A stretch of 64,000 bases of DNA from Phaeacidiphilus oryzae TH49 (GTDB taxonomy: Bacteria > Actinomycetota > Actinomycetes > Streptomycetales > Streptomycetaceae): contig NZ_JQMQ01000005.1 in assembly GCF_000744815.1 (NCBI RefSeq), positions 3,852,055-3,916,054 on the forward strand, written 5' to 3'. The position numbers and the translations under genes were made by a program. The stretch's first letter is position 1, and each line of letters begins with the position of its first letter. Under the pieces are notes generated by a model. That model made no database searches. It worked only from the letters and a program-made list of their open reading frames with translations, and was not told the DNA's origin. This document shows positions 1 through 64,000 of the stretch, piece after piece.

Positions 1-952
1 AAAGCACAGCGCCCGTGACAGCACTCCCGTGCTCTATGAAACCGGGCTGAGGCTTCCGGTCCGTGAGGTGTATCTGCGACACGGAACCAGCAAAAAAGTC
101 ACCGTTCTCCTCTATGCCCGCGTCAAAAATGAGGACTTCCGGGGCGTCAGGTGCGGCTGCGGGCGGTGCCGGCAGTCCCACTCTAGGAGCCGAACGCAGT
201 GGTACAGAGGGAACTGGCCTGATGCGGGGCATTCTTCGGATGGAACGCAGTGGATTGAAGGCTGCAGCTTCTGGTGCCCGAGCAGTCGACAAAAAGACGG
301 GAACGAATGTAAGTCCGCCCACAACGTCGCGTCGATCGCCAGCAACTTCGCCCCCCAGCCGCCGGATGAAATCCTCGAACTTGTGGAATAGGGCATCCGA
401 AATGGGGTGCCGATCGCCCAATTCCGAATCCGGGTCCGGATGGAGAACAGCCTCAAATGCTTGTTGGGAAGAGCTAGCATCTGGGCCTGAAGAATGGGAA
501 TCTAAGACTTCCTCGCGCCTGGGAAGGTGGATCTTGGAGAATTGTCGTAGTTCTTCTGCGGCCGCACGTTCGTGTCGGTCTAGATGTTCCCCTTCGAGCA
601 TGCGTGAAAGATGCTCAAGGCTCGCATCGTCCCCCGCCACAACCAGAGACTTCGTAGCAACGTCCGACTCTACACGCCCTCTAAGAATTAGATCTTCTGT
701 AGCAGGGCGAGACCCCAGAGCAGTAAGCTGTAACAGCTTAATCAAATTCTTTGGAAAATAGCTATTTGCTAGGAAATTCGGAAGAAGGGTGGCTTCAAAT
801 ACAACATGTCGCGCACGCAACGAGGAATCCAGGCTGGTAGCTGATTCCTGTAGCGCTCTCGCTTGAGGCGCAAGAAGCTGTTTGGTTTCTTCCCATGAAT
901 ACGGATAGTACTTTGTTCCACCGCCGCTTGCTCGCTCCACAATTTCCGACAT
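1..952 (-). CDS. S8 subtilisin-like serine protease, IetS-like (3' end off window)
   Basis: This minus-strand frame stays open to the window edge, so only about 317 N-terminal residues are visible. Two subtilase landmarks can be read: the catalytic-Asp motif VLIFDAGI (Asp near residue 277) and, about 31 residues on, the catalytic-His motif HGSAV (His near 308). The Ser motif must lie outside the window. About 270 residues without a recognised domain precede the catalytic core, and no signal peptide is seen, so a cytoplasmic enzyme is expected. The start at 952 is preceded by a strong GGAGGAGAG ribosome site; an upstream ATG at 997 is possible. It lies 77 bases downstream of the AAA+ ATPase gene on the same strand. 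In IetAS pairs the subtilase is the toxic effector held in check by the ATPase; that role is inferred here. Base composition is AT-richer than in the rest of the window. Confidence 0.75.
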   Translation of the reverse strand, partial: MSEIVERASGGGTKYYPYSWEETKQLLAPQARALQESATSLDSSLRARHVVFEATLLPNFLANSYFPKNLIKLLQLTALGSRPATEDLILRGRVESDVATKSLVVAGDDASLEHLSRMLEGEHLDRHERAAAEELRQFSKIHLPRREEVLDSHSSGPDASSSQQAFEAVLHPDPDSELGDRHPISDALFHKFEDFIRRLGGEVAGDRRDVVGGLTFVPVFLSTARAPEAAAFNPLRSIRRMPRIRPVPSVPLRSAPRVGLPAPPAAAPDAPEVLIFDAGIEENGDFFAGSVSQIHLTDRKPQPGFIEHGSAVTGAVL

Positions 953-1029
953 CTGCTCTCCTCCAACGAGGATGCGTCCGCCTGGCTCCCTAGCCATCTT
1001 CCCCCCCAATACGACCAAACTGGATAAGG

Positions 1030-2238
1030 TTAATTCTTATCTGAAGCCGTCAGCATTCTGCTCACTGTCGGATGACTCACCCCGAGTAGGCTAGCGATCT
1101 TGCGTTGTGAAAGGCCGAGGTGCTTCTGCGCGGCAAGCGCGACACTCTTTCGAATAGCGGCATCATCCTTAACCTCCTCTCGGAGGCGCTTCATTGAGAA
1201 CTCAATAATGTGTCGATGCAGTTTCCGGAAGTCGCCGTCGTCAACCAACGAGGCACGCGCAATTTCATTGCATGAGCGAATGATGTCCGAGTGCGAAAAG
1301 CCGCCCAGCGACAAGGCGAGTAGACCAATAACGTCGTCGTCGATCTCGCCGATTTCAATAGCTGGGATTGTGGACAGGAGGTGGCTCCTCTCCTTGAAAT
1401 TAGGGAGAGGGAGATCGAGCAGTACGTCAAAGCGGCGCGTGATTGCGGAGTCAAGTAGATCCAGATGATTAGTTGCGGCGAGCAAGAGGCTCCCTGGAGG
1501 CCACCGATCAAGTTCAAGAAGTAGAACATTCACCAGGCGCTTTAGTTCCCCGATGTCGGCCGCGTCATCTCGGCGCTTGGCCAACGCATCGAATTCATCA
1601 ATAAATAGAGCGCATTCATTGCTGGTTGCATAATCAAGAATTGCCCGAACGTTGCGGCCTGTACGTCCAAGATAACTGGACATCACCGCCGCTAGATCGA
1701 CAACAACAAGCGGCAACTTCATCTGCTCTGCGATGTGAGAGGCTGTCATGGTCTTTCCGACACCTGGAGGGCCACTAAGGAGAACGCTCCGGGAAGGTTG
1801 CAGACCTGATTCGATCAATCGATCGCGAATCGAGCTCTCGGAAATCAATCTATCGACGCGCCGCCTTGATTCTTCATCAAGGACTGGGCCAACTGAAGAG
1901 CCAGGGCGCCCTGCCCTGAGTAGCGCTTGATTGGTTTCAGGGTCCCTCGGAAACTGCGACTCCCCTGCTCGCGAAGTAGTCCATGTGCCCTCACTCCGGC
2001 TGTTGCCTCTCAGAGGCGACGGCGTAGGCTCTGGGAGCGCCGTCAGCAGGGCCCTCAAGGCAGCCCGAAGCGTGACTGTGTGTGACCCGTCCGTCGGCGG
2101 CTGGCGGACCCAACTGCGACACAGTTCTCGTACGCGAGTGGAGCTTGGGTCGACCTCGAGAGCGATCTGCATCAGCTCAAGCAACGCTTGCTCTGTGCTG
2201 GTCAGACCGCTCCTAGGACCCTGCTCCGAAGTACCCAT
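1030..2238 (-). CDS. AAA+ ATPase with C-terminal helix-turn-helix, IetA-like
   Basis: A complete AAA+ module is visible: Walker A GPPGVGKT (about residues 156-163), Walker B ALFIDEFD (about 210-217), sensor-1 LLAATN (near 257), and a paired Arg at the usual finger position (ITRRFD). The last 30 residues, around LGLSQRKIASLLGVSHPTV, read as a helix-turn-helix of the kind used to bind DNA. The N-terminal 130 residues are not recognised. The partner is the downstream S8 protease; AAA+ ATPase next to subtilase is the IetAS arrangement, where the ATPase acts as antitoxin or sensor. The HTH suggests it may also control its own transcription (inference). The start is uncertain: ATG at 2238 is used, and a GTG at 2307, 28 bases after the Trypco1 stop, would add 23 residues. 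Neither has a clear ribosome site. Confidence 0.8.
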   Translation of the reverse strand: MGTSEQGPRSGLTSTEQALLELMQIALEVDPSSTRVRELCRSWVRQPPTDGSHTVTLRAALRALLTALPEPTPSPLRGNSRSEGTWTTSRAGESQFPRDPETNQALLRAGRPGSSVGPVLDEESRRRVDRLISESSIRDRLIESGLQPSRSVLLSGPPGVGKTMTASHIAEQMKLPLVVVDLAAVMSSYLGRTGRNVRAILDYATSNECALFIDEFDALAKRRDDAADIGELKRLVNVLLLELDRWPPGSLLLAATNHLDLLDSAITRRFDVLLDLPLPNFKERSHLLSTIPAIEIGEIDDDVIGLLALSLGGFSHSDIIRSCNEIARASLVDDGDFRKLHRHIIEFSMKRLREEVKDDAAIRKSVALAAQKHLGLSQRKIASLLGVSHPTVSRMLTASDKN

Positions 2239-2335
2239 GGAGCGCAGGTTACCAATGACTTGAGTCTCTGACCAGGGGCACTGCGTCAACTGGTACGAGA
2301 GAATCACTCGAAGTGCTTACGTGAACCACCGGCGA

Positions 2336-2668
2336 CTATCGTGTCCATTTTGCTCGGACTTCAAAGGTGGAGTCAGCCTTCGCCTTCCCGATCAGAGGAA
2401 CGCCAGCTTCGCCGCTCAATGAGACACCGAACTTAATCTCAAGCTCATCCGGCGCGGCATCGACCAGACGAGCTCGCACAGCAACAGACACGTCCTCGCA
2501 GGTCTGCACTATGGCTTCTCCCACCTGCCGCAAGTTTGTCAAGGCATGTTCTGACAGGTCGCGGCTGCCACGCAACAACTTCGACTGGTCGAAGCTTTCA
2601 ACCTCCAGAGGGGTGACTTCTATCAAGAAGACCGATTTGCCATCCTGTGCGTCAATAGTCTTGTACAT
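2336..2668 (-). CDS. Trypco1-domain (CU044_2847 family) protein
   Basis: A protein of about 110 residues made of one small domain. It opens with a strand-rich MYKTIDAQDGKSVFLIEV and closes with the pattern DELEIKFGVSLSGEAG, followed by a final strand pair. This is the layout of the trypsin-co-occurring domain 1 (Trypco1) described from bacterial conflict systems, where it sits beside a peptidase or an effector-associated module. The ATG at 2668 has a GAGG ribosome site 5 bases upstream, so a longer frame from 2800 is not needed. It is the first gene of a same-strand run with the AAA+ ATPase and the S8 protease. Its biochemical role is unknown; a sensor or adaptor for the protease is a reasonable guess. 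Confidence 0.7.
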   Translation of the reverse strand: MYKTIDAQDGKSVFLIEVTPLEVESFDQSKLLRGSRDLSEHALTNLRQVGEAIVQTCEDVSVAVRARLVDAAPDELEIKFGVSLSGEAGVPLIGKAKADSTFEVRAKWTR

Positions 2669-2991
2669 AACACCTCGCCCCGGGAGCATGTCTCTGTCAT
2701 ATGATCTCGGATAGATGCGCCTGGTGCTGCGATTCACCGAAACTGACTGTTGAGCAGGGCGTATGACCTGGGCCGAGCGTGCCTGATACCTGGTGGGCAC
2801 ATCGCCAGACTGGCTGATGTGAGCGCTGGGGTAGCGGGTTGGCGCTGCCTCGTGGTCTCAAAGCTGGTCTCACTGCAGGCAGAATCCGTGAGCGTCCACG
2901 GTTGTCTTGCGGCGTCCGCACGGGCCTGCTGACCTGCGGCGTTCCAGCCCTTTCGGACGCCGGCGGACGCCCGTGGAACAAGATCGGACAA
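2669..2991. other. Intergenic stretch upstream of the conflict genes; no gene seen
   Basis: About 320 bases between the Trypco1 start and the tRNA fragment. Several short frames cross it on both strands, but none has a recognisable product or a convincing ribosome site. It should hold the promoter for the minus-strand Trypco1-ATPase-protease run. It may also contain the decayed right end of an integrated element, since it abuts the tRNA fragment. Confidence 0.5.
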
Positions 2992-3034
2992 CTCGTAATG
3001 CGTAGGTCATCGGTTCGATTCCGATAGGAGGCTC
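2992..3034 (+). other. 3' fragment of tRNA-Thr(CGT): probable attachment-site scar
   Basis: The sequence runs from an anticodon loop CTCGTAA through the 3' half of the anticodon stem, a variable loop AGGTC, a complete T arm (ATCGG-TTCGATT-CCGAT) and the acceptor 3' strand AGGAGGC. This matches the 3' half of a tRNA-Thr with anticodon CGT. The bases before the loop cannot form the 5' half of the anticodon stem and no D arm is present, so it is not a working tRNA. A 3' tRNA half at the edge of AT-rich accessory DNA is what tyrosine-integrase elements leave as their distal att copy. The intact tRNA would then lie to the left of the window. Confidence 0.7.
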
Positions 3035-3041
3035 AGCGAAG

Positions 3042-3074
3042 GGCCAGGTCAGATAGCCTCTGACCTGGCCTTTT
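3042..3074 (+). terminator. Rho-independent terminator after the tRNA fragment
   Basis: A perfect 12-bp stem (GGCCAGGTCAGA paired with TCTGACCTGGCC) around a 5-base loop, followed by TTTTC. It starts 8 bases after the tRNA fragment, where a tRNA terminator is expected. A slightly degenerate copy occurs at 5945-5977. Confidence 0.8.
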
Positions 3075-3151
3075 CTGTTGTTCTGGATGCGGCGGCGTAC
3101 ACGCTCGAAGCGGGTGATCCAGCGGCTCCAGTTCGGCAGAGCCGGGAACGG

Positions 3152-3187
3152 ACGGGGCCAAGGTCGGGGGCCCTGGCCCCGTTTGTT
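3152..3187 (+). terminator. Possible terminator hairpin
   Basis: A 9-bp inverted repeat (ACGGGGCCA / TGGCCCCGT) followed on the plus strand by TTGTT. It sits just past the 3' end of the minus-strand permease gene and could work as its transcript end, although the T-run favours plus-strand transcripts. Confidence 0.4.
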
Positions 3188-3210
3188 CGCACTCGATGGA
3201 TCGGGTGGTG

Positions 3211-4536
3211 TCAGCCGAGTATCGCCTGTTCGGCCAGGACGCCGAGCAGGCCGAGGACGGCGAGCAGGGTGGTGTAGGTGGTCCGCACCTTGATCGCGTC
3301 GAGGACGGAGAGGTTGAAGTACTCCTTGAACATCCAGAAGCCCGGGTCGCTGACGTGCGAGAAGGCGATGGACCCGCAGGTCACGGCGAGGGTCATCAGC
3401 TCCGGCTTGGTGCCGCCGTGCGCCATCAGCGGCAGCACGACCGCGGAGGCGGTGACCGTGGCGACCGTGGCCGAGCCGAGCGCGACCCGCAGCAGCGCGG
3501 CGATCAGCCAGGCGAGGATGATCGGCGAGATCGACCAGTGGTCGGTCATCGTCTTGATGTAGTCCGAGGTCCCGCCGGCCTTCAGCACGCCGCTGAAGGC
3601 ACCGCCGGCCGCGATGATCAGCAGGATCATCGTCATCGACTTGGCGGCATCGGTGCAGGAGGCGGTCACCTCATGCACCGAGCGGCCGATCCGCGGGCCG
3701 AACGCCCAGGCCGCGATGATCAGGGCGATCAGTTCGGCAATCGTGGGATTGCCGATGAAGGCGACGGCGTCCAGGACCGGGTTGGTGGCACTGGTGATCA
3801 GCGCGACGATCGCGGCTCCGGCGATCAGCACCACTGGCAGCACAGCGATGCCGACCGACCAGCCCAGTCCCGGCAACTCGTCCTCGGCGAACTCCCGCTC
3901 GGAGACCAGACCTTCGGGGATCTCCGGGTCGATCCGGCGGACGAACGGCAGCCGGGGCCAGACCAGAGCGACGATCCCGCCCACCGGGACGGCGATGAAC
4001 AGGCCGTAGAGCAGGGTGAGTCCGATGGACGCGTGCAGCACCCCGGCGACCGCGGTGGGGCCGGGGTGCGGCGGCAGATAGCTGTGCATGGTCGACAGCG
4101 AGATAGACATCGGCAGGCCGACCCAGAGCAGGTTGGACCGGGTCGAGCGGGCGAGGGTGAAGCAGATCGGTACGACGATGACGAAGGCGGCCTCGTAGAA
4201 CATCGTGATGCCGATCAGCATCGAGGTAACCACCATCGCGACCTGCACACCGCGCGGGCCGAACAGCTTGATCAGTGAGTCGGCTATGCGCTGAGCGGCG
4301 CCGGCGTCGCCCATCACCCTTCCGACCATCGCGCCGAGCGTGATCAGCGCCATGACCGAGGCCATCTGGTTCCCGAGGCCCTTGGTCAACGCGTCCGGCA
4401 GATCCGCGGCCGGCACGCCCTGCACCAGACCGACGCCGGTGGCGACGACGAGCAGGGCGATGAAGGCATTGACCTTGAGCTTGGTCATCAGGAAGAGGAG
4501 GATCAGTACCCCGATCCCCACGACGACAAGTGGCAT
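3211..4536 (-). CDS. GntP-family gluconate:H+ symporter
   Basis: A protein of about 441 residues that is almost entirely hydrophobic, with roughly 12 membrane segments. It opens with PLVVVGIGVLILLFLMTKLK and has the GntP signatures around the AMVVTSMLIGITMFYEAAF segment and the HPGPTAVAG loop. The family takes up gluconate or related sugar acids by proton symport. The ATG at 4536 follows GAAGGGG at good spacing, so the extra 36 residues of a longer frame from 4644 are discarded. No gluconate kinase or regulator gene is adjacent. The gene lies between two copies of a tRNA-end/hairpin repeat, so it may have arrived as an islet, although its GC content looks native. Confidence 0.85.
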   Translation of the reverse strand: MPLVVVGIGVLILLFLMTKLKVNAFIALLVVATGVGLVQGVPAADLPDALTKGLGNQMASVMALITLGAMVGRVMGDAGAAQRIADSLIKLFGPRGVQVAMVVTSMLIGITMFYEAAFVIVVPICFTLARSTRSNLLWVGLPMSISLSTMHSYLPPHPGPTAVAGVLHASIGLTLLYGLFIAVPVGGIVALVWPRLPFVRRIDPEIPEGLVSEREFAEDELPGLGWSVGIAVLPVVLIAGAAIVALITSATNPVLDAVAFIGNPTIAELIALIIAAWAFGPRIGRSVHEVTASCTDAAKSMTMILLIIAAGGAFSGVLKAGGTSDYIKTMTDHWSISPIILAWLIAALLRVALGSATVATVTASAVVLPLMAHGGTKPELMTLAVTCGSIAFSHVSDPGFWMFKEYFNLSVLDAIKVRTTYTTLLAVLGLLGVLAEQAILG

Positions 4537-5093
4537 CCCAGTTCCCCTTCGAACTGCCCCGCTCCGAGACCGCTCGCGTATCAGATATGAAAGCGGCGTC
4601 CATGTATGTGCACGCAGGTTATGGATATGGACAGCAGGGGTCAATGGGTAAGGGGAGCGCAGATCGACAAGGCGTGCCCGGCCGAGGCGCCGCGCGAGGC
4701 CGGGGCGCGCTGTGCTGCGGCACTGCTGGCTTGGTGGTAGGCCGAGTCTCGTCGCAACCCGACCGATGCCAGCGTCCTTGGTTCGTCGCCGACTCCGGCA
4801 GTGTCACGCGCGGACTTCGCCGCGGGCGTCTGCCCTCAACGGCGAGCCGCTGGCCTGGATGTTTCCGATTCGCCGCGGCGGTCTTCAGGGAAGAGGCACT
4901 TGCGATCTCCGTGACGGCCCCGGTGATCGATGCGGACGGGCTTCGGCGGGCCTGACAGCGGATTGAGGCAGGAGCCGCGCGATCCCTGCGGAGGGGCCGG
5001 GCTGTGAACCGGCAGCCGAGCGCGCCACACGGAAGCCCCGCTCCCCCGCCACCGGAGCATCGGCCAAGACCACTCCCCGGCCGCGTACAGCTA
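4537..5093. other. About 560 bases without a confident gene; permease promoter region
   Basis: The part nearest the permease is the place for its promoter. Elsewhere short frames run on both strands with no recognisable domain. Around 4890-4955 the plus strand can be read as a short stretch reminiscent of the C-terminal part of an IclR-type regulator, but nothing upstream supports it. At best this is a decayed regulator remnant. Confidence 0.4.
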
Positions 5094-5771
5094 TCACGCG
5101 GGAGACCCTTTCGCAGGACGAAGCGGTGGCCCAAGCGCGCGCCGGAGTTGGCCGACCGGTGCGAGCACGTGTCCGCTGCCGCCCGCGCACCACCACACGG
5201 CCGCACCATCCCGCGCCAAGCCGTGGACGCCGAGATTGTGGCGGAGGCACTCCGGCCAGACCCGCCGGGTCCGTTCCAGGAGGCTCTCCTGGATCAGGTT
5301 CGCCAGGCTGGTCAAGGCCGTGACAGGGTGCTGGCACGCGTTCGGCGGAATGGGCCCGCCCCAGTCGAGCCTTTCACCGTCGGCCAGGCGGACACAGGCG
5401 CCTACCGGGAACCAGTCCTTCGAAATCTCGATCTCCGGATCGCCGTCGATCCACGTGGGCAGGTCGCGGGCCACGCTCCGCAGCGCGGCACGCAACAACT
5501 CCAGTCGCTCGGGGGCAAGGTCGAAGCCTGGTTCGAAGCCCGAGTCGTCCAGGATGCGCCAGGCCAAAGCCGTCATCTCTGCCGGCGATACGTCGGCCGG
5601 GGGCCGCTCGACAATCTCAAGGACGGCGTCGGTGCCGTGGCCACAGTCCATCAGTTCGCAGGCGAGAGCGACGACTTGCTCTGGATCGATCTGGTCTCCG
5701 CGCAGACCGAGGTAGACAGCTCGCATCAGCTGTTCGATGGTCGCTTCGTGCTCAGCCGTGGTGTCGCTCAC
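5094..5771 (-). CDS. Hypothetical protein
   Basis: A soluble protein of about 225 residues, rich in acidic and Leu residues, with no signal peptide or membrane segment. The GTG at 5771 (reading V-S-D-T-T) is chosen because sequence before it reads as non-coding Pro/Gly-rich translation. The first 100 residues are helical and acidic. The last 80 contain a run of conserved-looking Trp and His residues. I do not recognise the family; it resembles short actinobacterial proteins of unknown function. It lies between the permease and the second tRNA-end repeat, so it may belong to a mobile islet. Confidence 0.55.
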   Translation of the reverse strand: MSDTTAEHEATIEQLMRAVYLGLRGDQIDPEQVVALACELMDCGHGTDAVLEIVERPPADVSPAEMTALAWRILDDSGFEPGFDLAPERLELLRAALRSVARDLPTWIDGDPEIEISKDWFPVGACVRLADGERLDWGGPIPPNACQHPVTALTSLANLIQESLLERTRRVWPECLRHNLGVHGLARDGAAVWWCAGGSGHVLAPVGQLRRALGPPLRPAKGSPA

Positions 5772-5920
5772 CGACTCAGTATCCCGACGACACGTATCTG
5801 CTGCTGCTCCGTAAGGTGCAGCGTCTCCACCAGGCGGCCGGGCGTGGCCTGCGGGCGAGTCCCTGCCGGTCACGCTCGCTTGGGGCCCGCACACCCCCGC
5901 CGACCGCACCGCTGTGCTCG

Positions 5921-5983
5921 CCGACGACAGGAGGCTCGAAGCGGGGCCACGTCAGTTTGATGCTGACCTGGCCTTTTCTGTTT
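5921..5983 (+). repeat. Second copy of tRNA-end plus terminator (degenerate direct repeat of 3021-3080)
   Basis: This stretch repeats the acceptor end AGGAGGCTC of the tRNA-Thr fragment, then a hairpin GGCCACGTCAG / CTGACCTGGCC with one mismatch, then the same TTTTCTGTT tail. The run CTGACCTGGCCTTTTCTGTT is identical in both copies. The T arm is not preserved. It is a probable older att scar and still looks able to terminate plus-strand transcription. Confidence 0.65.
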
Positions 5984-5996
5984 GCGTGGGTTGGGG

Positions 5997-7454
5997 TCAG
6001 TGCTGCCAGGCCGTCAGGAGGTCCTGGGGGGCGAGGACGCGGTCCACCGGGAGGTCGGGGACGGTTCCTGAGGGGCAGATGGCCAGGAGGCGGGCCGCGG
6101 CCGCGCCGGGGATGTCGGAGCGGGCCTCGGCCAGGCGGTCCAGGTCGCGTCGTTCGAACGGGGCCCCTTCCCGCCACTTCACCGATCCGACCTCGAGGAC
6201 CCTCTTCGCTCCTGCCGCGGCGATCACCACGTCGTACTCCCGGCTGTTGTCGCGGTTCCACCAGGAGCCCACCTCTCCGGCCTCGGCCTCGGGCTGGTCG
6301 GTGCTCCGCTCCGCACGGTCCGCGGCGAGCCTGGAGACGGCTTCGTGGAGGAGGGGTTCCACGGCCCGTCCGCGCCAGCTCGCCCACCCTCGGGCGAAGC
6401 GGCTTACGGGGATGTCCGGTCGGCCGCGCGAGATGTGTGCCTGCTGTCCTTCGACGAAGCGGAACCAGAAGCGCAGATAGGGGTCGGCGATGCGGTACCG
6501 GCGGAGTTTGGTGGTGCGGATGGCGCCCACCGGCACGTCGATGGAGACCACGCCCTTGTCGTCTAGAACCTTCAGCGCTCTGGCCACGGCGGTCTGCCCC
6601 GCTGAGCCCGTCTCCGGAAGTCGTCCCACCACCTGGGTGAAGCCGGCGAGGCCCACCGGCTGCCCGCCGATCGCGGTGAGTACCCGGCGGGCCTGGGCGG
6701 CGTCGGGGAACTCCGCGTCCAGCGAGCGCTGACCCATCACCACCAAGTCGCCGTTCTCGTCCTGCAGTTGGGCGCGGACGAAGTCCTCGGTGCCGTCACA
6801 GCGGGCGAGGTCGAGCATCAGCCTCGGGTAGCCACCGGTGACCAGCACCGCGTCGAAGGCGTCCATGGCGGACCGGTCCGCCCCGAGGACCTCGGCGCAC
6901 TCGGCGGGGTCGAAGGGGCGCACGGTCAGCCCCTTGGCGCGGCCGTAGAGCGGACGGTCGTGCTCGGTCAGCCGCTCCATCATGGTCACGTCGGAACCGA
7001 TGAGGATGAAGAAGACCGGGGCGCCCTCCAACTGCTTGTCCCAGGCGTTCTGGAGGTAGCCCTCCAGGGTCGGATCGGTGGCCGCCGCCCAGGGGAACTC
7101 GTCGAAGACGACGATGGAAGGGGTGTCCCGGCAGGCCAGGGCGATCCGGCCGAACGCGTCGCGCCAGTCCGCCGGAGGCGTGGCGAAGAGGGAGTCGGCG
7201 TCCCTCAACGGAGTGGTCGCGGTGTGCAGCTCCTCGGTGAGCGCCCGCATCTGGGCGGCGGGGGCCGCGTTCTTCACCGCGCTGAAATAGAGGTAGGGAA
7301 GCCCCGACTGCTCCACGAAGCGGGTGATCAGCCGGGATTTGCCCACCTGCCGGCGGCCGCGTACGGCGAGCAGTTGCCCGGCTCCGTCCGCACGGATGCG
7401 ATCCAGGCGCTGCCGCAGATCGGCGAGCAGGCGGTCGCGGCCGTAGAAGCTCAT
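5997..7454 (-). CDS. DUF234-type AAA ATPase (ATPase_2 domain plus C-terminal DUF234)
   Basis: A 485-residue protein with an N-terminal P-loop ATPase: Walker A GRRQVGKS at 33-40, Walker B IVVFDEFPW at about 114-122. Its C-terminal half matches the DUF234 layout, with a winged-helix-like region and then a nuclease-like fold around RDNSREYDVVIAA and KRVLEVGSVKW. Such proteins are common in archaea and actinobacteria; their role is unproven and some are suspected to be selfish or defence-related. The ATG at 7454 has GGGAG upstream. A perfect 10-bp inverted repeat lies 17 bases upstream of the start and probably controls this gene. No partner gene is adjacent. Confidence 0.8.
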   Translation of the reverse strand: MSFYGRDRLLADLRQRLDRIRADGAGQLLAVRGRRQVGKSRLITRFVEQSGLPYLYFSAVKNAAPAAQMRALTEELHTATTPLRDADSLFATPPADWRDAFGRIALACRDTPSIVVFDEFPWAAATDPTLEGYLQNAWDKQLEGAPVFFILIGSDVTMMERLTEHDRPLYGRAKGLTVRPFDPAECAEVLGADRSAMDAFDAVLVTGGYPRLMLDLARCDGTEDFVRAQLQDENGDLVVMGQRSLDAEFPDAAQARRVLTAIGGQPVGLAGFTQVVGRLPETGSAGQTAVARALKVLDDKGVVSIDVPVGAIRTTKLRRYRIADPYLRFWFRFVEGQQAHISRGRPDIPVSRFARGWASWRGRAVEPLLHEAVSRLAADRAERSTDQPEAEAGEVGSWWNRDNSREYDVVIAAAGAKRVLEVGSVKWREGAPFERRDLDRLAEARSDIPGAAAARLLAICPSGTVPDLPVDRVLAPQDLLTAWQH

Positions 7455-7471
7455 CCGAGGTCTCCCAGGGA

Positions 7472-7508
7472 AAACTTACATCTGAGTAACATACATCTAT
7501 GTAAGTTT
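7472..7508. promoter_or_regulatory. Operator-like inverted repeat upstream of the DUF234 ATPase
   Basis: AAACTTACAT at 7472-7481 is the exact reverse complement of ATGTAAGTTT at 7499-7508, with a 17-base AT-rich spacer containing further TACAT repeats. In such GC-rich DNA this AT-rich dyad just upstream of the start is likely a regulator site overlapping the promoter. Confidence 0.6.
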
Positions 7509-7560
7509 AGCAGCCGGCAGGCCTGCGGCTCCCATGGCCCCGGCGAGGGGGCCGGCGGGT

Positions 7561-8028
7561 TCAGGGATGGCTGACCGGGGAGGCGGTGGGGACGCCGTCG
7601 GGGGCGGCCGTGGTGGGGGCGGCCCCCGGGCCGTTGCCGGTGGAGGGTGGGACGGACGGGGGCGCGGAGGACGGAAGGGAGGAGGGGACGGTCGACGGGG
7701 TGGGCTGCGGGGAGGACGCGCGGGGAGGCCGGGTGGGGGACGGGGCGGGGGTAGGGGCCGTGGCCGAGGTGGTGGCCGCCGGGGCGAGCGGGGGCGCGGG
7801 GGAATGCCGGGGCATGCCGACGGTGGGCCAGAGGGCGGCCGCGGCGGCGATCACCGCGGCCGTCGCGGTGCCTGCGGCGGCCGCGCGCAGCCTTCGGCGG
7901 CGGAGCGCGCGGCGGTGGACCCGCTCGAAGGCGCCGGGCGGCGGGGGGAGGACGGCCGGGCCGGGGCGCAGCAGCGCGGCCAGCTCCGCGTCGCCGTCCT
8001 CCTCCCAGGGGTCAATGGGCGTGATCAA
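7561..8028 (-). CDS. Anti-sigma-like single-pass membrane protein
   Basis: A 155-residue protein. A charged cytoplasmic stretch of about 50 residues (WEEDGDAELAALLRPG) leads into an Arg-rich patch, one membrane segment (about 51-68, AAAAGTATAAVIAAAAALW), and a long Pro/Ser/Thr/Ala-rich outer tail. This architecture, and a 17-base overlap with the upstream ECF sigma gene, point to a partner or anti-sigma factor. No zinc anti-sigma HxxxCxxC motif is visible, so the assignment rests on context. Confidence 0.6.
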   Translation of the reverse strand: MITPIDPWEEDGDAELAALLRPGPAVLPPPPGAFERVHRRALRRRRLRAAAAGTATAAVIAAAAALWPTVGMPRHSPAPPLAPAATTSATAPTPAPSPTRPPRASSPQPTPSTVPSSLPSSAPPSVPPSTGNGPGAAPTTAAPDGVPTASPVSHP

Positions 8029-8530
8029 GACGTCCTCCCAGTCCGGCCAGTCCGGCTCGCAGGAACTCCCGTGCGGCGTGCAGATCGGCCTTGACCGTTC
8101 CTTCCTTGCGCCTCGTCAGCAAGGCGATCTCCCGGACCGGCAGGTCGGCGAAGTAGTAGAGCAGGACGACGGTACGCAGCCGCTCCGGCAGCGACTGGAC
8201 CATCAGCCGTACCGAGACCGAGGTCTCCGTGCCTGCCGTGCCGTCCGCCCGCTGCTGGGCCAGCGCCGCCTCGGTGCCGGCCCGGCGGACCGCGCGCCGT
8301 TCGCGGTCCAGCTTGCGCCAGTGGTCCCGCACCAGGTTGGCCGCGGTCACATAGAGGAAGCCCCTGGGCTCCTCGACCGCGGTCCAGCGGGACCACAGGC
8401 GGGTGAACGCCTCGGACGCGATGTCGTGGGCGGTGCCGTCGTCGTCCACCAGGCGGCGGCACCAGCCGGCCAGGCCCGGGTAGAGGTCGGCGAACAGCTC
8501 GGCGGCTGCCCTGTCCTTGGCCGGGCTCAA
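8012..8530 (-). CDS. ECF-family RNA polymerase sigma factor
   Basis: A 172-residue protein with sigma region 2 (DIASEAFTRLWSRW, then FLYVTAANLVRDHWRK) and region 4 (LPERLRTVVLLYYFADLPV with the helix-turn-helix around EIALLTRRKEGTVKADL). The size fits short ECF sigma factors. It starts at TTG 8530, overlapping the sortase stop in a TTGA arrangement, so translation is probably coupled. It is followed by a membrane protein that may restrain it. Its likely targets include its own operon of secreted protein and sortase. Confidence 0.85.
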   Translation of the reverse strand: MSPAKDRAAAELFADLYPGLAGWCRRLVDDDGTAHDIASEAFTRLWSRWTAVEEPRGFLYVTAANLVRDHWRKLDRERRAVRRAGTEAALAQQRADGTAGTETSVSVRLMVQSLPERLRTVVLLYYFADLPVREIALLTRRKEGTVKADLHAAREFLRAGLAGLGGRLDHAH

Positions 8531-9225
8531 CTCTCTCCAGGGGTCAGCGAGGCGAAGACGATGACGTTGTCGGGATAGCCGTCGCCGGTTCGCGGGCCGC
8601 CGCAGGTGATCAGCCGCAGTTCGGGACGGTCGGTGTCACCGTAGACGGCGCCGGTCGGGAAGCGGTTCTTGGCGACCGTGCGCACCGCGTACACCGTGAA
8701 CGAGGCGTCGGCACCGTCTCGCAGGCGGACGAGGACGCGGGCGCCCTGCCGCAGCTCGGACAGCCGGAGGAAGACCCCGTTCCCGTACCGGCCGACGGTG
8801 ACATGGCCGAGGAGGACGGCCGGACCGGTCTCGCCGGGCGTGGGTGAGCCGCGGTACCAGCCGGCGGGGGCGTTCGCCTCGATCGGCGGGACCTGGACGG
8901 TCCCGTCCGGGGCCAGGCCGAGCTGGACGAGGGGGGCGTCGACCCCGATCGCGGGGATCCGCAGGCGTACCGGCACCGAGCGGGCGAGCGGAGCCGCCGC
9001 CTGCCCGGCCTGCCCGGCAGACGATGCGGGAGGCGGAGAGGGCGGGGAGACCGGGGAGGACGCGGATGCCGAGCCGGACGAGCCGGCGCCGGCCTGCCCG
9101 GTCGCCGCGCAGCCCGCGAGGAGGGCGGCGGCGAGGAGGGGCGCGGCGAGGGCGCCGCCTCGCGCCGCCATCCCCGCGTCGCGGGCGCGGGGACGGCCGC
9201 GGTGACGGGAGCGGGTGGGCCGCAA
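8527..9225 (-). CDS. Class F sortase
   Basis: A 232-residue exported cysteine transpeptidase. After an N-terminal hydrophobic export signal that ends at a lipobox-like LLAGC (Cys39) comes a low-complexity Ser/Pro linker and then the sortase beta-barrel (VPVRLRIPAIGVDAPLVQLG). The catalytic His is in LLGHVT (His141), the catalytic Cys in LITCGG (Cys208), with Arg212 following. Class F sortases are the actinobacterial type without a well-defined substrate motif. The gene begins 3 bases after the small secreted protein gene and overlaps the sigma factor gene, so the four genes form one operon. Confidence 0.85.
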   Translation of the reverse strand: MRPTRSRHRGRPRARDAGMAARGGALAAPLLAAALLAGCAATGQAGAGSSGSASASSPVSPPSPPPASSAGQAGQAAAPLARSVPVRLRIPAIGVDAPLVQLGLAPDGTVQVPPIEANAPAGWYRGSPTPGETGPAVLLGHVTVGRYGNGVFLRLSELRQGARVLVRLRDGADASFTVYAVRTVAKNRFPTGAVYGDTDRPELRLITCGGPRTGDGYPDNVIVFASLTPGES

Positions 9226-9228
9226 GGG

Positions 9229-9648
9229 TCAGTCCCGCCCCTGTCCGGCGGCCTTCTGCCGGCGGCGGAGTACGACCGCGCCCGCGCCGAGGACGAGCAC
9301 CGCTGCGCCGCCCGCGGCGCCGGCGTCCGTCGTCCAGGAGGACGCGCCGGAGGCCGTCGGCGGGACGCCGGTGTCCGGGGCGCCCGAGGGCACGGCGCTG
9401 ACCTGGGTGCCGCCGGTGGAGGGCGGCGCGGTCGGGGCGGCGCTCGGCGCGGCGGTGCCGACCGCGGTCGGGACGGCCGACGGTGCCGAGCCGTTGCCCG
9501 GCGGCCGGGTCGTGGGAGCGCTGCTGGCCCCCGCCGACGGGACCGGGCTGGGGGAGGAACCGGATCCGGCGGCGAAGGCCGTTCCGGCGCCGGCCGCGAC
9601 CAGTGCCGCGGCGCAGCCGGCGGCGGCGATGAAGGACCTTGCACGCAT
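9229..9648 (-). CDS. Secreted, C-terminally membrane-anchored low-complexity protein
   Basis: A 139-residue protein. A Sec signal peptide (RARSFIAAAGCAAALVAAGA, cleavage near AFA-A) is followed by about 75 residues of Ser/Pro/Ala/Thr-rich sequence, one C-terminal hydrophobic segment (GAAGGAAVLVLGAGAVVL) and a basic tail RRRQK. That is the shape of a sortase substrate or wall-spanning protein, but no LPxTG-type motif precedes the hydrophobic segment. The ATG at 9648 follows GGGAGAC; longer frames add non-coding-looking sequence. It is the first gene of the sortase operon and the obvious candidate substrate or partner. Confidence 0.7.
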   Translation of the reverse strand: MRARSFIAAAGCAAALVAAGAGTAFAAGSGSSPSPVPSAGASSAPTTRPPGNGSAPSAVPTAVGTAAPSAAPTAPPSTGGTQVSAVPSGAPDTGVPPTASGASSWTTDAGAAGGAAVLVLGAGAVVLRRRQKAAGQGRD

Positions 9649-9798
9649 GAGGAGTCTCCCCTCGTTCGGCCCGGCGCCCCCGTGGGGGGCCGGGCGGCTG
9701 TTCCGGTGTTCCGGTGCGGAATCGGGGGGAGAGACGACGCGGCGCGGGTCGGGGTTGTAAAGCCCGGGCAAAGACTCGCGGCCGGGCGGGCCGCGCGC

Positions 9799-10842
9799 TC
9801 AGGGGGTGAGGACGATCCGCCCGAAGACCTTGCCCTCGTCCATCCTGCGGTGGGCCAGCGCGGCCTGGTGGAGGGGGAGACGGTCGTCCACCACGGCTCG
9901 CAGGTCGCCGTGCGCGACGGCGGCGAAGTGCTCGGTGCGGACGGCGCGCCGGTCCGGGCGCGGGACGGTGTCGGCGCTGAAGGTGGCGAAGGTGAGGGAC
10001 TTCTGGAAGGAGGAGAGGAGTGCCGTCCCGAAGTCCGCCGGCGGCTGCCCGCCGACGATGCCGAGGGCGACCATCCGGCCGTTGGGCCGGAGGCGGGAGA
10101 GGAAGGCGGGCAGGCCGGGGCCGCCGACGATGTCGAGGACGACGTCGAAGCCCTCCGGGGCGGCGGCTGGCGGTGCGGCCGCTGCCGGAGCGTCGGCTGC
10201 CGGGGTGGTGCCTGCCGGGGCGGCCGCTGCCGGGGTATCGGCTGCCGGAGCGGGAGCGCCCGAGCGGTCGAGTACGTGGGTCGCGCCGAGGGCGCGCAGG
10301 CGGGCGCCGCGTTCGGCGGAGGAGGTGGTGACCGCCACCGCTCCGGCGCCGGCGCGGGCGGCGAGTTGGACGGCGGTGATGCCGATGCTGCCGGCTGCGC
10401 CCCGGACCAGTACCGACTCGCCGGGGGCGAAGCGGGCGTGGGCGAGGGCGAAGTGGGCCACCACGCCTGAGCCGCCGATGGCGACCGCGTCGTCCGCGGC
10501 GAGGCCGACCGGCAGTGGGAGGACGTCCTCGACGGCGGCGACGGCCTGTTCGACATAGCCGCCGCCGACGCCGGTGAACGCCCACACCCGGCGGCCGATC
10601 CAGGACGCGTCCACGCCCTCGCCGACCGCGGTCACCTCGCCCGCCACCTCGCTGCCCGGGATGTGCCCCGCGCGGAAGCCGTACTCGGGAAGGGTGCCGC
10701 GTCGGATCACGGCGTCGACCCCGCCGACGCCGATCGCCTCGGTGGCGATCAGCAACTGGCCGGGGGCGGGGGCGGGGTCGGGCAGGTCGATGACGGCCAG
10801 CCCGTCGGGGCTGCCGAAGCTCTGGATCGCGATGGCCTTCAT
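9799..10842 (-). CDS. Zinc-type MDR alcohol dehydrogenase / quinone oxidoreductase family protein
   Basis: A 347-residue medium-chain reductase. The N-terminal GroES-like fold starts KAIAIQSFGSPDGLAVIDLP, and the Rossmann domain carries the NADPH-binding motif VRGAAGSIGITAVQLA. The catalytic-zinc ligands of true alcohol dehydrogenases are not evident, so it is closer to quinone oxidoreductases. An Ala/Pro/Thr-rich repeat of about 40 residues is inserted after the nucleotide-binding region (near residues 198-232), probably a surface loop. It is divergent from a TetR regulator, and a 20-bp palindrome lies between them, so the regulator probably represses this gene in response to an electrophile or drug-like ligand. 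Confidence 0.85.
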   Translation of the reverse strand: MKAIAIQSFGSPDGLAVIDLPDPAPAPGQLLIATEAIGVGGVDAVIRRGTLPEYGFRAGHIPGSEVAGEVTAVGEGVDASWIGRRVWAFTGVGGGYVEQAVAAVEDVLPLPVGLAADDAVAIGGSGVVAHFALAHARFAPGESVLVRGAAGSIGITAVQLAARAGAGAVAVTTSSAERGARLRALGATHVLDRSGAPAPAADTPAAAAPAGTTPAADAPAAAAPPAAAPEGFDVVLDIVGGPGLPAFLSRLRPNGRMVALGIVGGQPPADFGTALLSSFQKSLTFATFSADTVPRPDRRAVRTEHFAAVAHGDLRAVVDDRLPLHQAALAHRRMDEGKVFGRIVLTP

Positions 10843-10855
10843 GGCTTCGGACGCT

Positions 10856-10875
10856 AACGGACGCCCCCGTCCGTT
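10856..10875. promoter_or_regulatory. TetR-type operator palindrome
   Basis: AACGGACG and CGTCCGTT form a perfect 8-bp dyad around CCCC, midway between the divergent oxidoreductase (start 10842) and TetR (start 10884) genes. Size and position fit an autoregulated TetR operator covering both promoters. Confidence 0.7.
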
Positions 10876-10883
10876 TCGCTAGA

Positions 10884-11639
10884 GTGAGAGCGGTGGACGA
10901 CCAGTTGCCTCATTTCCCGCCGGCGCCAACGCCTGCCCCCGCGCCAACGCCCACGCCTCCGCCCGCGCCCGCCCTGCGCTCCGACGCGGTGGAGAACCGG
11001 GAGCGGATCCTCGACGCGGCCCGCGCCCTCTTCGCCGCCGAGGGACTCGACGTGCCGATGCGTGCGGTCGCCCGCCGCGCCGGGGTCGGCCCGGCCACCC
11101 TCTACCGGCGCTTTCCGACCAAGGAGGCGCTGGTCACCGAGGCGTTCGCGGAGCAGATGCAGGCTTGCCTCCGGATCGCCGAGGAGGGCTTGGCCGATCC
11201 GGACCCCTGGCACGGCTTCTGCCGGGTGGTCGAGCGGATCTGCGAGGTGAACGCCAGGGACCGCGGCTTCACCGACGCCTTCCTGGCCGCCTACCCCCAG
11301 GCGGTCGACCTCGCCGAGCACCGCGGCCGGACGCTGCGGGCGGTCTCCCGGCTCGCCCGCCGGGCGAAGGAGGCCGGAGGCCTGCGGCCCGACTTCGCGG
11401 TGGAGGATCTGATCATGATGATCATGGCCAACCGGGGCCTCCGCGCCCCGGGGGAGCCGGCCCGTATCGCGGCCTCCCGGCGGTTCGCCGCACTGGTGAT
11501 CCAGGCATTCCAGGCCTCGCCCGGACAGGCACCGCTGCCGCCGGTGCCCCGGCTCGATCCGGGGCCGCTCCAGCGGCCGGGCCCCGGTCAGGCCCCGGCT
11601 CCGGACCTGGGTCAGGGCTTGCGGGCCACGCCCGCGTAG
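10884..11639 (+). CDS. TetR/AcrR-family transcriptional regulator
   Basis: A 251-residue protein with a typical TetR N-terminal DNA-binding domain: RERILDAARALFAAEGL, then MRAVARRAGVGPATLYRRFPTKEAL (about residues 40-85), and a helical ligand-binding C-terminal domain. A Pro/Ala/Thr repeat precedes the HTH. The GTG at 10884 is used; a second GTG 9 bases later is equally possible. It is divergent from the MDR oxidoreductase with a shared palindrome. Its 3' end overlaps the convergent methyltransferase gene by 28 bases. Confidence 0.85.
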   Translation: MRAVDDQLPHFPPAPTPAPAPTPTPPPAPALRSDAVENRERILDAARALFAAEGLDVPMRAVARRAGVGPATLYRRFPTKEALVTEAFAEQMQACLRIAEEGLADPDPWHGFCRVVERICEVNARDRGFTDAFLAAYPQAVDLAEHRGRTLRAVSRLARRAKEAGGLRPDFAVEDLIMMIMANRGLRAPGEPARIAASRRFAALVIQAFQASPGQAPLPPVPRLDPGPLQRPGPGQAPAPDLGQGLRATPA

Positions 11640-12451
11640 AAGGAGGTGTCCTCCGGGGAGGGGGCCGGTCCGTCGACCGCCGGGTCGCGGTTCCAGGCGG
11701 CGGTCAGCACCACGCCGGGGGCGAGGAGTTCCAGACCGTCGAAGAAGCGGGCGACCTCGTCCCGGGTGCGCCAGCGGGCCTGGATGCCGGAGGCGGCGTA
11801 GGCCTCGGAGGCGGCCTGCAGCGCTGGGGTGACGTGGTCGTGGGTGCCGTGCGAGAGGACCAGGTGGCTGCCCGGCGGAAGGGCGTCGACGTACCGGGCG
11901 ACCAGGCCGTACGCCTCCTCGTCGGACGGGAAGAAGTGCAGGAGGGCCACCAGCAGCAGGGCCACCGGCCGGTCCAGGTCCAGGATCTCGGCGACTTGGG
12001 GGGAGCCGAGGACGGCCTCCGGCTCGCGGAAGTCGGCCTGGAGGTAGCGGGTGGCGCCGGAGGGGTGGGAGGAGAGGAGGGCCCGAGCGTGGGTGAGGAC
12101 GATCGGGTCGTTGTCGGCGTAGACCACGCGCGCGGTGGGGTCGACGCGCTGGGCGACCTCGTGCGGCGGGTCGACGGCGGGCAGCCCGGTGCCGATGTCC
12201 AGGAACTGGCGGACGCCGTGCTCGGCCGCGAGGGCGTGGACGGCGCGGCGCAGGAAGCGGCGGTTCTCCCGGGCGGCAATCGGAATGCTCGGGCAGGCCT
12301 CGGTGACCTGCTGGGCGACGGCGCGGTCGGCGGGGAAGTTGTCCTTGCCGCCCAGCCAGGCGTTGTAGACCCGTGCCGAGTGGGCGATGTCGGTGCGGAG
12401 GTCGACCGGCTGCCAGTCGTCCGTCGCCGTGGGCTTCATGAAGTCGGACAC
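11612..12451 (-). CDS. SAM-dependent methyltransferase, DUF574 family
   Basis: A 279-residue protein matching the actinobacterial S-adenosyl methyltransferase family (PF04672/DUF574). It has the family opening RTDIAHSARVYNAWLGGKDN, the glycine motif FLDIGTGLP, an acidic ribose-binding site VVYADNDPIV, and the motif ALLLVALLHFF. These proteins are numerous in Streptomyces; substrates are mostly unknown. Convergent overlap with the TetR gene suggests no functional link. Upstream it is divergent from the ion-channel-like gene. Confidence 0.85.
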   Translation of the reverse strand: MSDFMKPTATDDWQPVDLRTDIAHSARVYNAWLGGKDNFPADRAVAQQVTEACPSIPIAARENRRFLRRAVHALAAEHGVRQFLDIGTGLPAVDPPHEVAQRVDPTARVVYADNDPIVLTHARALLSSHPSGATRYLQADFREPEAVLGSPQVAEILDLDRPVALLLVALLHFFPSDEEAYGLVARYVDALPPGSHLVLSHGTHDHVTPALQAASEAYAASGIQARWRTRDEVARFFDGLELLAPGVVLTAAWNRDPAVDGPAPSPEDTSFYAGVARKP

Positions 12452-12688
12452 CCGGGATCCCCTCCGATGCGCTCGGGCCGCTCATCGCGGTCAGAGTCTG
12501 CCACGGTCCCGCGTCCGGTGATCAGCTGATCCGCCTGGTCGTACGGCTCGGTGACGCTCCGTCATCGGCCCTCGGCGGGCTCCGGCGGTGGGCACCCGCC
12601 GATGGGATGAACATCGCGGCGGAGGGTTCGCGGGAGGTGCGAAGCGCCAACGATCACTTGATCGTTCTCGTCCGTCCAGGAGGCGACC

Positions 12689-14077
12689 ATGTCGACCGAG
12701 TCCGGTTCCGTCCCGCCGTCCGGCACCGGCCGCGGCGGCTCCGCCCCGTCCCACGGCTCGCGCCCGCCGGGCCGCGGGCCGGGGCGGGGCGGAGTCCGGA
12801 CGGCCCTGGTGTACCTGGTGATCGCGGCCGTCCTCCTCGCCGTGTGCGGGGTGGCGGCCGCCGGGGTCAGCGTGCCGACGCGCGATCTCCTCGACCAGTC
12901 CCGCCGCTTCGCGCTGATCCTGGCCTGCGCGGTGGTCGGCCTGAGCTGCCTGGCGGCGGCGCTGCTGCTGCGCCGCGGCCCGAAGCGGCCGACCGCGCTC
13001 GGCTGGCTCAGCGCCGTCTTCTCGCTGCTCTGCCTGGCCGCGACGATCTGCGTCTGGACGGTGACCGGGGCCGACGACTCCACCAAGCACGTGCCCGGCA
13101 CCCTGATCTCGAACAACGCCCAGGCCGACGCCTTTCTGGCGGTCAACCATCAGCAGCGGCAGACCCGGGTGCCGACCGGTGTGCTGATCGAGACCGCCCA
13201 GTTCAGCGACGCCAACAACGTCAAGCTCACCGGCTTCGTCTGGCAGCGGCTGCCCGCCTCGGCCGATCCCGAGGTACCGCAGCTGCTGCTGCCGGACGCG
13301 GTGGACGGCGGGGTCGGCCCGATGGTCTACCAGCACCGGCTGGGCGGGCAGCAGGTGGTGGGCTGGCAGTTGCGCGCGACCGTGCGCCAGCCCTTCGACT
13401 ACCGCCACTACCCCTTCGACCGGCAGGTGATCCGGCTGACGATGTGGGCCACCGGCTACGGAAACGCGCTGGTGCCGGACTTCGACGCCTATCCGCCCTG
13501 GCAGAAGCACCGGAACATGGGCCTCTACCGGGAGCTGGTCTCCGGCGACTGGCACACCCAGTTCACCACCTTCGCCATGAACGAGGTGGACGACCAGACC
13601 AGCTACGGCAACACCGCCGTCTCGGTCCACAGCACCATCCCCGAGCTGCACTTCAACATCGGCGTCGCGCGCAACTTCCTCAGCCCGCTGCTGGACCGGC
13701 TGATCCCGCTGCTGGTGATCGCATGCCTGGTGTTCGCCTCGCTCTTCGTGGTCACCACCGACAGCGACCGGCGCTCGCTGGCCGGCTTCTCCACCTGGAC
13801 GGTGATCGGGTTCTGCGGGGCGATGATGCTGGTGGTCGCGGTGCAGCACAGTTCGCTGCGCTCGCAGACCGGCTCGGGCTCGGTGGTGTACGCCGAGTAC
13901 TTCTACTTCATCCTCTACCTGGTCATCGCGCTGACCGCGCTGAACGTCGTCGACTACACCGCCAACTCCCGCTTCCGGCTGGTCGCCTGGCGGGGCAATC
14001 TGGCGGCGCGGCTGCTGTACTGGCCGATCGCGATGGGGCTGGTACTGGCGGCGACCATCGGGGTGTTCCTGCTGTAG
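12689..14077 (+). CDS. Pentameric ligand-gated ion channel (Cys-loop receptor) homologue with N-terminal membrane extension
   Basis: A 462-residue membrane protein. Three hydrophobic segments (about 36-60, 72-95, 103-126) are followed by about 200 extracytoplasmic residues and four more membrane segments. The middle part reads like a prokaryotic pLGIC ligand-binding beta-sandwich: VPTGVLIETAQFSDANNVKL is followed by TGFVW, and the Pro-loop FDYRHYPFDRQVIRL corresponds to the conserved (F/Y)PFDxQ motif, without the flanking Cys pair, as in bacterial members. The C-terminal segments follow the M1-M4 pattern: M1 LLDRLIPLLVIACLVFASLF, M2 FSTWTVIGFCGAMMLVVAV, M3 YAEYFYFILYLVIALTAL, M4 at the extreme C-terminus. 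The family forms cation or anion channels gated by protons or small ligands. The three-segment N-terminal extension is unusual. Identification is by pattern recall, not a search. Confidence 0.65.
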   Translation: MSTESGSVPPSGTGRGGSAPSHGSRPPGRGPGRGGVRTALVYLVIAAVLLAVCGVAAAGVSVPTRDLLDQSRRFALILACAVVGLSCLAAALLLRRGPKRPTALGWLSAVFSLLCLAATICVWTVTGADDSTKHVPGTLISNNAQADAFLAVNHQQRQTRVPTGVLIETAQFSDANNVKLTGFVWQRLPASADPEVPQLLLPDAVDGGVGPMVYQHRLGGQQVVGWQLRATVRQPFDYRHYPFDRQVIRLTMWATGYGNALVPDFDAYPPWQKHRNMGLYRELVSGDWHTQFTTFAMNEVDDQTSYGNTAVSVHSTIPELHFNIGVARNFLSPLLDRLIPLLVIACLVFASLFVVTTDSDRRSLAGFSTWTVIGFCGAMMLVVAVQHSSLRSQTGSGSVVYAEYFYFILYLVIALTALNVVDYTANSRFRLVAWRGNLAARLLYWPIAMGLVLAATIGVFLL

Positions 14078-14131
14078 CCGTCCGCGGGCGGTGACGACCG
14101 TCGGCACCGGGCACCGACATCGCGGCGGACA

Positions 14132-14153
14132 TTACGGAGACCTGACGGCCCGG
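14132..14153 (+). promoter_or_regulatory. Putative response-regulator site (11-bp direct repeat) upstream of the epimerase
   Basis: TTACGGAGACC followed directly by TGACGGCCCGG gives two copies of an nACGG core 11 bases apart, a spacing typical of OmpR-type regulators. The 3' end of the core lies about 49 bases before the epimerase start. Related sites occur at 17425-17442 and 21227-21244. Confidence 0.45.
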
Positions 14154-14197
14154 CCGCGCCGCGCCCCGCGGCGGCCGGAGCGGCCTAGCGTCGGGGC

Positions 14198-15256
14198 ATG
14201 GACGTGTTGGTGACCGGCGGGGCCGGTTTCATCGGGTCGGCGGTGGTGGCCCGGCTGCTCGGCGCCGGCCACCGGGTGCGGGTGCTGGACGCGCTGCTGC
14301 CCGCCGCGCACGGGGACGGCGGGCAGCGGCCGCGGCTTCCGGACGGGGCCGAGTTCCGGCACGGGGACGTGCGGGACGCCGAGGCCGTGCGCCGGGCGCT
14401 GGACGGCGTCGACGCGGTCTGCCACCAGGCCGCGATGGTCGGCCTCGGCAAGGACCTCGCGGACCTGCCGGCCTACGTGGGCTGCAACGACCTGGGCACC
14501 GCCGTCCTGCTGGCCGGGATGGAGCGGGCCGGGGTGCGGCGACTGCTGCTCGCCGGCTCGATGGTGGTGTACGGGGAGGGCCGCTACGACTGCCCGGAGC
14601 ACGGGCGGGTCGCGCCCGGCCCGCGCCACCCGGCCGAGCTGGACGCCGGGCGATTCGAACCGCCCTGCCCCCGCTGCGGGGAGCCGCTCGTGCCGGGGCT
14701 GGTGGACGAGACGGCGCCGGTGGACCCGCGCAGCGTGTACGCGGCGACCAAGCTCGCCCAGGAGCATCTGGCCGCCGCCTGGGCGCGGGGCTGCGGGGGG
14801 CGGGCGATCGCGCTTCGCTACCACAACGTGTACGGGCCGGGGATGCCGCGGGACACCCCGTACTCGGGGGTGGCCGCGCTGTTCCGGTCAGCGCTGGAGC
14901 GGGGGGAGGCGCCCCGGGTCTTCGAGGACGGCGGTCAGCGGCGGGACTTCGTCCATGTGGCCGACGTGGCGGCGGCGAACCTGGCCGCGCTGGATGTGCT
15001 GGCGAAGCCGGCGGCGGCCACGGTCTTCCGGGCGTACAACGTCGGGAGCGGAGTGGTGCACACCGTCGCCGAGCTGGCGGCGGGGCTGGCCGCGGCGCGG
15101 GGCGGTCCGGCGCCGGTGACCACCGGGGAGTACCGCCTCGGAGACGTCCGGCACATCACGGCCGACTCCGGCCGGGCGAGGGCGGAGCTGTCCTGGCGAC
15201 CGGCGGTCGGCTTCGCCGAGGGCGTGGCCGAGTTCGCGACGGCGCGGTTGCGCTGA
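14198..15256 (+). CDS. NAD-dependent epimerase/dehydratase (extended SDR)
   Basis: A 352-residue extended short-chain dehydrogenase. The NAD-binding motif GGAGFIG is at the N-terminus, the catalytic YxxxK is in SVYAATKLAQEHL, and the family motif YHNVYGPGMP follows. Substrates are usually nucleotide-linked sugars. An insertion after the catalytic-Ser strand contains CPEHG and CPRCG, spaced like a small zinc ribbon; I recall similar inserts in actinobacterial sugar epimerases such as dTDP-rhamnose 4-epimerases, but do not assign the substrate. The gene leads a glycosylation-type locus and has a candidate regulator site about 50 bases upstream. A -10-like TAGCGT lies between the site and the start. 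Confidence 0.85.
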   Translation: MDVLVTGGAGFIGSAVVARLLGAGHRVRVLDALLPAAHGDGGQRPRLPDGAEFRHGDVRDAEAVRRALDGVDAVCHQAAMVGLGKDLADLPAYVGCNDLGTAVLLAGMERAGVRRLLLAGSMVVYGEGRYDCPEHGRVAPGPRHPAELDAGRFEPPCPRCGEPLVPGLVDETAPVDPRSVYAATKLAQEHLAAAWARGCGGRAIALRYHNVYGPGMPRDTPYSGVAALFRSALERGEAPRVFEDGGQRRDFVHVADVAAANLAALDVLAKPAAATVFRAYNVGSGVVHTVAELAAGLAAARGGPAPVTTGEYRLGDVRHITADSGRARAELSWRPAVGFAEGVAEFATARLR

Positions 15257-15376
15257 CGCGGGTGCGCCGGATCGCTTGACGCGTGTGCGCGGGATCGCGC
15301 CGACGCCGGTGCGCCGGATCGCCTGACGCGTGTGCGCCGGATCGCGCCGACGCGGATGCGCGGATGCGCCGACGCA
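15255..15376. repeat. Tandem repeat, alternating 23/24-bp units
   Basis: Five full units beginning GACGC at 15255, 15278, 15302, 15325 and 15349, plus a partial unit, each close to GACGCGGGTGCGCCGGATCG. The alternation gives a 47-bp higher-order period. It fills the gap between the convergent epimerase and histidine kinase genes. No gene is seen in it; it could form hairpins that stop transcription. Confidence 0.75.
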
Positions 15377-15400
15377 AAGCGCCGGCGTGGCGGTGGGGGC

Positions 15401-16564
15401 TCAGGTGGCCGCCGCGTCCGGAGCCGGCTCGGCCGGGAGGGCGATCTCGAAGCAGCAGCCGCCCTCCGTGTTGCGCACCGACGCCCGCCCGGCGTGCGCC
15501 TCGACGATCCCGCGCACGATGGCGAGGCCGAGCCCCGCGCCCGAGCCGGCGAGCTCGCCCGCGGCGCCGCCGGACTCCCTCGGCGTCCGGGCCGTGCTGC
15601 CGCGCCAGCCGGCGTCGAAGACCTTGGACAGGTCCTGCTCGGCGATGCCGCCGCAGCCGTCGGTGACGGAGAGCACCACGTCCTGGTCGCGGCGCCGGGC
15701 CGCGACCGCGACCCTCCCCTCGGAGGGCGTCGCCCGGATCGCGTTGAAGAGGAGGTTGGCCAGCACCCGGGTGATCTCCCGCGGGTCCACCCGCACCGGC
15801 ACCGGCTCGATCCGGTCCCCCACCAGCCGCACCCCGCGCTCCCTGGCCAGCGGGTACGCCCCCGCGATCGCGTCGCCGACCAGGTCGTACACCGAGACCC
15901 GGGAGAGCGAGAGGCTCAGCGCGCCGGCCTGGATCCGGGAGAGCTCGAAGAGGTCGTCGACCATCCCGGTCAGCCGCTCCACCTCTGTCCTGATCCGGGC
16001 GTGGTAGCGGGCCGGGTCCTCGGCGACGCCGTCCTCCAGGGACTCGGCCATGGCCCGCAGCCCCGCCAGCGGGGTGCGGAGATCGTGGGAGATCCAGGCG
16101 ATCAGCTCGCGGCGCGAGGACTCCAGCGCCCGCTCGCGCTCCCTGGACTCCGCGAGCCGTGCGCTGGTGGTCGCCAACTCGGCGCTCAGTTCCGCGAGTT
16201 CGGCGCCGAGCGGCTGCTCGGGGGCGACGAATCCGGCGTCGCTGCCGACCGTGCGCGCGGCCCGGGCCAGCGCCCGGCTGCCGCGCACCACCTGGCGGCC
16301 GAGCAGCGCGGCCACCGCGAGCGAGACCACCGCGGCCATGCAGACCACGGTGAGGACCACGCCGAAGTCGTGGTCGGAGAGGAACATCGCGCGGGCCACG
16401 GCCACCGTCCCGGCGGTCATCGCCAGCACGGTCACCACGGCCACGGTGAACAGCGAGAGGGCCACCGAGCGGCGGCGCAGCAGCCGCACCGCCGGCCAGC
16501 CGAGGAGGCCGGCCGCTCCGGCGCCGAGGGCCGCGTAGGCGGCGATGAGCAGGATGTCCTTCAC
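15401..16564 (-). CDS. Two-component sensor histidine kinase
   Basis: About 387 residues: two N-terminal membrane segments around a short loop, a HAMP-like region, then the dimerisation/phosphoacceptor helix ELIAWISHDLRTP (His near residue 160) and the ATP-binding domain with N-box LANLLFNAIRA, G1 DGCGGI and G2 GAGLGLAIV. The GTG at 16564 overlaps the response-regulator stop by 4 bases (GTGA), so translation is coupled. The small sensor region suggests it reads a membrane signal. It sits inside the envelope-glycan locus and probably controls it (inference). Confidence 0.9.
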   Translation of the reverse strand: MKDILLIAAYAALGAGAAGLLGWPAVRLLRRRSVALSLFTVAVVTVLAMTAGTVAVARAMFLSDHDFGVVLTVVCMAAVVSLAVAALLGRQVVRGSRALARAARTVGSDAGFVAPEQPLGAELAELSAELATTSARLAESRERERALESSRRELIAWISHDLRTPLAGLRAMAESLEDGVAEDPARYHARIRTEVERLTGMVDDLFELSRIQAGALSLSLSRVSVYDLVGDAIAGAYPLARERGVRLVGDRIEPVPVRVDPREITRVLANLLFNAIRATPSEGRVAVAARRRDQDVVLSVTDGCGGIAEQDLSKVFDAGWRGSTARTPRESGGAAGELAGSGAGLGLAIVRGIVEAHAGRASVRNTEGGCCFEIALPAEPAPDAAAT

Positions 16565-17373
16565 AGCGCTGGCTCCCCGGGCGCGGTGGGGGGTACGGCG
16601 GGGCCCGGTTCGGGGCCCGCCGGGTCGAAGCGGTAGCCGACGCCCCAGACGGTCGTGATCAGCAGCGGCTGGGCGGGGTCGTCCTCGACCTTCTCCCGCA
16701 GCCGACGCACATGGACGGTCACCGTGGACATGTCGCCGAAGTCCCAGCCCCACACCCGGCGCATCAGCTCCTCCCGGGAGAAGGCCACCCCGGGGTGCTC
16801 CAGGAAGAACGCCAGCAGCTCGAACTCCCGGCTGGTGAGCGAGAGTTCGCGGTCGGACCGGAAGACCCGGCGGGCCTCCCGGTGCAGCGCGAGGTCGCCG
16901 GAGCGGAGCGGGCCGGCCTCCGGGCCCGGCCGCGACCCGGCCGGTCCCCCGCCCCCGCCGACCGCGCCGGTCCCGTCCCTACCGTCTCCGCCGCCCCCGC
17001 CGTGCCCGCTCCCGCGCTCCTCCCGGCGGAGCACCGACTGCACCCGCAGCACGAGTTCGCGCGGGCTGAACGGCTTGGTGACGTAGTCGTCCGCGCCCAT
17101 CTCCAGGCCCAGGATGCGGTCCGACTCCTGGCCCTTGGCGGTCAGCATCACCACCGGCACGGGCGGCAGCCGGCGGAACACCTCCAGCCCGTCCAGTCCG
17201 GGCAGCATGAGGTCGAGCACCACCAGGTCCGGGCGCTCGGCGCCGGCCCGCTCCAGCGCGCCGGGCCCGTCCGCGGCGCGGTCGACCCGGAACCCGGCGC
17301 GTACCAGGTAGCCGGCCACCACCTCGGCGACGGTGGGGTCGTCGTCCACGACCAGGATCAGAGGAGAGGTCAC
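16561..17373 (-). CDS. OmpR/PhoB-family response regulator
   Basis: About 270 residues. The receiver domain starts LILVVDDDPTVAEVV, with phosphoacceptor Asp54 in LVVLDLMLPG and the conserved Lys in TKPF. A Gly/Pro-rich linker of about 40 residues is followed by a winged-helix domain ending REELMRRVWGWDFGDMSTVT and VWGVGYRF. The linker is longer than usual for the family. The GTG at 17373 is chosen because the receiver domain starts immediately after it. A motif 52 bases upstream matches sites before the epimerase and mannosyltransferase genes, suggesting autoregulation. Confidence 0.9.
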   Translation of the reverse strand: MTSPLILVVDDDPTVAEVVAGYLVRAGFRVDRAADGPGALERAGAERPDLVVLDLMLPGLDGLEVFRRLPPVPVVMLTAKGQESDRILGLEMGADDYVTKPFSPRELVLRVQSVLRREERGSGHGGGGGDGRDGTGAVGGGGGPAGSRPGPEAGPLRSGDLALHREARRVFRSDRELSLTSREFELLAFFLEHPGVAFSREELMRRVWGWDFGDMSTVTVHVRRLREKVEDDPAQPLLITTVWGVGYRFDPAGPEPGPAVPPTAPGEPAL

Positions 17374-17424
17374 GGATCGAGGATAGGAAGCGCACGGCCC
17401 CGGGGATTCACCCGAGCGGTGATC

Positions 17425-17442
17425 CGTACGACTTCCGTAAGG
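17425..17442 (-). promoter_or_regulatory. Putative response-regulator site in the regulator/glycosyltransferase intergenic region
   Basis: On the minus strand this reads CCTTACGGAAGTCGTACG, identical over 18 bases to the site at 21227-21244, and continues as TTACGG-GTACGG repeats 11 bases apart. It lies 52 bases before the response-regulator start and also between that gene and the divergent glycosyltransferase. Confidence 0.6.
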
Positions 17443-17479
17443 TGCTTCTGCGGCATTTATCCCCCCTCTGCGCCCTAGC

Positions 17480-18931
17480 GTGACCGGTGTGACGGTCGAC
17501 GTGGTCTTCCCCTGTCTGAACGAGTCGCTCGCGCTGCCCCGGGTGCTGTCCCGGGTCCCGGCCGGCTGGCGGCCCATCGTGGTGGACAACGGCTCCACCG
17601 ACGGCTCGGCGGCGCTCGCCCGCGAGCTCGGTGCGACCGTGGTCCACCAGCCCCTCCGCGGCTTCGGCGCGGCCTGCCACGCCGGGCTGCTGGCGGCCGA
17701 GGCCGAGGTGGTCTGCTTCTGCGACTGCGACGCCTCGCTCGACCCGGCTCAGCTGCCCCGGGTGGCGGAGCCGGTGCTGGCCGGCTCCGCCGACCTGGTG
17801 CTGGGCCGGCGTCGGCCGACCGGCCCGCGCTCCTGGCCGCCGCACGCCCGGCTGGCCAACGCCGAGCTGGCCCGCCGGCTGCGCCGCAGGACGGGGCTGC
17901 CGCTGCACGACCTGGGCCCGATGCGGGCCGCCCGCCGGGAATCGCTGCTCGGACTCGGCCTGGCCGACCGCCGCTCCGGCTACCCGCTGGAGATGGTGCT
18001 GGCCGCCCGGGCGGCCGGTCTGCGGATCGCCGAGACCGACGTCGACTACCTGCCGCGCGCGGGGCGCTCGAAGGTCACCGGCACCGTGCGCGGCACCCGG
18101 CAGGCGATCCGCGACATGCGGGCGGTGCTGGCGGCGCGCTGGCCGACGCTGCTGGTCATCGCCAAGGAGCCGGTGCCGGGGCGGGTGAAGACCCGGCTCT
18201 CCGGGCCCGGCGCGCCGTGCTCGCCGGCGGACGCGGCCCGGCTGGCGGAGGCCGCGCTGTCGGACACCCTCCGCGCGCTCTCCGCGGTGCCGGCCGGGCG
18301 CCGGGTGCTGGTGCTGGAGGGCGAGCCAGGGCGGTGGGTACCGCCGGGGTGGGAGGTGCTGCCGCAGTGCGGGGGCGGTCTCGACCGGCGCCTCGCCCAT
18401 GCCTTCGGGCTGGCCGACCCGGAGGCCCCGGCCTTCCTGGTCGGCATGGACACCCCGCAGATCGGGGCCCGGCTGGTGGCGGAGCCGCTGGCACCGGGCG
18501 CACGCCGGGGCGTCGACGCCTGGTACGGCCCGGCGGCGGACGGCGGATTCTGGGCGCTGGGCCTGGCCCGGCCCTCGGCGGCGCTGGCCGAACGGCTGCT
18601 GCTCGGGGTGCCGATGTCCACGGCGGAGACCGGGGCCGCGCTGCTGGACCGGCTGGACGGGGCGGGGCTGACGGTACGTCACCTCGCGACCCTGACCGAC
18701 GTGGACACCGCGGAGGACGCCGAGGAGGTCGCGGCCGCCGCGCCGGAGACCGGCTTCGCCGCCCGCTGGAGCGAGCTCCTGGCCGCACGAGCCGGAGCAG
18801 GAGCAGGACTGAGAGCAGGAGCGGGAGCAGGAGCAGGAGCCGGCTCTGGCGTCGGCGTCGGCGCCGCCGCAAGAGCCACCGCCGAATCCCGCGCCGAAGC
18901 CGCCGACCCCGGCGCGATCGGCCCGGCGTGA
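17480..18931 (+). CDS. Fused family-2 glycosyltransferase and DUF2064 (TIGR04282) glycosyltransferase
   Basis: A 483-residue two-domain protein. The first 215 residues are a GT-A fold GT2 enzyme: VDVVFPCLNESLALPRVL, VVDNGSTDGS, and the metal-binding CDCDASL. From about residue 218 a second domain begins LLVIAKEPVPGRVKTRLSGP, the signature of the DUF2064/TIGR04282 family, with a metal site in VGMDTPQI. The last 50 residues are an Ala/Gly/Arg repeat of no evident function. The GTG at 17480 is used; 17489 is possible. Both domains act on nucleotide or lipid-linked sugars, probably at the inner membrane face. The next gene overlaps by 4 bases. Confidence 0.85.
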   Translation: MTGVTVDVVFPCLNESLALPRVLSRVPAGWRPIVVDNGSTDGSAALARELGATVVHQPLRGFGAACHAGLLAAEAEVVCFCDCDASLDPAQLPRVAEPVLAGSADLVLGRRRPTGPRSWPPHARLANAELARRLRRRTGLPLHDLGPMRAARRESLLGLGLADRRSGYPLEMVLAARAAGLRIAETDVDYLPRAGRSKVTGTVRGTRQAIRDMRAVLAARWPTLLVIAKEPVPGRVKTRLSGPGAPCSPADAARLAEAALSDTLRALSAVPAGRRVLVLEGEPGRWVPPGWEVLPQCGGGLDRRLAHAFGLADPEAPAFLVGMDTPQIGARLVAEPLAPGARRGVDAWYGPAADGGFWALGLARPSAALAERLLLGVPMSTAETGAALLDRLDGAGLTVRHLATLTDVDTAEDAEEVAAAAPETGFAARWSELLAARAGAGAGLRAGAGAGAGAGSGVGVGAAARATAESRAEAADPGAIGPA

Positions 18932-19584
18932 GCGTCCATGAGCCGGAGACCTGGGACGGCGACCCCTATACCGAGGCCCTCCTCCGCGGCCGCGGACCGC
19001 TCTGGCTGCGGCACGCCGACGGCCGGCGCCGCCCGCTGGACGTGGACCGCTGGTGCGCCCCGCCGGACAGCGCCGACCACACCCTTCTGCACCGGGCCCT
19101 GCGCGCCGCCGGCCCGGTCCTCGACATCGGCTGCGGACCGGGCAGGCTGACCGCCGCACTGGTGGAGCGCGGGGTCCCGGCGCTCGGTGTCGACCTCACC
19201 CGGGCCGCGGTGGCGCGCACCCGCGGCCTGGGCGCCGCCGCGCTGCACCGCTCGGTCTTCGACCCGCTGCCGGGGGAGGGGCGCTGGGCCGCCGCGCTGC
19301 TCGCCGACGGGAATCTGGGGATCGGCGGCGACCCCGCCGCCCTCCTCGCCCGTTGCGCCCAACTGTTGGCCCCCGGAGGAGAGTTGCTGGTCGAGGTGGA
19401 GGCCGGGCAGCTGGACGAGTGCGTCACCGTCCGGATCGAGGACGGCCTCGGCCGGCTCGGCCCGCCGTTCCGCTGGGCCCGCCTGGGCGCCGACGCCACG
19501 GCACGCCGAGCCACCGGCGCCGGGCTGCGCGCCGAGGGCGGCTGGACGGCCGGCGGGCGCTGCTTCCTCGCGCTGCGGCGGTGA
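18928..19584 (+). CDS. Class I SAM-dependent methyltransferase
   Basis: About 218 residues with the Rossmann methyltransferase motif I VLDIGCGPGRLTAALVERG, an acidic loop LGVDLTRAAV, and motif LLAPGGELLVEVE. It starts at GTG 18928, overlapping the glycosyltransferase stop (GTGA), so the two are translationally coupled and probably act on the same glycan or lipid. Its 3' end overlaps the convergent membrane-protein frame by about 160 bases, which is long and suggests the other gene's annotated end may be too far. Confidence 0.85.
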   Translation: MSVHEPETWDGDPYTEALLRGRGPLWLRHADGRRRPLDVDRWCAPPDSADHTLLHRALRAAGPVLDIGCGPGRLTAALVERGVPALGVDLTRAAVARTRGLGAAALHRSVFDPLPGEGRWAAALLADGNLGIGGDPAALLARCAQLLAPGGELLVEVEAGQLDECVTVRIEDGLGRLGPPFRWARLGADATARRATGAGLRAEGGWTAGGRCFLALRR

Positions 19585-20041
19585 GCCGCCCGCGCCGGCG
19601 CCGCTTCAGCCCGGCGGCGAGCCCGGTCGCCAGCGCGGCCGCCACGACGGTCGCCAGCGCGATCGCGCCCAGCACGGCCGCGAGATTCGCCCGGTAGGGC
19701 AGGGGCAGCAGTGAGGAGTTGCCGTGCCGGTCGTCCTCGCGGAGCGCGGCCGGCAGGGCGACGGCGGTGACGGCGGTGGCGACCAGCAGTCCGGTCCTGA
19801 CCGGCGCCCGTACCGGCTCCGGCAGGTACCTCGCCACCGCCGCGCCGGCCAGGAGGACCAGCGGCATCCACACCCCGTCGTGGAGGACGATCACCGCGGC
19901 CGCGGTGAGCAGCACTCCGGGCTGACGCCCGCTCAGATACGGGTCGTGGAAGAGGATCCCCCACGCCCCGAAACCGATCATCGCCACCCCGGCGGCGGCC
20001 GTGACCTGCCGCAGCCGGCGCCGCGTCCGCTGCCCGCTCAT
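19424..20041 (-). CDS. Small multi-pass membrane protein of unknown function
   Basis: A 205-residue protein with about four hydrophobic segments: AAAGVAMIGFGAWGILFHD, LLTAAAVIVLHDGVWMPLVL, GLLVATAVTAVALPAAL, and VLGAIALATVVAAALATGLA. It ends in a very Arg-rich tail. The ATG at 20041 overlaps the stop of the molybdopterin oxidoreductase (ATGA), so the two are an operon. The tail beyond about residue 150 overlaps the methyltransferase gene on the other strand and may not be a natural end. The LHDGVW/FHDPY pattern is recognisable in actinobacterial proteins next to this oxidoreductase, but no function is known to me. Confidence 0.65.
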   Translation of the reverse strand: MSGQRTRRRLRQVTAAAGVAMIGFGAWGILFHDPYLSGRQPGVLLTAAAVIVLHDGVWMPLVLLAGAAVARYLPEPVRAPVRTGLLVATAVTAVALPAALREDDRHGNSSLLPLPYRANLAAVLGAIALATVVAAALATGLAAGLKRRRRGRLTAAARGSSARRPSSRPRRAARRRWLGVPWRRRPGGPSGTAGRAGRGRPRSGR

Positions 20042-21189
20042 GTCAGCACCTCGATCCGCTGCACCCACTTGGTCTGCAGGACGCCCGGCCGGCCGGGCGC
20101 GATGATCCGCGCCGGATATCCGTGGTCCGGGTCCAGCGCCTCGCCGTTCACCCGCAGCGCCAGCAGCGTCAGGGGGTCCCGGGCGTATGTGGCGGGCATC
20201 TCCATCACGGCGTACGGGCCGCCGCGCTCCAGTGAGACCACCCGCACCCGGGCGCCCGGCGGGGCGCCCGCGCGGTCCAGCAGGTCCCGCAGCCGCACCC
20301 CGGTCCAGCGGGCGGAGGCGCTCCAGCCCTCCACGCAGGCGATCGGCAGCACCGCCGTGTGCTGCGGCAGCGCGCCCAGCTCCGGCAGCGACAGCGCGTA
20401 CGGCCGCGGGCCCGCCACCGAGAGCCGCCAGCCCGGGCCCGCCGCCGCCGTGCCGGCCTGCGCGGCCGTCCGGTTGACCGGCAGCCCCTGCGGGCCGAGG
20501 TCCGGGCGGCGGGCGCCGAAGAGGTCCGCCCGGCGCAGCCAGGGCACGGTCTGACCAGCCGTCAGCAGCGTGACGGCGGCGGCGGACAGCGCCGCTCCGC
20601 CGAGGAAGGCCCGGCGGCCGGTGACAGCGGGTCCGGTTCCCCGCCGCCAGTGCCCGGCGATCAGCGGCGCCTTGGCGGCGACGTGCAGCAGCAGCCCGCC
20701 GACCGCGATCCAGGCCAGCCAGAAGTGGGTCTGCCGGAAGGGGAACGGCCAGGGGTACCACTGCACGGTGTCGAGCAGCCCGGAGACCAGCTCCAGCAGT
20801 GCCGAGCCGACCAGCACGGCGATGCCGAGCCGCTCCAGGGCGTGCAGCACCCCGCGGACCGCCGGCCGGGCGAAGAGCCGCGGATACACCGTCCACAGCT
20901 TGGCGCCGAGCAGCGGGATCGCCGCGATCCCACTGATCACGTGCAGTCCCTGGGTGACCCGATAGGCGTCCACCGGGCGGCTGGGCAGGTGGTCGCGCAG
21001 CCAGCCGGGCGGGTTCTGCAGGCCGTGGCTGATCAGCCCGGTGGCGAAGCAGACCAGGAAGGCCGCGCCGAGCCAGCGGCCGAGCACCACGGCGGTGCGC
21101 GGTTCGTGGAGCGCGGAGTCCAGTGGGAGGCGGGGCGGGGACGGAAGCCGCCGTCGGAGGCGGGAGAAGGTTCCGGACACGTCCCCCAT
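20038..21189 (-). CDS. Membrane-bound molybdopterin-dependent oxidoreductase (sulfite-oxidase fold)
   Basis: About 383 residues. The N-terminal half has four or five membrane segments with His residues (GLHVISGIAAIPLLGAKLW, QTHFWLAWIAVGGLLLHVAA) that resemble a cytochrome-b-type anchor. A twin-Arg-like GRRAFLGG precedes another hydrophobic segment. The C-terminal 180 residues are a sulfite-oxidase-type molybdopterin domain, with the likely molybdenum-ligand Cys in LPIACVEGWSASARWTG and the closing TKWVQRIEV. Its substrate is unknown; relatives include MsrP-type reductases. The ATG at 21189 follows a GTG. It is divergent from the mannosyltransferase gene. Confidence 0.85.
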   Translation of the reverse strand: MGDVSGTFSRLRRRLPSPPRLPLDSALHEPRTAVVLGRWLGAAFLVCFATGLISHGLQNPPGWLRDHLPSRPVDAYRVTQGLHVISGIAAIPLLGAKLWTVYPRLFARPAVRGVLHALERLGIAVLVGSALLELVSGLLDTVQWYPWPFPFRQTHFWLAWIAVGGLLLHVAAKAPLIAGHWRRGTGPAVTGRRAFLGGAALSAAAVTLLTAGQTVPWLRRADLFGARRPDLGPQGLPVNRTAAQAGTAAAGPGWRLSVAGPRPYALSLPELGALPQHTAVLPIACVEGWSASARWTGVRLRDLLDRAGAPPGARVRVVSLERGGPYAVMEMPATYARDPLTLLALRVNGEALDPDHGYPARIIAPGRPGVLQTKWVQRIEVLT

Positions 21190-21226
21190 CACACCGCGCG
21201 GCGGGCCCCGCCGGGCGCAGCCCGCG

Positions 21227-21244
21227 CCTTACGGAAGTCGTACG
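21227..21244 (+). promoter_or_regulatory. Putative response-regulator site upstream of the mannosyltransferase
   Basis: CCTTACGGAAGTCGTACG, identical over 18 bases to the minus-strand site at 17425-17442. It ends 52 bases before the mannosyltransferase GTG and lies 38 bases from the divergent oxidoreductase start, so it could control both. Confidence 0.6.
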
Positions 21245-21295
21245 TCCGCGCCCGCCCTCCCCCGAGGAGCCCCTCCGCGATGCCACGGTGGTGGG

Positions 21296-23482
21296 GTGCT
21301 CGCACCCTCCCGACGCCCCGTCCTCCTCTGCCTCCTGGCGCTCTGCGCGCTCGCCGCCGCTCTGGTGGCCACCTTCTCCGCCGGAACCCTGGGGCACCGC
21401 GGACCGCTGCTGCTCTGGTACCCGCTGGACGGGCTGCTCTTCGTGCTCGCGCTGGCCGCCCTGCGGCTCCGCCCCCTGTCCGATCGGACCGCCGCCCGGC
21501 TGGTGGCGGGCGGAGGGCTGCTGCTGGGCGCCACCGGCCTCGTGGCGCCGCCGCGGACCAGTGACGACGCCTACCGCTATCTGTGGGACGGATCGGTCCA
21601 GGCGGCCGGGGTCTCCCCGTACGCCTATCCGCCGACCGCGCCGCCGCTGGCGTGGCTGCGGGAGGCCGGGCTCTTCCCGCCGCTGGGGCGGTCCGGCTGC
21701 CAGGGCTGGGACCTCCACTTCGCCGCCGGGCTGTGCACCCACATCAACCGGCCGGAGGTGCACACCATCTACCCGCCGGTCGCCGAGCTGTACTTCCTCG
21801 CGATCCACCCGCTCGGCCTGCTGCTCGGCATCCGCGCCGCGCAGCTCGGCGGGCTGCTGCTGACCGCGGCGACCACCGCCGTACTGCTGCTGGTCCTGCG
21901 CCGGCGCGGGCTGCCGGCCCGCCGGGCCGCGCTGTGGGCCTGGTTCCCCGGCACGGTGATGTGGGGCGTCAACGACGCCCATGTGGACGTCCTCGGGGTG
22001 CTCCTCACGGTCGGCGGGCTGGGCGCGCTGGCCGTCCCGGCGGCCGCCGCCCGCCGCCGCGTCCTCGGCGGGGCCCTCCTCGGTCTTGCCACCGCGACCA
22101 AACTGCTGCCCGCCCTGGTCCTCCCGGCCGCGGTCGGCCGGCCCCGCCGACCGACCGCGCCGCTGGCCGCGCTGGCCGCCTTCCTCCTGGTCTACCTCCC
22201 CTATCTGGCCGCCTCCGGCGCCGGGGTGCTCGGCTATCTGCCCGGCTACCTCCACGAGGAGGGGTACGACCAGGCCGAGCCCACCCGCTTCGGCCTGCTG
22301 CGGCTCCTCCTCCCCGCCCCGCTCGCCCCCTGGGCCGGGGCGGCGGTGCTCCTCGCCGCGGCCGTACGGGTGGTCCTCCGGCCCCGGCCGGAGGAACCGT
22401 GGCGGGGCGCGCTGCTCGTCTACGGCACGGCGCTGTTCGTCGCCTCCCCCGGCTACCCCTGGTACGCGCTGCCGGTGGTGGCCCTCGCCGCGCTCGCCGG
22501 CCGCTGGGAGTGGCTGGGGGCGGCCGCCGCGGGGGCGGCGCTCTACCTGGTCGCCTCCGGGGTCCAGCGGCCGGCCTACGCCGCCGCGCTCGGCCTGCTG
22601 CTGGCCGTGGGCGCGGCCCGCCGCCTCCGGGGCCGCGGGGCCGGCGCGGCATCGCCCGGGGGAGAGCCGTGCGCGGCGTGTCCGGTGGGTTCGGGCGCCG
22701 AAACACAGCAGTCTGTCCACGTACGCACGGTTTCGGCATCCGGCGCCCTCGGGGGCGATCCGGTGGCAGGGAGGCGGCAGGCGATGACTGACTCGGCGAA
22801 GGAGTACCGCATCACGGTCACGGAGAACGGCCCGTACCACGTGACCGGCGGGGTGCCGCTGGCCCGGCAGCAGATCGTCGCCAACGACCAGGGGGAGTCG
22901 GTCTCCTGGCGGGAGGGCAGGCGCTACCCGGAGGCCGTCGAGCAGGAGGAGTACCACCTCTGCCGCTGCGGCCACTCCGCGGTCAAGCCGTTCTGCGACG
23001 GCACCCACCAGCGGATCGGCTTCGACGGCGCCGAGGCGTCCTCCGCCAAGCTCCCGTACGCCGAGCAGGCCGGCGAGGAGGACGGTCCCGAGGTCCGCGT
23101 CACGGACGCCCAGCGGCTCTGCGCCTTCGCCCGGTTCTGCGACGTCGACGGCTCGGTCTGGCAGCAGGTCCACGAGCCCGGCAAGGGCACCGCTGTGGTC
23201 CGGGAGGCCGCGAACTGCCCCTCCGGCCGGCTCGTCGTCTGGGACAAGGAGCGCCAGGTGCCGTACGAGCCCCAGCTGGTGGCCGGCATCGGCGTGGTGG
23301 AGGACCCGATGCAGGGGGTCGGCGGCCCGTACTGGGTGCGCGGCGGCATTCCGGTGACGGCGGCGGACGGCACCGAGTACGAGGTCCGCAACCGGGTCGC
23401 GCTCTGCCGTTGCGGAGCCTCCCGCAACAAGCCCTTCTGCGACGGCTCGCACGCCTCCATCGGCTTCAAGGACATCGGCTGA
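21296..23482 (+). CDS. GT87/MptB-like mannosyltransferase in frame with a C-terminal CDGSH iron-sulfur protein
   Basis: From GTG 21296 one uninterrupted frame of about 728 residues runs through two normally separate proteins. Residues 1 to about 445 are a polytopic GT-C enzyme: about 10 membrane segments, the luminal acidic motif SDDAYRYLWDG, and YPPVAELYF, as in polyprenol-phosphate-mannose-dependent transferases. After a linker of about 50 residues lacking any stop, the CDGSH protein follows (from 22784). The linker is low-complexity and carries a fragment of a repeat also seen in dacB. Either this is a genuine fusion, or the stop was lost and the second protein is still made from its own start. 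Sequence before 21296 reads as non-coding. Confidence 0.6.
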   Translation: MLAPSRRPVLLCLLALCALAAALVATFSAGTLGHRGPLLLWYPLDGLLFVLALAALRLRPLSDRTAARLVAGGGLLLGATGLVAPPRTSDDAYRYLWDGSVQAAGVSPYAYPPTAPPLAWLREAGLFPPLGRSGCQGWDLHFAAGLCTHINRPEVHTIYPPVAELYFLAIHPLGLLLGIRAAQLGGLLLTAATTAVLLLVLRRRGLPARRAALWAWFPGTVMWGVNDAHVDVLGVLLTVGGLGALAVPAAAARRRVLGGALLGLATATKLLPALVLPAAVGRPRRPTAPLAALAAFLLVYLPYLAASGAGVLGYLPGYLHEEGYDQAEPTRFGLLRLLLPAPLAPWAGAAVLLAAAVRVVLRPRPEEPWRGALLVYGTALFVASPGYPWYALPVVALAALAGRWEWLGAAAAGAALYLVASGVQRPAYAAALGLLLAVGAARRLRGRGAGAASPGGEPCAACPVGSGAETQQSVHVRTVSASGALGGDPVAGRRQAMTDSAKEYRITVTENGPYHVTGGVPLARQQIVANDQGESVSWREGRRYPEAVEQEEYHLCRCGHSAVKPFCDGTHQRIGFDGAEASSAKLPYAEQAGEEDGPEVRVTDAQRLCAFARFCDVDGSVWQQVHEPGKGTAVVREAANCPSGRLVVWDKERQVPYEPQLVAGIGVVEDPMQGVGGPYWVRGGIPVTAADGTEYEVRNRVALCRCGASRNKPFCDGSHASIGFKDIG
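22784..23482 (+). CDS. Dual-CDGSH iron-sulfur protein (internal start within the fusion frame)
   Basis: About 232 residues if started at ATG 22784, which has GGGAGG upstream and is where this family normally begins (MTDSAKEYRITVTENGPYHV). Two CDGSH-type [2Fe-2S] motifs are visible: CRCGHSAVKPFCDGTH and CRCGASRNKPFCDGSH. Between them a region with IGVVEDPMQGVGGPYWVRGG resembles the divergent ferredoxin-like insert of this family. It is soluble and cytoplasmic, probably an electron-transfer or Fe-S-sensing protein. It has no stop codon separating it from the upstream mannosyltransferase. Confidence 0.75.
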   Translation: MTDSAKEYRITVTENGPYHVTGGVPLARQQIVANDQGESVSWREGRRYPEAVEQEEYHLCRCGHSAVKPFCDGTHQRIGFDGAEASSAKLPYAEQAGEEDGPEVRVTDAQRLCAFARFCDVDGSVWQQVHEPGKGTAVVREAANCPSGRLVVWDKERQVPYEPQLVAGIGVVEDPMQGVGGPYWVRGGIPVTAADGTEYEVRNRVALCRCGASRNKPFCDGSHASIGFKDIG

Positions 23483-24009
23483 CGCTCCCCCACCGGGCGG
23501 TCAGCGGCTCCGGGGGCCCGCCTGCCGCGGAGGGTGAGCACCGTTCCTGCGGCCAGCAGCGCGGCCGCCCCGGTGGCGCCGATCGTCCAGTCCGTGCCAC
23601 CGCCCTCGCCGAGGAGGCCCGGCCGGGTGGCGTCGGTGGCCGCCAAGGGGTTCAGCACACTGCCGCAGACCACCGGGGCGTCCGTTTCTCCGGTGGAGGC
23701 GCAGACCGTGGCGGCCGGCCGCTGCCGCCCGGCGGCTGCCACCCCGGCAGTGCCGTCCGGCAGCGACTGCTCCAGCCGGAGCCCGGTCACCGCCCGGCCG
23801 CCCTCGTTGTCGACCGTCACGGTGTAGCGCAGCCGGCTGCCGGGGCCGACCTCGGCGGCCCGCCCGGCCGCGCCCTCGGCGAGCGAGAGGGACATCCGGG
23901 GTGCGGCGGCGGGGACTCCGGCGGTGGAAACCGCGGCGGTGGAAACCGCGGCGGCGGGGACCACGCGGGCCGCGCTCGCCGGCGCGGCCGGCGGGGTAGT
24001 CGCGTACAT
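22924..24009 (-). CDS. Secreted DUF11-like protein with C-terminal membrane anchor; true 3' end unclear
   Basis: The credible part is 24009 to about 23490: an Ala/Pro-rich leader, a single beta-sandwich like DUF11/CARDB repeats (SRLRYTVTVDNEGGRAVTGL), two Cys residues (TVCASTG, VVCGSV), and one C-terminal membrane segment (TDWTIGATGAAALLAAGTVL) with a basic tail. The frame then continues without a stop antisense through most of the CDGSH gene to 22924, which is unlikely to be real protein. The start is uncertain (ATG 24009 or 24081) and no classical signal peptide is clear. A lost stop or a frameshift near 23500 would explain it. Confidence 0.4.
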   Translation of the reverse strand: MYATTPPAAPASAARVVPAAAVSTAAVSTAGVPAAAPRMSLSLAEGAAGRAAEVGPGSRLRYTVTVDNEGGRAVTGLRLEQSLPDGTAGVAAAGRQRPAATVCASTGETDAPVVCGSVLNPLAATDATRPGLLGEGGGTDWTIGATGAAALLAAGTVLTLRGRRAPGAADRPVGERQPMSLKPMEACEPSQKGLLREAPQRQSATRLRTSYSVPSAAVTGMPPRTQYGPPTPCIGSSTTPMPATSWGSYGTWRSLSQTTSRPEGQFAASRTTAVPLPGSWTCCQTEPSTSQNRAKAQSRWASVTRTSGPSSSPACSAYGSLAEDASAPSKPIRWWVPSQNGLTAEWPQRQRWYSSCSTASG

Positions 24010-24071
24010 CCGCCCATCGCAGCACGTCCCCGCCCCCTCGGCGCCGCTTCGGGGACGCGTCTCCGCGCCGT

Positions 24072-25244
24072 TCACCCCCATGGCCCCGCAGGGCCGGACG
24101 GGATCACGGCGGCCGCCCGCAGGCGCCCGACCAGCTCCCGTTCCGCGGCGTCCGCCGCCTGGTAGGGCTCGCCCTCGGACCAGGCCCACAGCGGGATGGC
24201 GCCCAGCCCCCGGCCGCGCGGGTCCAGCAGCTGGCCGCCCAGCTTCATCGGCCAGACCGTCACCGCCTTGTCGTCGACGGTGAGTTCGGGGCAGGACCCG
24301 CCGATCCGGGCCTCGAAGCCGGGCAGCTCCTCGATCGAGCGCAGCCAGGCGGTGAGGAGGATGTTGCTGCGGCCGGTGACCTCCGCGCACATCCGGGTCT
24401 CCCGGAACCGGCTGAGCGCCTCCGCGTCCCGCGCGGCCCGGGCCGGCGGCGCCGAGCACCACAGGCTCACCGAGACCGGCCAGCCCGACCTGCCGCGCGC
24501 CACGTCGCAGCGGTAGATCACCGCCTCGTCGGCGTCCAGCGCGTCCAGCCGGCGGCGGACGGTCGCCGGGCTGAGGCCGGTCCGCTCGGCCAGCCGGGCC
24601 ACCGGCTGCCGCGGATCCAGGCCCAGCGCCCGGACCAGCGGCAGATCGCGCTGGAGCACCGACCCGATCGGCCGGTGCTCCGAGGTCGGGGCCGGCCGCG
24701 GCCGGCGGCGGGCCAGCGCGGCCAGCCGCCGGTCGCCGAGCCGGTCGAGCCGCCAGCGGCTGGCGTTGGTGTGCAGCACGAGGGTCAGCTCGGCCCGGGC
24801 CCCGGCCACCCCGGGCAGCCGCCCCAGCCGCAGCGACAGATAGCGGCCCAGCTGCGCCTGGTCCAGGAAGACCGCGTTGACCAGCAGGTCCCGCCGGCCG
24901 GTCTGCTGCTCCAGGCTCAGTACGTTGCAGTCGCCGGCGAGTTCGGCGGCCACCTCGCCGATCCGGCCCGGCCGGCAGTCGATCTCGATGAAGGCGGACG
25001 GCAGCGGCTGGCCCTCGACCTGCGCCGGATAGCAGCTCATCCAGGCCAGCCCGGCGGAGGTCAGCCGGGCCCAGCGGCGGGCCGCGGTGGTGGGGGCCAC
25101 GTCCAGGGCCGCGCCGATCGAGCGCCAGTCCGCGCGCGGCGCCGTCTGCAGGGCGGTCACCAGCAGGTGGTCGAGCTCGTCCAGTCGCTCCCCGGGCTGC
25201 TCGGAACCGGGGCCGATGAGGGATTGCTGCGTCGGGACCGCCAT
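24072..25244 (-). CDS. Lrp/AsnC-family regulator with two AsnC modules
   Basis: A 390-residue protein, about twice the normal Lrp length, made of two tandem HTH-plus-ligand-domain units. The first HTH is LDELDHLLVTALQTAPRADW; the second is around VARLAERTGLSPATVRRRL. Each is followed by a RAM-like alpha/beta domain. Double-Lrp proteins are common in Streptomyces and may mimic a dimer. It is divergent from an amidohydrolase-MFS pair, the usual place for an Lrp regulator of amino-acid or amide uptake and export, so it probably controls that pair. Confidence 0.85.
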   Translation of the reverse strand: MAVPTQQSLIGPGSEQPGERLDELDHLLVTALQTAPRADWRSIGAALDVAPTTAARRWARLTSAGLAWMSCYPAQVEGQPLPSAFIEIDCRPGRIGEVAAELAGDCNVLSLEQQTGRRDLLVNAVFLDQAQLGRYLSLRLGRLPGVAGARAELTLVLHTNASRWRLDRLGDRRLAALARRRPRPAPTSEHRPIGSVLQRDLPLVRALGLDPRQPVARLAERTGLSPATVRRRLDALDADEAVIYRCDVARGRSGWPVSVSLWCSAPPARAARDAEALSRFRETRMCAEVTGRSNILLTAWLRSIEELPGFEARIGGSCPELTVDDKAVTVWPMKLGGQLLDPRGRGLGAIPLWAWSEGEPYQAADAAERELVGRLRAAAVIPSGPAGPWG

Positions 25245-25285
25245 GGATTCGGATTCTCGGCATTCCGGCCGCGTCGAGGAATGTG

Positions 25286-26524
25286 ATGGGCACCATACCG
25301 GCCATGTTCCAACTCGCCGATGCGGAGGCCCTGTCCGCCGAGCTCACCGAGCTGCGCAGGGACCTCCACCGCCACCCCGAGATCGGTCTCGACCTGCCCG
25401 TCACCCAGCGGCGGATCCTCCGCGCCCTGGACGGCCTCGACCTGGAGATCAGCACCGGGCAGGGCCTGAGCTCGGTCACCGCGGTGCTCCGCGGCGGCGC
25501 CGCCACGAGCGGCGAACGCCCGGCGGTGCTGCTCCGCGGGGACATGGACGCCCTCCCCGTCCAGGAGGAGAGCGGGCTGCCGTTCGCCTCCGAGACGCCC
25601 GGCGCCATGCACGCCTGCGGCCACGACCTCCACGTCGCCGGACTCCTGGGCGCGGCAAGGCTGCTGACGGCGCGTCGGGCGGAACTGCCGGGCGATGTGG
25701 TCTTCATGTTCCAGCCCGGCGAGGAGACCGTCGGCGGCGCCCGGATCATGCTGGAGGAGGGCGTCCTGGAGGCCGCCGGCCGCCCGGTGGACGCCGCCTA
25801 CGGGCTGCACGTCAGCTCCAACATCCTGCCGTTCGGCTTCGCCGCCACCCGCCCGGGGCCGCTGATGGCGTCCGCCGACGAGATCCGGGTCACCGTCCAC
25901 GGCCGCGGCGGCCACGGCTCCGCCCCGCACACCGCGGTGGACCCGGTCCCCGCGCTCTGCGCCCTGGTCGGCGAACTCCAGACGATGGTCACCCGCACGG
26001 TGGACGCCTTCGACCCGGCCGTCCTCACCATCGGCACCCTCGCCGCGGGCACCGCCGAGAACGTCATCCCGGACACCGCCTCCTGCGGCGGCACCGTCCG
26101 CACCTTCTCCGAGCGCACCCGCGAGCTGATGCGGGCCAACATCCGCCGGGTGGTGGACGGGGTGGCCGCCGCCCACGGGGTCCGCGCCGAGCTGGAGTAC
26201 CGGGAGGGCTACCCGGTCACCGCCAACGACCCGGCCGAGGCGGCCTTCGCGCTCGACACCGCACGCGAACTCCTGGGCGCGGACGCGGTGCTGGAGGCGC
26301 CCACGCCGATCTCCGGCGCCGAGGACTTCTCCTACGTCCTGCAGCGGGTCCCCGGCGCGTACCTCTTCGTCGGCGCCTGCCCACCCGGCACGGACCCGTC
26401 CACCGCGCCGGCCAACCACTCCCCGCGGGCCGTCCACGACGACGCCGTACTGCCGCGGACCGCCGCCCTCCTCGCCGAGCTGGCCGCCCGCAGCCTCTCC
26501 CGGCCGGCGGCCGCCGAGCGGTAG
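25286..26524 (+). CDS. M20-family amidohydrolase (hippurate hydrolase/aminoacylase type)
   Basis: About 412 residues with the peptidase M20D layout: RRDLHRHPEIG, LLRGDMDALPV, the metal ligands in MHACGHDLHVA and FQPGEE, the HGRGGHGSAPHT lid, and SGAEDFSYVLQ. Such enzymes cleave N-acyl amino acids or similar amides in the cytoplasm. The ATG at 25286 and the preceding GTG both lie after GAGG; a further ATG at 25304 is possible. The MFS exporter gene follows 52 bases later, suggesting uptake and export of amide-type compounds under the Lrp regulator. Confidence 0.9.
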   Translation: MGTIPAMFQLADAEALSAELTELRRDLHRHPEIGLDLPVTQRRILRALDGLDLEISTGQGLSSVTAVLRGGAATSGERPAVLLRGDMDALPVQEESGLPFASETPGAMHACGHDLHVAGLLGAARLLTARRAELPGDVVFMFQPGEETVGGARIMLEEGVLEAAGRPVDAAYGLHVSSNILPFGFAATRPGPLMASADEIRVTVHGRGGHGSAPHTAVDPVPALCALVGELQTMVTRTVDAFDPAVLTIGTLAAGTAENVIPDTASCGGTVRTFSERTRELMRANIRRVVDGVAAAHGVRAELEYREGYPVTANDPAEAAFALDTARELLGADAVLEAPTPISGAEDFSYVLQRVPGAYLFVGACPPGTDPSTAPANHSPRAVHDDAVLPRTAALLAELAARSLSRPAAAER

Positions 26525-26576
26525 CCGTCCCCGCCCCCGGAGCACCCGCCCACCGCCACCGCACCGAGGAGCACCC

Positions 26577-28013
26577 ATGAGCGCCACCACCGCCCAGGTC
26601 GACTCCGGGAGATCCGGGGGGACCGCCCGGGCCGCCGGGCTGATGATCGCCCTGCTGCTGGTCTTCGAGTTCGTCAACGGGGTGCTGCAGGGCACGATCG
26701 CCCCGATGCTGCCGTCCATCGGACGTCAACTCCACCTCGGCGCGGCCGACCTGACCTGGATCACCTCCTCCGAGCTGCTGGCCGCGGCGGTCTCGGTGCC
26801 GGTCTTCGGCCGGCTCGGCGACCTCCACGGCCACCGGCGGCTGCTGCGGGTCGCCCTGGTGGCCTTCGGCGCCGGCTCGCTGCTGGTGGCGCTCGCGCCG
26901 ACGATGCCGCTGATGCTGCCCGGCCGGGTGCTCCAGGGCAGCGAGACCGCGATCGGCACGCTGATCATCGCCCTCTACCGGGACCGGCTCCCGGTGGACC
27001 GGGCCAGGACCGCCATCTCCTGGCTCTCCGGCACCCTCGCGCTGGGCGTGCTCCTCGGCTCGCTGCTGGTCGGCACCCTCTCCGCGGCCATCGCCTCGGC
27101 GCACTGGGTGCTGCTGGTGCCGGGCGTGCTGGCGGCGCTCTGCCTGCCGCTGTCCTATCTCCCCGCGGTCCCCGAGTCGCAGGCCCGGGCGGCCGGCCGG
27201 GTGGACTGGCCGGGCGCGGTGCTGCTGGCCCTCGGCATGGTGCTGCTGCTGTACGGGGTGTCGGTGGCGGAGGAGCACAGCTGGGGGTCGGCGGCGGTGC
27301 TCGGCCCCCTCCTGCTGGGCCTGCTGGTGCTGGGCGGCTGGGCCGGGGTCGAGTGGCGGGTCCCGCACCCGCTGGTGGACCTGCGGGAGACGGCCGGCCG
27401 CAGCATCCTGCCGCTGCTGCTGTGCACCTTCGTCTTCGGCGTCTTCTACTTCACCAACCAGGCCGCGGGCACCAGCTTCCTGGCCGCGGACCCGGCGGTC
27501 ACCGGCTACGGCTTCAAGCTGAGCGCGCTGGGCATCGCGCTGGTCACCGTGCCGTCGGTGGCGCTGGCGGTGGTCGGCTCGCTGCTCACCAAGCGGGCGG
27601 CCCGGCTGCTGCGCGGCTTCCGGTGGGCGACCGCGCTCTCCTTCGGCGTGATCGGCGTCTGCTACACCGTCAACTGCCTGGTGCACGACTCCATCCCGGT
27701 CTTCGCGGTGGTGCAGTCGGTCGGCGGGCTGGCCGCGGGGGTGGCGCTCGGCGCCATGCCGGTGATGGTCGCCGAGGCCGCGGACCCGGCCAGGACCGGC
27801 GTGGTGATGGCGCTGTACAACAACTTCCGCACGCTCGGCGGGACGGTGGCCGGCGCGCTGGCCGCCTCCATCCTCAGCGCCTTCACCCTGACCGGCCGGC
27901 GCACTCCGAGCGAGCACGCCTACGTGCTGCTGTGGGCGGTGATCGCGGCACTCTGCTTCGCCGCGGCCGTCTTCGGAGCGCTGACCCGCCGCACGGAGTT
28001 TCCGCGCACGTAG
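26577..28013 (+). CDS. MFS transporter (DHA2-like, about 14 membrane segments)
   Basis: A 478-residue multi-pass membrane protein. It opens LMIALLLVFEFVNGVLQG, carries the loop 2-3 motif GRLGDLHGHRR, and the motif C-like LSGTLALGVLLGSLLVGTL, all typical of drug/metabolite antiporters. The ATG has GAGGAGC 7 bases upstream. It follows the amidohydrolase by 52 bases, so it is likely co-transcribed. The substrate is unknown. Confidence 0.85.
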   Translation: MSATTAQVDSGRSGGTARAAGLMIALLLVFEFVNGVLQGTIAPMLPSIGRQLHLGAADLTWITSSELLAAAVSVPVFGRLGDLHGHRRLLRVALVAFGAGSLLVALAPTMPLMLPGRVLQGSETAIGTLIIALYRDRLPVDRARTAISWLSGTLALGVLLGSLLVGTLSAAIASAHWVLLVPGVLAALCLPLSYLPAVPESQARAAGRVDWPGAVLLALGMVLLLYGVSVAEEHSWGSAAVLGPLLLGLLVLGGWAGVEWRVPHPLVDLRETAGRSILPLLLCTFVFGVFYFTNQAAGTSFLAADPAVTGYGFKLSALGIALVTVPSVALAVVGSLLTKRAARLLRGFRWATALSFGVIGVCYTVNCLVHDSIPVFAVVQSVGGLAAGVALGAMPVMVAEAADPARTGVVMALYNNFRTLGGTVAGALAASILSAFTLTGRRTPSEHAYVLLWAVIAALCFAAAVFGALTRRTEFPRT

Positions 28014-28018
28014 CGCTC

Positions 28019-28202
28019 CCGAACGCGGCGGCGAAGTCGCGCCTGAGGGGCGCGGGGAACATCGCGGCCGGCGCCGCGCGCTGGCGCACCCAGCAGCGGA
28101 GTCCGGGTTGCGACCGGGTGTCCCTTGCCGTGTGCGGCGCCGTGGCCGGCGGGCCGCGCAGTTCCCCGCGCCCCTCAGGCGCGACTTCGCCGCCGCGTTC
28201 GG
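28019..28202. repeat. Perfect 42-bp inverted repeat with 100-bp spacer
   Basis: The 42 bases at 28019-28060 are the exact reverse complement of 28161-28202. Each arm contains the run AGGGGCGCGGGGAAC, a motif I recall as common between Streptomyces genes. Partial complementarity continues inside the arms. The element begins 6 bases after the MFS gene. The 28014-28322 gap otherwise contains only the LuxR-type gene's promoter region. No transposase is present; it could act as a strong terminator or be a small non-autonomous mobile repeat. Confidence 0.85.
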
Positions 28203-28322
28203 GGCTGGATTCGCCGTCCCCTTCGCCGAGTTGTGGCACGCGGTGTGATCGAGCGCGTATTCTCCGCTTAACTCGCGGGGTACAACCCTCTGGGCGGAAC
28301 GGCGGATGCCGGCAGCGCGAAG

Positions 28323-30653
28323 GTGGGGGCGGAACCAGTGGCAGTCGGGGTGATCAGTCTGCGTCCGGGAACGCTCCCCGCGGAGGTGACCGGATTCGTC
28401 GGTCGACGTGGCGAACTCGCCGATCTGGGCCGCCTGCTGCGGCAGGCCCGGCTGGTCACCGTCACCGGTTCGGGCGGGGTGGGGAAGACCCGGGTGGCGC
28501 TGCGGGCGGCCGCGGCGGCCGAGGGGGACTACCCGGACGGCATCCGGCTGGTCGAGCTCTCCGGGCTGCGCGGCGGAGAGCTGCTGCCGCACACCGTGGC
28601 CGCCGCCCTCGGCCTCGCCGAGCAGGAGGGCCGGGACCCGCTCGACGTCGTCCTCGACCATCTGAGGGGCCGCCGGCTGCTGCTCGTGCTGGACACCTGC
28701 GAGCACCTGGTGGACTCCTGCGCGATGCTCGCCGACCTGGTGCTGCGGGACGCCCCCGGGGTGACCGTGCTGGCCACCAGCCGGCAGCCGCTGGACGTGC
28801 CGGGCGAGCACACCTTCCCGATCCCGCCGCTGTCGCTGGACACCGGCGAGGCCGAGGAGCTGTTCGCCCAGCGGGCCGCCGCGGTCCTGCCGGGCTACCG
28901 GCCGACCGAGGCCGACCGGGAGGACGTGCAGCGGCTCTGCGCCCGTCTGGACGGCATCCCGCTGGCCATCGAGCTGGCCGCGGTCCGGCTGCGCGCGGTC
29001 ACCCTGCGGCAGCTCAACGAGCGCCTGGAGCACCGCTTCCGGCTGCTCACCGGCGGCCGCCGGACGGCGCTGCCCCGGCACCAGACGCTGCGCACAGCCA
29101 TCGACTGGTCGTACGAACTGTGCGGCCACGCCGAGCAGTTGCTCTGGGCCAGGCTCTCGGTCTTCGCCGGGCCCTTCGACATCGCCGCCGCCGAGGAGGT
29201 CTGCGCCGGCGGCCGGCTCTCCCCGGAGGACGTACTGGCCACCCTGATCGACCTGGTGGACAAGTCGATCGTGCTGCGGGTGGACGAGCCCGGCGAGGCC
29301 GGCGGTGCGACCAGCTACCGACTGCTGGACACCCTGCGGGAGTTCGGCGGCGAGCGGCTGGCCGAGAGCGGCGAGGCCGAGGAGGTGCGGGCCCGCCATC
29401 TGGCCCGCTACACCCGGCTCGGCGCCCGCTTCGGCGAGCGCGCCCTCGACCCCGACCAGCTGGACCGCTACCGCGAGCTGGCCAGGGAGCACGACAACCT
29501 GCGGGTGGCCCTGGAGTTCGCGCTGGCCAACGCCGAGCGCAGACCGGCGGCCACCCGGCTGGCCGCCGACCTCTGGGCGTACTGGCAGATCGCCGCCCGG
29601 CTCACCGAGGGCCGGCACTGGCTCACCCGGGTGCTGGAGCACTTCGCCGAGTCCGGCCCGGACCGCGCCTGGGCCCTGGTCATCCGCGCCTATCTGGCCA
29701 CCCTCCAGGGCGAACCGGCCGACGCGGTGGACGAGTTGACCGAGGGCATCGCGATCGCCGAGGGCTGCTCGGCCCGGCTGCCCGCCGCCCGCGGGCAGAT
29801 GTACCGGCAGCTGGCGCTGACCCTGGCCGGCCGCCACCAGGAGGCGTCCGAGGCCGGCCGGGCGGCCCACCGGCTGATGCTGGAGCTGGACGACCGGATC
29901 GGTCTGGTCACCCTGGACGCCCAGGAGGCCTACCTCTGCACCCTCTCCGGCGATCTGCCGGGGGCGGTGGACCGGTGCGCGGTGGGGCTGCGCCGGCTGG
30001 GCGAGGGCGGCCCCGAGCGCTGGATGCAGAGCTACCTCCACTTCATCGCCGGCACCGCGCTCTACTTCCAGGGCGAGTACGAGCGGGCCGGCGAGGCCGC
30101 CCGCACCTCGCTGGCCATGAAGCACGAGCTGGGCGACCGGGTCGGCACGGCCTACTGCCTGGAGCTGCTGGGCTGGCTGGCCACCACGGCGGAGCAGGGG
30201 GAGCGCGGCGCCCGGCTGCTGGGCGCCGCCGACGCCCTGTGGTCCGCCTTCGGCAGACGGCTCAGCGGGACGGAGGCGATGGAGGCGGTGCACCAGGACT
30301 GCCTCCGCGCGCTGGCCGGACTCCTCGGCGCGGAGCGCTGCCTGGCCCTGCGGGAGGAGGGCGGCCGGGCCCGGCTGGACGCGGTGGTGCGGTTCGCCGT
30401 GACCCGTTCCGGGGGCGGCGGGGAGGCGGTCCAGCTCACCCGGGTCCAGCCCCAGCGGGCGTCCGTGGACGAGCTCACCCGGCGGGAGCGCGAGGTCGCC
30501 GCGTTCCTCTCGGAGGGTTTGTCGAACCGCGAGATCGCCGAGCGGCTGGTGATCTCCAAACGAACAGTCGACTCACATGTGGAACACATCCTGGCGAAAC
30601 TCGGCGCCGCTTCCCGGAACGAGATCGCTTCCCTGCTGCGTACCGAGAGCTGA
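28323..30653 (+). CDS. NB-ARC ATPase with C-terminal LuxR-type HTH (large regulator)
   Basis: A 776-residue signal-transduction ATPase. Its N-terminal STAND/NB-ARC domain has LVTVTGSGGVGKTRVAL (Walker A), LLLVLDTCEH (Walker B) and VTVLATSRQPL. A helical repeat region rich in Ala/Leu/Arg (TPR-like, about 350-680) follows, and the last 65 residues are a LuxR HTH (LTRREREVAAFLSEGLSNRE, then TVDSHVEHILAKL). Such proteins sense a ligand with their repeats and activate nearby or distant genes. GTG 28323 is used; GTG 28338 is as likely. Confidence 0.85.
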   Translation: MGAEPVAVGVISLRPGTLPAEVTGFVGRRGELADLGRLLRQARLVTVTGSGGVGKTRVALRAAAAAEGDYPDGIRLVELSGLRGGELLPHTVAAALGLAEQEGRDPLDVVLDHLRGRRLLLVLDTCEHLVDSCAMLADLVLRDAPGVTVLATSRQPLDVPGEHTFPIPPLSLDTGEAEELFAQRAAAVLPGYRPTEADREDVQRLCARLDGIPLAIELAAVRLRAVTLRQLNERLEHRFRLLTGGRRTALPRHQTLRTAIDWSYELCGHAEQLLWARLSVFAGPFDIAAAEEVCAGGRLSPEDVLATLIDLVDKSIVLRVDEPGEAGGATSYRLLDTLREFGGERLAESGEAEEVRARHLARYTRLGARFGERALDPDQLDRYRELAREHDNLRVALEFALANAERRPAATRLAADLWAYWQIAARLTEGRHWLTRVLEHFAESGPDRAWALVIRAYLATLQGEPADAVDELTEGIAIAEGCSARLPAARGQMYRQLALTLAGRHQEASEAGRAAHRLMLELDDRIGLVTLDAQEAYLCTLSGDLPGAVDRCAVGLRRLGEGGPERWMQSYLHFIAGTALYFQGEYERAGEAARTSLAMKHELGDRVGTAYCLELLGWLATTAEQGERGARLLGAADALWSAFGRRLSGTEAMEAVHQDCLRALAGLLGAERCLALREEGGRARLDAVVRFAVTRSGGGGEAVQLTRVQPQRASVDELTRREREVAAFLSEGLSNREIAERLVISKRTVDSHVEHILAKLGAASRNEIASLLRTES

Positions 30654-30850
30654 GTAACAACGGCCGGCCCGGTGCGCTTTCGCTGAGCTCTTCGTCACAT
30701 CCCGCCACATCCGGGAACCGCCGCGCCCTGAATCCCGTGAACGAAAGGCGTACCGAGTAAGTAGGGAATTCATACGGGCGCTTGCTACTGTGCCTGCCCA
30801 CAGAACCCCAGGGCGCCCGACCAAGGGCCGGTGCACCAAGGATGTGACGG

Positions 30851-32569
30851 ATGAGTGGCTTTCCTGCCTCGGCTCCGGACGAACCTCCGATAGCCGGGCG
30901 CGGCGCGCACGCCGTGGCCTACACGGGCCGCCGGCGCAACCGCCGCCGACGCCGGCGCCGTGCACTGCGCGTGTTCGCCTGGACCATGGCGGTAGTCGTT
31001 CTGGCTGCCGCCGGCGGACTTTATTACGCGTACCGCCACTACACCGGCAACATCCACAGCAGTGGATTGTTCGGGGGCATATCGGGCAACGCCGGGACCG
31101 AGAAGCCCGACGCCTTCGGCCGTACCCCGATCAACATCCTGGCCATGGGCTCGGACGCCCGGAGCAATGCCGCGGACTGCAAGCTCGGCGGCGACTGCAG
31201 CGCCGGCGGCGGTGAGCGGGCCGACGTGGAAATGATCGTCCACATCTCCGCGGACCGCTCGAACATGACGGTGATGTCGATCCCGCGGGATCTGATGACC
31301 GAACTCCCCGGCTGCACCGCGTACAACGGGGCCCCTGCCACCACGGCTCATCGTGGACAGATCAACGCGGCTCTGGACAACGGGCCCGGCTGCAGCGTCG
31401 CCGCGGTCCACCAGCTGACCGGGATAACCATCGACCACTTCGTCAAGGTCGACTTCTCCGGCGTGGTCTCGATGTCCGACGCGGTCGGCGGCGTGCAGGT
31501 CTGCGTGGACAACAACGTCTACGACCCCTATTCGCACCTCAAGCTGAGCAAGGGCACCCACACCCTGAAGGGCGTCGGCGCCCTGGAGTTCCTCCGCACC
31601 CGGCATGGCTTCGGCGACGGCGGCGACATCGGCCGCACCGAGGCCCAGCACATCTTCCTGACCGAAATGATCAAGAAGCTGAAGAGCGCCGGCACCCTGA
31701 CCGACCCGGCCGCCGTGCTGAGCCTGGCCGACGCCGCCACCAAGGCGCTGACCGTGGACAGCGGGCTGGACAGCATCACCAAGCTGGTCGGCCTGGCCTC
31801 GGACCTCAACAAGGTCCCGACCAAGCGGATCACCTTCACCACCATGCAGACCGTGGACGACACCCAGGCCGGCGAGTCCGGCCGGCTGCTGATCGCCCCC
31901 GGCGCGCGGAACCTCTTCCAGACGATCGTCGACGACCAGTCGCTGACCACCGCCACCGGTGCCAAGTCCTCCGCCGCCTCGGCCACCGCCTCCGCGTCCG
32001 CCTCCGGCTCCGGGTCCTCGGCGGGCGGCTCCTCGGCGGGCGGCACCGTCTCGCCGTCCTCGATCCCGGTGAGCGTGCTCAACGGAAGCGGGATCCCGGC
32101 CCGGGCCGCGACCGTGGCCGGCGCCCTGGTCGGCAAGGGCTTCAGCCAGACCGTCACCGGCGGCAACGCCGGCAGCGGAGCCGCGTACTCGCACTCCTAC
32201 GTGTACTACGGGGCCGGCCAGTCGGACGCCGCCAGGACGGTCGCCTCCGCGCTGGGCATCCCGAGCGGCCAGCTGCGCACGGGGACCAGCCCCGGAGTGC
32301 AGGTGATCATCGGCACCGACTGGTCGAGCGGCACCGCCTATCCGGGCGGCGGCACCGGCTCGTCCTCCGGTTCCTCCGCCGCCGGCTCGTCCTCCTCCGG
32401 TCCCTCCGGCGGTTCGACCGGCGCGCTGACCAACGCCCATGTGCAGAAGGGCGACACCACCACCTGCGCCCACGTCAGCCCGTACGCCACGGTGGCGCTG
32501 CACGGGGTGGGGATGACCCCGACCCAGGCCTACGCGGACAGCCCGCAGGTGAAGAACTCCGACGGCTGA
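30851..32569 (+). CDS. LytR-CpsA-Psr (LCP) family wall glycopolymer ligase
   Basis: A 572-residue type II membrane protein. A short cytoplasmic Arg-rich tail and one membrane segment (FAWTMAVVVLAAAGGLYYAY) lead to the LCP catalytic domain: NILAMGSDAR, the pyrophosphate-lipid Arg/Asp sites in MSIPRDLM, VKVDFSGVVSMSDAVGGV and FLRTRHGFGDGGDIGRTEAQ. After a Ser/Gly linker comes a LytR_C domain (VSVLNGSGIPARAATVAGAL), then a Ser/Gly-rich tail and about 45 further residues. LCP enzymes transfer teichoic acid or polysaccharide from a lipid carrier to peptidoglycan. Confidence 0.9.
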   Translation: MSGFPASAPDEPPIAGRGAHAVAYTGRRRNRRRRRRRALRVFAWTMAVVVLAAAGGLYYAYRHYTGNIHSSGLFGGISGNAGTEKPDAFGRTPINILAMGSDARSNAADCKLGGDCSAGGGERADVEMIVHISADRSNMTVMSIPRDLMTELPGCTAYNGAPATTAHRGQINAALDNGPGCSVAAVHQLTGITIDHFVKVDFSGVVSMSDAVGGVQVCVDNNVYDPYSHLKLSKGTHTLKGVGALEFLRTRHGFGDGGDIGRTEAQHIFLTEMIKKLKSAGTLTDPAAVLSLADAATKALTVDSGLDSITKLVGLASDLNKVPTKRITFTTMQTVDDTQAGESGRLLIAPGARNLFQTIVDDQSLTTATGAKSSAASATASASASGSGSSAGGSSAGGTVSPSSIPVSVLNGSGIPARAATVAGALVGKGFSQTVTGGNAGSGAAYSHSYVYYGAGQSDAARTVASALGIPSGQLRTGTSPGVQVIIGTDWSSGTAYPGGGTGSSSGSSAAGSSSSGPSGGSTGALTNAHVQKGDTTTCAHVSPYATVALHGVGMTPTQAYADSPQVKNSDG

Positions 32570-32573
32570 CGCC

Positions 32574-33677
32574 TCACCACAGCAGGACGCAGGTGGGGCT
32601 GGGGGTCGGTTGGCTGCGGAGGTGGGTGAGGGCGCCGTCCTCGCCCACCGCCAGCACGTCCAGGCTGTCCGACTCCTGGTTGCAGACGTAGAGGAGGCCG
32701 CCGGCCGGGTCGAGCTCCATGTGCCGGGGCCAGGACCCGCCGCAGTCGTACTCCCCGAGCGGCTCCGGCGGCCGGCCGGCGTCCCCCGCGCGGAGCACCG
32801 CGACGGTGTCGGCGCCCCGGTTGGAGAGGAAGAGCAGCCGGCCGTCCGCCGAGAGGGAGAGGTGCGCCGGGAGGTTCTCCGGCTGCCCCGGCCGTTCCGC
32901 CCGGGGGCTCGCCGGCAGGGTGTCCAGCAGGGTCAGGCCGTCCCCCGCGGACTCCCCGAGCACCGCCAGCTCCGAGCTCAGCTCGCCGACCAGGTAGGCG
33001 ACCCCGTTGCCCGCGTGGACCAGCTGGCGCGGGCCGAAGCCCGGCCGGAGGGCGAGGCCGCCGTCCGGGGCCAGCCGGCCGTCCTCGCCGAGCCGGTAGC
33101 GGAAGAGCCGGTCGGCGCCCAGGTCCACGGCCGTCCACAGCTCGCCGGCCCCGTCGTCCGGCGCGTCGGGGTGGCGTACCACCATGTGGGCGTGCGGGCC
33201 CTCCTGACGGTCGGCCCGCGGCCCCGAGCCCTGGTGCTGCACCAGGTCCGTCCGCTCGCGCAGCCGCCCGTCCGCCTCCAGGGCGAAGGCCGCCACGCTG
33301 CCCGAGCCGTAGTCGGCGGCCAGCAGCCGGCGGCCGTCCGCGCTCAGCGCCAGATGGCAGGGGGAGGAGCCGCCGGTGGGCAGGCTGCCGAGCGGCCGCA
33401 GGGTGCCGTCCGCCTCGTCCACCGCGAGGGCGGTCACGGCGCCCTCCGGGGTCTCGTTCACCGCGTAGAGCACCGGCAGCCGGGGGTGGCGGCAGAGGTA
33501 GGAGGGGGCCGCCAGCTCCAGCTCGCTGAGCCGTTCCAGTGACCCGTCGGCGGAATCCCGCCGGTAGACGGTCAGCCCGTGCCCTCGGCCGCCGGATTCG
33601 GCGGTCCAGCAGCCGGTGATCAGCAGTTCGCGCCCGCGGCGCCGGGTCGTCCCGTTCGGCTCTGTGGTCCCAGTCAC
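32574..33677 (-). CDS. Lactonase family (seven-bladed beta-propeller, 6-phosphogluconolactonase type)
   Basis: About 367 residues composed of seven beta-blade repeats; recurring phrases such as PCHLALSADGRRLLAADYG, PAHLSLSADGRLLFLSNRG and PRHMELDPAGGLLYVCNQE mark successive blades. This is the YbhE/Pgl lactonase fold (COG2706). The enzyme hydrolyses 6-phosphogluconolactone or another lactone in the cytoplasm; the activity is not proven for most actinobacterial members. GTG 33677 is used, GTG 33695 is an alternative. It is convergent with the LCP gene, with only 4 bases between the stops. Confidence 0.85.
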   Translation of the reverse strand: MTGTTEPNGTTRRRGRELLITGCWTAESGGRGHGLTVYRRDSADGSLERLSELELAAPSYLCRHPRLPVLYAVNETPEGAVTALAVDEADGTLRPLGSLPTGGSSPCHLALSADGRRLLAADYGSGSVAAFALEADGRLRERTDLVQHQGSGPRADRQEGPHAHMVVRHPDAPDDGAGELWTAVDLGADRLFRYRLGEDGRLAPDGGLALRPGFGPRQLVHAGNGVAYLVGELSSELAVLGESAGDGLTLLDTLPASPRAERPGQPENLPAHLSLSADGRLLFLSNRGADTVAVLRAGDAGRPPEPLGEYDCGGSWPRHMELDPAGGLLYVCNQESDSLDVLAVGEDGALTHLRSQPTPSPTCVLLW

Positions 33678-33788
33678 CCGGTGATCGTTGCACACGCTCC
33701 GTCACCAGGGTGGTCGCGGGATGAATCCGGGAGGACAATTCGGGTATTCCCCCTCCCGCGACGACTCGACGAAGGAGGCCGCGGCGAT

Positions 33789-34316
33789 ATGAGCGAGACG
33801 ACCGAACCGACGGCCTCGGGGCTCCGCCCCGAGGAGATGCTCGGCCATTCGCTGGAGGACAGCGACGGCCGCGAGGTGGGCCTCATCACCCGGATCTACT
33901 TCGACAACCGCACCCAGCAGCCCGAGTGGCTGGAGGTCTCGGCCAAGGGCTGGCTGGGCCGCCTCGGTCTGCTCAGGGCGTACGTCCCGGTCGAGCGCGC
34001 CACCCGCCACGGCGAGGCCGTCCAGGTGCCCTACCCGGGCGGCCGGATCAAGAGGTCGCCGCGGCTGATGGCCGGCGAGTACATCTCCTCCGCCCAGGAG
34101 GCCAGGCTCTGCTACCACTACGGCTGCACCGAGCACGGCCACGGCTCCTGGGCCCCCCACACCGGGGAGGGCTGGCCGGTCCACCGCTGGTTCTTCGGCG
34201 GCCCCCGGTACGGCTGGATGGCCGGCCACGAGAGGCTGGAGGACGCCCGCCGGCACGGCGACGGCAGCGCGTTCGGCCCCCGGGCCTCGCGCGACTACCA
34301 CTCCTCCGACCGCTGA
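33789..34316 (+). CDS. PRC-barrel domain protein
   Basis: About 175 residues. The first 85 form a PRC-barrel: MLGHSLEDSDGREVGLITRI, FDNRTQQPEWLEVSAKGWLG, LLRAYVPVERATRHGEAVQV. The rest is short, His/Trp/Gly-rich and not recognised. It is soluble, without a signal peptide. Streptomyces carries several such proteins; they are associated with stress responses, but the role is unknown. The ATG at 33789 follows AAGGAGG. Confidence 0.8.
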   Translation: MSETTEPTASGLRPEEMLGHSLEDSDGREVGLITRIYFDNRTQQPEWLEVSAKGWLGRLGLLRAYVPVERATRHGEAVQVPYPGGRIKRSPRLMAGEYISSAQEARLCYHYGCTEHGHGSWAPHTGEGWPVHRWFFGGPRYGWMAGHERLEDARRHGDGSAFGPRASRDYHSSDR

Positions 34317-34515
34317 CGGCGGCCGGCTGACGGCGGGTCAACTCCGCTGGTCGCACGCCCCGGGCGGATGACATCCGCCCGGGGCGCCTGCGCGCGCCCG
34401 CGCCGCTGCGTACTCTTCTGCCGTCCGAGCCGGGCGGGAACCGACCCCGCCCGGCCGCTGTCTCCCTCGGAGTACAGCTGTCGGACCGGGTTTTGAGGAG
34501 TGCGGAGGACCGACC

Positions 34516-34728
34516 ATGACGACCACGACCACGGCCACGGGTACCGCGGCGACGACCTGTCATCGCTGCCCGCCCGGAGGGGGCACGGTGGTGGCGAGCT
34601 ATCCGGGGGAGGGCCCCGCATGGCGGTCCGGAGACCGCGCCGCCCACGAGGCCGAGCGCACCGGGGTGGAGCACCACGACCACTACGACCCGGGCGTCGA
34701 CGCCTTCCTGGTGGTGCGCCACGACTAG
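34516..34728 (+). CDS. Small hypothetical protein (70 aa)
   Basis: The ATG follows GGAGTGCGGAGGACCGACC, a good ribosome site, and the product has a reasonable composition. It starts with a Thr/Ala run, has a CHRC pair near residue 15, and ends with His/Asp-rich VEHHDHYDPGVDAF. The Cys-x-x-Cys and the His cluster could bind a metal. I do not recognise a family. It sits alone between the PRC-barrel and ThrE genes on the same strand. Confidence 0.5.
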   Translation: MTTTTTATGTAATTCHRCPPGGGTVVASYPGEGPAWRSGDRAAHEAERTGVEHHDHYDPGVDAFLVVRHD

Positions 34729-34824
34729 CCCAGGACCGGGCGGACCGGGCATGGTTCGCACCTGCCGCGATGATCAGGCAAAGTATGAGTGATCGCCGGA
34801 TTTCAAGGGGGCAGGGAGCAAGAG

Positions 34825-36654
34825 GTGTCGGAGTCGACCCACCGCGGTGACGGGTCGGACGAGCCGTTCGACGACAAGCCCGACGAGCGGATTGACGCGA
34901 CGTCAGGCGAGTCCCCGGCCGAAGCGGAGAAGGAGGACCGCCCGTCCGTCACCCCCGGCCTGCTCGGCCACACCGACCCGGACGGCACCACGCCGGAGAC
35001 CATCGAGAACCTCTCGATCTCCACCGCCACCGTCATCGAGGACTGGCGGGCCTACGGCTACACCCCGCCGTCCGGCATCCCGATCGGCCCGCTGCGCCGC
35101 GGCGCGCCCGGCGCCGCGCCCTGGCCGGACCGGATGCGGACGCTGCTGCGCACGCCGATGAGCGAGCGCCCGGCGTACGAGCGCACCTACCGCTCCTCGC
35201 CGGCGGCCGAGGAGCGGGCCGCGCTGCCGGCCGCCGGCACGCCCGCCAACGGCATCCCCGTCCTCGGCCCGGCCGCCGGCGCCTCCTCGGGCGCCGGCTC
35301 CACCGCCATCGGCCCGGCCCCCACCGACTCCGCGCCGCACCCGCCGGCCGGCCCCAGCGCCCCGCGCATCCTGGACCTCACCCTCCGGATCGCCGAACTG
35401 CTCCTCGCCAGCGGCGAGTCCGCCGAGGACGTGGAGGCCGCGATGCTCGGCGTCACCCACGCCTACGGGCTGGACCGCTGCGAGCCCACGGTCACCTTCA
35501 CGCTGCTCAGCATCTCCTACCAGCCCTCGCTGGTGGAGCCGCCGATCAGCGTGGACCGGGTGGTCCGCAGGCGCGGCACCGACTACACCCGGCTCGCCGC
35601 CGTCTACCTCCTGGTCGCCGACATCACGTCGGAGCAGACCACGGTGGAGGAGGCGTACCGGCGGCTGGCCGAGATCCGACGCAACCGGCACCCGTTCCCC
35701 GGCTGGGCGATCACCCTCTGCGGCGGCGGGCTGACCGGCGCCGCGACCCTGCTGGTCGGCGGACGGCTGGACGGCTACGGGCTGCTGATCTTCGCCTCCG
35801 CCTTCCTGGCCCACATCGTCGGCGACCGGCTGGCCTGGATCCTGGCCAGCCGGGGTCTGCCGGAGTTCTACCAGTTCGTGATCGCCGCGATGCCGGCCGC
35901 CGCGGTCGGCATCGCGCTGGTGCTGGCCGGGATGAGCACCAACCGCGCCTCGGTGGCGATCACCGGTGGCCTCTTCGCGCTCTTCCCGGGAAGAGCCCTG
36001 GTGGCCGCGGTCGCGGACGGGCTGACCGCCTTCTACATCACCGCCGCGGCCCGCATGCTCGAGGTGATGTACCTGGTGGTCGGCATCGTGGTCGGGGTGC
36101 TGCTGATGCTCTACGGCGGGGTCAGCATCGGCGCCCGGCTCCACCCGGAGCAGGCGCTCCTGAAGCACAACGACCCGTGGCTGCAACTGGTCGCCGCGGC
36201 CCTGCTGACCCTCTGCTTCGCGGTGATGCTGCAGACCGAGCGGCACCAGCTGGCCCTGGTCACCATCAACGGGGCGGTCGGCTGGACCGTCTTCGGCACC
36301 CTGACCGTGCAGGCCGGTTTCAGCCCGATCCTGGCCACCGGGATCGCCGCGGGCCTGGTCGGCCTCTTCGGCCAGCTCGCCTCCCGCTACGAGTACGCCT
36401 CCGCGCTGCCGTACGTGACCGCGGCGATCGGGCCGCTGCTGCCCGGGTCCGCGATCTACCTGGGCATCCTCGGACTGGCCCAGGGGGACCCGCAGGACGG
36501 GCTGCTCCACCTCTCCACGGCCATCGCCACCGCGCTGGCGCTGGCGGTCGGGGTCAACCTGGGTGGCGAGATCGCCCGGCTCTTCATGCGGGTGCCGTAC
36601 GGCGAGCCCGGCTCCCTGCTGCGGCGCGGTGCCAAACGCACCCGCGGATTCTGA
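34825..36654 (+). CDS. Threonine/serine exporter family (ThrE) membrane protein
   Basis: About 609 residues. A long hydrophilic N-terminal region of about 180 residues is followed by the ThrE cytoplasmic motif ILDLTLRIAELLLASGESAE and then ten membrane segments, covering the two ThrE parts (GWAITLCGGGLTGAATLLVG onward, and QLVAAALLTLCFAVMLQTER onward). The family exports threonine/serine or related amino acids. GTG 34825 is chosen for its GGGAG ribosome site. The long acidic leader is larger than in Corynebacterium ThrE. The next membrane-protein gene follows after 13 bases, probably in one operon. Confidence 0.85.
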   Translation: MSESTHRGDGSDEPFDDKPDERIDATSGESPAEAEKEDRPSVTPGLLGHTDPDGTTPETIENLSISTATVIEDWRAYGYTPPSGIPIGPLRRGAPGAAPWPDRMRTLLRTPMSERPAYERTYRSSPAAEERAALPAAGTPANGIPVLGPAAGASSGAGSTAIGPAPTDSAPHPPAGPSAPRILDLTLRIAELLLASGESAEDVEAAMLGVTHAYGLDRCEPTVTFTLLSISYQPSLVEPPISVDRVVRRRGTDYTRLAAVYLLVADITSEQTTVEEAYRRLAEIRRNRHPFPGWAITLCGGGLTGAATLLVGGRLDGYGLLIFASAFLAHIVGDRLAWILASRGLPEFYQFVIAAMPAAAVGIALVLAGMSTNRASVAITGGLFALFPGRALVAAVADGLTAFYITAAARMLEVMYLVVGIVVGVLLMLYGGVSIGARLHPEQALLKHNDPWLQLVAAALLTLCFAVMLQTERHQLALVTINGAVGWTVFGTLTVQAGFSPILATGIAAGLVGLFGQLASRYEYASALPYVTAAIGPLLPGSAIYLGILGLAQGDPQDGLLHLSTAIATALALAVGVNLGGEIARLFMRVPYGEPGSLLRRGAKRTRGF

Positions 36655-36667
36655 GAATCTTCTGTGC

Positions 36668-37843
36668 ATGTGGTCTGACCTGATCGGTGTCTACCAGCGG
36701 CATATCGCCGAGCCCGGCAAGCAGCCGCTGTTCCTGCTGCTGGTCGGGTTCATCGGCTCCTTCCTCTTCATCCGGTTCAGCGTGCGGATGATCAGGCGCG
36801 GGGTGCGCTGGTGGCCGGGCAACGTGACGCCCGGCGGACTGCACATCCACCATGTGGTCTTCGGGATGTTCTTCCTGCTGGTCTCCGGGATCGGGACGTT
36901 CGCCACGGTCGGCACCCACCCGTGGATCGACGCCTTCGCGGGCTTCTTCGGCATCGGCTGCGGGCTGGTGCTGGACGAGTTCGCGCTGCTCCTCCACCTG
37001 GAGGACGTGTACTGGAGCGACCAGGGCCGCAAGTCGGTGGACGCGGTGATCATCGGGATCGTCTTCACCGGGCTGCTGCTGGTCGGCTATCTGCCGCTGG
37101 GCTACACGCCGGGGGGCAGCGGCAGCCGCGGCCACTGGGGACTGATCGGGATCATCTCGCTCAACGGCGCCTGCGCGGTGCTCAGCCTGCTCAAGGGCAA
37201 GCTGTGGACGGGCCTGATCGGGATCATGGTGCCGGGCGTCTCCTGGGTCGGCGCGGTCCGGCTGGCCCGGCCGTTCAGCCCGTGGGCGCGCTGGGTCTAC
37301 ACCCGCCACCCGCGGCTGTACGGCAGGGCGCGCCGGCGTGAGGCGCGCTGGCACCGGCGCGCGGACGCGGTCCGGGAGTGGGTGTTCGACGTGATCGCCG
37401 GCAAGCCGACCCCGGGCGCGACCGCCGTCCAGCAGGTCACCCACCGGGTCGCCGAGCGGATGGCCGCCCGGATGGCCGCCCATCTGGCCCACTCCCGGGC
37501 CCGCCACCTGGCCCGGATGGCCGCCCGGCACCGGCTGGGCTCGACCGAATGGCCGGGCGCGGTGGGGGGTGGCGCCGGGCTCTCCGGCGGCTCCGCCTTC
37601 GCCGCCTCGGCGCGGTACGGACCGAACCGGCCGACGGCCCGGCGCACCGCCGTCGCGCGCAGGCGCGCGGGGGGTGGCACGGGCGCGGGGCCCGGCGGGG
37701 GCGCCGGCCTGGGCGCCGTACGCCGGTGGCGGACGCTCGCCGCGGCGCATGCCTCCTCGCCGGCCGCCGGCGGTGCCCGGCGCACGGCCGCCGCCCGCCG
37801 CCGTATCGCCGTCACGGCGGGGCGGACCCGCCGGGGACGCTGA
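36668..37843 (+). CDS. Multi-pass integral membrane protein of unknown function
   Basis: About 391 residues. The first 215 contain six or seven membrane segments, with a conserved-looking LHIHHVVFGMFF in the second and a charged loop LHLEDVYWSDQGRKSVDA. The last 175 residues are Arg/Ala-rich, basic and low-complexity, very likely disordered in the cytoplasm. The His cluster and acidic residues within membrane segments hint at metal or haem binding. I do not recognise the family, which appears restricted to actinobacteria. It follows the ThrE gene by 13 bases. Confidence 0.75.
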   Translation: MWSDLIGVYQRHIAEPGKQPLFLLLVGFIGSFLFIRFSVRMIRRGVRWWPGNVTPGGLHIHHVVFGMFFLLVSGIGTFATVGTHPWIDAFAGFFGIGCGLVLDEFALLLHLEDVYWSDQGRKSVDAVIIGIVFTGLLLVGYLPLGYTPGGSGSRGHWGLIGIISLNGACAVLSLLKGKLWTGLIGIMVPGVSWVGAVRLARPFSPWARWVYTRHPRLYGRARRREARWHRRADAVREWVFDVIAGKPTPGATAVQQVTHRVAERMAARMAAHLAHSRARHLARMAARHRLGSTEWPGAVGGGAGLSGGSAFAASARYGPNRPTARRTAVARRRAGGGTGAGPGGGAGLGAVRRWRTLAAAHASSPAAGGARRTAAARRRIAVTAGRTRRGR

Positions 37844-38008
37844 GGCGGCGGGGGCGCTGGGACGGCGGGGGCGCTGAGGCGGCGGGGGCGCTGGGACGGC
37901 GGGCGCCGAGGCGGCGGGGGCGCTGGGACGGCGGGGCGCCGAGACGGCGGGGGCGCTGGGACGGCGAGGCGCCGAGACGGCGGGAGCGCTGGGACGGCGG
38001 GGGCGCCC
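37836..38008. repeat. Tandem repeat of about 33 bp, five copies
   Basis: The phrase GCGCTGGGACGGCG recurs at about 33-base intervals (near 37855, 37888, 37920, 37952, 37986), separated by GAGGCGGCGG or GAGACGGCGG. It begins at the stop of the membrane-protein gene and fills most of the 314-base gap before the NlpC/P60 gene; beyond 38010 only presumed promoter sequence remains. No gene is seen here. Confidence 0.7.
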
Positions 38009-38157
38009 CGGGGGCGCCGAACGGGTCGGCGCGGTGACACGCCGCTGTGCTGACGCGGCGTCACCCGGGCGGCGCAGGCCGGGAGGTGGCGCGCCGAAGG
38101 GCCTCACCACACTGAGTACCGCCCGGCATCGGCCCGGACAGGCCGCCCGGGCCCTGG

Positions 38158-39465
38158 GTGGAGGTCCCGCGCAGAACGGAGCGAGTCTTGTCGCGTCACC
38201 GGCACCGCACCAGCACAGCCGTCGCCGTCGTCGTAGCCCTCACCGCGCCCCTGCTGCTCACCGGCGCGCACCCGTCGGCGAGCGCCCCTCCGGGGCTGTC
38301 CGCGCCGCCGGCGCTGCCCGCCCCACCGCACGGGCTCGCGGTGCCGGGGCCGCCCAGCGCCGGGCAACTGCAGGCGGCCCGCTCGGCCGTCGGCGACCGG
38401 GCGGCCGCCGTCGCCGCCGCCCAGCACGCGCTGGACGCGGCCCAGTCCGCCGCCCAGGAGCTGGACGCCCGGGCCGAACTGGCCGCCCAGAACTACGACC
38501 GGGCCGTCGAGCAGCGGCAGTCCGCCGAGGCCGCCGAGCGGCGTGCCGCCGCGTCCGCCGCGGCCGCCGCCGCCCGGCGCGAGACGGCCCGTGCCGCGGT
38601 GGCCGAACTCGCCGCGCAGACCTACCGGGACGGCGTCCCCGCCTCGCTCGCCATGGCCGGGGCGCTGCTCAGCTCGGACGGCCTGCAGAACGCCATGGAG
38701 CGCAGGCACGTGGTGGCCACCGTCGCCCGGCACACCGAGTCCGTGCTGGAGGAGGACACCGCGGCGGCCGCGGCGGCCCGCAGCACCGCCGCGGCGGCCC
38801 GCTCGGCCGCGGACGCGGCCCGGCGGGCCACCGCCGAGGTCGCCGTGGCGCGCGCCGAGGCGCAGCGCCAGGCCGACGCCGAGCACCAGCAGCTGGCCGC
38901 GTACCAGGCCCAGCAGCAGCAGGCGCTGGAGCAGCTGGCCGCGGCCCAGCGGATCTCGGTGGCGCTGGCCTCCGAGCGGCAGCAGGCCCTCGACGAGGCG
39001 GCCTCCCGCGCGCAGGCGGTGGCGCAGTCCTCGGACGCGGCGGAGACCGCCGCGATCACCGCCGCACCCGCCGGCGCCCCGCGCGGCGGCCAGGGCACCG
39101 CGTCGGGCGGCGCCGCGGCGGTCGCCTTCGCCCGCGCGCAGCTGGGGCTGCCGTATGTGTGGGGCGGGGCCGGGCCGCGCGAGTACGACTGCTCGGGGCT
39201 GACGATGCGCGCCTGGCAGCGCGGCGGGGTCGCGCTGCCGCGGGTCGCCGCCGACCAGTACAGCCGCAGCAAGCCGGTCGGCTACGGCCAACTCCGGCCC
39301 GGTGACCTGGTGTTCTGGAGCCACTCCGGAAAGCCGCAGGACATCTACCACGTCGCCATCTACATCGGCGGCGACAAGATGATCGAGGCCCCGCACACCG
39401 GTTCGGTGGTCAAGGTCGCCGATCTGTTCATCATGGGCACCCCCGACTTCTACGGCCGGCCGTAG
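38158..39465 (+). CDS. Secreted NlpC/P60 peptidoglycan hydrolase with coiled-coil
   Basis: About 435 residues. A signal peptide (TAVAVVVALTAPLLLTGAHP) is followed by about 250 residues of Ala/Gln/Glu-rich coiled coil (about 60-310), then a C-terminal NlpC/P60 domain with catalytic Cys in EYDCSGLTMRAW and catalytic His in IYHVAIYIG. It cleaves the peptide stem of peptidoglycan and the coiled coil is expected to restrain it, as in RipA-type enzymes. GTG 38158 is used; TTG 38188 after an ACGGAG site is an alternative. No c-di-AMP riboswitch was recognised in its leader. Confidence 0.9.
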   Translation: MEVPRRTERVLSRHRHRTSTAVAVVVALTAPLLLTGAHPSASAPPGLSAPPALPAPPHGLAVPGPPSAGQLQAARSAVGDRAAAVAAAQHALDAAQSAAQELDARAELAAQNYDRAVEQRQSAEAAERRAAASAAAAAARRETARAAVAELAAQTYRDGVPASLAMAGALLSSDGLQNAMERRHVVATVARHTESVLEEDTAAAAAARSTAAAARSAADAARRATAEVAVARAEAQRQADAEHQQLAAYQAQQQQALEQLAAAQRISVALASERQQALDEAASRAQAVAQSSDAAETAAITAAPAGAPRGGQGTASGGAAAVAFARAQLGLPYVWGGAGPREYDCSGLTMRAWQRGGVALPRVAADQYSRSKPVGYGQLRPGDLVFWSHSGKPQDIYHVAIYIGGDKMIEAPHTGSVVKVADLFIMGTPDFYGRP

Positions 39466-39553
39466 CCGCCGGGCTCACCCGTGCGAGGGCTTCTCAGACG
39501 GCTCTCACGAACCGCACACGTCCCGTTCAGGCGGAGCGTCAAGAATCGGGGCC

Positions 39554-40297
39554 GTGCGTCCAGTCCACCGGTTCGGCCTCGGCGGCGCCGTGGCCGCCGC
39601 GCTCGTCCTCCTCATCGGCGCGGGACACAGCCCGCCGCCCGGCTCGCCCGGGGTCTCCCGCAGCGTCCGCGCGACCACCGCGGCCGCGGAGACCCGGCGG
39701 GCCGGCGCGCTCTTCCGGGACGGGAGCCACTTCTGCAGCGCGTCCGTGGTACGCAGCCCCGGCCGGGACCTGCTGGTCACCGCGGCGCACTGCCTGGCCG
39801 GCGGTGCGGCGGGGCTGAGCTTCGTCCCCGCCTACCACGACGGCGGCGACCCGTACGGGAGCTGGCAGGTCGTCAGGACCTTCACCGACGACGACTGGAA
39901 CGGCTTCGAGGACGCGGACGACGACGTCGCCTTCGCGGAGGTCGCGCCGCTGGACGGGCGGCGGCTGCAGGACGTGGTCGGCGGCGAGCGGCTGGACGCC
40001 TCCGGGGTGCGCGACGGGCGGGTCACCCTGATCGGCTACCCGGCCTCGGAGGAGGCGCCGCGGGTCTGCGCCAACCGGATCGGCACGAAGGGGTCCACCC
40101 AGCTGCGGATCGACTGCACCGGGTACGCGGGCGGGACCAGCGGGGGGCCCTGGCTGTCCGCCGACGGTGCCGTGATCGGCGTGATCGGCGGCTACCAGCA
40201 GGGCGGGGACACCGACGACACCTCGTACAGCGTCGCCTTCGGCCCCGCCGTGGCGGCGCTCTACGCGACCGCGGAGCGGGAGTCGTCCGACGGGTAG
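39554..40297 (+). CDS. Secreted trypsin-like serine protease
   Basis: A 247-residue protein with a signal peptide (FGLGGAVAAALVLLIGAG) and an S1 chymotrypsin-fold domain. The triad is visible: His in LLVTAAHCLAGG, Asp in DADDDVAFAEV, Ser in YAGGTSGGPW. Cys pairs around SHFCSAS/TAAHC and RVCAN/IDCTG fit the disulfides of extracellular members. The GTG at 39554 gives a standard signal peptide. It lies 88 bases after the NlpC/P60 gene on the same strand; whether they are co-transcribed is unclear. Confidence 0.9.
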   Translation: MRPVHRFGLGGAVAAALVLLIGAGHSPPPGSPGVSRSVRATTAAAETRRAGALFRDGSHFCSASVVRSPGRDLLVTAAHCLAGGAAGLSFVPAYHDGGDPYGSWQVVRTFTDDDWNGFEDADDDVAFAEVAPLDGRRLQDVVGGERLDASGVRDGRVTLIGYPASEEAPRVCANRIGTKGSTQLRIDCTGYAGGTSGGPWLSADGAVIGVIGGYQQGGDTDDTSYSVAFGPAVAALYATAERESSDG

Positions 40298-40346
40298 CGA
40301 CCCGCCGGCTCCTCCCGCTTCGCTGCGCGTGCGGCCTTGGCCGTGG

Positions 40347-40841
40347 TCAGTGGGACTGGCCGGACTCGGCCAGGCGCTTGATCGAGTTCTCGATCTCCTC
40401 CTCGGCCTCGGCGCGGCCGACCCAGTGGGCGCCCTCGACGGACTTGCCGGGCTCCAGGTCCTTGTAGACCTCGAAGAAGTGCTGGATCTCCAGGCGGTCG
40501 AACTCCGAGACGTGGTGGATGTCCCGGAGGTGCTCCCAGCGGGGGTCGGAGGCCGGGACGCAGAGCAGCTTGTCGTCGCCGCCGGCCTCGTCGGTCATGT
40601 GGAACATGCCGATCGCGCGGCACTTGATCACACAGCCGGGGAAGGTCGGCTCCTCCAGAATGACCAGCGCGTCCAGCGGGTCGCCGTCCTCACCGAGGGT
40701 GCCGTCCACGTAGCCGTAGTCGGCCGGGTAGCGGGTGGAGGTGAAGAGCATGCGGTCCAGCCGGATGCGGCCGGTCTCGTGATCCACCTCGTACTTGTTC
40801 CGCGACCCCTTCGGGATCTCGATCGTTACGTCGAACTCCAT
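40347..40841 (-). CDS. ppa: Inorganic pyrophosphatase (family I)
   Basis: A 164-residue cytoplasmic enzyme that hydrolyses pyrophosphate to drive biosynthesis. It opens [19 protein letters not shown] and carries the metal-binding signature [11 protein letters not shown] plus the conserved Tyr/Lys sites ([13 protein letters not shown]). The length fits bacterial hexameric enzymes. The ATG at 40841 has GGAGG 5 bases upstream. It is divergent from the carboxypeptidase gene, with 131 bases between. I recall the same arrangement in other Streptomyces. Confidence 0.95.
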
Positions 40842-40972
40842 GACTCCTCCATCGTCCGTTGACGATCGTCGTGATTGGTGCGTTCTCCCGGGGCCGGGAA
40901 GCTGCCGCGGCTGGAAGCCCGGTGATAAGTGTCTCGTACGCAACAGGGTGGTACGGAGAGGGGCCTGTCCCA

Positions 40973-42982
40973 ATGCAAGATCGCGACGACCGCGAGCGCG
41001 GCTCACATCAGCCCGAGCCCTCAGCAGTAACCCACGTGAACGCCCTCTTCGCCAAAACCCCCACTCCCCCCACCGCCGAGCCGGCCCCGGCAGGGGCGCG
41101 GGGAACTGCGCGCCCGGCCGAGACGCAGCAGTCTGCCGGCGACGGCGCCGAGCCCGGGCCTGCGGCGCCGGAGCGGGAGGCGAAGCCGGCCCCGGTAGGG
41201 GCGCGGGGAACTGCGCGCCCGGCCGAGACGCAGCCGTCTGCCGGCGACGGCGCTGAGCCCGGGCCTGCGGCGCCGGAACGGGAGGCGAAGCCGGCCCCGG
41301 TAGGGGCGCGGGGAACTGCGCGCCCGGCCGAGACGCAGCCGTCTGCCGGCGACGGCGCCGAGCCCGGGCCTGCGGCGCCCGAGCCGGACGCGAAGCCGGC
41401 ATCCAGCGCCCCCGCCGCCCCCGCCGCGCGCTTCGCGCGCGAGATGCGGCGGGGCGCGCTGCGCGCTTCCCGACGCGCGCTACGCGCCTCGCGGATCGCC
41501 TCGCGGGTCGCCGCGCCCGCCGCGGGGGACGCCCTCCGCGCCGCGCGCCGGGACGCGCCGCGTTACGCGCGCGCCGCCGCCGACGGCTACCTCCGCGCCC
41601 GCCCCCGTACCGTCGCCGCGACCGCCGCAGGCGCCGGGCTGCTGCTGGCGCTGGTGTCGATCCTGGCCTCCGGCCCGTACACGGCCTCCGGCCAGCGCGC
41701 GTCCGAGCGGGCCCTCGCCGCCCACCCGGAGCTGATGGACCCGCACGACCACGCCCCCATCCCGGAGGAGCCCGCCTGGCACCCCGCCGGCCAGGTCCTC
41801 GCCCCGGTCTCCGACGACACCGGCGCCCCCACCCCCACCCCCGCCGGGCTGACCGCCTCGCTCGGCCCCCTGCTCGCCGCCGCCGGCACCGGCAAGATCA
41901 CGGCAGCCGTGCTGGACCCGGCCTCCGGCCGCCTGCTCTACTCCTCCGGCTCCGCCACCCCCCTCACCCCCGCGTCCACCAACAAGCTGGCGACCGCCGC
42001 CGCCGCGCTCTCCGTCCTCGGCCCCGACCACCGCTTCACCACCCGGACCGGCTACGACCCGGCCGGCGGCACGGTGACCCTGGTCGGCGGCGGGGACCCG
42101 TCCCTCCGCTCGGCGGACCTGGCGAAGCTCGTGGACTCCACGGCGGCCGCGCTGAAGGCCCGGAACGCCACCCGGGTGCGGCTCGGCTACGACATCTCGC
42201 TCTTCGCTCAGCCCGCCCTCCACCCCATCGGGCACAACGACAACATCGCCCTGGTCCAGGCGCTGACCGTGGACGAGGGCCGCACCGACCCGAACGCCAC
42301 CGAGGCCTCCACCCGCTACCCGGACCCGGCCGCCCAGGCCGCCGCCTCCTTCGCGGCCCTGCTCAGGGCCCGCGGCATCACCGTCGACGGCGCCCCCGCC
42401 CAGAGCGGCGAGCCCGGGGCCTCCGTCCCCCTCGCGGAGAACCGATCCGCCCCGCTCTCCGACCTGGTCGAGCACATGCTGACCGAGAGCGACAACGACT
42501 ACGCCGAGCAGCTGGGCCACCAGGTCGCCGTGGCCGAGCACCTGCCCGCCACCTTCGAGGGCGCCGCCAAGGCCGTCCGGCAGGTGCTGGCCGGCCGCCT
42601 CGGCATCGACCTCGGCACCACCCGCCTCCACGACAGCAGCGGCCTGGACAGCGCGGACGCGATCCCCGCCGGCGTACTGGCCCGGATCCTCGCCGTCGCC
42701 GAGTCCACCGCCCACCCCGAACTCCGCTCCCTGATCAGCGGTTTGCCGGTGGCCGGCTTCACCGGGACGCTGGACGACCGCTCGGACACCGCAAGCGCGG
42801 GCCTGGTGCACGCCAAGACCGGCTCGCTGACCGGCGTGGACACCCTGGCCGGAACGGTCGTGGACCGGGACGGCAGGCTGCTGGTCTTCGCCTTCATGGC
42901 CAACGGGGACTCCGCCTTCGGCTCGGGCCGCTCCTCGCTGGACGCCCTCGCCGGGCGCGTCGCGGCATGCGGCTGCCGCTAG
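40973..42982 (+). CDS. dacB: D-alanyl-D-alanine carboxypeptidase/endopeptidase (PBP4, DacB type)
   Basis: About 669 residues. A long cytoplasmic, Pro/Ala/Glu-rich N-terminal tail (about 1-210) contains three 35-residue repeats. One membrane segment (about 211-235, [18 protein letters not shown]) is followed by the class C penicillin-binding domain: SxxK in [13 protein letters not shown], SxN in [12 protein letters not shown] in HAKTGSLTG. It trims or cleaves D-Ala cross-links in the wall. ATG 40973 is used although the AG-rich site is about 12 bases away. The repeated tail is far longer than in typical family members and coincides with a DNA-level tandem repeat, so it is probably a recent expansion. 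Confidence 0.9.
41081..41395 (+). repeat. Three tandem 105-bp repeats inside dacB
   Basis: Near-identical units begin at 41081, 41186 and 41291, each starting CCGGCCCCGG. The 105-bp length keeps the reading frame and encodes a 35-residue Pro/Ala/Gly/Glu-rich block. Each unit contains GGGGCGCGGGGAACTGCGCG, the same core as the inverted repeat at 28019-28202. This suggests an intergenic Streptomyces repeat captured in coding sequence and amplified. Confidence 0.9.
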
Positions 42983-43009
42983 CGCGGGTCAGCACGTACG
43001 GTTGACGGT

Positions 43010-44179
43010 ATGACAAGCTCGAGCGGCGGTGCTGACATGATCGACTGGGATCTGGCGGTCGCGACGGCGACCCGCCTGGTACGCCCCGGCCCCGAGATCA
43101 GTCGGGAGGAGGCCCGCGAGGCCGTCGCGGAGCTGCGCCGCTTCGCGTCCGAGGCCGAGCGGCACGTGCGCGAGTACACCGGCATGGGCGAGCCCAACAC
43201 CGGGACCCCGGTGCTGGTCGTGGACCGGCCGGGCTGGGTGCAGGCCAACGTCGCCGGCTTCAGGACCGTGATCCAGCCCCTGGTGGCGAAGTTGAGGTCG
43301 CGCCGGGAGGGGGTGCCGGGCGCCGCGGTGCTCGGCGCGGTGGGCGAGAAGGTGACCGGCATCGAGGTCGGCATGCTCCTCGCCTTCCTGTCCTCCCGCG
43401 TGCTGGGCCAGTACGAGACCTTCGCCCCGCTCGCGGGCGGCGGCCGGGACGGTCAGGACGGTGCGGCCGGCGCTGACGCACCGTCAGCAGGCCGTCTGCT
43501 GCTGGTCGCGCCGAACATCGTGCATGTGGAGCGCGAGCTGGAGGTGGACCCGCGGGACTTCCGCCTGTGGGTCTGCCTCCACGAGGAGACCCACCGCACC
43601 CAGTTCACCGCGGTGCCCTGGCTGCGCGACCACGTCGAGTCGGAGATCCAGGCCTTCCTGGCGGAGACCGACGTCGACCCGGCCACCCTCTTCGAGCGGC
43701 TGCGCGAGGCGGTCGGCTCGATCGGCGGCTTCGGCGGCGGCTCCGCCGCCTCCGGATCCGAGGGCGCGGACGGCGGCACCGGGATGCTGATCGACGTCGT
43801 GCAGACCCCCGCCCAGCGGGAGATCCTCGGCCGGCTGACCGCGGTGATGTCCCTGCTGGAGGGGCACGCCGACGTGGTGATGGACGGCGTCGGACCGGAG
43901 GTGGTGCCCTCCGTGGCGGAGATCCGGGAGAAGTTCCAGCAGCGCCGGGCCAAGGGCGCCGGGCGGCTGGACCAGGCGCTGCGCCGACTGCTCGGTCTGG
44001 ACGCCAAGTTGAGGCAGTACCAGGACGGCGCCGCGTTCACCCGCGCGGTGGTGGACGCGGTCGGGATGGACGGCTTCAACCGGGTCTGGACCTCGCCGAA
44101 CACGCTGCCGACCAAGGAGGAGATCCACGATCCGGCGGCGTGGGTGTCCCGCGTCCACGGCTCGTCGGCCTCCTCGTGA
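43010..44179 (+). CDS. Zinc-dependent metalloprotease-like protein (DUF2342)
   Basis: A 389-residue protein of the actinobacterial DUF2342/TIGR03624 family, once annotated as coenzyme F420 biosynthesis-associated. It has the metal-binding HEETHRTQF (HExxH) and a downstream EGHADVVMDG that supplies another ligand. The family opening IDWDLAVATATRLVRPGPEI is intact. No signal peptide is seen. Its substrate is unknown. It lies 27 bases after dacB and precedes tilS. Confidence 0.85.
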   Translation: MTSSSGGADMIDWDLAVATATRLVRPGPEISREEAREAVAELRRFASEAERHVREYTGMGEPNTGTPVLVVDRPGWVQANVAGFRTVIQPLVAKLRSRREGVPGAAVLGAVGEKVTGIEVGMLLAFLSSRVLGQYETFAPLAGGGRDGQDGAAGADAPSAGRLLLVAPNIVHVERELEVDPRDFRLWVCLHEETHRTQFTAVPWLRDHVESEIQAFLAETDVDPATLFERLREAVGSIGGFGGGSAASGSEGADGGTGMLIDVVQTPAQREILGRLTAVMSLLEGHADVVMDGVGPEVVPSVAEIREKFQQRRAKGAGRLDQALRRLLGLDAKLRQYQDGAAFTRAVVDAVGMDGFNRVWTSPNTLPTKEEIHDPAAWVSRVHGSSASS

Positions 44180-44430
44180 GCCCCGCCGCGGCCCGGTGAG
44201 CCCCGCACGAGCGAGCCCCGGCGATTCCGCGCATCCGCCCGACGGGTGAAGCCCGGAGCTCGGATTCCGCCGGAGGAGCGTTTCGGCATTCACCCGTCCG
44301 TGGGACCGGACGGGGAACCCCAGCGCGCGGCGCCGCGCGCCGGGAGGAGTTCTGCGACCATCTCCTCCAGATCGGGCAAACCCCCCTCATCTCTCCGTCG
44401 CTCGGTCCTGGTCCTCGAGGAGTGACAGCC

Positions 44431-45630
44431 ATGGGTCCGCATCCCGCGGTGGCAGCGATACGCCTGGCGGTACGTAAGATCCTGCGTGAGATCCAGGAGC
44501 AGCACTACCCGGATTCCCCGGGCGGCTCGGCCGCCCCGCCGTCCCCAGCACCTTCTCCGCCTCGGGCGGCTCGCTCGCCCCGGCCGCCGCAAAGGCCCCA
44601 CAGGCCCCGCCGCCGCACAGGCCCCGCCACCGCCGTCCACGCCCTGCCCCGCCCCGCTCCCGTCGGCGACGTCGACCCCGAGCACGCCAAGCGGCGCACC
44701 CCCCGTCCGCGCCCGCCCGCGGACGCCCCCCTCGTTCTGGTCGCGGTGAGCGGCGGCGCCGACTCGATGGCGCTGGCCGCCGCGACCGCCTTCGAAGCCG
44801 CGCGGCTCGGCATCCGGGCCGGCGGGGTCACCGTGGACCACGGCCTCCAGGAGGGCTCCACGGCCCGCGCCCTGGAGGTGGCCAACCGGCTGCGGGCGCT
44901 CGGCCTCGACCCGGTGGACGCCCTCGGCGTCCGGGTCGGCCGGCGCGGCGGCCCGGAGTCCGCCGCCCGGGACGCGCGCTACGCGGCCCTGGACGCCGCC
45001 GCGGAGAAGTACGGCGCCCGAGCGGTCCTCCTCGGCCACACTCGGGACGATCAGGCGGAAACCGTTCTGCTCGGCCTGGCCCGGGGCTCCGGCACCCGCT
45101 CGCTCTCCGGGATGCCCGCCGCCACCGGCCGCTACCGCCGGCCCTTCCTCGACCTGGACCGCTCGGTCACCCGCCGGGCCTGCGCCGTCCTCGACCTGCC
45201 GGTCTGGGACGACCCCCACAACACCGACCCGGCGTACACCCGCTCCCGGGTGCGCAGCGAGGTCCTCCCGGTGCTGGAGAAGCACCTCGGCGGCGGGGTG
45301 GTGGACGCCCTGGCCCGTACCGCCCGGCTGTTCCGGGACGACGCGGACGCGCTGGACCAGTGGGCGGCCCGGGCCGAGTGCGAGGCCGCCGGGGAGGGCG
45401 GCCTCTCTGTCGAGACCCTGGGCGCGCTGCCCCCCGCCGTGCGCCGTCGCGTGCTACGACGCGCCGCGATAAGCGCCGGATCTCCGGCGGGCGACCTCTT
45501 CGCCCGTCACATCGAGACGATCGACGAGCTGATCACCCGCTGGCATGGCCAGGGGCCGCTGCACCTCCCCGGGGGCGTGGAGGCCCGCCGCCGGTGTGGC
45601 AGGCTGTTCTTCGGACGCTCGGCTGGCTGA
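44431..45630 (+). CDS. tilS: tRNA(Ile)-lysidine synthetase
   Basis: About 399 residues. The N-type ATP pyrophosphatase P-loop is [34 protein letters not shown] and PFLDLDRS follow, all TilS signatures. The enzyme changes the wobble C of tRNA-Ile(CAU) to lysidine so that AUA codons are read. An N-terminal extension of about 100 Pro/Arg-rich residues precedes the catalytic domain. The ATG at 44431 follows GAGGAG; GTG 44422 is possible. hpt begins 57 bases later. Confidence 0.92.
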
Positions 45631-45687
45631 AGGGTGTCTGACGGCACAGCGGCTCCGCGTGATGCGCAACAGAAGGAAGTACAGCGG

Positions 45688-46242
45688 GTGGACGAGAAGG
45701 ACATGGGCACCGATCTCGCGAAGGTGCTGATCAGCAAGGACGAGATCGACGCCAAGCTCGCTGAGCTGGCCGAGCGCATCGACGCCGACTACCGGGGCGA
45801 GGACGTGCTGATCGTCGGCGTACTCAAGGGCGCCGTGATGGTGATGGCCGACCTGGCCCGGACCCTCCACACGCCGGTCACCATGGACTGGATGGCGGTC
45901 TCCTCCTACGGGATGGGCACCAAGTCCTCCGGTGTGGTGCGGATCCTCAAGGACCTGGACACCGACATCAGCGGCAAGCACGTGCTGATCGTCGAGGACA
46001 TCATCGACTCCGGGCTGACCCTCTCCTGGCTGCTGAGCAACCTCCGCTCGCGCGGCCCGGCCTCGCTGGAGATCTGCGCGCTGCTCCGGAAGCCGGACGC
46101 GGCCAAGGTCGACATCGACGTGAAGTACGTGGGCTTCGACATCCCCAACGAGTTCGTCGTCGGCTACGGCCTCGACTTCGCGGAGAAGTACCGCAACCTG
46201 CCGTTCGTCGGGACCCTGGCCCCGCACGTCTACGGCGGCTGA
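45688..46242 (+). CDS. hpt: Hypoxanthine phosphoribosyltransferase
   Basis: About 184 residues for purine salvage (hypoxanthine/guanine plus PRPP to IMP/GMP). The PRPP loop is VLIVEDIIDSGLTLSWLL; the pyrophosphate loop GVLKGAVMV and the C-terminal VGYGLDFAEKYRNLPFVGTL are typical. GTG 45688 (reading V-D-E-K-D-M-G) is preferred, as the family usually starts there and AGAAGGAAG lies upstream; the frame is open from 45634. It follows tilS and precedes ftsH, the conserved bacterial order. Confidence 0.93.
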   Translation: MDEKDMGTDLAKVLISKDEIDAKLAELAERIDADYRGEDVLIVGVLKGAVMVMADLARTLHTPVTMDWMAVSSYGMGTKSSGVVRILKDLDTDISGKHVLIVEDIIDSGLTLSWLLSNLRSRGPASLEICALLRKPDAAKVDIDVKYVGFDIPNEFVVGYGLDFAEKYRNLPFVGTLAPHVYGG

Positions 46243-46348
46243 CCGGCCTCTCCCGCCCGACGGCTGAACCCTCGTCAGCCGTTCGAGCGGACCCGGTGGA
46301 AAGCGTGGGAACAGGGGAGGTTCCTCCTCCGTTGGATTCGGGGAGGCC

Positions 46349-46383
46349 CTGGTAGGTGAGGTGAGCTACCAGCGGCCTACCAG
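46349..46383 (+). promoter_or_regulatory. Alternative hairpins in the ftsH leader region
   Basis: CTGGTAGG at 46349-46356 can pair either with CTACCAG at 46365-46371 or with CCTACCAG at 46376-46383, giving mutually exclusive stems. This lies in the 331-base hpt-ftsH gap, which otherwise shows no gene. It may be the end of the hpt transcript or a leader element for ftsH. Confidence 0.35.
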
Positions 46384-46573
46384 CTAGCGCGCCCTGCGGG
46401 GGACAATGGCCGCGGTGACTGCGGTACGGTCGCCTAGTCTTGGGAAAACCTGCTGTTCGTACCAATCGTGCAGCGGAGACATCAGAGGACACCCATAGGA
46501 CGCACCCGGGGCCCGAGGGCCGGGGGTGCCGCACAGTGGCAGGAGGGACGGGGCGCTTCGCCGCCCCGCATGG

Positions 46574-48595
46574 ATGGACGTGAAGCGATACTTCCGTGCG
46601 CCGGTGATGTGGATTGTGCTGGCCGTCCTCGCCGTCATCGTGCTGATGCAGGTGGTGGACTCCTCGGCCGGTTACAAGACCGTGGACACCAGCAAGGTCG
46701 TGGCCGCGATCGACGGCGGACAGGCGCAGTCCGCCCAGGTGACCACGGGCGACAGCAGTGAGATCAAGGTGCAGCTGAAGGACGGTCAGACCGTCGACGG
46801 CAGCAACAAGATCCAGGCCCCCTACGCGGGCGACGCGTTCGTCTCGCAGCTCACGCAGAACCTGCAGAGCGCCTCGGAGTCGAACAAGCTCCCCGGCGGA
46901 TACACCGTCAAGCCCACCAAGCAGAACACCTTCGTCAGCCTGATCCTCTCGCTGCTGCCGTTCGTGATCATCGTTCTGGTCTTCCTGTTCTTCATGAACC
47001 AGATGCAGGGCGGCGGCTCCCGGGTGATGAACTTCGGGAAGTCCAAGGCCAAGCTGATCACCAAGGACACCCCGAAGACCACGTTCTCGGACGTGGCCGG
47101 GTGCGACGAGGCGGTCGAGGAGCTCCAGGAGATCAAGGAGTTCCTCCAGGAGCCGGCGAAGTTCCAGCAGGTCGGCGCGAAGATCCCGAAGGGCGTGCTG
47201 CTCTACGGCCGCCCCGGTACCGGTAAGACCCTGCTGGCGCGGGCGGTGGCCGGCGAGGCCGGTGTCCCGTTCTACTCGATCTCCGGTTCGGACTTCGTGG
47301 AGATGTTCGTGGGTGTCGGCGCCAGCCGGGTCCGCGACCTCTTCGAGCAGGCCAAGGCGAACGCCCCGGCGATCGTCTTCGTCGACGAGATCGACGCCGT
47401 CGGCCGGCACCGCGGCGCGGGCCTCGGCGGCGGCCACGACGAGCGCGAGCAGACGCTCAACCAGCTGCTCGTCGAGATGGACGGGTTCGACGTCAAGGGC
47501 GGGGTCATCCTGATCGCCGCCACCAACCGCCCGGACATCCTGGACCCGGCGCTGCTCCGGCCCGGACGGTTCGACCGGCAGATCGCCGTCGACCCGCCGG
47601 ACCTGGACGGCCGCCTGCAGATCCTGAAGGTCCACCAGAAGGGCAAGCCGGTCGCGCCGGACGTCGACCTCCGGGCCGTCGCCCGCCGTACCCCCGGCTT
47701 CACCGGTGCCGACCTGGCCAACGTCCTCAACGAGGCCGCGCTGCTGACGGCCCGGAGCGACAAGAAGCTGATCGACAACTCGGTGCTGGACGAGGCCATC
47801 GACCGCGTGGTGGCCGGCCCGCAGAAGCGCACCCGGATCATGTCCGAGAAGGAGAAGAAGATCACCGCGTACCACGAGGGCGGACACGCCCTGGTCGCGG
47901 CGGCCTCCCCCAACTCGGACCCGGTGCACAAGGTGACGATCCTGTCCCGCGGCCGCGCCCTGGGCTACACCATGGTGCTGCCGGACGAGGACAAGTACTC
48001 GACCACCCGCAACGAGATGCTCGACCAGCTGGCCTACGCGATGGGCGGCCGGGCGGCGGAGGAGCTGGTCTTCCACGACCCGACCACCGGCGCCTCGAAC
48101 GACATCGAGAAGGCCACCGCCACCGCGCGGGCCATGGTCACCCAGTACGGCATGACCGAGCGCCTGGGCGCGATCAAGTTCGGCTCCGACAACTCCGAGC
48201 CGTTCCTCGGCCGTGAGATGTCGCACCAGCGCGACTACTCGGAGGAGGTCGCCGCGCTGGTCGACGAGGAGGTCAAGAAGCTGATCGAGAACGCCCACAA
48301 CGAGGCCTGGGAGATCCTGGTGGAGAACCGGGACGTCCTGGACAACCTCGTGCTGGCGCTCCTCGAGAAGGAGACCCTCAACAAGGAGGAGCTGGCGGAG
48401 ATCTTCGCGCCCATCGTGAAGCGCCCGCCGCGTCCGGCCTGGACCGGCTCCTCCCGGCGGACCCCGTCCACCCGGCCGGCCGTCCTCTCGCCCAAGGAGC
48501 TGTCGCTGACCAACGGCTCCTCGCCGGTCGCCGACCGCACCCCGACCGACAGCGTCCAGCTGCCGAAGCTGCCCGAGGAGGGCGGCGAGGGCTGA
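46574..48595 (+). CDS. ftsH: ATP-dependent zinc metalloprotease FtsH
   Basis: About 673 residues. Two membrane segments ([38 protein letters not shown]) flank a periplasmic-side domain of about 90 residues. The AAA+ domain has Walker A GRPGTGKT, Walker [12 protein letters not shown], the [12 protein letters not shown], and the pore loop [11 protein letters not shown]. The zinc protease motif is HEGGH. It degrades misfolded membrane proteins and unstable regulators. ATG 46574 (MDVKRYF) is the family start. The residue before the Walker Pro is Arg where Pro is usual. A Pro/Ser-rich C-terminal tail is typical of Streptomyces. Confidence 0.95.
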
Positions 48596-48615
48596 ACCGG
48601 CCAGAGGCCGGAATC

Positions 48616-48656
48616 AGGCCGCGGTCCCCGGAGTTCTACTCTGGGGACCGCGGCCT
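48616..48656 (+). terminator. Terminator hairpin between ftsH and folE
   Basis: A perfect 14-bp stem (AGGCCGCGGTCCCC / GGGGACCGCGGCCT) with a 13-base loop, 18 bases after the ftsH stop, followed by GTT. It would end the ftsH transcript and isolate folE, which starts at 48702. Confidence 0.75.
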
Positions 48657-48701
48657 GTTACGTGAGGTGCGCCCGCTACGGGAAAGAAGAGGAATCTGCC
48701 C

Positions 48702-49316
48702 ATGATCGACCCGGTGACCTTCGACCGCGGCACCACTGGTGGTGCCGCCGGCGAGTTCGACCAGAAGCGGGCCGAGGAAGCGGTGCGCGAGCTCCTCATC
48801 GCCGTCGGCGAGGACCCCGAGCGGGAGGGCCTGCGGGACACCCCGGCCCGGGTGGCGCGGGCGTACAAGGAGATCCTCGGCGGCCAGTGGCAGGAGCCCG
48901 AGGACGTCCTGACCACCACCTTCGACCTGGGCCACGACGAGATGGTGCTGGTCAAGGACATCGAGGTGCAGTCGCTCTGCGAGCACCACATGGTGCCGTT
49001 CCGCGGGGTCGCCCACGTCGGGTACATCCCGGCCGCGAGCGGGAAGATCACCGGTCTCTCGAAGCTGGCCCGGCTGGTCGACGTGTACGCCCGGCGGCTG
49101 CAGGTCCAGGAGCGGCTGACCACGCAGATCGCGGACGCGCTGATGCGGATCCTGGAGGCGCGCGGGGTGATCGTGGTCATCGAGTGCGAGCACATGTGCA
49201 TGACGATGCGCGGCATCCGGAAGCCGGGTGCGAAGACGACGACCTCCGCGGTCCGCGGGCAGCTGCGGGACTCCGCCACCCGGTCCGAGGCGATGAGCTT
49301 GATACTGGCGCGCTGA
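48702..49316 (+). CDS. folE: GTP cyclohydrolase I
   Basis: A 204-residue enzyme that opens GTP to form dihydroneopterin triphosphate, the first step of folate synthesis. Zinc ligands are in [12 protein letters not shown] and [31 protein letters not shown] is the family signature. It starts 46 bases after a terminator-like hairpin, so it likely has its own promoter or a conditional read-through from ftsH. The other folate genes (folP, folB, folK) lie 4.7-7 kb further on. Confidence 0.95.
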
Positions 49317-49401
49317 GCGGTCAGGCGCCGCTGCGGGCGGTGGCGATTCCACCGTCGGCGTCGGCGGCGCCGTAGCGGGCGGGCCGCGCCGTTCCCCCGC
49401 C

Positions 49402-49438
49402 CCCTGAGGTGCCCGCCCCTTCGGGGCGCCCCTCAGGG
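49402..49438. terminator. Bidirectional terminator hairpin between folE and the lysyltransferase-type gene
   Basis: CCCTGAGGtgcccgcccc pairs with ggggcgCCCTCAGGG around a TTC-containing loop; the arms match over most of 16 positions. It lies between the convergent genes ending at 49316 and 49442. Confidence 0.6.
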
Positions 49439-49441
49439 CCC

Positions 49442-51277
49442 TTACGGCGCCGCGGACGCCGACGCGGGGTGGGTGGGCTTGCCGTCCGGTTTCCCGCCGC
49501 CCGCCGCGGTGACCATCACGTCCCGCCGCCTGCGGAGGAACCGCGGCAGCGCCAGCGTGATGAACGCCTCGGCCTGCAGCGCGGCCACGCCGATCCGCGC
49601 GAGGTCCCGCGCGGAGGGGTAGACCAGGAACCGCGGCTCCCAGACCGGCTGGAACTTGGCGTTGAACTTGTACAGCGACTCGATCTGGAACCAGCGGGAG
49701 AGGAAGACCAGCAGCCCCCGCCACGCCCGCAGCACCGGCCCGGCGCCCAGCCGCTCGCCCCGCTCAAGCGCCGAGCGGAACATCGCGAAGTTCAGCGAGA
49801 CCCGGGTCACCCCGAGCTCCCCGGCCGCCTCCAGCGCCTTGACGATCAGCAGCTCGTTGAGCCCCGCGTCGGCCTCGCGGTCCCGCCGCATCAGGTCGAG
49901 CGAGATCCCGTCCCGGCCCCACGGCACGAAGTGGAGGACGGCGCGGACGTCCGAGTCGCGCCCCTCCACCGGCTTGTGGGCGGTGACCACCACGCAGTCC
50001 CCGTCCGCCGGGTCGCCGAAGCGGCCGAGCGCCATCGAGAACCCCCGCTCGGTCTCCGTCCCCCGCCAGGTGTCCGCGGCGTGGGCGATCTCGGCCCGCT
50101 CCCGGTCGTCGAGGTCCCGTACCCGGCGCACCTGGACGGTGTACCCGGCCCGCTCGATGCGCTTCACCATCTGCCGGACGTTCCGCATCGGCCGGCCCTG
50201 CAGGGTGAAGTCGGCCGGCTCGACGATCGCCTCGTCGCCCAGCTCCAGGGCGTCGAGGCCGGCCTCCCGGGTCCAGACCTCGCCGCCGGTCTCCGAGCAG
50301 CCCATCACCGCGGGCACCCAGGCGTGCCGGCCGGCGGTCTCCATGAACGCCTTGATCGCCCCGGGCCAGGCCTCGACGTCCCCGATCGGGTCGCCCGAGG
50401 CCAGCATCACTCCGGAGACCACCCGGTAGGCGATCGCGGCCTTGCCGCTGGGGGAGAAGAGGACGCTCTTGTCCCGGCGCAGCGCGAAGTAGCCGAGGGA
50501 GTCCCGCTCGCCGTGCCGTTCCAGCAGGGTGCGGACCTGCCCCTCCTCGTCCGCGCTGAGCCGGGCCACCGGCCGGGACGGCCGGAGCAGCAGATAGATG
50601 GTGGAGAGGGCGGTGAGGAGGCCGAGGCCGGCCAGCGAGTAGTAGACCAGGTCGCCGGTGCGCTCGCCGAGGTAGTGGATCGGCCCGCCGATGCCGAAGA
50701 GCCCCCAGACCACCTCGCGCAGCCGGTCCATCAGCGAGGGCGAGTCGGGCGAGGTGTCCTCGTGGCCGCTGACGATGATCAGCCCGAGACCGATGCTGAC
50801 GATCCCCATGCCGATCAGGTTGGCCAGCGCCCGCCAGCGGGTCCGCGGGTCGGACTGGGCGTAGAACTGGCGGCGGTTGAGCACCAGGACGACCAGGAGC
50901 ACCAGGCTGACCCCGGCGTTGACCAGGTGGTGCCAGCGCAGCGCCTCCAGTGCGATCCCGGCGGTCAGCAGCGCCACCACCGCCGTCCAGGCCCGGCGCT
51001 TCCGGCGGCGCAGCGCGTGCGCCAGGAGCACCAGCAGGATGCCGACGATCAGGGAGGCGGCGGTGGCCAGGGTGGTGACCGTGCCGGGCAGTACGGCCGC
51101 GAGTTGGTGGACGCGGGTGTGCCGGAAGTGCGGGAGCACCGCGCCGACGATGTCCAGCAGCCCGACCAGGAGCGCCGCGTAGGCGGTGGCGGTGGGCACC
51201 CAGGGGCGGGAGACGTCCGGGCGCGGGCGTTCCCTCCGGCCGCGGTCGTCCCGTTCGGCGGTCGGCTCAGCACTCAT
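49442..51277 (-). CDS. MprF-like lysylphosphatidylglycerol synthetase domain protein (DUF2156)
   Basis: A 611-residue membrane protein. About six N-terminal membrane segments (first AAYAALLVGLLDIVGAVLPHF) are followed by a C-terminal aminoacyl-phosphatidylglycerol synthase domain of about 350 residues (GYFALRRDKSVLFSPSGKAA, GVMLASGDPIGD, WGRDGISLDLMRRD, LNFAMFRSALERGE). It would add an amino acid to phosphatidylglycerol using aminoacyl-tRNA and reduce membrane charge. No lysyl-tRNA synthetase domain is fused, unlike mycobacterial LysX. The ATG at 51277 is the natural start. The tandem esterase genes diverge from it. Confidence 0.85.
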   Translation of the reverse strand: MSAEPTAERDDRGRRERPRPDVSRPWVPTATAYAALLVGLLDIVGAVLPHFRHTRVHQLAAVLPGTVTTLATAASLIVGILLVLLAHALRRRKRRAWTAVVALLTAGIALEALRWHHLVNAGVSLVLLVVLVLNRRQFYAQSDPRTRWRALANLIGMGIVSIGLGLIIVSGHEDTSPDSPSLMDRLREVVWGLFGIGGPIHYLGERTGDLVYYSLAGLGLLTALSTIYLLLRPSRPVARLSADEEGQVRTLLERHGERDSLGYFALRRDKSVLFSPSGKAAIAYRVVSGVMLASGDPIGDVEAWPGAIKAFMETAGRHAWVPAVMGCSETGGEVWTREAGLDALELGDEAIVEPADFTLQGRPMRNVRQMVKRIERAGYTVQVRRVRDLDDRERAEIAHAADTWRGTETERGFSMALGRFGDPADGDCVVVTAHKPVEGRDSDVRAVLHFVPWGRDGISLDLMRRDREADAGLNELLIVKALEAAGELGVTRVSLNFAMFRSALERGERLGAGPVLRAWRGLLVFLSRWFQIESLYKFNAKFQPVWEPRFLVYPSARDLARIGVAALQAEAFITLALPRFLRRRRDVMVTAAGGGKPDGKPTHPASASAAP

Positions 51278-51496
51278 GGCAGCACAGAGTAGAGGGTCGG
51301 ATGGGGAGTTGATTCCACGTTGCGTATGAGGGCGGGCATGAACACCGATGTGTCGGTGAGGGTCGGATCATGACTTTCCCCGGAACAGGTAAGCAATCGG
51401 TAAGTCGCGGTGGTGGGTCCCGCATGCTGGGGGTCTGAGCATGGTGCGCGGTCCGCGGGCAGAGGCTGCGAGTACCGCCGAAAGTGGATGTGGGTT

Positions 51497-52669
51497 ATGG
51501 GACTGACCAGCAAGAAACTCGAATTCCTGGTGGCCGCCTCGGCGCTGGCCGCCTTCGTGCTTGCGGTCTGGCTGTGGCCCAGGCTCGGCCGGCGGAACTG
51601 GCGTTCGGTGCTCGGCCGGGTGGGTGTGCTGGTGGGAACCCAGATTCTCACCCTCTCCGCGATCGGCTTGTTCGCCAATACGTACTTCGGTTTCTACGGT
51701 TCCTGGGGTGATCTGTTCGGAACCGATCAAGGTGGCGCCCAGATAACTCCGGGGGTCACGGCGGCCTCCGGGACGGGGCCCGGCGGATCGGGCGGACCGG
51801 GCTGGGTTCGGGTGCGGAGCAGCCGTGCGGTTCCGCTGATGCTCGGCGGTTCCTCGCAGGGCGGCACCGGCGGAACCCTGCAGACGGTGGAGATTCACGG
51901 CGGCACCTCCGGCATCACCAGTCCTGCCTATGTCTATCTGCCCCCGCAGTACGGGCAGCGCGGTTATCTCCACAGGCGTTTCCCGGTCGCCGTCGTCCTC
52001 ACCGGCTACCCCGGCACCGCGTCGAATCTGGTCACCCGGATGAAGTACCCGACCGTGGTGGCGCAGGCGATCCAGGAGCACCAGATGCAGCCGACCGTGC
52101 TGGTGCTGCTCCGGCCCACCGTCGCGCCTCCCCGGGACACCGAGTGCCAGGACGTGGTCAACGGCCCGCAGACCGAGACCTTCTTCACGGAAGACCTCCA
52201 CCGGGCCCTCGCCGGTTCCTACCGGGTGGGCACGACGGGGGCGAGTTGGGGCGCGATCGGCGACTCGACCGGCGGCTACTGCGCCCTCAAGTTCGCCATG
52301 CGGCACCCGGGGGCGTACTCCGCGGCGGTCTCGCTCTCCGGCTACTACTCCTCCGCGGTGGACATGACGACCGGAGACCTGTTCGGCGGCAGCAAGCGGC
52401 TGCGCGAGGAGAACGACCTCCTGTGGCGGCTCCGCCACCTGCCGGTCCCCAAGGTCTCCCTGCTGGTCACCAGCTCGCTGCATGGGGAGTACGACTACCC
52501 GGCCACGCTGCGGTTCATCTCCGCGGTCCGGCCGCCGATGACGATCGACAAGCTGATCCTGCCCTCCGGGGGCCACAACTTCACCACCTGGAACCGTGAA
52601 CTGCCGCAGGCCATGCGGTGGTTGGGCGGGCGGCTGACGGTTCCGGCCGGCCCGCCGGGCTCGGCCTGA
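51497..52669 (+). CDS. Membrane-anchored esterase (alpha/beta hydrolase, esterase D/antigen 85 type), first paralogue
   Basis: About 390 residues. Two N-terminal membrane segments (FLVAASALAAFVLAVWLW; VLVGTQILTLSAIGLFA) are followed by an extracytoplasmic esterase domain: YVYLPPQYGQRGYLHRRFPV, nucleophile elbow GDSTGGYCAL, acid site near HGEYDYP, catalytic His in PSGGHNFTTWN. The fold is that of mycolyltransferases and esterase D. A Gly/Ser-rich linker separates anchor and enzyme. ATG 51497 is used; ATG 51488 is equally possible. The next gene is a clear paralogue, so a tandem duplication occurred. Confidence 0.8.
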   Translation: MGLTSKKLEFLVAASALAAFVLAVWLWPRLGRRNWRSVLGRVGVLVGTQILTLSAIGLFANTYFGFYGSWGDLFGTDQGGAQITPGVTAASGTGPGGSGGPGWVRVRSSRAVPLMLGGSSQGGTGGTLQTVEIHGGTSGITSPAYVYLPPQYGQRGYLHRRFPVAVVLTGYPGTASNLVTRMKYPTVVAQAIQEHQMQPTVLVLLRPTVAPPRDTECQDVVNGPQTETFFTEDLHRALAGSYRVGTTGASWGAIGDSTGGYCALKFAMRHPGAYSAAVSLSGYYSSAVDMTTGDLFGGSKRLREENDLLWRLRHLPVPKVSLLVTSSLHGEYDYPATLRFISAVRPPMTIDKLILPSGGHNFTTWNRELPQAMRWLGGRLTVPAGPPGSA

Positions 52670-52785
52670 GGTCCGCCGGGAATCCGCCCCTCACCTGAAT
52701 GATGACGCGTCAGCCGGCATGACCGGAATTCCACCGAAGGAACGACAGCACGGCGGCGGAAGCGACATCCCCGCCGCCGCTGCGC

Positions 52786-53937
52786 ATGATGTCAGGTGTG
52801 TTGGCTCTGACCAGTCGGGTGCTGGAAGCCGTGGTGATCGGCTGTGCTGTGCTGTGCGTCGCGCTCACGGTGTGGCTGTGGCCGCGCCTGGCGCACCGCG
52901 GGCTGCGCTGGGTGGCGGCCAGGCTGACCGCCGTCCTCCTCACCCAGGGACTGCTGGTGGCCGCCCTGGGGCTGGCCGCCAACGCGTACTTCGAGTTCTA
53001 CGGGACCTGGGCCGACCTCCTCGGCACCAACGAGGCCGGGCAGGTGAGCATCCGTCAGGTGTCCGGCGACGACGCGGCGCTGACCGCCGCCCTGGTGCGC
53101 AGGGACGGTTCCGCGGCGATCCGCCGCTTCCACGACCTGCCGGCGGGGCCGCCCGCCGCCGCGGGCCGGCTGGAGTCCGTCCACCTGGCCGGCCGGCGTA
53201 CCGGGATCGACCAGCAGGCGTATGTCTACCTGCCGCCGCAGTACTTCCAGCCGGCCTTCAGGACCCGGCGGTTCCCCGTCGTGGTGGCCTTCACCGGGTA
53301 CCCCGGCAGCACCGGCTCGGTGGTGGAGCGGCTGCGGCTGCCGCAGACCGCCGACGCCCTGGAGCGGGCCGGGCGGATGCGGCCGGCCGTGCTGGTGATC
53401 GTCTCGCAGACGGTGGCGCCGCCGCGGGACACCGAGTGCGTGGACGTACCGGACGGGCCGCAGGCGGAGACCTACCTCACCGAGGACCTCCCCGAGGCGG
53501 TGCACTCGGCGTTCCGGGTCGGCTTCGGGGCGCGCTCCTGGGGGCTGCTCGGCTACTCGGCCGGCGGCAGCTGCGCGCTGGAGCTGACGATGCGTCACCC
53601 GCGGGTGTTCTCCGCGGCGGTGTCGATGGGCGGGGACTACGCGGTGGTTCCGGACCGCTCGACCGGGCGGCTCTTCGCCGGGCCGGTCCAGCGCGAGGAG
53701 CACGACCTGGTGTGGCGGCTCGGGCACCTGCCGGCGCCGCCGGTGCGGGTGCTGGTGGCCTCCAGCCGGGAGGGGGAGCGGGACTACCGCTCGACCGAGG
53801 CCTTTCTGGCCGCCGTCCACCCGCCGATGTCCGCGTCCACCGAGATCCTGCCGTCCGGCGGGCACAACTACGGCACCTGGGGCCGGGAGCTGCCGCCGGC
53901 GCTGCGCTGGCTGGTGAACGGTCTGGCCCCGGCGTGA
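52786..53937 (+). CDS. Membrane-anchored esterase, second paralogue
   Basis: A 383-residue protein that aligns with its upstream neighbour throughout: the same paired N-terminal segments (VVIGCAVLCVALTVWLWPRL; LLTQGLLVAALGLAANAYFEF), the same QTVAPPRDTECVDV and YVYLPPQYF phrases, elbow GYSAGGSCAL, and final PSGGHNYGTWG. It differs at the nucleophile elbow (GYSAG instead of GDSTG) and in the linker. Two to four adjacent candidate starts exist (52786, 52789, GTG 52798). The substrate is unknown; a cell-envelope ester is likely. Confidence 0.8.
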   Translation: MMSGVLALTSRVLEAVVIGCAVLCVALTVWLWPRLAHRGLRWVAARLTAVLLTQGLLVAALGLAANAYFEFYGTWADLLGTNEAGQVSIRQVSGDDAALTAALVRRDGSAAIRRFHDLPAGPPAAAGRLESVHLAGRRTGIDQQAYVYLPPQYFQPAFRTRRFPVVVAFTGYPGSTGSVVERLRLPQTADALERAGRMRPAVLVIVSQTVAPPRDTECVDVPDGPQAETYLTEDLPEAVHSAFRVGFGARSWGLLGYSAGGSCALELTMRHPRVFSAAVSMGGDYAVVPDRSTGRLFAGPVQREEHDLVWRLGHLPAPPVRVLVASSREGERDYRSTEAFLAAVHPPMSASTEILPSGGHNYGTWGRELPPALRWLVNGLAPA

Positions 53938-54013
53938 CCGAGGCGGGACCGGCGGCGGGTGACCGGCGGCGCCGGACGGCCGGATGTCCGGAGGACGCGA
54001 TAATGTCCCGGTA

Positions 54014-54895
54014 ATGAGCCAGCAGAGCGCCTCCGCACGCCGCCGTTCCGTACCCGGACTGCCCGATCTCGGCCGCAGCCGGGTGATGGGAGTGCTGAAC
54101 GTCACGCCCGACTCCTTCTCGGACGGCGGCCTGTGGCTCGATCCCGGACGGGCCGTGGAGCACGCGCTGGAGCTCACCCGGGCCGGCGCCGACCTGATCG
54201 ACGTCGGCGGGGAGTCCACCCGCCCCGGCTCGCAGCGGGTCACCGAGGAGGAGGAGCTCCGCCGGGTCCTTCCGGTGGTCCGCGAACTGGCCGCCCGGGG
54301 CGTGGTGATGAGCGTGGACACGATGCGGGCCGCGGTCGCCGAGCAGGCCCTGGAGGCGGGCGCGGCGATCATCAACGACGTCAGCGGCGGCCTGGCCGAT
54401 CCGCGGATGGCCGCGGTGGCCGCCGCCTCGGGGGCGCCCTTCGTGGTGATGCACTGGCGCGGGCAGTCCGCCGGGATGGACCGGCAGGCGGTCTACCAGG
54501 ACGTGGTCGGCGAGGTGGTCAAGGAGATCCACGACCGGGTGGCCGCGGTGCTGGACGCCGGCGTCCGGCCGGAGCAGCTGATCACCGACCCGGGCCTGGG
54601 CTTCGCCAAGACCAGGGAGCACGACTGGGCGCTGCTCGCCCGGATCGACGCCCTGGCCGAACTCGGCTTCCCGGTGCTGGTCGCGGCCTCCCGCAAGCGG
54701 TTCCTCGGCACCCTGCTGGCCGACCCGGAGACCGGCGAACCGCGCCCGCCGCGCCAGCGGGACGCGGCCACCGCCGCGGTCTCCGCGCTGGCCGCGGCGG
54801 CCGGCGCCTGGGCGGTGCGGGTGCACGACGTCCGGGCGACCGCGGACGCGGTACGGGTCGAGGCGGCGCTGCGGGCGGCCCGGGGCGCCCGGTGA
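54014..54895 (+). CDS. folP: Dihydropteroate synthase
   Basis: About 293 residues with the TIM-barrel signatures VMGVLNVTPDSFSDGG, IDVGGESTRPGSQRV, the Asn-Asp of IINDVSGG, DPGLGFAKT, and the Ser-Arg-Lys of VAASRKRFLG. It joins p-aminobenzoate to pterin pyrophosphate and is the sulfonamide target. ATG 54014 is used; ATG 53984 is in frame. The next gene overlaps by 4 bases, so the two are coupled. Confidence 0.95.
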   Translation: MSQQSASARRRSVPGLPDLGRSRVMGVLNVTPDSFSDGGLWLDPGRAVEHALELTRAGADLIDVGGESTRPGSQRVTEEEELRRVLPVVRELAARGVVMSVDTMRAAVAEQALEAGAAIINDVSGGLADPRMAAVAAASGAPFVVMHWRGQSAGMDRQAVYQDVVGEVVKEIHDRVAAVLDAGVRPEQLITDPGLGFAKTREHDWALLARIDALAELGFPVLVAASRKRFLGTLLADPETGEPRPPRQRDAATAAVSALAAAAGAWAVRVHDVRATADAVRVEAALRAARGAR

Positions 54896-55428
54896 GCGCG
54901 GCCGGGGGCCCGCCCGGTCCCGAGGAGCGCGGCGAGCGGCCGCAGGACGCCGACACGGCGGCCGTGCTGGCCGCGAACGCCCGCTTCTACCAGGCGATGG
55001 AGGACGGCGACCTGGACGCCATGGAGGAGGTCTGGGTCTCCGGCGCGGACGCCGACGACCGGCGGGGCGCGGTCTGCGTCCACCCCGGCTGGACGCTGCT
55101 GCGCGGGCGCGCGGCGGTGATCCGCTCCTACGCGCTGATCATGGCGAACACCGAGTACATCCAGTTCTTCCTGACCGACGTCGAGGTGGACCGGCCCTCG
55201 CCGGACGTGGCGTTGGTCACCTGCACCGAGAACATCCTCTCCGGCGGCGAGGCGGACGAGCCCGGGGAACTGGGGCCGCTGGTCGGCGGCCGGGTGGTGG
55301 CCACCAACCTGTTCCGCAGGACCGCGGAGGGCTGGCGGCTCTGCTCGCACCACGGCTCCCCGGTGCTCCTCTCCGAGGACCCCGACGAGGACGGCGGGGA
55401 CGAGGACGGGGACGCGCCGGCCGAGTGA
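54892..55428 (+). CDS. NTF2-like / SnoaL-like family protein
   Basis: About 178 residues. The core (VLAANARFYQAMEDGDLDAM, GWTLLRGRAAVIRSYALIM, RTAEGWRLCSHHGSPVLL) is the cone-shaped NTF2/DUF4440 fold, which binds small hydrophobic ligands or acts as a non-catalytic partner. It starts at GTG 54892, overlapping the folP stop (GTGA), and I recall its position between folP and folB as conserved in Streptomyces. The C-terminal 20 residues are very acidic. Its role in folate synthesis is unproven. Confidence 0.8.
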   Translation: MSAAGGPPGPEERGERPQDADTAAVLAANARFYQAMEDGDLDAMEEVWVSGADADDRRGAVCVHPGWTLLRGRAAVIRSYALIMANTEYIQFFLTDVEVDRPSPDVALVTCTENILSGGEADEPGELGPLVGGRVVATNLFRRTAEGWRLCSHHGSPVLLSEDPDEDGGDEDGDAPAE

Positions 55429-55714
55429 CGGGCGGGTGGGCGCGGCGGGCGTCGCGGGCGCCGCGGGCGGGCGACGGCCGCCGGGTGTGAGGGACCGCAC
55501 TCCGGCTCATCCCCGTCTCACCGGAAGTTCACCCGCCGGTCCGGTGTTCGCAGGCTTGACCGCTGTTCGCGATGGGTACGACGGCGCGCAGACGCGGGGA
55601 CGGCGGGACGGCCCTCGAAAACCTGTCGTACCCCGCAGGTAGGTTGGGTGATCGGCAGCCGGACCAGCTGAGGCCGGCCGGAACGCCCTGCCGCGCCGAC
55701 CTACCGCAAGAAGC

Positions 55715-56134
55715 ATGGGAGTGATTCGCTTGCTGGACCGTGTCGCGCTGCGCGGCCTCCGGGCCCGGGGGAACCACGGCGTCCTCGCCCGGGAGCGGGC
55801 GGAGGGCCAGTTCTTCGTCGTCGACCTGGTGCTGTGGCTGGACACCCGCCCGGCCGCCGAGACCGACGACCTGACCCGCACGGTCCACTACGGCGAGGTG
55901 GCCGAGGAGGTCACCGCGCTGATCGCCGGCGAACCGGTCGACCTGATCGAGACGCTGGCCCAGCGGATCGCCGACCGGTGCCTCAAGCGCGAGCCGGTGC
56001 GCGAGGTGGAGGTCACGGTGCACAAGCCGGACGCCCCCATCACCGTCCCCTTCCAGGACGTCAGCGTCACCATCCGCCGCGCGGCCGCCGGCGAACCGAC
56101 CCCGCACGACCCCACCGACTGGAGCCGCGGATGA
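55715..56134 (+). CDS. folB: Dihydroneopterin aldolase
   Basis: A 139-residue enzyme producing hydroxymethyl-dihydropterin and glycolaldehyde. Conserved parts are VALRGLRARGNHGVLARERA, the Tyr in TVHYGEVAEEV, LIETLAQRIADRCL with the catalytic Glu, and the Lys in VTVHKPDAPI. ATG 55715 is used; TTG 55730 is possible. The 286-base gap before it holds no gene and presumably its promoter. Its stop overlaps the folK start (ATGA). Confidence 0.93.
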   Translation: MGVIRLLDRVALRGLRARGNHGVLARERAEGQFFVVDLVLWLDTRPAAETDDLTRTVHYGEVAEEVTALIAGEPVDLIETLAQRIADRCLKREPVREVEVTVHKPDAPITVPFQDVSVTIRRAAAGEPTPHDPTDWSRG

Positions 56135-56712
56135 GCACCCCGAACTCCCCGATGCCGTTCGACGTGGCAGACGCCCTGGACGAGGTCGAGCGCACCCTCC
56201 ACGACCCCCGCACCGCCGTCGTCGCCCTCGGCAGCAACCTCGGCAACCGCCTGGAGCTGCTGCAGGGCGCGGTGGACGCGCTCGGCGAGACCCCCGGGCT
56301 GCGGATCAAGGCCGTCTCCGGGGTCTTCGAGACCGACCCGGTCGGCGGGCCGAACGGGCAGGGCTCGTACTTCAACGCGGTGGTGCTGCTGCGCACCACC
56401 CTCCCGCCCTCCTCGCTGCTGGAGCGCGGCAACGCGGTGGAGGACGCCTTCAACCGCACCCGCGAGGTCCGCTGGGGGCCGCGCACGCTGGACGTGGACA
56501 TCCTCTTCTACGAGGGCGTGGTCTCCGACGACCCGCGGCTGACGCTTCCCCATCCGCGGGCCCACGAGCGGGCGTTCGTGCTGGCGCCCTGGCTGGACGT
56601 CGACCCGTCCGCCCAGGTCCCGGGGCACGGCGCGGTCGCCGAGCTGCTGGCGGGGGTGGACGCCTCCGGGGTGCACCGCCGCCCGGATCTGGAGCTGCAT
56701 CTTCCGCAGTGA
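56131..56712 (+). CDS. folK: 2-amino-4-hydroxy-6-hydroxymethyldihydropteridine diphosphokinase
   Basis: About 193 residues. The family motif VVALGSNLGNRLELLQGAVD, the pterin-site YFNAVVLLRT and the metal-binding signature RWGPRTLDVDILFY are all present. It pyrophosphorylates the FolB product for FolP. About 30 extra N-terminal residues precede the HPPK fold. ATG 56131 overlaps the folB stop, so translation is coupled. Confidence 0.95.
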   Translation: MSTPNSPMPFDVADALDEVERTLHDPRTAVVALGSNLGNRLELLQGAVDALGETPGLRIKAVSGVFETDPVGGPNGQGSYFNAVVLLRTTLPPSSLLERGNAVEDAFNRTREVRWGPRTLDVDILFYEGVVSDDPRLTLPHPRAHERAFVLAPWLDVDPSAQVPGHGAVAELLAGVDASGVHRRPDLELHLPQ

Positions 56713-56820
56713 GCCGCGGCGGCCGCGCGGCCGCACGGGCCTCCGGAGGCGTCGGTGCGGGCGGGTAACGTGGGGATCCGCGACGAGCCGTCGCCAGGGG
56801 TCGCCGAGGGCTGAGGGAAG

Positions 56821-57300
56821 GTGCACGTGAAGCCGCTACGTCCGGCTGTGCTCGGCGGGATCGCCGTGATCGTGGGGGTTCTCTGCTGGGCGGGCGCGCG
56901 TCTGTGGGACTCGACGGGCTCGCTGCCCGGGGTGCCCTCGGCGGCGCCGGTGGTGCTGGCGGTGATCGCGGTGATCCTGGCCGCGACGGCTATCTCGTTC
57001 CGGTCCCGGCTGCGCGCCCAGCGGGACAGGGTGCCGGGGGCCCGCGGGGTCGATCCGCTGGTGGCGGCGCGGGCGGTGGTCTTCGCGCAGGCGAGCGTGG
57101 TGGTCGCGGCGGTGGTGGCCGGGATCTACGGCGGCCTGGCCGTCTTCCTCTTCACCGCCTCCGACCAGGCGGCCCGCCGCGGCCAGGCGGTGACCGCGGC
57201 GGCCGCGGTGGTCGCCGCGGCCGGGGTGGTCGCGGCCGGCCTCTTCCTCCAGCACGTCTGCCGGCTGCCGGAGGACGGCGACGACGACCCGCAGACCTGA
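56821..57300 (+). CDS. DUF3180 membrane protein
   Basis: A 159-residue protein with four membrane segments: LGGIAVIVGVLCWAGARLW, APVVLAVIAVILAATAI, SVVVAAVVAGIYGGLAVFLF, and VTAAAAVVAAAGVVAAGLFL. DUF3180 proteins are actinobacterial and typically follow folK; function is unknown. GTG 56821 is preceded by GGGAAG. Confidence 0.85.
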   Translation: MHVKPLRPAVLGGIAVIVGVLCWAGARLWDSTGSLPGVPSAAPVVLAVIAVILAATAISFRSRLRAQRDRVPGARGVDPLVAARAVVFAQASVVVAAVVAGIYGGLAVFLFTASDQAARRGQAVTAAAAVVAAAGVVAAGLFLQHVCRLPEDGDDDPQT

Positions 57301-57330
57301 CGGCCCGTCAGGGAAGTCGGCCGCCCGGGG

Positions 57331-58545
57331 TCAGAGGGAGACCGGCGCCGCCCGCAGGGCGCTGTGGAGGTGGGCCGGCGTCAGCACGCCGGCCAGCCGG
57401 CCCGAGGAGTCCAGCACCGCGACCCAGCCGGCGTCATGGCGGAGCAGCACGCTCAGCGCCTCCTTGAGGTCCGCGTCCGCGTCGACCCTGGCGTCCACCG
57501 GCCGGCTGTACTCCCGCACGGTCACTCCCGAGCCCGCCTGGGCCAGCGTCCCGGCCTCGACCCAGCCCTCGGGCAGCCCGTCGCCGTCCACCACCACGGC
57601 CCAGTCCCAGCCGCCCTCCTGGCCGTTCGGGCCGCCGCCGTCGGCCGCTCCGGCTCCGCCGCCCACCCCGGTCCCGCCGGCCGCGCCGGCCACGCCGGCC
57701 GCGCGGATCGCGGTCAGCGCCTGCCAGGCCAGGTCCTCCGCGCCCACCACCGGCGGCTGCGCCAGATCGCCGGCCCGGATGGGGGTCACGGCCAGCCGCT
57801 TGAGGTCCCGGTCCGAGCCGACGAAGTCGGCCACGTACTCGGTCGCCGGGGAGCCCAGTACGGCCGCCGGGGTGTCGTACTGCTCGACCCGGCCGTTGCC
57901 GAAGACCGCCACTCGGTCGCCCAGCCGGACCGCCTCCTCCAGGTCGTGGGTGACGAAGAGGACGGTCTTCCGCACGGCGGCCTGGAGGCGGAGGAACTCG
58001 GTCTGCAGCCGCTCCCGGACGACCGGGTCCACCGCCCCGAACGGCTCGTCCATCAGCAGCACCGGCGGGTCCGCGGCCAGCGCCCGGGCCACCCCCACCC
58101 GCTGCCGCTGCCCGCCGGACAGCTGGTGCGGATAGCGGCGGCCGTACACCGAGGGGTCGAGGCCGACCAGCTCCAGCAGCTCGGCCGCGCGCTCCCGGGC
58201 CGCCCGGCGCGCCTTCCGGCCGCTGCCGCCGGGCAGCAGGGACGGGACGGTGGCGGTGTTCTCCAGCACGGTCCGGTGCGGGAAGAGGCCGACCTGCTGG
58301 ATGACATAGCCGATGCGGCGGCGCAGTCGCACCGGATCGACCGCCGAGATGTCCTCGCCGTTCAGCAGAATGCGTCCCGAGGTGGGCTCCACCAGGCGGT
58401 TGACGAGCTTGAGGGTGGTGGTCTTCCCGCATCCCGAGGGGCCGACGAGCGTCACCAACTCGCCTTCGCCGACCGAGAGTTCCAGGTCGCGCACGGCCTC
58501 TGTGCCGTCCGGGTAGCGCTTGCTGACGTGCTCGAAGCGGATCAT
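57331..58545 (-). CDS. Osmoprotectant ABC transporter ATP-binding protein (OpuCA/ProV type) with CBS region
   Basis: A 404-residue protein. The ATPase has Walker A VGPSGCGKTTTLKL, Q-loop IQQVGLFPH, signature LSGGQRQRVGVARALA, and Walker B LLMDEPFGAVD. The C-terminal 110 residues resemble a CBS pair (LKEALSVLLRHDAGWVAVLD) used for ionic-strength or nucleotide sensing. It is divergent from two permease genes and a binding-protein gene that complete the quaternary-amine importer. The ATG at 58545 follows GAGAGGAC. Confidence 0.9.
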   Translation of the reverse strand: MIRFEHVSKRYPDGTEAVRDLELSVGEGELVTLVGPSGCGKTTTLKLVNRLVEPTSGRILLNGEDISAVDPVRLRRRIGYVIQQVGLFPHRTVLENTATVPSLLPGGSGRKARRAARERAAELLELVGLDPSVYGRRYPHQLSGGQRQRVGVARALAADPPVLLMDEPFGAVDPVVRERLQTEFLRLQAAVRKTVLFVTHDLEEAVRLGDRVAVFGNGRVEQYDTPAAVLGSPATEYVADFVGSDRDLKRLAVTPIRAGDLAQPPVVGAEDLAWQALTAIRAAGVAGAAGGTGVGGGAGAADGGGPNGQEGGWDWAVVVDGDGLPEGWVEAGTLAQAGSGVTVREYSRPVDARVDADADLKEALSVLLRHDAGWVAVLDSSGRLAGVLTPAHLHSALRAAPVSL

Positions 58546-58733
58546 TCGGGGCGGGTCCTCTCACCAGGGCCGCGGTACACCGTCCTGTGCGGAGACGTTA
58601 CGGCCCGGAGTGTTTCCGGTCGTGAATGTTGCTCAAACTTCCCAAACTCATGTGCGATACGCGTCATCCTTGGGCATGGTCGAGGCCGAGTGACAGATCA
58701 ACGAGCACCGAGCGAGGTCCGGAAGGGGGCGGG

Positions 58734-59510
58734 GTGTCCGACAACTGCCTGGTCGCCAACGACTGGATCTGCGGGGAGTACCTCCGCACCCGGCAGCACG
58801 ACCTCCTCTCGGCGGTGGGCCAGCACCTGGTGCTCACCGCGGAGTCCATGCTCGCCGGGCTGGTGATCGCGATCCCGCTGACCCTGATCGCCCGCCAGTG
58901 GCGGCTGAGCACGGGCCCGATCCTGGCGGTCACCACCATCCTCTACACGGTGCCCTCGCTGGCCATGTTCTCGCTGCTGCTGCCCTTCTACGGGCTCTCC
59001 CCCTCCCTCGTGGTGACCGGGCTGACCCTCTACTCGCTCACCATCCTGGTCCGCAACTTCCTGGCCGGGCTGCGCGGCGTCCCGGAGGACGTCAAGGAGG
59101 CCGCCCGCGGGATGGGCTACGGCCCGGTGCGGCTGCTGCTGGAGGTCGAGGTCCCGCTGGCGCTGCCCGCGGTCTTCGCCGGCATCCGGATCGCCACCGT
59201 CTCCACCGTCGCCCTGGTCACCGTGGGGGCGATCGTCGGCTACGGCGGGCTCGGCAACCTCATCCTCAGCGGGCTGCACAGCGTCTTCAAGGCGCAGGTG
59301 CTGACCGCCTCGGTGCTCTGCGTGCTGATCGCGGTGGTGCTGGACCTGCTGCTGCTCGGTCTCGAACGGCTCTCCACCCCCTGGACCTGGCGGCGGACGG
59401 GGCTGCTGAGGCTCCGCGCGGTCCGGCCGGGGGCCGGGTCCGGGAACGGGGCCGGCCGGGGGTCCGGGGCCGGTCCCGAGACCTCCGAGCGGGAGGCGGC
59501 GGCCCGATGA
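58734..59510 (+). CDS. Osmoprotectant ABC transporter permease 1 (OpuCB type)
   Basis: About 258 residues with five or six membrane segments. The cytoplasmic ATPase-contact loop is DVKEAARGMGYGPVRLLLEVEVPLALP (EAA motif). The first residues include a CLVANDWICGEYL stretch. GTG 58734 is chosen for its GGAAGGGGGCGG ribosome site. The stop overlaps the next permease (ATGA). Confidence 0.88.
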   Translation: MSDNCLVANDWICGEYLRTRQHDLLSAVGQHLVLTAESMLAGLVIAIPLTLIARQWRLSTGPILAVTTILYTVPSLAMFSLLLPFYGLSPSLVVTGLTLYSLTILVRNFLAGLRGVPEDVKEAARGMGYGPVRLLLEVEVPLALPAVFAGIRIATVSTVALVTVGAIVGYGGLGNLILSGLHSVFKAQVLTASVLCVLIAVVLDLLLLGLERLSTPWTWRRTGLLRLRAVRPGAGSGNGAGRGSGAGPETSEREAAAR

Positions 59511-60253
59511 ACTACCTGACCGGAGCCTGGACCTGGCTCACCACCCCGGCCAACTGGTCCGGCTCGGACGGCGTCTGGCAGCGGCTGGTCGAACACCTGG
59601 AGTTCACCGGGGTCTGCCTGGGCCTCTCCCTGCTGATCGGGCTGCCGGTGGCGGTGGTGCTCGGCCACCTCGGCCGGGGCGGGGCACTGGCGATCAACAT
59701 CTCCAACGCCGGCCGGGCGGTCCCCACCCTCGCCCTGATGTCGGTGCTGATCCTCACCCCCCTCGGGGACACCTCCGACTACTGGCCGGTGGTCATCTCC
59801 CTCACCCTCTTCGGCATCCCGCCGGTGCTCACCAACGCCTACGTGGGGATCCGCGAGGTGGACCGGGACACCGTGGAGGCCGCCCGGGGCATGGGGATGA
59901 CGGGTCGTCAGGTCGTCTTCCGGGTGGAGCTGCCGCTGGCCTGGCCGCTGCTGATGACCGGCGTCCGGACCGCCGCCGTGCAGCTGGTGGCCACCGCCAC
60001 CCTCGCCGCCATGGCCGGGGCGGGCGGCCTGGGCCGCATCATCACCGCCGGCTTCGATCTGCAGAGCACCCCACAGGTGGTCGCCGGGGCCGTGCTGGTC
60101 GCTCTGCTCGCGCTGCTGGTCGAGGGCGCCTTCGCCCTCGCCGAGCGCGCCCTCGACCCGATGCGCCCGGCCCGGGGGCAGCCGGGGACGGAGTCCTCCC
60201 GGCGGTCCGGCCTCCTTCGACGACGCTCACTGACGATTGGTGAAGACCTGTGA
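59507..60253 (+). CDS. Osmoprotectant ABC transporter permease 2 (OpuCD type)
   Basis: About 248 residues, with the same topology as its neighbour and the EAA loop TVEAARGMGMTGRQVVFRVE. ATG 59507 overlaps the preceding stop and its own stop overlaps the binding-protein GTG, so the three genes are translated as a coupled unit. An Arg/Ser-rich cytoplasmic tail ends the protein. Confidence 0.88.
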   Translation: MNYLTGAWTWLTTPANWSGSDGVWQRLVEHLEFTGVCLGLSLLIGLPVAVVLGHLGRGGALAINISNAGRAVPTLALMSVLILTPLGDTSDYWPVVISLTLFGIPPVLTNAYVGIREVDRDTVEAARGMGMTGRQVVFRVELPLAWPLLMTGVRTAAVQLVATATLAAMAGAGGLGRIITAGFDLQSTPQVVAGAVLVALLALLVEGAFALAERALDPMRPARGQPGTESSRRSGLLRRRSLTIGEDL

Positions 60254-61245
60254 CCAGAACACGAGTGCACCGCCCCGGACGTCTGCTGATGACCGGCGCC
60301 GCGATAGGCCTGGGGCTGGCCCTCAGCGCCTGCGGCAGCAGCGGCAAGTCTCTGGAGTCCTCGTCCGGCTCCTCGGCCGGGGCGGGCTCGGGCGCGTCCG
60401 GCTCCTCCGGCTCCGCCGGCACCCTGACCATCGGCTCCGCGGGCTTCACCGAGAGCGACCTCCTCGCCCAGATGTACGCGCAGCTGCTGGCCAAGGCCGG
60501 GTACAGCACCCACATCACCCAGGTCGCCAACCGCGAGCTGTACGAGCCGGCGCTGGAGAAGGGGCAGATCTCGGTGGTGCCCGAATACGCCGCCACCATG
60601 GCCGAGTTCCTCAACGACAAGGTCAACGGGGCCAACGCCAAGCCGGTCGCCTCGCCCGACCTGAACACCACCATGGCCGCCCTGAACCGGCTGGCCGGCC
60701 CGCTCGGCCTCAAGGCGCTGCCGGCGGGCAAGGCGGTGGACCAGAACGCCTTCGCGGTCAGCAAGACCTTCGCCGCCCAGCACCATCTGACCACCCTCTC
60801 CGACCTGGGGAAGTCCGGGGCGGCGGTGAAGGTCGCGGCCGGCGACGAGTGCAAGACCCGGCCGTTCTGCATCCCCGGCCTGGAGAAGACCTACGGGATC
60901 AAGGTCTCCGGCCTCGACCCCAAGGGCGTGGACACCCCGCAGAGCAAGCAGGCCGTCAAGAACGGCCAGGACCAGCTGGTCCTGGTCACCACCACGGACG
61001 CCACCCTCGGCCAGTTCGGCCTGGTCGCCCTCCAGGACGACAAGCACCTGCAGAACGCGGACTACGTGCTGCCGATGGTCAACGCCCGTACGGCGGGCGG
61101 CGCCAAGGTGGCCGCCGCGCTGAACCCGCTGTCCTCCGTCCTCACCACCGCGGACCTGGCGGCGCTCGACCAGCAGGTCGACGGGCAGCGCCAGCAGCCG
61201 CAGGCGGTGGCCCAGGCGTACCTCAAGTCGAAGGGCCTGCTCTGA
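60250..61245 (+). CDS. Osmoprotectant-binding lipoprotein (OpuCC/OsmF type)
   Basis: A 331-residue extracytoplasmic lipoprotein: signal peptide with lipobox LSAC (near residue 18-31), a Ser/Gly spacer, then a type II periplasmic-binding fold (TLTIGSAGFTESDLLAQMYA, VVPEYAATMAEFLND, QLVLVTTTDATLGQFGLVAL). It delivers glycine betaine, choline or a similar quaternary amine to the permeases. GTG 60250 overlaps the permease stop. Confidence 0.9.
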   Translation: MTRTRVHRPGRLLMTGAAIGLGLALSACGSSGKSLESSSGSSAGAGSGASGSSGSAGTLTIGSAGFTESDLLAQMYAQLLAKAGYSTHITQVANRELYEPALEKGQISVVPEYAATMAEFLNDKVNGANAKPVASPDLNTTMAALNRLAGPLGLKALPAGKAVDQNAFAVSKTFAAQHHLTTLSDLGKSGAAVKVAAGDECKTRPFCIPGLEKTYGIKVSGLDPKGVDTPQSKQAVKNGQDQLVLVTTTDATLGQFGLVALQDDKHLQNADYVLPMVNARTAGGAKVAAALNPLSSVLTTADLAALDQQVDGQRQQPQAVAQAYLKSKGLL

Positions 61246-61421
61246 GCCCGCGGCCTGGTCGGTCGGGTGTCCTGAACTGTTCGGACAGATGTGCCGAAGA
61301 AGCGGACAGCCGACCTCCGTCTGTGGATGATCTGTTGGAAAACGACCATGTGCGCGACCGAGTCGAGCGGAATCCGTCCGTTGCCTGACAGGGATCCATC
61401 GCCCGCGCTAGGTTTTGCGCC

Positions 61422-62504
61422 ATGCCCCGTGGACGTCACCGCCAGTCCTCGCCTCTGAGCAGGCTACTTCCCCCGATCGCCGGCGCGCTCGCGGCTGTCG
61501 TCGCGCTGGCGCTCGCCATGCTCGGCGGGGACCGGACGGTGCTCCGCGCGGCGACCGCGCTCGCGGCCGTCGCGGCGCTCGCCGGCGCGGCCCTGCTCTA
61601 CCAGCGGGGGCGGGCCGGCGAGTTGGCCGAGATCGCGCTGGCCGAGGAGCGCGGGGAGCGGGTCCGCATCCAGTCGGAGTCCGAGGAGCAGATCGCCGAA
61701 CTGGAGTACGCGGTGGAGCGGGAGCGGGAGCAGGCCGGCCGGCTCAACCAGCGCGTCCTGGCCCTCCGCGCTCAGCTCAGCTATGCGGAGCGGGAGAACG
61801 CCCGGCTGCTCAGCACCACCGCGGAACTGGCCACCGAGCGGGCGCTCTCCGCGGCGGCCGAGGCGGCCGAAGAGCCCGGGACGGTGGCGGAGGAGCCGGC
61901 CAGAGAGACGGCCGCCCCGGCCGCCGCCCCCCACGCCCCGCCGCCCGGACCCCCGCCGAGCCCCCGGCCGGCGGCCCCCACGCCCCTCATGCACCCCACG
62001 CCCCCACGCCCCCACGCCCCCCTCCCCGGCTACGCCGGCGGCCTCGGCGGCACGCCCCCGAAGCCCGCGCAGCAGGGCGGGCAGACTCCCCGGGGCGGCC
62101 AGACCCCCCAGGACCGGCGGCCCGGGCAGACCGGCCACCCCCGCCAGGAGCGCTGGGCCGACACCCCGCCGCAGGGCTCCCGTACCGACGCCGACTGGGC
62201 GCGCGCGGCCCTGCCGCCGCTCCGCCCCGCCAGCGCGGTGGTCCCGCCCCAGCGCGGCCGTCCGCGCCGGGAGACCCTCGACACCGACCCGGAGTTCAGC
62301 TTCTTCGCCCCCAAGGCCGCCGCGCCGGGCCCGGAGGAGGACCCGCTGACCGTGGAGGCCTGGGCGGCCCAGCAGGCCTACGAGTCGGTGCCGGAGCCGG
62401 TGGAGGAGGCCCCCACGGCGGAGACCGAGGAGGTCTACGACCTCACCGCCGAGGACGACACCGAGAACATGGACGTCCGCGGCCTGCGCGCGCAGAGCGG
62501 CTGA
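61422..62504 (+). CDS. Membrane-anchored coiled-coil, Pro-rich protein of unknown function
   Basis: A 360-residue protein with two short N-terminal membrane segments (LPPIAGALAAVVALALAML; AATALAAVAALAGAALLY), a coiled coil of about 85 residues (ELAEIALAEERGERVRIQSE to about 145), a Pro/Ala/Gly-rich disordered region, and an acidic C-terminal end (YDLTAEDDTENMDV). It has the shape of a cytoplasmic scaffold. I do not recognise a family; I recall similar proteins next to nuoD in other Streptomyces. It is convergent with nuoD. Confidence 0.75.
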   Translation: MPRGRHRQSSPLSRLLPPIAGALAAVVALALAMLGGDRTVLRAATALAAVAALAGAALLYQRGRAGELAEIALAEERGERVRIQSESEEQIAELEYAVEREREQAGRLNQRVLALRAQLSYAERENARLLSTTAELATERALSAAAEAAEEPGTVAEEPARETAAPAAAPHAPPPGPPPSPRPAAPTPLMHPTPPRPHAPLPGYAGGLGGTPPKPAQQGGQTPRGGQTPQDRRPGQTGHPRQERWADTPPQGSRTDADWARAALPPLRPASAVVPPQRGRPRRETLDTDPEFSFFAPKAAAPGPEEDPLTVEAWAAQQAYESVPEPVEEAPTAETEEVYDLTAEDDTENMDVRGLRAQSG

Positions 62505-62529
62505 CGGCCCGGCGGCCGTCCCCCGGCGG

Positions 62530-63699
62530 CTACTTGTCGATGTCCCCGACCACGAAGAACATCGACCCCAGGATCGCCACCATGTCCGCCACCAGCGTCC
62601 CGGGCAGCACCTCGCTCAGCGCCTGGACGTTGTTGTACGAGGCCGAGCGCAGCTTCAGCCGCCACGGCGTCTTCTCGCCCCGCGAGACCAGGTAGTAGCC
62701 GTTGATCCCGAGCGGGTTCTCGGTCCAGGAGTAGGTCTGCCCCTCGGGCGCCTTCAGCACCTTCGGCAGCCGCTGGTTGACCGGCCCCTGCGGCAGCTCG
62801 TCCAGCCGGTCCAGGCAGGCGTCGGCCAGGTCCAGCGAGTTGTGGGTCTGCTCCAGCAGGCACTCGAACCGGGCCAGGCAGTCGCCCTCCTGACGGACCG
62901 GCACCCGCAGCGCCGAGGCCAGCGCCGGGTCCCCGTACGCCAGGTACGGCTCGTCCCGGCGGAGGTCGAAGTCGACGCCGGAGGCGCGGGCGATCGGGCC
63001 GCTCACCCCGTACGCCCGGACGAGGTCGGCCGCGAGGACGCCGACGCCCCTGGTCCGCCCGCGGAAGATCTCGTTGCCCAGCACCAGCCGGTCGAAGACG
63101 TCCATCCGCCCGCGCACCGCCGCCACGGCCGAGCGGACCCGCCCGAGCCAGCCGTTGGGGAGGTCCTCCTTCAGCCCGCCGACCCGGTTGAACATGTAGT
63201 GCATCCGGCCGCCGGAGGCCTCCTCCATCACGTGCTGGAGCTGCTCGCGTTCGGCGAAGGCGTGGAAGATCGGGGTCATCCCGCCCAGTTCGAGCGGGTA
63301 CGAGCCGAGGAACATCAGGTGGTTGAGCACCCGGTTGAGCTCGGCGAGGAGGGTGCGGATCCAGGTGGCCCGCTCCGGGACCTCCATCCCGAGCATCCGC
63401 TCCACGGAGAGGACCACGCCGAGCTCGTTGGCGAAGGCGGAGAGCCAGTCGTGCCGGTTGGCCAGCATGATGATCTGCCGGTAGTCCCGGGCCTCGAAGA
63501 GCTTCTCGGCGCCCCGGTGCATATAGCCGATCACCGGCTCGGCCGCCGTGATCAGCTCGCCGTCCAGGCGCAGCCGGAGCCGCAGCACCCCGTGGGTGGA
63601 CGGGTGCTGCGGGCCGATGTTGAGCACCATGTCGCTGGTGCCCAGCTCGGTCTGCAGCTCGTTCGCCCCCGCGCCGATGCCGACGGTCGTCTCCCTCAT
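62530..63699 (-). CDS. nuoD: NADH-quinone oxidoreductase subunit D
   Basis: About 389 residues of the 49-kDa respiratory complex I subunit, which lines the quinone site. Signatures are [32 protein letters not shown], and the terminal [16 protein letters not shown] 63699 overlaps the upstream methyltransferase stop (ATGA), which supports this start. No other nuo gene is adjacent, so this is probably the stand-alone second copy that Streptomyces often has, away from the main nuo operon. Confidence 0.92.
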
Positions 63700-64000
63700 G
63701 GGCACAGAGTCTGCCATTCCGGAAGGCCGGCCAGCCGCGCCGGTATCGCCATGTCCACACTCTGGATGGCCCAGCCGAAGCCGCCGAGGCCGGCCTGGTC
63801 GACCAGCTCGCCCGCCTCGCCCGCGGCGGCCAGCGCGGTGAGGTAGCCGGCGGGGTCGGTGGCGGCCATCGCCAGCGGGGGGCGCTCGGCGTGGACGCCG
63901 AGCGCGCGGAGGGCGGCGCGCTGCGTCGTCCACAGGCTGTGGACGGAGATCCCGGACTCCTTCGCCCGCTCCTCGGCCGCCGCCAGACAGGAGTCCAGCG
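63696..64000 (-). CDS. C-terminal part of a methyltransferase-like protein, possibly MidA/DUF185 type (5' end off window)
   Basis: The last 101 residues of a frame that enters from the right edge and stops at 63696, overlapping the nuoD start. Visible sequence includes [40 protein letters not shown] and a final [12 protein letters not shown]. The pattern of a helical region ending in LGGFGW fits the C-terminus of MidA-type (NDUFAF7-like) SAM-dependent methyltransferases, which modify the 49-kDa subunit of complex I in mitochondria; that would match its place before nuoD. The catalytic part is not visible, so the assignment is tentative. Confidence 0.45.

Follow-up and report, generated by a model that had tools for sequence, protein, structure and literature searches.

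Prokaryotic pentameric ligand-gated ion channels (pLGICs) are structural models for neurotransmitter receptors, and to our knowledge almost nothing has been learned of their native ligands and accessory modules. The window analysed here, the whole stretch of 64,000 nucleotides of Phaeacidiphilus oryzae TH49 DNA, contains a gene that an earlier note had read as encoding a pLGIC homologue with three additional membrane helices ahead of the ligand-binding domain (LBD). This raises the questions of whether the protein is indeed a pLGIC, what its N-terminal helices are, and how the two parts might work together.

The features of the gene and its upstream sequence are collected in Table 1. The GC contents at the three codon positions are 0.665, 0.487 and 0.97, and the third-position value (GC3) is 0.97-0.98 along the whole reading frame including its N-terminal part, which shows that the N-terminal extension is genuinely coding. 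The gene stands alone between a divergent gene for an S-adenosyl methyltransferase (Methyltransf_19; 11612-12451, - strand) and a co-directional NAD-epimerase gene (14198-15256, + strand), and is the single family member in the 7.8 Mb genome. A comparison of neighbourhoods did not reveal gene families common to the window locus and at least two other loci, and the window's clade has no conserved neighbour pointing to a ligand or role. The inverted repeat upstream of the gene is unique in the genome when up to two mismatches are allowed; when up to three are allowed, the expected number of matches is about 0.02 per window. A similar dyad (GATCA...TGATC) is present at the equivalent place in the relative L032. 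This palindrome is a possible operator.

Table 1. Features of the channel gene and of the DNA just upstream (positions in the window)
Feature	Position	Strand	Basis
Perfect 8-bp inverted repeat AACGATCA-CT-TGATCGTT	12649..12666	.	just 5' of ribosome site
Shine-Dalgarno AGGAGG	12678..12683	+	sequence; upstream of ATG
Gene for seven-helix pLGIC-family protein, 462 aa	12689..14077	+	ORF confirmed, intact, ATG start
Helix 1, residues 34-57, signal anchor, or perhaps a signal peptide removed by cleavage	12788..12859	+	AF2, pLDDT ~60-75
Helix 2, residues 63-94, equivalent of post-dCache helix in relatives	12875..12970	+	AF2; hairpin profile 20.0 bits
Helix 3, residues 101-128, Trp123	12989..13072	+	AF2; Trp123 invariant 74/74
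Beta-sandwich of ligand-binding-domain type, residues 158-328, ending at pre-M1 Arg328	13160..13672	+	AF2, fold comparison
Pro-loop YPFD, residues 241-244	13409..13420	+	P 74/74, D 73/74
M1, residues 329-354, kink Pro340	13673..13750	+	AF2, alignment
M2, predicted pore-lining helix, residues 366-394, invariant Arg391 at outer end	13784..13870	+	AF2, alignment
M3, residues 401-424, YAEYFYF motif	13889..13960	+	AF2; position 403 Glu/Asp in 74/74
M4, residues 438-462, WP motif	14000..14074	+	AF2, alignment

The AF2 models are of single chains, and that of the window protein was computed with an alignment of 74 sequences as input; all alignment counts given here refer to these 74 members. The model of the window protein (pLDDT 86.5, pTM 0.82) consists of helices 1 to 3, a beta domain and four further helices (331-354, 369-394, 401-424 and 438-461), in that order. 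Residues 156-462 match GLIC with a Z score of 20.2 and an rmsd of 2.6 Å over about 275 residues, and the next structural matches are ELIC and the GluCl, glycine and GABA-A receptors (Z 19-20). The beta-sandwich and the four-helix pore domain, without which the earlier note would have given up its reading, are thus both seen in the model. Together with the signature residues described below, the fold match to GLIC bears out the proposed homology, and the motifs from which the proposal had started, PTGVLIE (162-168), TGFVW (181-185), DYRHYPFDRQ (237-246) and YAEYFYFILYL (401-411), were all found. The suggested search with the Pfam pLGIC models PF02931 and PF02932 gave no match at E 0.1 on the window protein or on any of the 74 members; since the predicted fold is that of a pLGIC, the missing match is a limit of the models. 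Screening Pfam, NCBIfam and PHROGs for a ready-made family gave nothing apart from a weak match of the window protein to NCBIfam LGIC_1 (E 5.5e-4), and sequence searches of the PDB resulted in weak matches to GLIC and ACR-23 only. The pLGIC identity is barely visible in the sequence alone; it rests on the fold and the signature residues.

The window protein has six of the seven most conserved superfamily residues listed by Jaiteh et al. 2016 (PMC4795631), namely Y241, P242, D244, W288, R328 and P340. The [F/Y]PxD motif of the beta6-beta7 loop is present as Y241-P242-F243-D244, the beta9 aromatic W288 (72 of the 74 members) aligns with GLIC W160, and the pre-M1 Arg328 (73/74) is equivalent to GLIC R192. 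P340 (GLIC P204; 63/74) is located 12 residues past Arg328, a spacing identical to that of GLIC; this kink Pro of M1 is kept in 77% of the superfamily (Jaiteh et al. 2016, PMC4795631). The residue lacking is the M2-M3 loop Pro (GLIC P247), and 17 of the 74 members have any Pro in that loop. It occurs in 88% of the superfamily and is hence not obligatory (Jaiteh et al. 2016, PMC4795631). An animal-type Cys-loop receptor was ruled out, as residues 235-250 are without Cys in all 74 members. Prokaryotic pLGICs usually lack the Cys-loop cysteines. No conserved charged ring was found in M2 in the 74-member alignment, and for this reason ion selectivity is not predictable. The modelled fold and the signature residues mark the protein as a member of a divergent prokaryotic subfamily within the pLGIC superfamily.

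When 84,980 genomes were scanned with five aligned sequences as query, 152 relatives were found, and the best 80 of them were retrieved. These best 80 of 152 are from actinobacteria (Streptomyces, Crossiella, Allokutzneria and Actinomadura), other bacteria (Chloroflexota/Thermomicrobia, Cyanobacteria, alpha-, beta-, gamma- and deltaproteobacteria, Nitrospirota and Gemmatimonadota) and archaea (Methanosarcinales); no relatives were found in the viral contigs and phage records searched. A PF02931 search of five archaeal genomes holding members gave no match, and its control likewise matched nowhere. Among the Streptomycetaceae, the full-length gene is present in 3 of 298 sampled genomes and most others have fragments only; Kitasatospora and related genomes (L044, L009/L017, L012/L019, L013) contain fragments or broken copies only. 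Some of these copies may be assembly errors.

Hydropathy analysis distinguished three architectures. Type A proteins (~380-400 aa) have one helix followed by the LBD and four transmembrane segments (4TM), type B proteins (~710 aa) have a helix, ~290 aa and a helix hairpin before the LBD and 4TM, and type C proteins (~450 aa), to which the window protein belongs, have a helix, a short loop and a helix hairpin before them. The type B insert is a dCache domain, both by Pfam and by its fold (Z 24.7 against the sensor of the Pseudomonas chemoreceptor PctD), and the type B model runs helix, dCache, helix, helix, beta domain and four helices. In the Methanosarcinales, the stretch from helix 1 through dCache to helix 2 also matches the sensor portions of numerous further proteins (~1e-28 to 1e-32), among them a HAMP/HisKA_2 histidine kinase. 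By these sequence matches, the stretch behaves as a mobile chemoreceptor cassette, of which helix 2 is likely itself a part.

The three extra membrane helices are real: they are predicted by AF2 and conserved in homologues (in the window's clade, each helix is 47-51% identical), and they do fall outside the standard architecture. The earlier note called the extension novel, but it is not confined to the window protein: helices 2 and 3 are homologous to the hairpin of the dCache-type relatives. A profile built from type B hairpins alone scored 20.0 bits on the window N-terminus, as compared to maxima of 14.6 bits for 480 pattern-preserving shuffles, 10.1 bits for 480 full shuffles and 2.4 bits for the M1-M4 regions of the proteins. 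It reached at least 10 bits in 20 of the 24 type C members, and the scores of L107 and L038, which are of the seven-helix (7TM) type, were within noise. These profile scores argue that the type C hairpin is homologous to that of type B. At the outer end of helix 3, Trp123 is the same in every aligned sequence, those of type A included, and helix 3 is therefore the common anchor of the family; that of the window protein is homologous to the lone anchor helix of the short relatives.

An Arg-rich tail precedes helix 1. The loop between helices 2 and 3 is positively charged in the 7TM type (mean 2.9 K+R versus 0.75 D+E), which favours a hairpin that turns in the cytoplasm and an LBD outside the membrane. 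No match to dCache was found in the window protein, and in the AF2 model only ~5 residues separate helices 1 and 2. The extension is most readily understood as the membrane part that frames the sensor in a cassette of the chemoreceptor type, here with the sensor slot left empty. Of the accessory or sensing module envisaged in the earlier note, the frame of a sensor is thus recognizable through the hairpin homology, but the sensor itself is absent.

An empty slot could also mean that it had not yet been filled. The sensor-less 7TM form might be the older one, with dCache acquired secondarily between helices 1 and 2 and with the helices as the primary module, and we give this order of events a substantial chance, albeit short of favouring it. 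In a tree built on the core only, the architectures cluster strongly (three changes in total versus a shuffled mean of 35), and the type C members make up a main clade and, inside the Cache group, a pair from Chloroflexota (L082 and L087). The AU test does not reject one origin for the 7TM form (p 0.55), so that two origins of type C are not established. Rooting with other streptomycete pLGICs makes the 7TM members basal, as expected if they are older, but the outgroup branch measures 3.35 changes per site, which makes the root unreliable. Later insertion is also at odds with the similarity of the helix-dCache-helix stretch to histidine-kinase sensors, which extends up to about the second helix, and with the half-size Cache of the cyanobacterial member L074, which has the membrane-proximal half only.

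Whichever came first, the frame may count fewer helices than the model has. Helix 1 could be a cleaved signal peptide, leaving a mature subunit with the hairpin as its two extra helices and six helices in total, which we regard as possible while doubting it somewhat. Helix 1 has the lowest AF2 confidence of the protein and is followed by GVAAAGVSV, which resembles a signal-peptidase site, as do AYA/S and ALA/A after helix 1 of the Chloroflexota members L082 and L087. Such a site is not present after helix 1 of L038 and L052, however, and in the Cache-type relatives the equivalent helix continues into dCache as an anchor. Cleavage would leave the remaining topology unchanged.

Returning to the reading of the extension as an empty sensor frame, we consider it likely that the window protein forms homopentameric ligand-gated channels, in which the frame helices modulate gating rather than sense a ligand. 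By analogy with the superfamily, five subunits would assemble with their beta domains outside the membrane, and a small ligand or ion would bind at the LBD subunit interfaces. As is usual in the superfamily, the pair formed by Asp244 of the Pro-loop and the pre-M1 Arg328 would couple binding to the opening of M2, and ions would pass through the M2-lined pore. The N-terminal helices may form an outer ring packed round the pore domain. In the Cache-bearing relatives this ring could relay a further signal, that of a sensor located to its side; type B pentamers would then carry five lateral Cache sensors, with the membrane between these and the LBD. For the window type, a ligand-sensing role of the extension is unlikely, because no more than a few residues are left where the slot would be, and our best guess is that the ring modulates gating as an element for anchoring, for assembly or for responding to lipids.

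It is improbable that the protein is instead a non-conducting receptor of pLGIC fold whose 4TM part signals to partners without pore opening. Its M2 is admittedly unusual, with no conserved charged ring at the inner end, the invariant Arg391, His or Gln at position 387 and often Phe at 380-381, and the superfamily's M2-M3 Pro is absent. Against this, conservation within the window's clade is among the highest in M1-M3 (81-87%), and the protein has the full channel fold and no attached transmitter domain. That the gene is decaying and of little function, as its rare and patchy occurrence and the apparently broken Kitasatospora copy L044 could suggest, is very hard to reconcile with a window copy that is intact, typical in codon bias and in possession of all core signature residues but the M2-M3 Pro.

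Going beyond the single protein, we tentatively propose, with some doubt, a new pLGIC class whose accessory sensor exerts its effect on the channel across the membrane via a hairpin preceding the LBD. Each subunit would have seven helices (35 per pentamer), and the slot between helices 1 and 2 would be filled by dCache, half filled or empty. In the sensor-less form, the outer ring itself would be the gating input, responding for example to lipid, tension or a partner protein.

Several observations were made on the gene neighbours of the relatives. Among the best 80 of the 152 relatives, a PBP-I (Peripla_BP_6) gene adjoins the channel gene in 12 loci, which comprise Cache-type members and two Streptomyces loci (examples are L051:1907-3163, L067:7225-8403, L073:3753-4979 and L085:7204-8379; those of L078, L091 and L094 are divergent). 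This suggests a PBP-delivered ligand, and these neighbours of other members point to small-molecule ligands. In Streptomyces flavidovirens, a gene for a PBP-I-pLGIC fusion (L020:73-2433, upstream of L007/L041) ends ~26 bp before the window-type gene, and the two tandem pLGICs possibly co-assemble. Nine loci, from Methanosarcinales, Nitrosomonas and others, have a homologous gene beside the channel gene (L061:2641-4719, L045:1852-4807, L054:4789-5868 and 7251-9383, L070, L080, L089), the L061 copy of which matches Pfam eCIS_core, a possible link to islands of the contractile-injection type. Marine alphaproteobacteria have a class III adenylate/guanylate cyclase with SAM, AAA and TPR parts near the channel (L106:2594-5890; also L063, L071, L099, L110 and L056). 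Streptomycetes also contain another pLGIC-like family of ~350-370 aa (L014:1093-2211; L011:1441-2493, - strand), which has no N-terminal helices except a signal; L014 is without a Pfam match.

Pfam misses this family, which occurs widely in both bacteria and archaea and should be of interest to channel biologists. The family offers natural pairs, in which the same channel occurs with or without a sensor and has either one N-terminal helix or three, and these make control of a pLGIC by an accessory domain directly testable.

Among known systems, GLIC, the proton-gated pLGIC of Gloeobacter violaceus (PDB 3EHZ, 3EAM), shares with the window protein the fold of residues 156-462, the YPFD motif, the pre-M1 Arg and the spacing of the M1 Pro. 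It differs in sequence (~14% identity), in having no N-terminal membrane helices, and in its M2 and M2-M3 loop. Closer in layout are the fusions of MCP-N and Cache domains to prokaryotic ART-LGICs from Methanosarcina, Cytophaga and Microbulbifer, for which the available part of Tasneem et al. 2004 (PMC549065) gives the order signal peptide, extra domains, LBD and 4TM. As described there, the Cache/MCP-N proteins have a pLGIC core with an N-terminal dCache like the type B members of the Methanosarcinales, and the Methanosarcina proteins, matched by their make-up, probably are type B members. The window protein differs from them in having no Cache, and it does have the membrane hairpin that in the Cache-type relatives lies between sensor and LBD (20.0 bits versus a shuffle maximum of 14.6), which the available part of that account does not mention. 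The PBP-I-fused L020, of a kind also covered in that part (PMC549065), is likewise a streptomycete pLGIC and lies directly upstream of the window-type gene in L041. It differs in that Pfam recognises PF02932 and Peripla_BP_6 in it, in having a soluble sensor and no hairpin, and in belonging to a distant branch.

In the open-licence literature, as far as available, we found no earlier account of Cache, Streptomyces or hairpin pLGICs beyond Tasneem et al. 2004, and no description of the seven-helix sensor-less form or the intervening hairpin; the analysis of Jaiteh et al. 2016 (PMC4795631) left out the terminal regions by design. Within these sources, Cache-fused pLGICs were already known, and the membrane hairpin and the 7TM sensor-less form appear to be undescribed. 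DeCLIC, which has a soluble two-lobe periplasmic domain N-terminal to its ECD, has been described as the sole pLGIC with a partly characterised N-terminal domain (PMC9897478, PMC12664993). Like the window protein, it is a prokaryotic pLGIC with an N-terminal accessory module; its lobes, however, connect straight to the ECD at the periplasmic face, whereas the module of the window family consists of membrane helices.
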